27,368 nt of DNA from a virus: positions 1 to 27,368 of the IMG/VR virus record IMGVR_UViG_3300033155_001502, one strand, 5' to 3'. The translations under genes were made by a program, and so were the position numbers. The notes under the pieces are model-generated. The model was not told the DNA's origin. It was given only the letters and a program-made list of their open reading frames with translations, and did not search any database. Shown here piece after piece: positions 1 to 27,368 of this stretch; within the stretch, counting starts at the first letter, position 1, and each line of letters opens with the position of its first letter.

Positions 1-241
1 CAAATCCTAAAGTAGCGTAAGGATTGCTCATGTCTGCAGATAAATCTTCAGCAAGCCCAGTTACGCTTTCCATGCCGGCGTATGGGTTTATAATTGTTGC
101 CCTGCTAGCTTCAATTGCATTTATTTTTCTTTGTGCCGCCGCTGCTTGCCTAGCTGCTGCGCGCGATGCTTTACGAGCTTTACTAGCCCCCATCAAACTG
201 CCTCCTATAGATAGGGCTGCTCCTGCTGCTATTGCTGCCAT
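1..241 (-). CDS. Partial internal virion/tail protein, N-terminal 80 residues
   Basis: The reading frame opens with ATG at 241-239 and runs off the left edge of the window, so only the N-terminus is visible. It begins MAAIAAGAALSIGGSLMGAS, followed by an Ala/Arg/Lys-rich helical stretch (KARKASRAAARQAAAAQRK) and then two Asn-Pro-Tyr-Ala motifs (NPYAGM and NPYATL) about 20 residues apart. This pattern, a small-residue amphipathic start followed by NPYA/NPFA motifs, is one I recall from tail-end internal proteins of marine phages. The gene starts 2 nt after the GNAT-like gene and closes the tail gene run. A plausible role is an ejected or internal virion protein, but no enzymatic motif is visible in this part. 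The plus-strand frame over the same bases is a shadow. Confidence 0.7.
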   Translation of the reverse strand, partial: MAAIAAGAALSIGGSLMGASKARKASRAAARQAAAAQRKINAIEASRATIINPYAGMESVTGLAEDLSADMSNPYATLGF

Positions 242-243
242 AG

Positions 244-654
244 TTATATATTTTTAATTAATTCATGAGACGCGCTTTCATCAACGGTCCAACCTAATTT
301 TTTATGAGTATTTATTAAATGTTTATTACGGCCTATACTAAACATATGTAAAAGGCCTAAGCTGTGACATGTTTCTTCCGCGGTTGTTATAAGAAGTTCT
401 AAAGCCTCTTTACGATCCTTTTCTCTGTATTCTGGATCTGATACTATCCACTCTAGCAAAACTGCATCAGAATTGGTGAAATAAAGAAACCCCGCACATA
501 TAGGTTTGTCTTCCTTATAGACCATTAATCCTCCTGTACCATTATCTGGTAAAAAGCTTTTAGGCGGGTTGACCCATTTAGGCCAAGCCTCCCACCATTT
601 ACATAACGTATCCCAATCGCTTTCTTTTAAGTTACGTACATTTAATTTATTCAT
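244..654 (-). CDS. GNAT-family N-acetyltransferase-like protein
   Basis: This 136-residue protein has the layout of a small GNAT fold. An N-terminal strand and helix (about 3-22) are followed by strands around 42-48 and 51-59, a beta-4-like strand LLEWIVSD (66-73), a long helix after EYREKDRKEA (75-84), and a C-terminal NKHLINTHKKLGW segment (110-122) matching the usual 'N..a...Y.k.GF' end of GNATs. The usual acetyl-CoA pyrophosphate loop (Q/R-x-x-G-x-G/A) is replaced by REKDRK, which lacks glycines, so catalytic activity is uncertain. It lies between the 528-aa tail protein (8 nt gap) and the internal virion gene (2 nt gap). I recall similar small GNAT-like genes in this position in marine phages. 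Its substrate is unknown; it could modify a virion or host protein. Confidence 0.7.
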   Translation of the reverse strand: MNKLNVRNLKESDWDTLCKWWEAWPKWVNPPKSFLPDNGTGGLMVYKEDKPICAGFLYFTNSDAVLLEWIVSDPEYREKDRKEALELLITTAEETCHSLGLLHMFSIGRNKHLINTHKKLGWTVDESASHELIKNI

Positions 655-662
655 AATTTAAT

Positions 663-2249
663 TTAATAAGATGATTCAACATATTCCGTTGATACTGCAA
701 ACAATTCTTTTTGACTAGCTGTTGCATTCGTTCCAACCAAAGACATGGTTACTGTATTAAAAAACCCTTTAACACCTGTCATTGAATTTCCGTAAATAAC
801 AGCCCCAGTTTGTTGCAATGTATTGTTGTTTATATTTGCAAAATATTTATCTTCCTTGTTTATAAATTGGTTTACAAATAATTGATTTTCTAAAGAAGAT
901 AAACTATTGGTGGCGACGTATTCTCCAATTGGCACTCCCGTGTCTTGATCTGTAAAAATAGAGGTTGCTTCCCATCCAGTAGATCCTTCGTAGTTAACAG
1001 TTTTAAATGCTTTAACCATTGAAACATTTGGATTAAATATAAAAGTAACACTAGAATTATTAGGTACACCATAAAATGTGCTGTAATTTCCATTGTTATT
1101 ATAATGCTCCCAAATGCCACCGTTTCTAAAAGAGTAAAATTTATTTTTTAAACTAGCTATAAAATCAGGGGCATATGTGTAAAAACTCGTCCAGCCTTTT
1201 ACGCTTTCATCAAAAGAAAGAGTATTGTAAATTTGGTTTGGGTTTTCAATTTCTAAAAACTGCCCTGTGTTCAATAAAGAAACATCGTATTTTTTAGTAT
1301 GTAAATCATAGCCACCTATAACTTTAGAATTTAAAGATAAGCTAGATAAATTGTCTCTAAAGAAATCAGTCATGCCATATCTAGATATTTCTTCAATGCC
1401 GTCCATTGACAGCCTAAGTACCGCGTTTCTTTTTCTATCGGTAAAGTATTTTCTGTAACCATATACAGCAAAGCTTTCGGGCTCAGTCGATATACCATAT
1501 TCGCCGCCATACGGCTGTATTGTACCAATCACTAAGTTGCTTGTTGTAACAGTTCCGCCGCCTTCCGCCGAGTAAATAGCATCTTTATCTATTAAAGCCC
1601 TGCTAACTTTATCTTCTTGAAATATAATTAAGTTAGAATCTTCAGCATATAATTTTTGTATGGATCCATTGGCTGGGTCTACCGCTTTCGTAATTTCTGA
1701 TCCAACCGGAAATTGATTTGTATTATTAGTTCCAGTTCTTGAGTTATATATTCCAGAATATATTAAAGCATTATTTCTTACTTCGCCATTAGGATTTTCA
1801 TCAACAGCATACGCTTTTACCCCAAAATCTACAGATGTATTATTATAGCCGCCTCGTATTCTTGCTTCTTCTATAAACCAATCTTGCCCGACAGTAGAAT
1901 TATATATTTGTGGTACTTTATCAAAATTTATAATTTCTCCAAAAATAACTTGATTAGATGATAAGTCTATTGAGGGAGATGGAATTTTATTTAGAATTAA
2001 TTGGGTGGATCCGAGTACTTCTTTAATGTATCCTATGTACTGATCATTAACCCCATGATTAATAATAATTTTACTACCGACTCCTGCAACTAATTGAGTA
2101 ACGCCCGGATTAATTGTAATTGTTGCGCCGGCTTGATTATTCACTGTATATGAGCTTGCTGGATCATCTTCGCTTCCTTGGTTAGTTATATCTTTAATTT
2201 TTTTTAACCAAAAGGAGTTGTAATACTTTATTTCTAACGTAGCTGCCAT
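663..2249 (-). CDS. Tail stabilisation/fibre-type structural protein
   Basis: The product is a 528-residue beta-rich protein without signal peptide or membrane segment. Its middle contains GYRKYFTDRKRNAVLRLS followed by DGIEEISRYGMTDFF, a motif I associate with tail stabilisation or tail-needle-region proteins of crAss-like and marine podovirus-like phages. The N-terminal part (about 1-110) is a small beta domain, and the C-terminal part carries several repeated aromatic/Asn-rich strands. It lies 35 nt downstream of the 1558-aa tail protein and is probably co-assembled with it. It could equally be a baseplate or fibre protein; the tail location is more certain than the exact role. Confidence 0.65.
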   Translation of the reverse strand: MAATLEIKYYNSFWLKKIKDITNQGSEDDPASSYTVNNQAGATITINPGVTQLVAGVGSKIIINHGVNDQYIGYIKEVLGSTQLILNKIPSPSIDLSSNQVIFGEIINFDKVPQIYNSTVGQDWFIEEARIRGGYNNTSVDFGVKAYAVDENPNGEVRNNALIYSGIYNSRTGTNNTNQFPVGSEITKAVDPANGSIQKLYAEDSNLIIFQEDKVSRALIDKDAIYSAEGGGTVTTSNLVIGTIQPYGGEYGISTEPESFAVYGYRKYFTDRKRNAVLRLSMDGIEEISRYGMTDFFRDNLSSLSLNSKVIGGYDLHTKKYDVSLLNTGQFLEIENPNQIYNTLSFDESVKGWTSFYTYAPDFIASLKNKFYSFRNGGIWEHYNNNGNYSTFYGVPNNSSVTFIFNPNVSMVKAFKTVNYEGSTGWEATSIFTDQDTGVPIGEYVATNSLSSLENQLFVNQFINKEDKYFANINNNTLQQTGAVIYGNSMTGVKGFFNTVTMSLVGTNATASQKELFAVSTEYVESSY

Positions 2250-2284
2250 ATTATTTAATTACCTGTTTTTTACTTTTATTACCA

Positions 2285-5200
2285 TTATAAGAAAAAGTCA
2301 CCGCCATATCCGGGAACGGATGGGTCATAATTTCTATCGTAAGGTTGGGGGCCTGGGTATGAATTATTATAAACAATCCATTGCCCTTGGCCTGAGCCTG
2401 ACTCTTTTTCGGTAGTAACATAAGGTGGTGTACCCGTTCTGTTGACCTCATTATTTATGTCGTATACCGCATTGCCTCGCAATTTCCACTCCAAAGGTGT
2501 TGTACGAGCAACCCCGCCAGATAAATCCCACCAACCATATTGAACATCATCAAGGTCCATATCAGTCGGTTGGGTGGTTGAGGCAAGCCTTTTGGACAAA
2601 CGAGCAGCAAAGCTATTCCCACTTTGAGTAGGAGGATTTATGATTAGCTGGTTGAGTAAACCAGAATCTGTAAAATATTTTAAATTATACTCATGCAGTG
2701 GAGTGTCCGCATAGACCGGGCTAAAAGATGGGGCATAGTTATTAAACTCGTATACTATTTGCTCAAAATTCGGTCCGCTGTAATGCAAATCTCTTACAAT
2801 AAAGCTGCCGCTCAATGTGGCACCCGCTGGAGACGACCTTCTTACCCTAGCAAAAAACGCATATTCAAATTGAGGGTCACCATAAGCAGTATAAGAAGTT
2901 TGCCCGCCGTAAGTAGTGTTTACAGCTGTTGGATCTGTAGCTAGTGTTATGAACGCACTCACGCTTTGTGTATTTTGTACTATTACACCATTTAAGTCCG
3001 GAGCGGCAACCCAACTGCCTGTAACAATTCCAGATCCGTTTGTAGCTCTTTTATACGCTTCTAAAACGACATTACCCCTGCTATCAGTTTGACCAACACC
3101 ACAAGGTCCAATATACCAATTTTCACAACTAAAAACAAATTCTCCTCTTTGTAATTCAGGGCCCATTTTGCTTGGGATAATATTATAAGTGGTTGAAGGC
3201 AAAAACGTAAATTCTTGTGTAATAAGATTGTTGTAATTAAATGCAGACAAATATAATATATAGTCTTGGTATTGATCCGTATTGGTACACCCTAAATCTG
3301 CTGAGGCAGAAGTTTCGGTAACAGGGTTCGTAAAATTAGTTTGCTCATAGCCTGCAATAAGATTTATTGATTTTATTACACTTAGACTATTGCTATCAAC
3401 AACCAACCCGGCATCATTAATTTCAGTTGCATCCTGTAGCTTTATATTAAGAGGGTAAGTGCTAAAAGGTATTCCATTTGACGCTGCATTCGTTGTAAGC
3501 GTAATTTGCCCTCCTGGAGTTATTTCAAAATAACCTGATTCGTTACCCGAGTCTATAGACCAATACAGGTCTTCAGTTTCATTAGCTGTTTGAATAGTGC
3601 CATTAACAGGGTTGGTGGTATTGCCTAAGTCTACTATAACTTGCAATGGAAAGGGCTGCGGCTGTATGACTTGGTAGTTTGGTACAGCGGGTAACGTAAA
3701 GTTTGGGGGTGCATTTTCAAGAGCGCCTTCAAAAGTTAATGTTTGAAACGCCCAATCCGTGGAGGGATTAGTATTTTGCACGACTATTGTAAATGTATAC
3801 ACATTCGTGTTTTCACTATTCCAAACATAGGTAAACTCTGCTGCTGTTGAAATTTGATATGAGCCCAAATCTGGGCCACTGGTAATTTGAGTTATAGAAA
3901 ACAAAGTATCAGCTGTTGTAACATTACCTTCTCCATCTTCAACAGAAAAAGAACTTAAAGATGTTTGTGGTATGTCTACACCATTTTGATCTATTGGATA
4001 AAAAGTTTGCGTTACATTAGTGCCTATTGGATCTGTTTCAATTAAACTAAAACTTGTTGGGGTTATTCCTGTTGGCCCATCATATCCAACCGCAACTTCT
4101 TCGTTAATGTCTGAAATTAAACCATACTCAGCGCTCTCCCAATATATATCTAAAGCTGAAATAAATGGATCTGTTTCATACACAGCTAATTGAAATCTTC
4201 TTTCTGGATCAAAAGCTGTGCCTAATTCAAAGTCTTTATAATTTATTCCAAATTGATTGGTCGTAGAAACCCTTGCAATTATAGGGTTTGAGTCTCCTTG
4301 AAATATATAAGCACCCGGTCTTGTTGTAAAGTTAATGAAATTACCTACTGCAGAATTGACAGTGCTGGTTAAAGTTACCCTTGCAAACATTCCATCTTCT
4401 TCAGCGCCAGTGCCGCTGGGATAACGTAGCCCTAATTTAATAAAGTTTTGGACAAATGTACCAGGGTTAACGCCTGCAATATCCGTATCCGCTATTACAG
4501 CTCCCCTTGGTACCTCAGATCCAGAGGGCGTGAAGTTTTTAATAGTTACATTTGGTCCGGTGCTATTAGCGGACACAACGCCTGTAAATTGCCTATTGTC
4601 AGTAGTAGTTCCTAAAAGGTCATTGGCATTTCCAACAGCTGTTGATGTGTCGTTTGATCTAAAAGGAAAGAAAGGAGCATTGCCAAAAGTGTAGCTTGCG
4701 GCTACTGTTTTATCAACCGTGGGTCTTACTCTTCCGTATAATTTCACACTACTTCTATATTGTTTTTGATCAGGCCCAACCTCAGATAAATCTCTAGGTA
4801 TTTTATTTATGTTATCATTTATCAATGTAAGATAGGTAACCGTGTTATCCGTATCTGTTGAATCTTCAATTAGTCCGGAAGAAGCAAACGCACCAGGAAG
4901 ATACACATTGTAGTATTCTTGTTCTATTTGCTTAACTACAATTTTATACGAATACCAGCCGCTGGGATTTATATTATAAGAATATTTAATATCATCCTGC
5001 CCTACAGCTAAATTTTGTTGGGGTAAATATAAATCATTAACCCTGTTATCAGTGGTTATAACGTATATGGGGGCGTTACTGGCATCTACATTGGTTATTT
5101 TTACATAATCCAAATCCTGGCCCCTAAGATATTCTTCTTCAACCGGAATATCATTACCACTAGATAAAGTAAAAGTGTAGGTTGTGTTTGTTATAGTTGC

Positions 5201-6961
5201 GCCTTGCGACCCGTCAATTACAAATCCAGTCCCATCGCCTCCCGCAGTAGCGTATAGACCTGTTCCTCCACCTGGTATGGGGTCATTTACCTGAACAACT
5301 AGCGAATTTCCAAACCAATTAATAACACCCTCAGGCATAAAGCTTGGGTCGTATATACCAGACCCGATTGGATCATCTGATATGTATTCAGCATATATAG
5401 TTGAACCCCCAAAATCACCCGAGGTGCCAGAGGTTATGCCCTCAACCGGAGATAGTATAACAGATGATTGTCTTCCAAATTTATCTGATAGCACCCACCC
5501 AACTTGGTAATTTCTGTTTTGCTTTATATTGTGATTGGGGTATTCTATAAATGAAGGGTATTCACAAGAGGCTATTTTAGGTTGAAAATTAACTGTATAA
5601 CTAATAGATTCAGGTGGTGTTGGTTTTGTTAAAAAATTACCATATACAACCCTATTGCTAATTATTTCTTGTGAAAAAGCTTTTGAGGGTACTTTATCAA
5701 AAACCCTAACCGTTTGCTCAGAAGGTAAAGTTCTAATTGGCTTACGCGATTGATAAGAATACACGTAAAAATTTTCTTCATTATTAATAGAGCTAACATT
5801 AATCGTATCTAAAACTTTTACCGCTAGCTCATCAGACTCTTTATATAATATATCTATGCTTAATATCTTATAGCTACTAGCTATGTTCATCCCCTTGTCT
5901 GGCAAAGGTATAATTAGTTCAATATCGTTTATATTATTTTCAAAAAAATCAACTATAGTACTGCTTAACGCGGCGGTTTCATCAGAATTAATAAAATAAC
6001 CTTTTTGCTTTGGAACAAAAGCTATTTGTGTGAATGGAGAATATATAGAATATTCGTTATCTTCAAATTTAAACCTATAAGCAAATCTAACAAATTTGTC
6101 TTCCAAATAATCTGGATCTCCAGGCCATGTTGGATTGTCAGCTTGGTCGGACATTGTAGAAATTAAAAAACATAAATTATCCCCAATTTGAATAGGATCG
6201 CTGGGTGCAGATGACAAAGATACTATTATTTGCCCTCCAGTCAAAGAGGGTGCTACTTCCGTTACAGTTATATATTCGGAAGGAAGTATTGTTTCTATAT
6301 TGCCCCTGTTTCCTAAAACAGTCATTCCTACTACTATACCTGGGTTTTCTGCGACCTCTATTATTGCAGGCGAAGTGACAGATATTACAGTTTCTTTCTC
6401 TTGCTTTAAAAGAGATATTGCTTGGTACGGATTATATTTAGCTACCGATATATGATTTTCTTTATAGTAATGAGAAACACCTTCTCTTAAAGCGGTTTCT
6501 ACGTTTATTTTTCTTGGTTGATTTCTATTGTCCGTCCAAAAAAGCAAATCTTCTAAAAGACTAACAGATATTACTGTATTACTTTTAGAAAAATTTAAAA
6601 AACTACCTTCTACTAAAACAAAATAATGACTATTATCTAAATTATAAGATCGTATGGCGCAGCTGGCGTTTGCAGGAGCATTTTTATCACTATCCCAGTC
6701 TGTTGTAAATGTAATAATACGGTTATTCGTGGGGTCCATATAGTACCCAATAATTTCTATTTGACCATGCACACCAGTGCCTAGTTGTGTTCCGGAAACT
6801 AACTTATTACCTTTAATGTTTTGCAATGTTCCAACACTATCTTCTTCAGATTTACCAACAAGTACATTCTGAGCAGTTCTATATTCGCCATTAGGCAATA
6901 ACCTGTCGTCCAGGTCTTGATTCATTTTTGCCTTAAGAAAACTGTTTTTAGCTTCAGCCAT
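2285..6961 (-). CDS. Giant tail protein with stabilisation-type N-terminus and cadherin-like insert
   Basis: This 1558-residue protein is the largest in the window. The N-terminus (about 10-55) carries KMNQDLDDRLLPNGEYR and then SVGTLQNIKGN, a start I recall from crAss-like and marine-phage tail stabilisation proteins. The first two thirds are beta-rich with several 'FRFAYRFKFEDNEYS'-like structural strands (around 285-300). Residues about 1083-1203 resemble one cadherin/Ig-like module: it opens with ENAPPNFTLP and contains NETEDLYWSIDSGNESGYF and TPGGQITLTT. An Ig-like stretch appears to precede it. The remaining 350 residues are Gly/Asn/Ser/Thr-rich and include several Cys. There is no signal peptide. 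It most likely forms a tail hub or adhesin that contacts the host surface. The order tail adaptor, this protein, 528-aa protein supports a tail role; receptor binding is inference. Confidence 0.7.
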   Translation of the reverse strand: MAEAKNSFLKAKMNQDLDDRLLPNGEYRTAQNVLVGKSEEDSVGTLQNIKGNKLVSGTQLGTGVHGQIEIIGYYMDPTNNRIITFTTDWDSDKNAPANASCAIRSYNLDNSHYFVLVEGSFLNFSKSNTVISVSLLEDLLFWTDNRNQPRKINVETALREGVSHYYKENHISVAKYNPYQAISLLKQEKETVISVTSPAIIEVAENPGIVVGMTVLGNRGNIETILPSEYITVTEVAPSLTGGQIIVSLSSAPSDPIQIGDNLCFLISTMSDQADNPTWPGDPDYLEDKFVRFAYRFKFEDNEYSIYSPFTQIAFVPKQKGYFINSDETAALSSTIVDFFENNINDIELIIPLPDKGMNIASSYKILSIDILYKESDELAVKVLDTINVSSINNEENFYVYSYQSRKPIRTLPSEQTVRVFDKVPSKAFSQEIISNRVVYGNFLTKPTPPESISYTVNFQPKIASCEYPSFIEYPNHNIKQNRNYQVGWVLSDKFGRQSSVILSPVEGITSGTSGDFGGSTIYAEYISDDPIGSGIYDPSFMPEGVINWFGNSLVVQVNDPIPGGGTGLYATAGGDGTGFVIDGSQGATITNTTYTFTLSSGNDIPVEEEYLRGQDLDYVKITNVDASNAPIYVITTDNRVNDLYLPQQNLAVGQDDIKYSYNINPSGWYSYKIVVKQIEQEYYNVYLPGAFASSGLIEDSTDTDNTVTYLTLINDNINKIPRDLSEVGPDQKQYRSSVKLYGRVRPTVDKTVAASYTFGNAPFFPFRSNDTSTAVGNANDLLGTTTDNRQFTGVVSANSTGPNVTIKNFTPSGSEVPRGAVIADTDIAGVNPGTFVQNFIKLGLRYPSGTGAEEDGMFARVTLTSTVNSAVGNFINFTTRPGAYIFQGDSNPIIARVSTTNQFGINYKDFELGTAFDPERRFQLAVYETDPFISALDIYWESAEYGLISDINEEVAVGYDGPTGITPTSFSLIETDPIGTNVTQTFYPIDQNGVDIPQTSLSSFSVEDGEGNVTTADTLFSITQITSGPDLGSYQISTAAEFTYVWNSENTNVYTFTIVVQNTNPSTDWAFQTLTFEGALENAPPNFTLPAVPNYQVIQPQPFPLQVIVDLGNTTNPVNGTIQTANETEDLYWSIDSGNESGYFEITPGGQITLTTNAASNGIPFSTYPLNIKLQDATEINDAGLVVDSNSLSVIKSINLIAGYEQTNFTNPVTETSASADLGCTNTDQYQDYILYLSAFNYNNLITQEFTFLPSTTYNIIPSKMGPELQRGEFVFSCENWYIGPCGVGQTDSRGNVVLEAYKRATNGSGIVTGSWVAAPDLNGVIVQNTQSVSAFITLATDPTAVNTTYGGQTSYTAYGDPQFEYAFFARVRRSSPAGATLSGSFIVRDLHYSGPNFEQIVYEFNNYAPSFSPVYADTPLHEYNLKYFTDSGLLNQLIINPPTQSGNSFAARLSKRLASTTQPTDMDLDDVQYGWWDLSGGVARTTPLEWKLRGNAVYDINNEVNRTGTPPYVTTEKESGSGQGQWIVYNNSYPGPQPYDRNYDPSVPGYGGDFFL

Positions 6962-6962
6962 A

Positions 6963-8132
6963 TTAGTGTTTAATTATTTTAGATTTATTTCTAAATACCT
7001 GCGTAATTTCTTCTAACTTTAAGTTTGAAAGTCTTATTTTTGTATTACGTAATTTAGCGCTTCTATCGCGTTTAAATCTTTGCACAAGGTATTCAGGCAT
7101 ATTCATGCGTACGGATAAGATAGAGTACGCTATATGAGCGTACATAGCCTCTTCTGCTAGCTTAGGTATGTACATGTCTTTATCATAGGCTAAACCATCT
7201 GATATGTATTCAAATATTATAAGTTTTCCTACAAGATTACTTGAAAACGAAATTTTACCTTCTCTTTCATTTATTGTAAAAAACCCATTAATGTTAGTTG
7301 TTTCTGGATTTAAACCGTACCGCTGACCAAGTGTATTTCCCCTCCATGTATAAGCATCTATTTCTGCGTCATAACTGTTATAAAATTCACTGTCATAAGC
7401 ACCTGTAATTTTATTCATATTAGCATCACCCCATCTTTCGTCTATAATTGGTGTGCCTTGCAGGTTTTCAGCGTACTCATCCTGTATAGGGACGCCGTTA
7501 TCAACTTGCTGAATTGGCATGTCAGTGGGGTTGGAAGTAAGGCGGGTTGGGTATATAACATGCTTAACACCTAGTTTGTCAACCCACGACAGCTTAACGT
7601 AGTTTACGTAATCCTGTGGAAGTATAACTGAAAGGTTATTCGGTATACTTAATTCTTGTTGCTTAACACTCTTCAAAGTGTCGTAGCTAAATTCTTGAAC
7701 ACCTCTTTTTGCATGAAAAACTACTTCTGTTCTTTTAACGCTTGGTATAATCTTGCCTTCTCCTACATATGCTACAATAAAATTATTAACAATGTCTTTA
7801 AGGCTCACCCCCGCGTAATCCCCATAATTAGTTTCTTTTAAACGAACTCTATAAAAGCCCACGGCAAAATCGCCCGTGGTTAATGTTATTAAGTTTTTTG
7901 ATAATGTGTATTCAACGCTAACCGGTATATATGGATCAAGCCCAGACTGGCTATACTCTAATACAAAATTATTTTTCCAGTAGTTTACATCAGAGGGGCT
8001 CCATGAACCACTATCGTACAATTTCATTTTTTCGTCAAACGTATATTGTAATGAAGTTGCTCCTAATAGTGTTTGATGTATAACCTGCGAAGCTGCGTAA
8101 TATTGTTGATTTGTTTCGTTTATTAATCCCAT
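6963..8132 (-). CDS. Tail tubular/ring adaptor-like structural protein
   Basis: The product has 389 residues and no hydrophobic segment. It is mostly beta in the N-terminal two thirds, with a conserved-looking block KRTEVVFHAKRGVQEFSYD (about 133-151) followed by ILPQDYVNYVKLSWVDK. It then becomes helical and strongly basic at the C-terminus (about 330-389, rich in Lys/Arg). I recall this arrangement from the second ring or tail-tubular protein of marine podovirus-like phages. It starts 3 nt after the preceding ring-like gene and ends 1 nt before the giant tail gene, which places it at the head-tail joint. The exact assignment (adaptor versus tail tube) cannot be settled from sequence alone. 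Confidence 0.6.
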   Translation of the reverse strand: MGLINETNQQYYAASQVIHQTLLGATSLQYTFDEKMKLYDSGSWSPSDVNYWKNNFVLEYSQSGLDPYIPVSVEYTLSKNLITLTTGDFAVGFYRVRLKETNYGDYAGVSLKDIVNNFIVAYVGEGKIIPSVKRTEVVFHAKRGVQEFSYDTLKSVKQQELSIPNNLSVILPQDYVNYVKLSWVDKLGVKHVIYPTRLTSNPTDMPIQQVDNGVPIQDEYAENLQGTPIIDERWGDANMNKITGAYDSEFYNSYDAEIDAYTWRGNTLGQRYGLNPETTNINGFFTINEREGKISFSSNLVGKLIIFEYISDGLAYDKDMYIPKLAEEAMYAHIAYSILSVRMNMPEYLVQRFKRDRSAKLRNTKIRLSNLKLEEITQVFRNKSKIIKH

Positions 8133-8135
8133 ATA

Positions 8136-9056
8136 TTAGCTTTTTTCGTTTACTCTTTCTTCTTGTATTTTTCCAGCCGCAGCTTGAACTATTTGCGGAT
8201 CTCTTATAACTACCCCCGCATATGCCAATATTCTTATTATTAATGAAGTCTGCTCTGTTGGTTGTAATTCAAAATTTACACTATTTGCTGGATCATATAT
8301 ATACCCACCGCTTATTGTGAACGCCCAAACAGGCGCAATAGGCTTTTTTAAATAACTTGCGGTTATATCGCTTTGTATACTTTTTGGGTATACGTATAAT
8401 TTATTTTCTTCAAAAATATACACAGGATATTCTGTTGTAGGTTTTGTCAAAGGAGACATATTCACATACAAAAAATCATTCCGGTTTATTCTTTCAACCT
8501 CAAGTTCGTCGTCGTATATGACTGTGCCTATTTTGTAAAAATCATTTTGATAAAGAACTACATTTATTGAAAAAACAGTGGTTGGAACTGGGTTTACAGT
8601 TATAAACCCTCCACTCGCGGATAAAGTATATCCAATATTTTCTGTTTGCAAAACACCATCAAAAAATACTTGTAGCGTTCCTTCTGCAACTTGGGCTGCT
8701 TGCAATACTTGAAAAGCATATGCAGCTTGTCCTATTATAGTAGTTATTGTTTCTTGCGCCACTTGAGAAGACGGTGTGGGCAAATTAAAATATCCACCCG
8801 GGTTGTAGTTTGCCGTAGTGGGTATTGTTTTAAATGGAGCTAACTTTTCCTCTATGTTTTTTACTCTATTAGAGTACTCGCTGTCATTTTCAGGAATACG
8901 TAGCTGTTGATTTAAGTCTTCAAAATATTCGTTGAACATTTCAAGTTGTACTTGTGCACCAATTTTGTTATATTCATCAGGCGTTAAATAACCCCTACTT
9001 TCTTTGTTTAATATCAACAAAACAGTTCTATATACTGTATCTACGCTTACTGCCAT
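8136..9056 (-). CDS. Head-tail connector/ring-like protein
   Basis: The 306-residue product begins with an N-terminal helical bundle, SVDTVYRTVLLILNKESRG (4-22), then LTPDEYNKIGAQVQLEMFNEYF, and continues with beta-rich segments ending in a helical C-terminus (about 270-306). An N-terminal four-helix core with a 'GYLTPDEYN' turn is a pattern I recall from connector proteins of crAss-like and marine phages. The gene follows the capsid genes and precedes the tail-tube-like gene by 3 nt, the usual place for head completion proteins. A short beta segment around residues 90-160 may be an inserted domain. The connector role is inferred from position and helical layout. Confidence 0.6.
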   Translation of the reverse strand: MAVSVDTVYRTVLLILNKESRGYLTPDEYNKIGAQVQLEMFNEYFEDLNQQLRIPENDSEYSNRVKNIEEKLAPFKTIPTTANYNPGGYFNLPTPSSQVAQETITTIIGQAAYAFQVLQAAQVAEGTLQVFFDGVLQTENIGYTLSASGGFITVNPVPTTVFSINVVLYQNDFYKIGTVIYDDELEVERINRNDFLYVNMSPLTKPTTEYPVYIFEENKLYVYPKSIQSDITASYLKKPIAPVWAFTISGGYIYDPANSVNFELQPTEQTSLIIRILAYAGVVIRDPQIVQAAAGKIQEERVNEKS

Positions 9057-9078
9057 TTGTTTTATTTATTATAATACT

Positions 9079-9102
9079 AAGCGGCAGAATAAACTACCGC
9101 TT
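9079..9102 (-). terminator. Hairpin downstream of the capsid-associated gene
   Basis: On the minus strand AAGCGGTAG pairs with CTGCCGCTT around the loop TTTATT, giving a 9-bp stem with one G-T pair. It sits in the 62-nt gap after the stop of the 276-aa gene and before the connector gene. The following bases (AGTATTATAATAAATA) are AT-rich but not a clean T-tract, so it may be an inefficient terminator or an mRNA 3'-end stabiliser. Confidence 0.5.
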
Positions 9103-9118
9103 GCATTATTATTACACG

Positions 9119-9949
9119 TTATTGTAACTTTTTCTCTATTGACCTTAAAACTTCAATACCTTCATCGGTTTTAAAGAATGCAGCCATAGCAGAATACGGG
9201 TTTTCATCAAACGGAACTGTCATAAGCTTTCTATTGTTAGAAGCCCAAGTAAACGTTCTGTTATCACCCGATAGTTTAATTATATTTGTTTCTGTTGCGA
9301 CAATTGCTACGTTCCTAAGTTGAACATTTTCGTCTGTAGCAAGCTCAATAAATAAATTTGGATTATTTTTTGCAAATATTAATAAATCTCTTTTTATTTC
9401 TTTAGATGACATTTCTGTTACCTTAGACCCAAGTTCCACCCTTAAAATTGCTTCACCTTGATCAACATTCATTTCTCTAGCCGCATTTAATGCTTCAATT
9501 TGCATTTCGATTTCTACAATTTCATCTTTAGCATTGCTGACTTTATCAAACTCACTATATATTCGCCCCTTCATTGGGTGATATAAAGACAAGAGTTTTT
9601 GGAGATTTTGTTTTTGTTTTGGAACAAACAAAGTACCCTCTTTAAATATAATGTGGGCCATTGTTGATTCACCTTTTTGTTCGTCTACCAAAGGAGAGCT
9701 TTGATTAGTTGCATATCGCAATTCTCTTTGCTTACCTGCTTTTTCATCAAACCATAATAAAGGATATCTCCTACTATGCTTTGACGGGATTATATGAGTT
9801 AATGGATTGCGTTTTCCTATTAAATAATAAGTTCTATCTTTAATTTCCCACTCTGGTTCTGTTTGTTTTGGTTTAACTGCTTGTTTTTTTTCTACAGTTG
9901 GTTGAGGTGCAACCTCAGTTTTTTCTACTGCTTTAGCTTCTTTAGCCAT
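9119..9949 (-). CDS. Capsid-associated structural protein, function unknown
   Basis: This 276-residue protein has a Lys/Glu/Pro-rich disordered N-terminus (1-35), then a globular part starting WEIKDRTYYLIGKRNPLTHI with a KHSRRYPLLWFDE block (about 57-69). A predicted helical stretch runs over about 138-170 (KVSNAKDEIVEIEMQIEALN), and a compact C-terminal region ends in EGIEVLRSIEKKLQ. It lies immediately after the major capsid gene and is bracketed by two terminator-like hairpins, as if its mRNA level is set separately. I recall a similar gene after the capsid gene in many marine phages, but know of no function. A decoration, head-completion or capsid-vertex role would fit the position. Confidence 0.55.
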   Translation of the reverse strand: MAKEAKAVEKTEVAPQPTVEKKQAVKPKQTEPEWEIKDRTYYLIGKRNPLTHIIPSKHSRRYPLLWFDEKAGKQRELRYATNQSSPLVDEQKGESTMAHIIFKEGTLFVPKQKQNLQKLLSLYHPMKGRIYSEFDKVSNAKDEIVEIEMQIEALNAAREMNVDQGEAILRVELGSKVTEMSSKEIKRDLLIFAKNNPNLFIELATDENVQLRNVAIVATETNIIKLSGDNRTFTWASNNRKLMTVPFDENPYSAMAAFFKTDEGIEVLRSIEKKLQ

Positions 9950-9971
9950 AATATAATAAAATAAAAATGTT

Positions 9972-10016
9972 AATAAAAGTAATAACTACCCCCGTCAGTT
10001 CAACGAGGGTAATTAC
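9972..10016 (-). terminator. Rho-independent-type terminator after the capsid gene
   Basis: On the minus strand GTAATTACCCTCGT pairs imperfectly with ACGGGGGTAGTTATTAC across the loop TGAACTG, followed directly by TTTTATT. It begins 10 nt after the capsid gene's stop codon. This is the clearest terminator in the window and probably lets the capsid mRNA accumulate above the downstream tail genes. Confidence 0.8.
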
Positions 10017-10026
10017 TACAGAATAA

Positions 10027-11472
10027 TTATACTACTGGAGAAGATGTAAATAACACAAAGTTATTTGCAGCTTGCACACATAAGCATCTTTCAGATAGGA
10101 AGTGTACTTCCATAGCGTCAAGATCAGATGTAGCAGCTCCACCTACAGAACCAGTAATCCAAGACTTCATACGTCTGTCATCAGCTTGCGAAGCACGGTA
10201 ACGTACATGCAAGAATGGTCGGCGAATGTTTGATCCAAGGATTTGATCGTATACAGTTGAAGTTCCAGCTGGAATAAGTACACCATCAATGTCATCCATG
10301 CCACCACGAGTGGAGATGTCATTTAAGTATTTCCAGTCAGTCTTATAAAAATCGTAAGAACCTCTTCGGAAACCGCTGAACCCTAAGTTCAATGCCATTT
10401 CTTCTGAGTTTTCAAACAATCCATAAGCAGTACCACCGTTACTTCCTGAAGAGATGTTAGCTAGCATATCATCAAAAGCTAGATTCGTGTCTCTATCTAA
10501 GAAAAGCATGTTCTCTTCGATAGCTCCTTGAGTATCTAATTGCTTAAGAATAACGTCAAATTCTGCAATACCAGAGCCAGCCCCAGTTCCGCCGAAATCA
10601 GCATTAGTATATACGTTACCGCGATCTTCAATAGCTGCAAATAAACCTTCAGTACCTTTGCCGTTGATTGTTGCACTAAATCCAGGCACTAAAGCTTGGT
10701 TAGTAGCAAATCCACCTGCGGCATCAGCAAGCTCACCTTCAACTACAGACATTTCTAGGTAATCTTCAAAACGTAGACGAGTTTCGCCTTCAGCTTTTAA
10801 ATACCATAAAAATCCAGAAGTTCCAGCTTCAGTAGCAACTTCTACCCAACCAATTTGAGCTGTGTCAGAACCAGAGATAGAATATTTATCTTTGATAATA
10901 ATTGGTGAGTTAGAAAACTGCGTAAAAGATGGAGTGATATTTGCTGTAGATCCCTCTGTACCTTTAGCAAATTCAGAACCATATACAAATACATTAACAA
11001 CAGCTCCTAAACCGCTCAAATCGGCAGCTTGATAAGGATATACAACTGCAGTTGTAGCAGTTACAGCACCTACAATAACTTTTTCAGTTTTTGGTGATCC
11101 GCCTACTGTTTTGTTGTCGCCAACTACCAAAGTCATGTTTGGTACAATAACGTGGCCTGCTGGCAAAGTTAATGTAGTAGCTTGGTCACTAGCCACATCT
11201 TGGTAAGATACGTGTAATCTGTTTTGTTCAGACCAAACAACTTGGTCAGATTGTAGAGGCATTTCTGCTCCTACCATTCGTAAGAAGCCAGAGATAGTAC
11301 GATTTCCATATCTTTCTATTTCTGCTTCGTAGATTTCGGGTAGATATTGTTGTGCAAAATCATTCCCTGATCCGTCAGTAAAGTTTAAATAGTTAGTGCT
11401 AAGCGCTTGTTGCTTTTGTGAAGGCAACGTGGACGCTGGAAAAGCACCACCGTTTACAAAATTTCCTGCCAT
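10027..11472 (-). CDS. Major capsid protein
   Basis: The 481-residue product starts MAGNFVNGGAFPASTLPSQK. It has the sequence character of the abundant capsid proteins of marine podovirus-like phages: NRTISGFLRMVGAEMPL (about 57-73), IIKDKYSISGSDTAQIGWVE (about 193-212), a GFRRGSYDFYKTDWKYLND block (about 369-387) and a C-terminal DLDAMEVHFLSERCL segment. I assign it by recall of these blocks, by length, and by position after the portal and scaffold-like genes. An HK97-type fold is expected but not demonstrated here. The gene is noticeably richer in G+C (roughly 40-47% in sampled stretches) than its neighbours, consistent with high-expression codon choice, and it is followed by a strong terminator. 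Capsid proteins are the usual clients of phage-encoded chaperonins, which are present upstream. Confidence 0.85.
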   Translation of the reverse strand: MAGNFVNGGAFPASTLPSQKQQALSTNYLNFTDGSGNDFAQQYLPEIYEAEIERYGNRTISGFLRMVGAEMPLQSDQVVWSEQNRLHVSYQDVASDQATTLTLPAGHVIVPNMTLVVGDNKTVGGSPKTEKVIVGAVTATTAVVYPYQAADLSGLGAVVNVFVYGSEFAKGTEGSTANITPSFTQFSNSPIIIKDKYSISGSDTAQIGWVEVATEAGTSGFLWYLKAEGETRLRFEDYLEMSVVEGELADAAGGFATNQALVPGFSATINGKGTEGLFAAIEDRGNVYTNADFGGTGAGSGIAEFDVILKQLDTQGAIEENMLFLDRDTNLAFDDMLANISSGSNGGTAYGLFENSEEMALNLGFSGFRRGSYDFYKTDWKYLNDISTRGGMDDIDGVLIPAGTSTVYDQILGSNIRRPFLHVRYRASQADDRRMKSWITGSVGGAATSDLDAMEVHFLSERCLCVQAANNFVLFTSSPVV

Positions 11473-11489
11473 AATAAAATGTTTTAAAA

Positions 11490-12656
11490 TTAGTTTTTAG
11501 TTCGTGTTTTAATTTTTAATCTTGAAGAATCAACACCATTAACAGCTTTTACTTTTATCCCATTAACAAAAACATTGCCTGGAACAGATTGTCTTACATC
11601 AGCTGTAACATTATTAGATTTAGCTGTTATATCACGCACTGCGTCGGCTTTGCCTTGTTCATAAAAATGCTGGGCAATTGTATCGGCATTTCTGGCTGCA
11701 AATATAGCTTTATGATATTGAGAGTAATTTTTAACTTGGCCGTTTTTGTCTAGAAACTTTCCGACAACACCTGTTAAATCACTTTGTTCATTCATAATTG
11801 AGCTAGTGTCTTTTACTGAGTACCTGTATTTTTTTTCACCCACGTTAAAATCAAAACCTTTGAAATCATCGTTAAAGTAATTTTCGGTACTTTTTAAAAA
11901 CACCTCGCGTACTTGCTTGTTTGCTTGTTGCTCTTCGTTGTATCTATTGAAAAAATCCATAGCTTTTTGTTGGTCTTGGGTTACGCCGGGCCTCAACTTG
12001 ATTTCCTCGTAATATTTATCCTTTAAACTTTCCAAATAGTTTTTGGCTTTCGCAACTTCTTCTTTGTATGCAATTTTCTTTTTGCGCACATCCCTTTCTT
12101 CATCAAGCTCTTCATCATATGAAAAGTCTTCAAGTAAAAGGTTAATATCTTCGCCTTCTAAATAAGGCTTAACATTATCTACATTGGAGTAATCAGCGTT
12201 TAGGCGTACATAATCTTGCAATGTTCCGCCTGTTTCATTCATAAATTCTACAACTTTTTGAATGTTTTCAGGTAAGTTATGTTCTTGCTTAGTTTCCGCT
12301 ACAGTTTCTTTAACTAATTCTTGCGGATTTTCAACTACTTCTTTTACCTCTTCGTCTGTTATTTCTTGCAGTACCCCTTCATCCGCTTTTGTAGCGGCGT
12401 CTTGTACTTCTTCAACCACTTTTTCGCTGTCGCTACTGTTTTCGGATTGTCCGACAATATCATTGCCTGCATCTGCGCTTTGCTCTTGAACGGCATCTTT
12501 TTCTTCTTTTGGTTGTTCGTCAATTACTACTTTAGTAACTTCCTCTTCTTTTGGTTTGGATAAATCAACTTTAGCTACCTCGTTTTTTTTAACCAACTTT
12601 TTAGGGGTTTTTCTTTTTTTAATTTTAAATTCCCCTTCTTGTTTTACTTCTGACAT
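11490..12656 (-). CDS. Probable capsid scaffolding protein
   Basis: The product has 388 residues. The first about 125 are disordered and highly charged: a Lys-rich start (FKIKKRKTPKKLVKKNE) is followed by a long acidic Glu/Asp/Val tract. A helical middle (about 130-270) is rich in Glu, Lys and Gln, and a short C-terminal part ends in a basic SSRLKIKTRTKN. There are no membrane segments or catalytic motifs. It lies between portal and major capsid genes, 17 nt before the capsid start, which is the standard place for a scaffold. Charge-rich, helical and disordered composition fits a scaffolding function. No protease domain is visible, so it does not look like a protease-scaffold fusion. Confidence 0.65.
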   Translation of the reverse strand: MSEVKQEGEFKIKKRKTPKKLVKKNEVAKVDLSKPKEEEVTKVVIDEQPKEEKDAVQEQSADAGNDIVGQSENSSDSEKVVEEVQDAATKADEGVLQEITDEEVKEVVENPQELVKETVAETKQEHNLPENIQKVVEFMNETGGTLQDYVRLNADYSNVDNVKPYLEGEDINLLLEDFSYDEELDEERDVRKKKIAYKEEVAKAKNYLESLKDKYYEEIKLRPGVTQDQQKAMDFFNRYNEEQQANKQVREVFLKSTENYFNDDFKGFDFNVGEKKYRYSVKDTSSIMNEQSDLTGVVGKFLDKNGQVKNYSQYHKAIFAARNADTIAQHFYEQGKADAVRDITAKSNNVTADVRQSVPGNVFVNGIKVKAVNGVDSSRLKIKTRTKN

Positions 12657-12689
12657 AATATAATATAATTAAATAATTAAAAATTTACT

Positions 12690-15098
12690 TTACTTTGGTT
12701 CAAATTGTTCTAAACCAAACCCGCCAAGAACATCCATTCCAGATGATTCAAAGTTTTTAGGCGGCGCGTTATTTTGACGCTGGTTAATCAACTCGCTTTG
12801 CTGCGTAGCGACCAACTTAGCCCTGTCGTCTTTACGATCTTCTTTATTATTTTCTTTACCCATTTGAGATCTTGTGTTCATTTCTGCTAATTGCATGTTA
12901 TAACTGAACTCCTCACCCATTAGTTGCTTTTTAATATTAGCTTCTTGCTGCAGCTGTTGTATGTTAAATTGCATTTTAGCTTGCTCTAACTGTATTTTTT
13001 GCTCTGTAAGAACTTGTTGTTTTTGAGTTTCCGCTAATGCTGTTTGCTGTGCTAATTGAGAATTTGCCTGGGCTTGAGCAGCAATATTAGCCTGCTGCGC
13101 CTCTTGATCGCGCTTTGCTTTTTCAGCTTGCCTGACCTTTAAAAATTCATTAGCTGTTTTGATGTTTGATATATTTCTAATATCAATAGCGTCGTCTAAG
13201 CCAATTAAACCCGCGGATAATGCGGTCTGTATATTGTTTTCTAATTTTGCTCTTTCTTCTTCGTCTGGCATTAAGTCTAAAAATATACCAAAGTCATGTA
13301 TTTGCAACGTGGCTAATTCTTCTAAAGTACCAACATTATAAGTACTAATAGACTGCTTTAGCGATTGAGCTGTTAATGGATATGCTAACGCATCTGCTAG
13401 TCGCAAAGCAATATTTTCACACGTAGATAGCGTAATATATAATTGAGCCTGTAATATGTGTCTTGTGGCTGTGTTAGAATTTGCGGCTGCTATTTTTTGT
13501 AAACCAACCAGAGCGTTTTTATCAGGCATTGCACCATCTCTGGCTTCATTAAGACCGGTCACGTCTCTAATCATTTGCAAATAATACTGATATGTTTGTA
13601 TCAATGCTGATAATTTAGCCATCCCATTAGAAGACTGCAGTTCCTGTATAGGCACTTTCCCTCTGTTAATATCCCCGTCTTGGGTTAAAGACCTACCCAC
13701 AATACTACCTGTTTGGAAATACATATTCAATGCCTCCGCTGGGTTATAGTTTGTGCCGTTGCCAAGATCTACTTCAGCTAAACCATCAACATCCACATAA
13801 ACTCCATCGGGAACCATACGGGACATTACTTGTTGCATCTTTAAATGTGTTAGCTGTATCATATCAGCAAAGCCAGTTACTCTACTGACTAAAGAATCTA
13901 TTCGCCCCTTGTACATTCTAGGCGCACAAATAGAATAATTCATTTTAACTTTAGTAGTATCTGCAAACGGCCTAGTCATATTTTCGGCTAACTCCCATTT
14001 TAACATCTTGTTTTGGCCAAGAATTTTAGCGCCACTGAATAAGACCTCTATAGTTCTACCTACTCTTTCAAAATTATCGTTTGGAGGTGGAGCAAAAGTG
14101 TCTGGTTTTTCTAAAGCTTTTTCTAAACCTGTGTCAGTTCTTTTTATTTTAAAAACCTGATCGTTGTAAGTTTTGTATTCAAAATATAATACATTAACTT
14201 GATCATCCGTGTTATCTCCTGCATAATTTCTTAAATAGTTACCAGGAGAATTGCCAAACTTTTGTATTTCTTGTAAGTCTTGATCGCTTAAATAAGGAAA
14301 TTGCTTTTTAACTTCTGACAATGACAAAGTTTTAACTTCGCCAACATAATACAAATCTTCAAAATTTGGATCTTCAGTATAAGAGTATACCAAACTAGCG
14401 GGATCAACATAATCAATTGTAATGCCTTCTGTTGGATTAAAATTTGTTTTTGTTGCGCCAATTCCTAATACAACCAAATCATATAAAACTCTTTTTCTAG
14501 ATTGGTCGTATTTATTTTTATCTAATATAGTATCTATTGCTTGCTCTTCAGCTATTTCAACAGACTCTTTAAATTCTAACTGCATTTTAAGACTCAACTC
14601 TTTAACATCATTAGGTAAAGATTCAGGGTCAGTAGAATACATATTAACACCTAGTGTGTTTTGCACGTTGTCTAAAAAATCCTTAGCCATCATATCGCGC
14701 ATTATTCTTTCAGCGTAATTTGTTCTTTTCTTTAAAGACTCAGGATCTTGCGCAAATGCTTTTATCTCGTAAGATCTTTGAGACATTCCATTAACAACAA
14801 TATCTACAAATTTAGATATTACCGGAATTGGTTTCCAATCTAAGTTTAAATAAGACAAGTCTCCATTGATTGCTAGCTCATCTTTATACTTTTGTATAGA
14901 CTGTTCACCTCTAGCGTAAAGCTTTAATCTGTGAAAATTTTGGTAGTTAGCCATAAATCTATCTCCACCCGAACGTGTATTTCTAAACCATTCGTTTTCG
15001 ATAGCTCTACCTACGGCTTCTCCATACTCTAAGCTTAGCTTTTCTGCAGCAGGTACCACCTGGTCAGGAAATGAACTATTGTAGTTAGTATATACCAT
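12690..15098 (-). CDS. Portal protein
   Basis: This 802-residue protein is of the large portal type seen in podovirus-like phages of Bacteroidota. The N-terminal and central part (about 1-620) is mixed alpha/beta with the expected helical stem region around residues 540-620. The C-terminal 150 residues (about 650-785) form a Gln/Ala/Lys-rich coiled coil (for example QQTALAETQKQQVLTEQKIQ) that would make the long barrel above the portal ring. It directly abuts the large terminase gene (next base after its stop) and precedes the scaffold-like gene by 33 nt, the conserved terminase-portal-scaffold-capsid order. Identification rests on size, helical barrel and position. The P22-like barrel idea is inference. 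Confidence 0.8.
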   Translation of the reverse strand: MVYTNYNSSFPDQVVPAAEKLSLEYGEAVGRAIENEWFRNTRSGGDRFMANYQNFHRLKLYARGEQSIQKYKDELAINGDLSYLNLDWKPIPVISKFVDIVVNGMSQRSYEIKAFAQDPESLKKRTNYAERIMRDMMAKDFLDNVQNTLGVNMYSTDPESLPNDVKELSLKMQLEFKESVEIAEEQAIDTILDKNKYDQSRKRVLYDLVVLGIGATKTNFNPTEGITIDYVDPASLVYSYTEDPNFEDLYYVGEVKTLSLSEVKKQFPYLSDQDLQEIQKFGNSPGNYLRNYAGDNTDDQVNVLYFEYKTYNDQVFKIKRTDTGLEKALEKPDTFAPPPNDNFERVGRTIEVLFSGAKILGQNKMLKWELAENMTRPFADTTKVKMNYSICAPRMYKGRIDSLVSRVTGFADMIQLTHLKMQQVMSRMVPDGVYVDVDGLAEVDLGNGTNYNPAEALNMYFQTGSIVGRSLTQDGDINRGKVPIQELQSSNGMAKLSALIQTYQYYLQMIRDVTGLNEARDGAMPDKNALVGLQKIAAANSNTATRHILQAQLYITLSTCENIALRLADALAYPLTAQSLKQSISTYNVGTLEELATLQIHDFGIFLDLMPDEEERAKLENNIQTALSAGLIGLDDAIDIRNISNIKTANEFLKVRQAEKAKRDQEAQQANIAAQAQANSQLAQQTALAETQKQQVLTEQKIQLEQAKMQFNIQQLQQEANIKKQLMGEEFSYNMQLAEMNTRSQMGKENNKEDRKDDRAKLVATQQSELINQRQNNAPPKNFESSGMDVLGGFGLEQFEPK

Positions 15099-17309
15099 TT
15101 ATATTATTTTTGAACTATGTCCTTTATTATTGTACTTTTTAAAACTTAAAGTATGTGATGTTAATATTCTTTCAGCCCTTGGGCTATATTTGTTTTTGTT
15201 ACAAGCCATTATAGCTAAGCCTGAGCTAATAGAAGCATCAAACTTAGTCCTATTGTTTATATTAAATTTACCCCAATCTTCCAGAGTTTTTTGAAAATAC
15301 ATTGTTCCGTAAGATCCATCTTTCATTAAGCCAACGTGATCTTCTATATAGGATTCGATGGCGGCCGCATGTGCTTGTTTAATATCTTCACTTGAGTTAG
15401 GCATACCACCTATTTCTCTTTCTGTAACTGAAAGTTTATTTAAAAGCTTATCAGGACGATTCATTGAAAAACCTCTGTATCCTCTTCTTTTAAAATAGTA
15501 AAGCAATCTAGGCTTATTGTTTTCTGCTAATATAGGCATACCATAAAATATGCAAGCCATTAATACGTCCTCAAAAAATATATCCGCCGTTTGAGGCCTT
15601 GATATATATTCTAAGAAAAAAGAATTAGCCGGAGCATCTTCCATACTAAACTTTGTTAAACCGTGAAGCGCGCCTTTCGATCCTTTACCGTCAGTTGTTC
15701 CTGATATATCATAGCTATCACAACCAAACGCCCCCATGTGCTCATTACCCGGGTATTTAATCCCATTCTTTAATATTACACGGTTTTGTTGGTTTTTATT
15801 TGGTATCCAAGATATTAAAAACCTACCGTCTTTATTTGGCGCAAACATTACTTTTGTATCTTTAATGCCGTTTTCCCAATAAAAGCTTCCCCGCGTTATT
15901 ACACTAGAGTTTCTTAAATCTTCGTTGTAATCAACTTGTTGATATATTTTAGTAAGATTAAATAAAGATTCCTTAGCTTCATCTCGAAAAGCGTGTTGCT
16001 CCGTTCTTGGAAATTGCCTATAATATTCGTTTAATCCGTCTTGATCATCTTTTAATCCATCAACTTCATTCTGCCAATGCTGTATCACCCCTTGGTCTAT
16101 TATGTCTCCGTGAGGCCCTTTAATTTCTTCTTTGGGTGTATCGAATACAGGTAAGCCATAAGAATCAATAAATCCTTCGTAGTTCCATTCCATAGGTATG
16201 AACAAACTATATAATCCCGAGCTAGTCTGTCCGTTGCGGTTTCTTTTTGTAACGTCTGAGGCATTGTATAATTTTTTAAAATTAGTGCCGCCTTTATCTA
16301 GCGAGTTGCTTGTTGATCCCATCATACACTTACCTACTATTCTAGCTCCTAACCTTAAGCAGGTTTTAGTAACCCTCCAGTTGTTTAGTATATTATCTGG
16401 TCTTTCCCATTTACCCGATTCATCATGCACTAACAGTTTTAATTTTTCTCCATCATAACTGTTATCTCCTGTATTTTTCCAGTCTATAGTAGTATCTAAT
16501 CCCTCGAGCTCTTCGGGGTTTTCACCGCTATCAAGTTTACGTCTAGTAAGTTTTGACGCCGGTATCCTGTAGGCGAGCTCTGTCTTTGGCCTGTCCATAC
16601 CGTCCTGAATTGGTTTGAAAAAGAAGGGGTAGTGGACCGATATCGGAACGACCTTGTCTGTGAACATTTTCTTAGCATCTGCTCCAGACTTAGACAAGAT
16701 ACCATACCGTGCATCTGACGTAATTGTTGCCAGGTTAACGGTCTCTGCTGAAGACATAAATGAAAATCCTGAACGACGGTTTTTAAGATAACACATTCCA
16801 TAAGATCGTGGGTCGGCCTTGCAGGCTTCCCAGAATATAAAGAATAATCTATTTGACTCTCTAAACTCTGCTGCCCCAACATCAATTTTGGAGTGCTGCA
16901 AGTACATATAGTGAGTACCAGTAACGTAAGTAGCCACACCCTTATTATAGAACCAAAACCCCTGCGATCTGCGATTAAATTCTTGATCAATGTAATCATA
17001 GTATTTATCTTTAAAATACTCGGGCTTTGTGTTCCACTCGAATACGCTTTTTATTTTGCTGAGCTCTTTAGGGTACTCAAGCTTCTCCCATTTATCTTTC
17101 TTAGAAGCGTAAACGTTATCTTTTTTTGGCAGTGCAATTTTTAAATTTTGTATTTCGTATATTTCGCCTATTTGCCCCGTCTTGCTTATAACTACAACAT
17201 CATAATCTTTGTTGTAGCCATACTGCCATTTTTTATAACGATTATTTTTTTTAATTACGCTCGGCTTAATATAGTCCGGTAAAATTTTATATAAACTTTG
17301 CTCGTACAT
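15099..17309 (-). CDS. terL: Terminase large subunit (packaging ATPase and nuclease)
   Basis: The 736-residue product would power DNA packaging at the portal and cut concatemers. The N-terminal ATPase shows a non-classical Walker A-like loop KNRRSGFSFMS (176-186), a Walker B LLVHDE (292-297, with catalytic Glu 297) and a coupling GST (331-333). The C-terminal RNase H-like nuclease shows acidic residues at D531 (in FGCDSYD), E596 (in PILAEN) and D691 (in KFDAS), which match the expected metal triad. It is flanked by a candidate small subunit upstream, sharing one base, and the portal downstream. The region coding for residues about 190-270 is unusually GC-rich relative to the rest of the gene. 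A 167-residue frame inside it is a shadow. Confidence 0.92.
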   Translation of the reverse strand: MYEQSLYKILPDYIKPSVIKKNNRYKKWQYGYNKDYDVVVISKTGQIGEIYEIQNLKIALPKKDNVYASKKDKWEKLEYPKELSKIKSVFEWNTKPEYFKDKYYDYIDQEFNRRSQGFWFYNKGVATYVTGTHYMYLQHSKIDVGAAEFRESNRLFFIFWEACKADPRSYGMCYLKNRRSGFSFMSSAETVNLATITSDARYGILSKSGADAKKMFTDKVVPISVHYPFFFKPIQDGMDRPKTELAYRIPASKLTRRKLDSGENPEELEGLDTTIDWKNTGDNSYDGEKLKLLVHDESGKWERPDNILNNWRVTKTCLRLGARIVGKCMMGSTSNSLDKGGTNFKKLYNASDVTKRNRNGQTSSGLYSLFIPMEWNYEGFIDSYGLPVFDTPKEEIKGPHGDIIDQGVIQHWQNEVDGLKDDQDGLNEYYRQFPRTEQHAFRDEAKESLFNLTKIYQQVDYNEDLRNSSVITRGSFYWENGIKDTKVMFAPNKDGRFLISWIPNKNQQNRVILKNGIKYPGNEHMGAFGCDSYDISGTTDGKGSKGALHGLTKFSMEDAPANSFFLEYISRPQTADIFFEDVLMACIFYGMPILAENNKPRLLYYFKRRGYRGFSMNRPDKLLNKLSVTEREIGGMPNSSEDIKQAHAAAIESYIEDHVGLMKDGSYGTMYFQKTLEDWGKFNINNRTKFDASISSGLAIMACNKNKYSPRAERILTSHTLSFKKYNNKGHSSKII

Positions 17310-17581
17310 TATTTAGATCTACCTTCCGCAAAACCCTTAAAAGACTTTGCCCGCGTTTCTTTATTAGCGCCATCAAGTAATGCCTGCTCCTCCTCGATTC
17401 TATTGAGTATTTCAAACGCATCAAATATAGCTAGCTTTTTAGTAGCGGCAGCGTTCTTTAATCTATCAGCTGATATATCATCATCTGAGTCAACAATAGC
17501 TTCTTTAGCTACCTTAATTAATTCCTCAACTGCTCTGCGCCCAGCTTGGATTATATTCTTCTTCGTTTCCTTTACACTCAT
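17309..17581 (-). CDS. Candidate terminase small subunit
   Basis: The 90-residue product is helical and charged. It begins MSVKETKKNIIQAGRRAVEE, has an acidic linker (DSDDDISADRL, about 31-41), a second helix pair, and a basic tail (TRAKSFKGFAEGRSK). It overlaps the start of the large terminase gene by one base and the upstream GroES-like gene by 56 nt. No helix-turn-helix is obvious, so the small-subunit label comes mainly from position and size. I recall a similar short protein directly before the large terminase in marine phages. Confidence 0.5.
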   Translation of the reverse strand: MSVKETKKNIIQAGRRAVEELIKVAKEAIVDSDDDISADRLKNAAATKKLAIFDAFEILNRIEEEQALLDGANKETRAKSFKGFAEGRSK

Positions 17582-18131
17582 ACTTAATTACAATATCATT
17601 TGATTTCATACAATATAAACGCTTATTATCTATTATAAACTCAAACTCGCTGTAAGGCGTAAAGCCAACTAAGTCTCCTGGGTTTATTTTAAGCGCTTCT
17701 AACGCATTGTTTCCATATTTTAATATACCAACTAGGGGCTTTTCAAAATTAATTGAAAACATAGCGTCTTCTTTAATAGGGTTAACAAAACAATAATCTA
17801 AATGAGGTATCCATTTATTATTTTGATTATACATATAAACTTGATCTATATTAACAAAATATAAATCATCTTTAAAGTAAGTGCCACTATTTTTTTCTTT
17901 CCCTCTTATATCATAAAACCTTCTAAATATATTATGATGAATTATAACTTTATCACCAGGTTTTATATTTGTTTTAAAAGCTTTTGGTATTTCAACTACA
18001 ATCGCTTCTTTGCTAACGTGACGAAAGCTTTCTATATTATTATTTAGTAAGAGGCTACTGTCGCCTATTTTCTTTTCATTATTATAGCGCTTATTAGCGG
18101 GTTTAACAATGAACCGGTAAAGACTTCTCAT
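17526..18131 (-). CDS. Tandem GroES-like (co-chaperonin-type) protein
   Basis: The 201-residue product appears to contain two GroES-like units. The first (about 5-102) starts RFIVKP, has a loop with DSSLLLN (24-30) where GroES carries its mobile-loop GGIVL, then IKPGDKVIIHH (56-66) and ends YFVNIDQVYMY, as GroES ends with a 'v...di.ai' strand. The second (about 114-185) reads VGILKYGN, then INPGDLVGFTP (149-159) and LYCMKSNDIVIKYE, closely following the GroES core (G.v..vGn, v..GD.V.f, ....di.a). This is separate from the short groES gene at 24120-24380. It overlaps the small-terminase candidate by 56 nt and the upstream gene by 1 nt. It may cap a phage or host chaperonin during head assembly, or use the fold structurally. 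The fold call is moderately firm; function is inference. Confidence 0.65.
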   Translation of the reverse strand: MRSLYRFIVKPANKRYNNEKKIGDSSLLLNNNIESFRHVSKEAIVVEIPKAFKTNIKPGDKVIIHHNIFRRFYDIRGKEKNSGTYFKDDLYFVNIDQVYMYNQNNKWIPHLDYCFVNPIKEDAMFSINFEKPLVGILKYGNNALEALKINPGDLVGFTPYSEFEFIIDNKRLYCMKSNDIVIKYECKGNEEEYNPSWAQSS

Positions 18132-18358
18132 TAATACTCTAAGTCATACTCAACGGATATTGCCATGTTTTTATTAAACTTTTTCCACGGCAACACCTCG
18201 TTGTTTTTTTTAATGAATATATTGTAAGAATGATCAGCTTCGTCAAATAATATATTTGATATTTCATGGCCCCCATAGACCTGTTGCCCTACGGAGTAGT
18301 GCATCGCGTCGTTTTTATAGTCAGAGCCTATACTGATTTTTCTTACATTATTATTCAT
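18131..18358 (-). CDS. Small conserved phage protein, function unknown
   Basis: The product has 75 residues, soluble and mixed in charge, with an aromatic middle and a C-terminal block NNEVLPWKKFNKNMAISVEY (about 52-71). I recall a small protein with a similar '.NNEVL.WK.FN.NMP.S.EYDL' ending in marine phage genomes, but know of no function. It overlaps the upstream gene by 8 nt and shares a base with the GroES-like gene, so all three are probably translated together. Confidence 0.65.
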   Translation of the reverse strand: MNNNVRKISIGSDYKNDAMHYSVGQQVYGGHEISNILFDEADHSYNIFIKKNNEVLPWKKFNKNMAISVEYDLEY

Positions 18359-18584
18359 TTTCTTTTAGCTCTGTGTATTCTCCGGTTTCAACGTCAATAT
18401 TTATTGCGCCGTATTGCTCTTCTAGCTCTGCTTTGAAGTCTTCTACTTCTTTGTTTACTTTTGCAAATTCGTGTAGCAACCCGTGTTTTGTTGCTTCTGC
18501 GTAACCCACTTTATTTAGTAAATCACTAAGTTTAGTTTGCGATTCACGTATTGTTTTTAATTGCTCTTCTGTAATCTTTGCCAT
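18351..18584 (-). CDS. Small coiled-coil protein, function unknown
   Basis: The product has 77 residues, almost entirely helical and charged. Two heptad-like stretches (about 4-24 and 36-57, ending VNKEVEDFKAELEEQYG) are joined by a YAEATKHGLLHEF turn, and a short acidic tail follows. This helical-hairpin layout is common for small phage proteins of the late region. It starts 20 nt downstream of the holin-like gene and overlaps the next gene by 8 nt. No function can be assigned. Confidence 0.65.
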   Translation of the reverse strand: MAKITEEQLKTIRESQTKLSDLLNKVGYAEATKHGLLHEFAKVNKEVEDFKAELEEQYGAINIDVETGEYTELKENE

Positions 18585-18604
18585 TTTATTTAATTTAAGT
18601 TAAT

Positions 18605-19009
18605 TTATTGATCTTTATTATTACTCATACTTTTAGCTTTTTCCCAAGACCTACCTACGAAGTAAGCTCCATACACTGTAACAAGAAGAGTTTGGAATAT
18701 AGGAATGTACTCTTCTGCTATTTTAAATTCACCAACGTTACCGTCAAAAAACGCTAATATTGAAAATATAAATGTTAAATATATTAAAACAAGTGGACGA
18801 ATGTTCTTTGATAAAAAAGAATCAGATGCCATATCTGCTTGCCATCTAGCTGTAACTTGCTCTTGAGCTTCCTTGTCAGCTTTTTCTAATATTTCAGTTA
18901 TTAGCCTTTGGGCTTCTAGCTTTTCTTCTTTAGTAGTTGTAAGATTATCTAAAACAACCCCTACTTCTTTTATAACGGAGCCGGTAAGCCATTGCCAAAT
19001 CTTTTTCAT
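18605..19009 (-). CDS. Holin-like membrane protein
   Basis: The 134-residue product has a charged helical N-terminus (about 26-55), the block TARWQADMASDSFLSKNIRP (53-72), and two hydrophobic segments at about 69-89 and 101-120, ending in a charged tail. This matches the layout I know for the GTA/phage '3TM' holin group, in which an 'RW..D..SDs.lsk..RP' block precedes the membrane segments. It would sit in the inner membrane and release or activate the lysis enzyme. The gene overlaps the end of the exported DUF4846 gene by 1 nt, which supports a lysis cassette. Only two clear membrane segments are visible. Confidence 0.75.
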   Translation of the reverse strand: MKKIWQWLTGSVIKEVGVVLDNLTTTKEEKLEAQRLITEILEKADKEAQEQVTARWQADMASDSFLSKNIRPLVLIYLTFIFSILAFFDGNVGEFKIAEEYIPIFQTLLVTVYGAYFVGRSWEKAKSMSNNKDQ

Positions 19010-19740
19010 TATATTTTAAATCTTTTTAAATTGTCTTCAGTGAAGCCAAACCCCGTATTGCGCACCTCGTTTATATCAAACCAAACAGTATTACTTTTTG
19101 GGTTTAATAATATATGATGATCTTGTGCTGGCATAAAACTTTGTGATATCATTATTTTTTTATCACCACATTCGTTTTCTATTATATCTACAACAGTAAT
19201 CGCGTGACCCGGAAATCCACCTATGACAAATATATCGCCAGCGGATATATTATTTATGCTAACAGGTATTGTATCGTATTTATTTATTGACCACGTTCCG
19301 GCATAAGACCAAATAACAGCCATGTATTTATTAAAGCTATTAAATGTATTGCTAAGCTTTTTTTGCTTTAAAAACTTATTATAACTATATCGCGTCCCGT
19401 CAGTAAATGTAAATGCTATTTTATTTATATTACCTTCATTAAAATGATACCAGGCTCTAAAATACATAGCGGCATCTGCACATTGGTGCAAATCTCTTTT
19501 GCCAATATTGTAATCAAATTTCGCGGCATAATAATCCCCTAGTCCGTATATAATATATCCGTCATAAGTTTTTACTTCTTCTACTTTTATTTCTTTATTA
19601 ATTAACCATTTATGGTAATTAGTTTTAGCTATTCTTTTATAACTTTCTGGTATTTTAAAATAATTAGATATAGAAAGTTTTTCTTGAGCATTAGTAATGC
19701 CTAAGTAAAGAAAAGCTAAAATAAAAACTAGCTTTTTCAT
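19009..19740 (-). CDS. Exported DUF4846 protein, putative cysteine hydrolase (lysis candidate)
   Basis: The 243-residue product starts with a Sec-type signal peptide (MKKLVFILAFLYLGITNA, predicted cut before Gln19, as is typical in flavobacteria). The mature part carries blocks I associate with DUF4846: LHQCADAAMYFRAWY (around Cys87), AGDIFVIGGFPGHAITVVD (around His179) and ISQSFMPAQDHHILLNP (around Gln200). A Cys, then a GD..v..G..GHa, then a late polar residue is the arrangement of NlpC/P60-like and related cysteine peptidases, so Cys87/His179 are plausible catalytic residues. DUF4846 is known mainly from Bacteroidota and is not a standard endolysin. Overlap with the holin-like gene suggests it degrades cell wall at lysis. 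The family is fairly sure; the catalytic role is inference. Confidence 0.75.
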   Translation of the reverse strand: MKKLVFILAFLYLGITNAQEKLSISNYFKIPESYKRIAKTNYHKWLINKEIKVEEVKTYDGYIIYGLGDYYAAKFDYNIGKRDLHQCADAAMYFRAWYHFNEGNINKIAFTFTDGTRYSYNKFLKQKKLSNTFNSFNKYMAVIWSYAGTWSINKYDTIPVSINNISAGDIFVIGGFPGHAITVVDIIENECGDKKIMISQSFMPAQDHHILLNPKSNTVWFDINEVRNTGFGFTEDNLKRFKI

Positions 19741-19754
19741 TTTATTAAATTAAA

Positions 19755-20663
19755 TTATTTATTTCTATTAAAAAACTTTAACATATTAGTAGGTAATTGA
19801 GCTGTTGGTGCCGTGGAATATGTAGCAGGTTTTGCTTTTAGCTTAATTGCTTTTTCCGGTCCTGCGGCTTGCGCAGCTTCTCTATATTGTTTTCGCAGCG
19901 CTGGCAAATCCCCAACATATTGCATTAATCTGGTGGGATATATTCTTTTGTCCTCGCTTACCCTTGGATTGATGTCGTAACCAGAATCCGCAAGACCTTC
20001 TACGTATTCCTTTGTTTGCTCTTCAGACATACCAAGAAATTCTGAGGGTTCAGCATAATATTCTGACTGTTTTAAACCTACACCAGGAATTCCTGGATTA
20101 TAAACATTTAATCCTTCACCAGTTTGAATTGTAGAATGGCTTGTTGAGCCAAAACCATAACTTACCCTAGTAACATCACCCTCTTCAGGTAAACTGCCAG
20201 GAGCTCTTAGTTCAAAGCCAAGCTGAGGTGCCACTGCATCAAATTGCTCATTTCCTGGTATAATTGGCATTTTATCACCGGGCTTATACGTAACATTATT
20301 TATAGTAATCCCTTCTTCTCCAACTGAATTGGGTACTGTGACGCCTGCTTCTCGCATTATGCCGCAAGCGTAAGTTGAGCAACCTGCTCCACCCATGCCT
20401 TGTAGCCACTCAAATGTTTTTTGCGGAACAACCCCGGCTCCTTTTACTCCGGCTCTCCCGTCATTCATGCCATAGTCCACAGTGTAGCCCCCACTGGCCG
20501 CGCTTTCCGCTACTTCATCTATTCTAGATCGAATATCAGTAACTCTTTTACGTTCAGCCTCTAATGCTTTCCTTGCGTCTATACGTTTTTGACGCAACTC
20601 CTCAGCGGTAGTATTATTACTGCCAGAAGGCGGATCTGTTGGATTGTTAAGTTTAAAAGCCAT
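19755..20663 (-). CDS. Virion-associated cysteine peptidase-like protein
   Basis: The product has 302 residues. A disordered and coiled N-terminus (1-55, MAFKLNN start, then Arg/Glu-rich helix) is followed by a domain with the signature of NlpC/P60- or CHAP-type hydrolases: GGAGCSTYACGIMREAGV (91-108, candidate nucleophile Cys95), LPEEGDVTRVSYG (158-170) and a His at 176 in STSHSTIQTGEGLNVYNPG. The C-terminal about 70 residues are basic and low in complexity. With no signal peptide, it is more likely carried in the virion for local wall penetration at entry than secreted for lysis. It precedes the exported DUF4846 gene by 14 nt. Catalytic assignment is by motif only. Confidence 0.65.
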   Translation of the reverse strand: MAFKLNNPTDPPSGSNNTTAEELRQKRIDARKALEAERKRVTDIRSRIDEVAESAASGGYTVDYGMNDGRAGVKGAGVVPQKTFEWLQGMGGAGCSTYACGIMREAGVTVPNSVGEEGITINNVTYKPGDKMPIIPGNEQFDAVAPQLGFELRAPGSLPEEGDVTRVSYGFGSTSHSTIQTGEGLNVYNPGIPGVGLKQSEYYAEPSEFLGMSEEQTKEYVEGLADSGYDINPRVSEDKRIYPTRLMQYVGDLPALRKQYREAAQAAGPEKAIKLKAKPATYSTAPTAQLPTNMLKFFNRNK

Positions 20664-20693
20664 ATAAAATTATATCTATATTATTGCGCGCTA

Positions 20694-20713
20694 ACAGCTA
20701 TGTTTACAGCTAT
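20694..20713. repeat. Short direct repeat in intergenic gap
   Basis: The octamer ACAGCTAT occurs twice, at 20694-20701 and 20706-20713, inside the 49-nt gap upstream of the peptidase-like gene; the second copy touches the stop codon of the EF-hand gene. On the minus strand this is a tandem ATAGCTGT with 12-nt period. It could be an operator-like site or a chance repeat. Confidence 0.3.
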
Positions 20714-21585
20714 TACTCTGTTCCTAAATAATTTTTACCACTTTGCACCATTTTTTTAATTTTAGAAGAAGTGTAGGCTTTGCTTTTTAAGAGTGATTTC
20801 TTTGCCGCCAGATTTCCTGCTCTTCGCCCTTGAGCGATTACCGCTTCGCTGTCTTGTGTTGAAATAGGCCTACTACTTATAAGCTTATTAGCAACTTTAG
20901 TGCTATCAATAACGGCTTGATTCCTTGCTGCTTCTCGGGTAGCTTTAATTTTATTAGTTCTATTTTGTACTTGAATATTTCCAGATTTTTTAATTTGGTT
21001 TAGCGTTTGGTTACCCAAAGTAGTAGTTGAAGTACTTGTCGATTCGTTGCTTGACCGGGATGAGTTTGAATTTGAAGCAGCATTTGTTGTAGCATTTGAT
21101 CTATCTAATGCCTTTAATCTAGCAACATTAGCGTTTGCCGCGTCTGTTTGCGCTTGGGTGGGTTTAAAATCAGGGCCTTTATCAACTAATGTTGATTGAT
21201 AATCCGATAAGTTACTAGTTGAAAGATTTTGTGAAGTAGATCCGCCCCCAGAACCTGACGCACTGGCATTATAAGTAGTAGTATCGTAAGAAGGTAGGTT
21301 ATCGCCTGAATCGTGCTCTTTGCCGTGAAACTTCAAAGGAGCTCCATAATTTAAACCAGACTGAGGCATTGGGCCATTATTCGCCTTCATTTCTATAGGA
21401 GCGCCGTACATTGTAGCTGGGCTATTGCTTTCAATAGCGTTCTGACGTTTTGCTTCATATTTGTTAAGCGTCCCGTCTTTATCTAAATCACCTAGCAGCT
21501 TTAAGCTACTGCCTTCTTTTAATTTGTCGGACAGCTTCATAATAGGATTTCCATTACCGCGCCCTGGTTCTTGTGTATATGCCAT
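20713..21585 (-). CDS. Low-complexity virion protein with an EF-hand loop
   Basis: The product has 290 residues, mostly disordered. The one ordered-looking motif is a canonical 12-residue EF-hand calcium loop, DLDKDGTLNKYE (33-44; Asp33, Asp35, Asp37, Gly38, Leu40, Glu44), flanked by helices. Two short YGAP repeats follow (YGAPIEMK at about 60 and YGAPLKFHG at about 80). Residues about 100-190 are Ser/Thr/Asn-rich, and the C-terminal 100 residues are basic and helical. I recall related marine phage proteins with a 'GD.d.DGk...yE..Rq.AI' start. It lies 10 nt after the broken gene and is probably a minor virion protein. Function is unknown. Confidence 0.6.
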   Translation of the reverse strand: MAYTQEPGRGNGNPIMKLSDKLKEGSSLKLLGDLDKDGTLNKYEAKRQNAIESNSPATMYGAPIEMKANNGPMPQSGLNYGAPLKFHGKEHDSGDNLPSYDTTTYNASASGSGGGSTSQNLSTSNLSDYQSTLVDKGPDFKPTQAQTDAANANVARLKALDRSNATTNAASNSNSSRSSNESTSTSTTTLGNQTLNQIKKSGNIQVQNRTNKIKATREAARNQAVIDSTKVANKLISSRPISTQDSEAVIAQGRRAGNLAAKKSLLKSKAYTSSKIKKMVQSGKNYLGTE

Positions 21586-21595
21586 TTTTTTTATT

Positions 21596-21840
21596 TTATG
21601 CGTTTCTATATGCTTCTGCCTCCCAAGGCAATTTTTTATTTCCTTCCTGCATTTCAGATCTTAAATATTTTTTACCTTTTCATGATCAATCACACCTTGC
21701 ATTTGCGCAGCGCTTAGGTTTTCATCAATTATTATTGTACCATTATTGTTTGCTTTTCCAAGAACCCCGTCCTCCATACTTACATTATATATGGGGGTAT
21801 TATCCACCGCGTAAGGCGCACTGTTCATTTTAAAAGCCAT
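21596..21840 (-). pseudogene. Frameshifted, degenerate metallopeptidase-like small protein
   Basis: The frame from ATG at 21840 encodes 59 residues (MAFKMNSAPYAVDNTPIYNV start; ANNNGTIIIDENL in the middle; VIDHEKVKNI at the end) and stops at 21661. A -1 shift near 21667-21673 continues the protein through KYLRSEMQEGNKKLPWEAEA to a stop at 21596, giving 81 residues. I recall intact marine-phage relatives in which the DHE is part of an HExxH-type zinc motif (HE..H.DQ), followed after some 20-30 residues by '..Y.r..M.EG...LPWE.EAY'. Here HEKVK lacks the second His and the intervening stretch is absent. The simplest reading is an internal out-of-frame deletion that removed the active site; programmed frameshifting or a sequencing error in the A6 run are alternatives. 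Confidence 0.65.
21667..21673 (-). other. Slippery-type heptamer A_AAA_AAT at the frame break
   Basis: In the zero frame the minus strand reads GTA AAA AAT, so the heptamer A_AAA_AAT sits exactly where a -1 shift would join the two halves of the broken gene. No strong downstream hairpin is obvious, and the run may simply be an indel-prone homopolymer. Confidence 0.4.
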
Positions 21841-21987
21841 CTATTTGTTTTTATATGGTAGCATTTTGTTCAAAGCAGATTGCCTTGCTTGGCAACCACA
21901 ACCTCCTGGAATTTTATCCGCTAATTTTTTTATACCTGTAGCTTTTGTAAACCTAGCTATAGTATCTCCTACGCCTTTATCTTTCAT
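21841..21987 (-). CDS. Small cysteine-cluster phage protein (48 aa)
   Basis: This short gene starts at ATG 21987-21985, overlapping the stop of the basic protein gene (CTAATG junction), and ends with TAG directly before the next ATG. It encodes MKDKGVGDTIARFTKATGIK, then KLADKIPGGCGCQARQS and ends ALNKMLPYKNK. The pattern 'GlGDti.r.t...GIk.CggC..R...LN..fPY' recurs in many phages as I recall, usually as a protein of 40-60 residues of unknown role. The paired Cys in GCGC could bind a metal. Close coupling to both neighbours supports that it is real. Confidence 0.75.
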   Translation of the reverse strand: MKDKGVGDTIARFTKATGIKKLADKIPGGCGCQARQSALNKMLPYKNK

Positions 21988-22307
21988 TAGCAATTCCATC
22001 TTCTTCTAGCCGCTCTACCTCTTTCGGATTTCCAACCTTTTGATCTTGCGCAAAAAGATTTTCTTCGCTTCCAGGCTTTACTACCTTTTTTTAATTTTTT
22101 AGGATCTTTTGTTACAGCAGTCTGTAGCTTACTCCCTGGGTTGTCTCTTTTGTATTTTTTTACACCTTTTTCAGACATACCGCCCCCTGCCGCTGCGCCT
22201 GTGCCGGTTTTGTTGGCTTTATTGTAATAGCCCTTTGACTTTTTTTTAGAAGGAGCCGGTGGCTTTTTCTTTTTTAAAAAAGGAGAAGTAGATTGTTCGT
22301 AAGGCAT
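21987..22307 (-). CDS. Small strongly basic protein, DUF6321-like
   Basis: The 106-residue product is extremely Lys/Arg-rich. Blocks in order are a Pro/Lys-rich N-terminus (FLKKKKPPAPSKKKSK, 10-25), GGGMSEKGVKKYKRDNPGSK (41-60), RRKSFCARSKGW (81-92) and a final RRRWNC (101-106). The 'G.....kY....pGSkL..aV', 'RRKSFCAR..G' and 'RkWNC' blocks match a small phage family that I believe is listed as DUF6321. Its charge suggests DNA binding or DNA condensation in the head, but this is not proven. It overlaps the upstream membrane-protein gene (TAATG) and the downstream 48-aa gene. Confidence 0.75.
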   Translation of the reverse strand: MPYEQSTSPFLKKKKPPAPSKKKSKGYYNKANKTGTGAAAGGGMSEKGVKKYKRDNPGSKLQTAVTKDPKKLKKGSKAWKRRKSFCARSKGWKSERGRAARRRWNC

Positions 22308-22462
22308 TATTTTTTCTTTTTAAGTTCCATCCATTTATGGATCGTATATCCGATTGTCACTACTAATAATAAAAGTTTTAAACCCATTTCTATTTTAGTA
22401 AATGTAGTTACACCTAATGTTAAGGAGTTTATAGCGTAAAGTTTAATATCCTGAGGGCTCAT
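22307..22462 (-). CDS. Small single-pass membrane protein (51 aa)
   Basis: The ATG at 22462-22460 overlaps the stop codon of the upstream gene (TAATG) and the TAA at 22309-22307 overlaps the next start in the same way. The product begins MSPQDIKLYAINSLTLGVTT, has one hydrophobic segment at about 26-40 (GLKLLLLVVTIGYTI) and ends KWMELKKKK, which would place the basic tail in the cytoplasm. I recall close analogues of about 50 residues in marine phages. It could be an accessory holin or pinholin-like protein, or a virion protein that inserts at entry. Confidence 0.75.
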   Translation of the reverse strand: MSPQDIKLYAINSLTLGVTTFTKIEMGLKLLLLVVTIGYTIHKWMELKKKK

Positions 22463-22662
22463 TACATTGTTCCTTTAGCTCGTTGAGTAATCGGGCCCTG
22501 TAATTCATATGACTTGCAAGGGTATTTTTTTACTTGCATGCCTGCTTTTCCTGAACTGCTTCCTTTTCCCATTGGAAAATCACTAGTGTCTAAAGGCCCA
22601 TCCCATACGTGACTTTCTCCTACTGTACCCTGTAATGGGCTTTTTATTTTATGATTCTTCAT
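22462..22662 (-). CDS. Small hypothetical late protein (66 aa)
   Basis: The product has 66 residues, Gly/Ser/Lys-rich, with no hydrophobic segment. Notable pieces are SPLQGTVGESHVWDGPLD (about 8-25) and a C-terminal YELQGPITQRAKGTM. I do not recognise a family. It begins 10 nt after the Ala-rich gene and is translationally coupled to the membrane-protein gene. The tightly packed surroundings, rather than any motif, are the reason to call it real. Confidence 0.55.
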   Translation of the reverse strand: MKNHKIKSPLQGTVGESHVWDGPLDTSDFPMGKGSSSGKAGMQVKKYPCKSYELQGPITQRAKGTM

Positions 22663-22672
22663 AATTATTTAT

Positions 22673-23152
22673 TTATACGTTTTCATTCATTAAATCCGCT
22701 ATAGCTCCAACTGTTTCTTGGCTGGCTCCCGCAACACCCGCTGGTATCTGACTAATACTTGCTTGTCTTGCTTCCTGTGTTCCAAAAATTTGATTTGCTG
22801 TGTTTTGAGTTTTTTCAGAAAATCTACCTGTGGGTATTAAAGCGTTTTGATTTGTATCAGCCATCACTCCGCCCATACTACTTGTTGCGTCGCCACTCAT
22901 TGCTTGAGCCGTAGCAGCTGCTTCCGCCGCCTGAGTCGCATTTCCAACAGCCCCCGCTACTGGCGCTTCAGCTTCCATTTCAGAGTTGGCGCCCTCTAAG
23001 GCTTCTACCCTTGACTCTAAACTTTTTATTCGACTTCCTTTGCCGCTACTTCTTTTAAATATCCCGCCCATCGCGCTGGTTAATTTGCTGCCTGAGGGTG
23101 CTTGGCCCATTGCTTGGCGCGTTGCCGCCGCTAATGCTGTTCCTGCTGCCAT
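22673..23152 (-). CDS. Ala/Gly-rich probable minor virion protein
   Basis: The product has 159 residues, rich in Ala, Gly, Ser and Met. After a small-residue N-terminus (MAAGTALAAATRQAMGQAPS) there is a basic patch (FKRSSGKGSRIK, 32-43) and a short coiled coil (SLESRVEALEGANSEMEAEA, about 44-63). The remainder is Ala-rich and probably disordered or loosely helical. There is no signal peptide. The gene lies 1 nt after the 185-aa gene, in the run of small proteins that probably belong to the virion interior. No family recognised. Confidence 0.55.
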   Translation of the reverse strand: MAAGTALAAATRQAMGQAPSGSKLTSAMGGIFKRSSGKGSRIKSLESRVEALEGANSEMEAEAPVAGAVGNATQAAEAAATAQAMSGDATSSMGGVMADTNQNALIPTGRFSEKTQNTANQIFGTQEARQASISQIPAGVAGASQETVGAIADLMNENV

Positions 23153-23153
23153 A

Positions 23154-23711
23154 TTATATATCTTTTGCTATTTTAGAAAATTTTTGCTCGTCTTTATATT
23201 GCTTAGCGGACATCTTTAGTGTAGCTGGCGTATCTTTTTTAAATAAGTCAACTCCTTTTTGAATTAATTGTCCCGCGCTGCTAACCGGCACGGTGTCGTC
23301 ATCGGTTCCGTATTTGTTATCTGCACCTGCTCTTCTAGCTTTAAACTTTTCATCTTTTTTATTCTGCCTTGCTTGCGTTTGTGCCGCCCGTTCTTCATTA
23401 CGAGTTTTAATGCGTTCAGCCCTTGCTTTTTGTCGAATATCAATCCGGCCTTGCTTCCCTTCTAGTCTAGCTTGCTTAGCTTCATTACCTTGCGCTTTAG
23501 CTTTGTTTATACGCCTTTGAAGATTAGTATCATCTTGCCCTTCTCCAACTTTTATTTGATCTTTAGTTTTTTGCAGGTTCGTAAGCCCTAGGTCTATTCT
23601 TTGATTGATGCCCGCCCAGTCGCCAGTCTGTCCAATTCTAGAAACATCTACAGGTGGCACTTTTATGGTCTTAGCTTTTATGCTAGGGATCGCAAATGTG
23701 TTACTTGCCAT
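23154..23711 (-). CDS. Basic coiled-coil probable virion protein
   Basis: The product has 185 residues. The N-terminal 40 residues (FAIPSIKAKTIKVPPVDVSR) look extended, and residues about 40-130 are one long Arg/Lys/Gln/Ala helix, probably a coiled coil. A short acidic loop, ADNKYGTDDDT (about 129-139), resembles a calcium-binding 'D.N.yG.DDD' turn. The tail (about 150-185) is again basic and helical. It overlaps the upstream winged-helix-like gene by 11 nt. A minor structural or DNA-associated role is likely; no family recognised. Confidence 0.55.
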   Translation of the reverse strand: MASNTFAIPSIKAKTIKVPPVDVSRIGQTGDWAGINQRIDLGLTNLQKTKDQIKVGEGQDDTNLQRRINKAKAQGNEAKQARLEGKQGRIDIRQKARAERIKTRNEERAAQTQARQNKKDEKFKARRAGADNKYGTDDDTVPVSSAGQLIQKGVDLFKKDTPATLKMSAKQYKDEQKFSKIAKDI

Positions 23712-24123
23712 AGTTTATTTTTTTTATAGCTAACCCTAAGGCACGATCTGAATACGTTTTAGGATTTTTTATTAATGGTATTTCTTCTTCATCCAAAAGC
23801 ATTTTATACATACGTGTAATCATCTGCCTACATTTGAATGAAGTTTTATATATGTGATACTTTTGTGTTGTATGATTTCTTTTGCGCCATACACTCACCC
23901 AGTCTTCTTTTAAAAGCCTATTCCATCTTTTATTATCCCAACTGTATGCGAGCACCCCGGTTTTATAATCGTTTTTAGTAAAATGATCCAAGCAGTCAAA
24001 GTATATTAAAAGCTCTAAGTCTGCTTCTTGTAAACCGTGTGTTTTAGCGGTCCATTTTCTAATTACGCGGTAATGCTTTAGAATATTTAAAGAACGCAAA
24101 TCAGATGCCTCTAAATGCCTCAT
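23701..24123 (-). CDS. MarR-like winged helix protein
   Basis: The 140-residue product reads as a small winged helix. HYRVIRKWTAKTHGLQEADL (17-36) and ELLIYFDCLDHFTKNDYKTG supply helices like the MarR core, the SWDNKRWNRLLKEDWVSVWR block (about 61-80) looks like the recognition helix leading into the wing, and TTQKYHIYKTSFKCRQMITR follows as the wing strand and C-terminal helix. I recall the same arrangement in marine phage genomes. Its start overlaps the stop of groES by 4 nt (ATGA), so it is made with the chaperonins. It could regulate late transcription or bind DNA during packaging. Confidence 0.65.
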   Translation of the reverse strand: MRHLEASDLRSLNILKHYRVIRKWTAKTHGLQEADLELLIYFDCLDHFTKNDYKTGVLAYSWDNKRWNRLLKEDWVSVWRKRNHTTQKYHIYKTSFKCRQMITRMYKMLLDEEEIPLIKNPKTYSDRALGLAIKKINYGK

Positions 24124-24380
24124 ACAACTATTACTACATCCTGCGCTTTTATGACATTATACATATTGCCTTCAAATTCTATTTTGTGGCCCGCGTGGCG
24201 GTCGTAATATATAACATCATTATTCTTTATAGCCTGTACGTCTTCACCGGCTGATATTACTTTTGCTTTTGCATATCTAATATCTTCCCTTTGCTTTTCC
24301 GCTAAAAGTAAACCACCCTTTGTTTCTTTTGGGCCTTGCTTTTCTTTTAATACTATTAAGTTTCTACCTATTGCTTTCAT
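24120..24380 (-). CDS. groES: GroES-type co-chaperonin
   Basis: The 86-residue product would form the lid of a chaperonin chamber. It begins MKAIGRNLIVLKE like the GroES first strand (usually 'plhDRVlVk'). The mobile loop is about 14-33 and carries GGLLL (22-26), the counterpart of GroES GGIVL that docks on the GroEL apical domain. Then AKVISAGEDV (39-48), NNDVIYYD (53-60, the v..GD.V.f core) and the final KAQDVVIVV follow. It is about ten residues shorter than bacterial GroES, with a shortened roof region. Its ATG lies inside the end of groEL (17-nt overlap), with AGGAG directly before it, too close for a normal ribosome-binding site. The gene order groEL-groES is reversed relative to host operons. 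Confidence 0.88.
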   Translation of the reverse strand: MKAIGRNLIVLKEKQGPKETKGGLLLAEKQREDIRYAKAKVISAGEDVQAIKNNDVIYYDRHAGHKIEFEGNMYNVIKAQDVVIVV

Positions 24381-25920
24381 CTCCTACTCTTAAGTTATTG
24401 ATTACACAATCAGTTGAAATTATTGTTGTAGCTACTGAAGCCGCATTTTTAAGAGCGCTTTTAGTTACTAGTAGTGGATCTATAATCCCTGCTCGTACCA
24501 TATTTACTTCTTTTCCTGTAACCACGTTTAACCCTTTGCTCTTTGTTTGGGGATAAACTATTTCAAGACCTGCGTTTGTAAGGATTGTTTCATAAGGCGC
24601 TTTAATTGCCTTTAACAATACTTTCTCACCTTCGCTTTTAGCTGTTGTAAGAACAGACGCATTCAACAAAGCTATACCTCCACCTGAAACTATACCTTCT
24701 TTTATTGCGGCTTTTGTAGCACAAATAGCATCTTCTACTCTATCTGTTTTTTCTTTTAACTCTACTTCTGAGTTTGCTCCAACTTTGACAATAGCCACTT
24801 TAGCGGAGAGACGAGCAAGTCTTTTTTCAAATCGAATTTTGTAACCCGCGAGCGTAGCTTCACTAAGTTGTTTTTTAACCTGCTCCACCAGTTTTTCAAC
24901 TTCTTCACTGGGTTCACTAATTTGCAGAATCGTTTCTTCATTGTTTGTTACAGATTTTAAGCATTCCCCTAAATACTCGGGTTGTATTAAATCCATGTCA
25001 TCCCCTAAATTTTCATTTATTACAGTTGCACCTGTTAATAGCGCTAAATCCTGCATAACTTCTTTTTTAGTTACTCCATAAGTAGGAGCATCGATAACAT
25101 TTACTTTTATATTGCCCTTAACGTGATTCATGGCAAGAGCGTTTAACACCTCAAGTCCAACATCGGCAATTATTAGAAGGCTTCTTTTATTTTTAATAAC
25201 GTATTCTAATACGCTTTGTATTTTTCTTATATTAGGAACTTCTGATTCAACAATTAAAACTAAAGGATTGTCTAACTCAGAAACACCAGTTTCTTTATTT
25301 GTTACAAAATGAAAATTCTTTAATCCTTTTTCGTATTGAACCCCGTCAACCACTTCTGTAGTCGTCGTAGTTTCATTTGAAGTTTCCATTATAACAACAC
25401 CTGTTCTGTCAACAGCTTTGAAGGCGTCAGCAATTAAGTTACCTAGCTCAGCATCGTTGTTTGCTGAGATTGTTGCAACTTGGTTTAACATTTCGCCGGT
25501 TACAGGTATGGCTGTTTTTTCTAATGCCGCGCATACCTTTTCAACCGCTAGGGTTATGCCTTCTTTAATTTCGCGAGTTCCATGCGACTTTAGCGCTTCA
25601 TATGCCTCTTTTAAAATTGCATGCGCCAACACCGTCGCTGTGGTGGTTCCGTCGCCTGCCTCGCTAACCGTTCTTTGAGCCGCTTGCTTTATAAGTGTAG
25701 CACCTATATTTTCAACCGGATCTAACAGTGTTATTGTATTTGCTACAGTTACTCCATCTTTTGTTATGACGGGTCTTCCTGTATTATCTTCAAGTATCAC
25801 ACACTTGCCGCTAGCCCCTAGAGTGGAGCTAACAGCTTTTGTGAGTTTTTCTATTCCAGCAAGAATCTTTTCTTTAGCGGTGTCGCCAAAGTTTAAATTC
25901 TTAACAATTTTGTCAGTCAT
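24364..25920 (-). CDS. groEL: GroEL-type chaperonin (Hsp60), divergent phage version
   Basis: The 518-residue product is a full-length group I chaperonin. ATP-site residues are kept: ITKDGVTVA (Asp55, E. coli Asp52), GDGTTTATVLA (Asp90, E. coli Asp87), RVEDAICATKAA (Asp397, E. coli Asp398), SGGGIALL (412-419) and GIIDP (Asp481, E. coli Asp495). Differences from host GroEL are clear. The TLGPKG nucleotide loop reads TLGASG (33-38), the apical PGFGDRRK reads PTYGVTKK (279-286), the Gly-Gly hinge before VAVIKVG reads Ala-Lys (373-374), and the C-terminal GGM tail is missing (it ends INNLRVGDESNR). It precedes groES and probably folds phage capsid or tail proteins. It is not a host fragment: it is complete, divergent and embedded in phage genes. 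Confidence 0.93.
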   Translation of the reverse strand: MTDKIVKNLNFGDTAKEKILAGIEKLTKAVSSTLGASGKCVILEDNTGRPVITKDGVTVANTITLLDPVENIGATLIKQAAQRTVSEAGDGTTTATVLAHAILKEAYEALKSHGTREIKEGITLAVEKVCAALEKTAIPVTGEMLNQVATISANNDAELGNLIADAFKAVDRTGVVIMETSNETTTTTEVVDGVQYEKGLKNFHFVTNKETGVSELDNPLVLIVESEVPNIRKIQSVLEYVIKNKRSLLIIADVGLEVLNALAMNHVKGNIKVNVIDAPTYGVTKKEVMQDLALLTGATVINENLGDDMDLIQPEYLGECLKSVTNNEETILQISEPSEEVEKLVEQVKKQLSEATLAGYKIRFEKRLARLSAKVAIVKVGANSEVELKEKTDRVEDAICATKAAIKEGIVSGGGIALLNASVLTTAKSEGEKVLLKAIKAPYETILTNAGLEIVYPQTKSKGLNVVTGKEVNMVRAGIIDPLLVTKSALKNAASVATTIISTDCVINNLRVGDESNR

Positions 25921-25957
25921 GATTTGATTTAATTAAATTAGATTGGTATTTTATAGA

Positions 25958-26269
25958 CTAGTTTGGATGTGGGTCCATTTCTATTTCCAGCAACTCTTCC
26001 CCTTCAGCGAATTCAAAATCAGTTACTAAGTTAACTTGAGCATTAATAATTGCTAAATTCATTCTTTCTACAGTTGCACTAGTAAAGCCCGATCCAATTA
26101 AGCGTATTTGTTTGCGGACTCCACCAACAACGCCACCACCGCCATTTGCCACTGTGTGAAAATCAAGTATAATGTCAATGTTGCTCCCTTGTTGCCTCAC
26201 TATTAATACTCTGCCGGCGTCAAGTATATTTCCCCGTCCGAGCGCGTCTTTAAATCTTATGTATCCCAT
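25958..26269 (-). CDS. Small beta-rich hypothetical protein
   Basis: The product has 103 residues, mainly beta. It starts MGYIRFKDALGRGNILDAGR, has a Gly-rich turn in the middle (ANGGGGVVGG, about 41-50), a helix around SATVERMNLAIINAQVNL (64-81), and an acidic end. I recall similar small proteins near structural genes in marine phages but cannot name a family. It ends 37 nt before groEL and starts 2 nt after the previous gene. No function assigned. Confidence 0.6.
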   Translation of the reverse strand: MGYIRFKDALGRGNILDAGRVLIVRQQGSNIDIILDFHTVANGGGGVVGGVRKQIRLIGSGFTSATVERMNLAIINAQVNLVTDFEFAEGEELLEIEMDPHPN

Positions 26270-26271
26270 TT

Positions 26272-26556
26272 TTATTTAAAAGTTTTTACAATTTTAGGTC
26301 CTTTTGAGAACTCTAGTTTTTTGTTATAATGTTCTATAGATGCGTCGATTGCTTGTTCTGCACCTTCTATTGTTTCGCGTCTGGTTATATCTTTCCAATC
26401 GCCAGTATCGGATTTGATTTCTGTTTGATAAAATCCGTTTGGCAATTGCACGATGCGCCAATTTGATTTGGTTGAGGCGTGTTCCCACGCTTTCATTTCT
26501 TTTTCGGTTACTTCTGGTTGACTAGCCCACGAGCTAGTTTGATAATAAATTGTCAT
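26272..26556 (-). CDS. Small hypothetical phage protein (94 aa)
   Basis: The product has 94 residues and is soluble. An N-terminal VTEKEMKAWEHASTKSNWRI (about 16-35) is followed by two short strands (VQLPNGFYQTEIKSD) and a C-terminal helix (about 61-83, ETIEGAEQAIDASIEHYNKK) with a basic end. The compact beta-beta-alpha arrangement with paired Trp is reminiscent of small accessory phage proteins, but I recognise no family. It is preceded by the 82-nt gap at 26557-26638, so it may be the first gene of a transcript. Confidence 0.55.
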   Translation of the reverse strand: MTIYYQTSSWASQPEVTEKEMKAWEHASTKSNWRIVQLPNGFYQTEIKSDTGDWKDITRRETIEGAEQAIDASIEHYNKKLEFSKGPKIVKTFK

Positions 26557-26638
26557 TGGTTTTGGTTTTTATGTTATTATTTGGTTTGCACTCTCCCGTG
26601 CCGGGTATACTTTATATATTACTTGGTTTTATCGGTTT
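26557..26638 (-). promoter_or_regulatory. 82-nt A/T-rich leader, possible promoter region
   Basis: This is one of the two largest intergenic gaps. On the minus strand it contains an AT-rich core (AAGTAATATATAAAGTATAC), then a weak 4-bp CCCG/CGGG hairpin, then an A/C-rich leader (CATAAAAACCAAAACCAATG) into the 94-aa gene. I see neither a clear flavobacterial TAnnTTTG box nor a T-tract, so promoter status is only a possibility. Confidence 0.25.
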
Positions 26639-26950
26639 TTACACCCAAGGCAGCCCAGGTTCTATTGTAGGGTTTTCAATTTCCTGCTTTTTTGCGGCAG
26701 CTAACGCGTTCACACTTGCCTCTGTTTTATTCACTTCCTCTGCCCCAAGCGCATCTTTAACCCAGCCTATGACTACTTCTTCTGTCAAGTCTTTGTATGG
26801 TATAAATTCAGGGCCAGCTGTTTCTTCAAACTCGTTCACGAATAGCAAGCTAGCATATCCAGGCCCGTCCTTTTTTTCGTAAGTAGACGTTACTTCAATT
26901 ACAAAACCATCAGAGGTCTTGTGTTCCATGTTTAATATCTTCCAAGCCAT
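26639..26950 (-). CDS. Small phage protein of the GLPW-ending type (DUF7936-like)
   Basis: The product has 103 residues. It begins MAWKILNMEHKTSDGFVIEV, continues with two strands (about 18-41), the block FIPYKDLTEEVVIGWVKDAL (about 49-68), a helix with 'VNKTEASVNALAAAKKQEI', and ends EPGLPWV. The order 'W.I..m', 'fipy..lte..vi.WV...lg', 'E..l...i' and a final 'GLPW' is one I recall from a common small phage family (listed, I believe, as DUF7936). Function is unknown. It lies 4 nt downstream of the partial gene at the right edge. Confidence 0.7.
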   Translation of the reverse strand: MAWKILNMEHKTSDGFVIEVTSTYEKKDGPGYASLLFVNEFEETAGPEFIPYKDLTEEVVIGWVKDALGAEEVNKTEASVNALAAAKKQEIENPTIEPGLPWV

Positions 26951-26954
26951 AATT

Positions 26955-27368
26955 TTAATTGTAAGTTCTTATTTCTAATGATGCTTTTGTAAGTTTGTTA
27001 TCACTGTTGTGTGTGCGTATTCTTAAGTTATCTGAATCCAAAACTTCCCATGCAACATCATGATTGTTTTCTGCCGACCCACCGTTTATAAATACAATTG
27101 TTTTGAATAGTTTAAATTTACCAGGTGCGTTTAAGTTATACTCACCGCCTGCAACTCTAGTCCAATTAAACGGATAACCTATGCTTAATGTATTTTCTAA
27201 AACATTATCAACCACGGGTGCGTTTGCACCTGATTGACTAAACAGTAAAATAGCGCTTAAATAAATCGGTGCGGCGGGTATTGCAGTTTCAACTATTTTG
27301 CCCAATGCGTCAACAGATAAGTTATACGTGGCGTTGCCAGTTACAGCACCGGATCCATAATCAGGTAT
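26955..27368 (-). CDS. Partial protein, C-terminal 137 residues
   Basis: The reading frame is open to the right edge of the window and ends with TAA at 26957-26955, so its start lies beyond the window. An internal TTG at 27305 could be mistaken for the start, but the upstream codons continue in frame (IPDYGSGAVTGNATYNLSVD before it). The visible part is beta-rich with small and aromatic residues (GYPFNWTRVAGGEYN, GKFKLFKTIVFINGG, NLRIRTHNSDNKLTK) and has the look of a tail-fibre or virion surface domain. No catalytic motif is seen. The exact role cannot be assigned without the missing N-terminus. Confidence 0.7.
   Translation of the reverse strand: MPDYGSGAVTGNATYNLSVDALGKIVETAIPAAPIYLSAILLFSQSGANAPVVDNVLENTLSIGYPFNWTRVAGGEYNLNAPGKFKLFKTIVFINGGSAENNHDVAWEVLDSDNLRIRTHNSDNKLTKASLEIRTYN

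Follow-up and report, generated by a model that had tools for sequence, protein, structure and literature searches.

The window analysed here, 27,368 bases long and an entire IMG/VR record, carries a group I chaperonin gene, a short co-chaperonin gene overlapping it and, 6 kb away, a second co-chaperonin gene of double length that had been overlooked in the earlier, sequence-only reading of this DNA. We consider it likely, judging from sequence comparisons, that these genes encode a phage chaperonin system: a folding chamber of late infection, made of a single GroEL ring and of a short and a long lid protein, and expressed in part from a co-transcribed cassette. Late in infection, the phage would produce its own ATP-driven chamber for the folding of virion proteins. 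GroEL would operate as a single seven-subunit ring, its inter-ring contact segment being deleted. The short GroES and the long protein, a tandem of Cpn10 folds, would together form the lid, perhaps in a mixed ring like that of chloroplasts. The groEL, groES and winged-helix genes would be transcribed together, their overlaps reflecting compact packing and possibly translational coupling. Features are listed in Table 1.

Table 1. Chaperonin genes of the window and neighbouring features
Feature	Position	Strand	Basis
Portal protein	12690..15098	minus	context
Terminase large subunit	15099..17309	minus	context
90-aa ORF between long co-chaperonin and terminase	17309..17581	minus	no family match
Long co-chaperonin, 201 aa, predicted tandem of two Cpn10 folds, Cpn20-like	17526..18131	minus	PHROG, model
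140-aa protein, predicted MarR-like winged-helix fold	23701..24123	minus	AlphaFold2 model
groES, short co-chaperonin, 86 aa, single Cpn10 domain	24120..24380	minus	Pfam, PHROG
groEL, group I chaperonin, 518 aa	24364..25920	minus	Pfam, PHROG

Going by the genome sizes of its relatives, the record probably covers part of a genome of 60-77 kb. Its portal protein is 53% identical to that of ctfjg026, 44% to that of Maribacter phage Panino and 42% to those of 68 Flavobacterium elemo isolates; identity is 35% with Callevirus (phi38:1, phi40:1, Calle) and at most 28% with Baltivirus and Gundelvirus. The chaperonin system belongs to a lineage of flavobacterial podoviruses, with Elemovirus, Callevirus, Panino and ctfjg026 as kin. 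Since Flavobacterium, Maribacter, Cellulophaga and Tenacibaculum are the hosts of the isolated relatives, a flavobacterial host is also expected here; the marine phage of the window probably infects Flavobacteria. As the sequence-only reading had proposed, the chaperonin pair sits among late genes, with portal, terminase, holin and virion protein families on the same strand. Searches of the window for tRNAs and Rfam families found none. Next to the holin gene, positions 19009-19740 (minus strand) encode a 243-aa DUF4846 protein (PF16138, E=1e-49), possibly with a role in lysis or at the cell surface.

A complete chaperonin and co-chaperonin had been described from the letters alone, groEL first, with successive overlaps of 17 and 4 nt, and both coordinates and families were verified. 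The groES start lies 17 nt inside groEL, and groES overlaps the 140-aa gene by 4 nt (ATGA). The groEL product matches Pfam Cpn60_TCP1 (PF00118, E=9.7e-54, above the curated cut-off) over positions 1-487 of the 490 of the profile, as well as PHROG 5725 'chaperonin groEL' (E=1.5e-130). The groES product matches Pfam Cpn10 (PF00166, E=9.7e-12, again above the curated cut-off) and PHROG 3188 'co-chaperonin GroES', and profile-profile comparison with cellular GroES gave 99.1% (E=7e-19). Its assignment to the Cpn10/GroES family is based on this profile similarity and on a hydrophobic mobile-loop motif, GGLLL, whose GG(L/I)xL form is kept. The mobile loop is 1-4 residues longer than that of E. coli, and the roof segment has 8 residues instead of 17; some bacterial GroES are equally short there.

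The winged-helix call on the third gene had been a guess, and structure prediction agrees with it. When the AlphaFold2 model of the 140-aa protein (pLDDT 89) was compared with the PDB, winged-helix proteins of the MarR family came out best (E=5.6e-4, probability 1.00), with a modest TM of 0.43-0.49; the protein has no Pfam family, and a PDB sequence search returned no significant match. Homologues are found near groES in the groEL-first relatives, and the product may regulate the chaperonin cassette. In elemo, Panino and ctfjg026, the homologue near groES is on the opposite strand.

Gene order was surveyed in 223 loci from a viral collection, yielding 100 distinct groEL-groES junctions, with overlaps counted from the conserved MxA(I/V)(G/N) start. 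All 100 were groEL-first and 98 overlapped by 1-20 nt: 17 nt in 54 junctions, 20 nt in 10, 14 nt in 8, 4 nt in 12 and 1 nt in 14, the remaining 2 having a gap. The 4-nt overlap between groES and the winged-helix gene was present in 88 of the surveyed junctions. This order is, as had been claimed, opposite to that of the bacterial operon, since 74 of 75 resolvable bacterial genome contigs were groES-first. The sole exception belongs to the phage lineage of the window: contig L157 (DQLC01000067.1), binned in an Alphaproteobacteria MAG, carries the groEL-groES-winged-helix cassette and is probably a phage contig in a bacterial bin.

The reversed order was also considered as a rarity and discarded, given the 100 viral junctions and the deposited Elemovirus genomes, which are annotated groEL-first with a 1-nt overlap. 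The order is the same in ctfjg026 (overlap of 44 nt from the annotated groES start, none from the likely start) and in Panino, where a small ORF lies in between; phi38:1 is groES-first with one gene in between. The immuto and Bacteroides DAC phages, from other branches, have the bacterial groES-groEL order. A 2017 study of virioplankton chaperonins reportedly found that subunit gene order tracks GroEL phylogeny, in agreement with the present data. The idea that few phages carry both subunits is unsupported, as numerous deposited phages have the two: the 68 elemo isolates, Callevirus, Panino, and the immuto and Bacteroides DAC phages. Among environmental genomes of the phi38:1 group, 36 had already been reported to encode GroEL (Nishimura 2017, PMC5332604).

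We regard the junction as more than a product of chance, since it recurs in 100 distinct contig junctions and purifying selection is seen on its genes (dN/dS mostly 0.03-0.2 across four genes, including groEL, groES and the long co-chaperonin gene). The further suggestion that translational coupling fixes a lid-to-ring ratio is unsupported: of the 30 gene junctions listed in the window, 11 have an overlap of 1 nt or more, so that an overlap by itself says little about a tuned ratio, and overlap length varies among relatives. Moreover, a ratio set at this junction would be upset by the second co-chaperonin gene 6 kb away. A Shine-Dalgarno argument for groES was given no weight: AGGAG directly abuts the ATG, and most other starts in the window have AT-rich leaders.

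Could these genes be a recent capture from the host, or the window an assembly chimera of host and phage? We hold this to be extremely improbable. The closest cellular GroELs are about 40-42% identical to the phage protein, and in a tree of 77 GroELs, the 32 window-clade sequences grouped with full support (100%) outside the cellular groups. A chimera is at odds with the conserved synteny of the flanking genes across about 100 contigs. The one result compatible with a host origin comes from AU tests, which rejected neither an ancient Bacteroidota donor (p=0.45) nor a Flavobacteriales donor (p=0.37). In the same tree, the elemo, ctfjg026, Panino and phi38:1 GroELs were on long branches whose exact joins are unsure. 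One Bacteroides phage GroEL nested within Bacteroidota. As far as sequence comparison goes, the GroEL/GroES pair is old in phages. Some records filed as phages (H5-H8: Salmonella AFYI01000007 and AGRM01000005, and contigs labelled Acinetobacter phage MD-2021a) resemble bacterial chromosome contigs, so that counts of 'phage' GroELs are inflated.

We examined the GroEL sequences for residues of known function. D52, D87, D398, K51, D495, T30, T89-T91 and the glycine-rich loops are kept in all 32 window-clade GroELs. Pro33 is replaced by Ala in 31 of them, the window included, and N479 by D in 17. Alignment of 69 phage GroELs shows a gap at the inter-ring segment (E461, S463, V464 in E. coli numbering) in 66, that of the window among them, and the segment is present in all 79 cellular GroELs; the window GroEL also carries E in place of R452. 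The GGM tail, present in 72 of the 79 cellular sequences, is found in none of the 69 phage GroELs. The well-known single-ring GroEL mutant SR1 alters R452, E461, S463 and V464. Because both the inter-ring contact segment and the GGM tail are absent, the window GroEL is predicted to form a single ring. Its full-length family match and its ATP/Mg residues place it in group I; this assignment stands despite the absence of double-ring contacts, as single-ring members do not require them. The inter-ring segment still holds residues in the GroELs of elemo and ctfjg026, and from these alignments a single-ring architecture is not universal across the phage family. In one contig (L068), the groEL, long co-chaperonin, terminase and portal genes are all fragmented, which suggests assembly or sequencing errors.

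The second co-chaperonin, encoded near the terminase gene, matches PHROG 13932 'co-chaperonin GroES' (E=5.3e-24), and scores 20.8 bits against Pfam Cpn10, slightly below the cut-off of 21.1. Its predicted model (pLDDT 88.6) was compared with solved structures using Foldseek. The best match was chloroplast Cpn20 (7ekq_R), a head-to-tail double Cpn10, aligned over the full length (E=2.1e-5, TM 0.56-0.58), while single GroES chains matched one half of the model. Chaperonin cpn10 of phi18:3 (TM 0.76) was among the nearest viral predicted structures. Sequence searches of the PDB returned chance matches only, and Cpn20 surfaced by fold comparison alone. Comparison with a GroES profile identified the C-terminal half clearly as Cpn10 (E=5e-12) and gave a weak match for the N-terminal half (E=5e-4, probability 30%, with shuffled controls at 0.2-0.8). 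The likeliest reading of the long protein is a single chain with two Cpn10 folds, the N-terminal fold resting on the predicted model. In an alignment read by eye, and thus provisional, a GroES-like hydrophobic loop is found in domain 1 of all relatives. By the same provisional reading, the loop of domain 2 is shortened in the window, elemo, Panino and ctfjg026, and kept-like in phi13:2 and phi38:1. The mobile loop of domain 2 therefore seems lost in the window lineage, in which case not every lid domain would touch GroEL.

The long protein ends with a tail, KGNEEEYNPSWAQSS (residues 185-201; 17529-17580, minus strand), that is highly conserved in the window clade and absent from the long proteins of elemo, Panino, ctfjg026, phi38:1 and Baltivirus. 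The 90-aa ORF shares 56 nt with the 3' end of the gene for the long protein, across this EEYNPSWA tail, and terminates at the terminase start. Baltivirus has an ORF of similar size at the equivalent place, and it is possible that the product is a small terminase subunit.

A different role for the long protein deserves to be weighed, namely that of an assembly or packaging factor working with the terminase, its co-chaperonin role having been lost, so that GroEL and the short GroES would be the whole machine. In most contigs its gene has a fixed site, 132-225 nt upstream of that for the terminase and distant from groEL, and the missing loop of domain 2, the weak N-terminal similarity to GroES and the conserved, lineage-specific EEYNPSW tail all go in this direction. 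The GroES-like loop motif in domain 1 of every relative argues against it, as does the distribution of the genes. Of 28 full records, 27 encode both the long protein and the short GroES, and 25 encode GroEL. GroEL is missing from two lid-bearing records, those of Baltivirus phi13:2 and phi19:3, and Gundel_1 has none of the three proteins, a pattern that fits parts functioning together. Likewise, groEL and groES are present in 30 of the 31 long-protein loci with sufficient upstream sequence, and in the 31st they lie farther upstream in the full record. From the co-occurrence in 27 of 27 records, and from Baltivirus lacking GroEL, the two co-chaperonins appear to behave as a unit, with or without a phage ring. 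All in all, we give the packaging role a minor but appreciable chance, and keep the two-part lid as our preferred reading.

Dependence of the phage GroEL on a lid is not automatic, because the chaperonins of phages EL, OBP and AR9 operate without a co-chaperonin (PMC9598537, PMC7185714). The window GroEL may similarly prevent aggregation independently of a lid, its co-chaperonins mainly serving the host GroEL as T4 gp31 does. This would account for the alteration of apical residues that bind substrate and GroES (Y203H, L234Q, V263A, V264M), and for the co-chaperonins of Baltivirus in the absence of a phage GroEL. We nevertheless find it unlikely, as in 98 of 100 distinct junctions the two genes are direct neighbours that overlap, which speaks for a shared function.

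If ring and lids do work together, their stoichiometry may be considered. In chloroplasts, which use Cpn20 and Cpn10, a mixed ring of seven-fold symmetry is the presumed form of the native lid (review PMC5780408). By analogy, three tandem-Cpn10 chains and one single-Cpn10 chain would supply seven domains on the seven-fold single ring, and the phage lineage would have evolved a chloroplast-like mixed lid independently; in the sister Baltivirus phages, such a two-part lid would be placed on the host GroEL. We put this forward as a speculative proposal, and rather doubt it ourselves.

The chaperonin system can finally be compared with known ones. Elemovirus (NC_055853), ctfjg026 (MW202828), Panino (PP540027) and Callevirus phi38:1 (NC_021796) belong to the same lineage (portal 35-53% identical) and, like the window, encode a phage GroEL, a short GroES and a long 'co-chaperonin GroES' near the terminase. 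They differ from the window in gene order for phi38:1, where groES precedes groEL, and in the inter-ring segment for elemo and ctfjg026, whose residues are retained where those of the window are gapped; the extra conserved tail of the long protein is found in the window clade only. GroEL and GroES were reported in Panino in 2024 (PMC11590407), and 'chaperonin cpn10' was named a core protein of Pervagoviridae in 2021 (PMC8776804). In the open-licence literature, we found no earlier description of the tandem co-chaperonin, of two lids in one system or of the deleted inter-ring segment. In Bacteroidota phages, a 'co-chaperonin GroES' annotation next to the terminase may conceal a two-domain protein.

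With the bacterial groESL operon and E. coli GroEL-GroES, the phage genes share the group I chaperonin and Cpn10 families, the ATPase residues and the mobile loop. The phage proteins are set apart by an identity of about 40%, the opposite gene order, the lack of GGM tail and inter-ring segment, a shortened GroES roof and the additional long co-chaperonin. The likeness to chloroplast Cpn20/Cpn10 (PDB 7ekq) would lie in a chain of two Cpn10 domains, as modelled, beside a single-domain Cpn10; identity in the structural alignment is about 15%, and the mobile loop of phage domain 2 is apparently lost.

Among phage relatives of GroEL, those of OBP (gp246) and AR9 (gp228) are single-ring (PMC9598537) and that of EL (gp146) alternates double and single rings (PMC7185714); all three work lid-free, whereas here two co-chaperonin genes are present. 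T4 gp31 is likewise a phage co-chaperonin of Cpn10 fold that serves phage proteins, but T4 relies on the host GroEL, while the window phage encodes its own. Where the structurally characterised phage chaperonins EL, OBP and AR9 are lid-free and T4-like phages are lid-only, the window lineage has a ring, a lid and a double-length lid, the ring being seemingly single. It would offer a natural test of how a seven-fold ring works with a lid whose contacts are uneven in number, which has so far been studied only in chloroplasts and apicoplasts.
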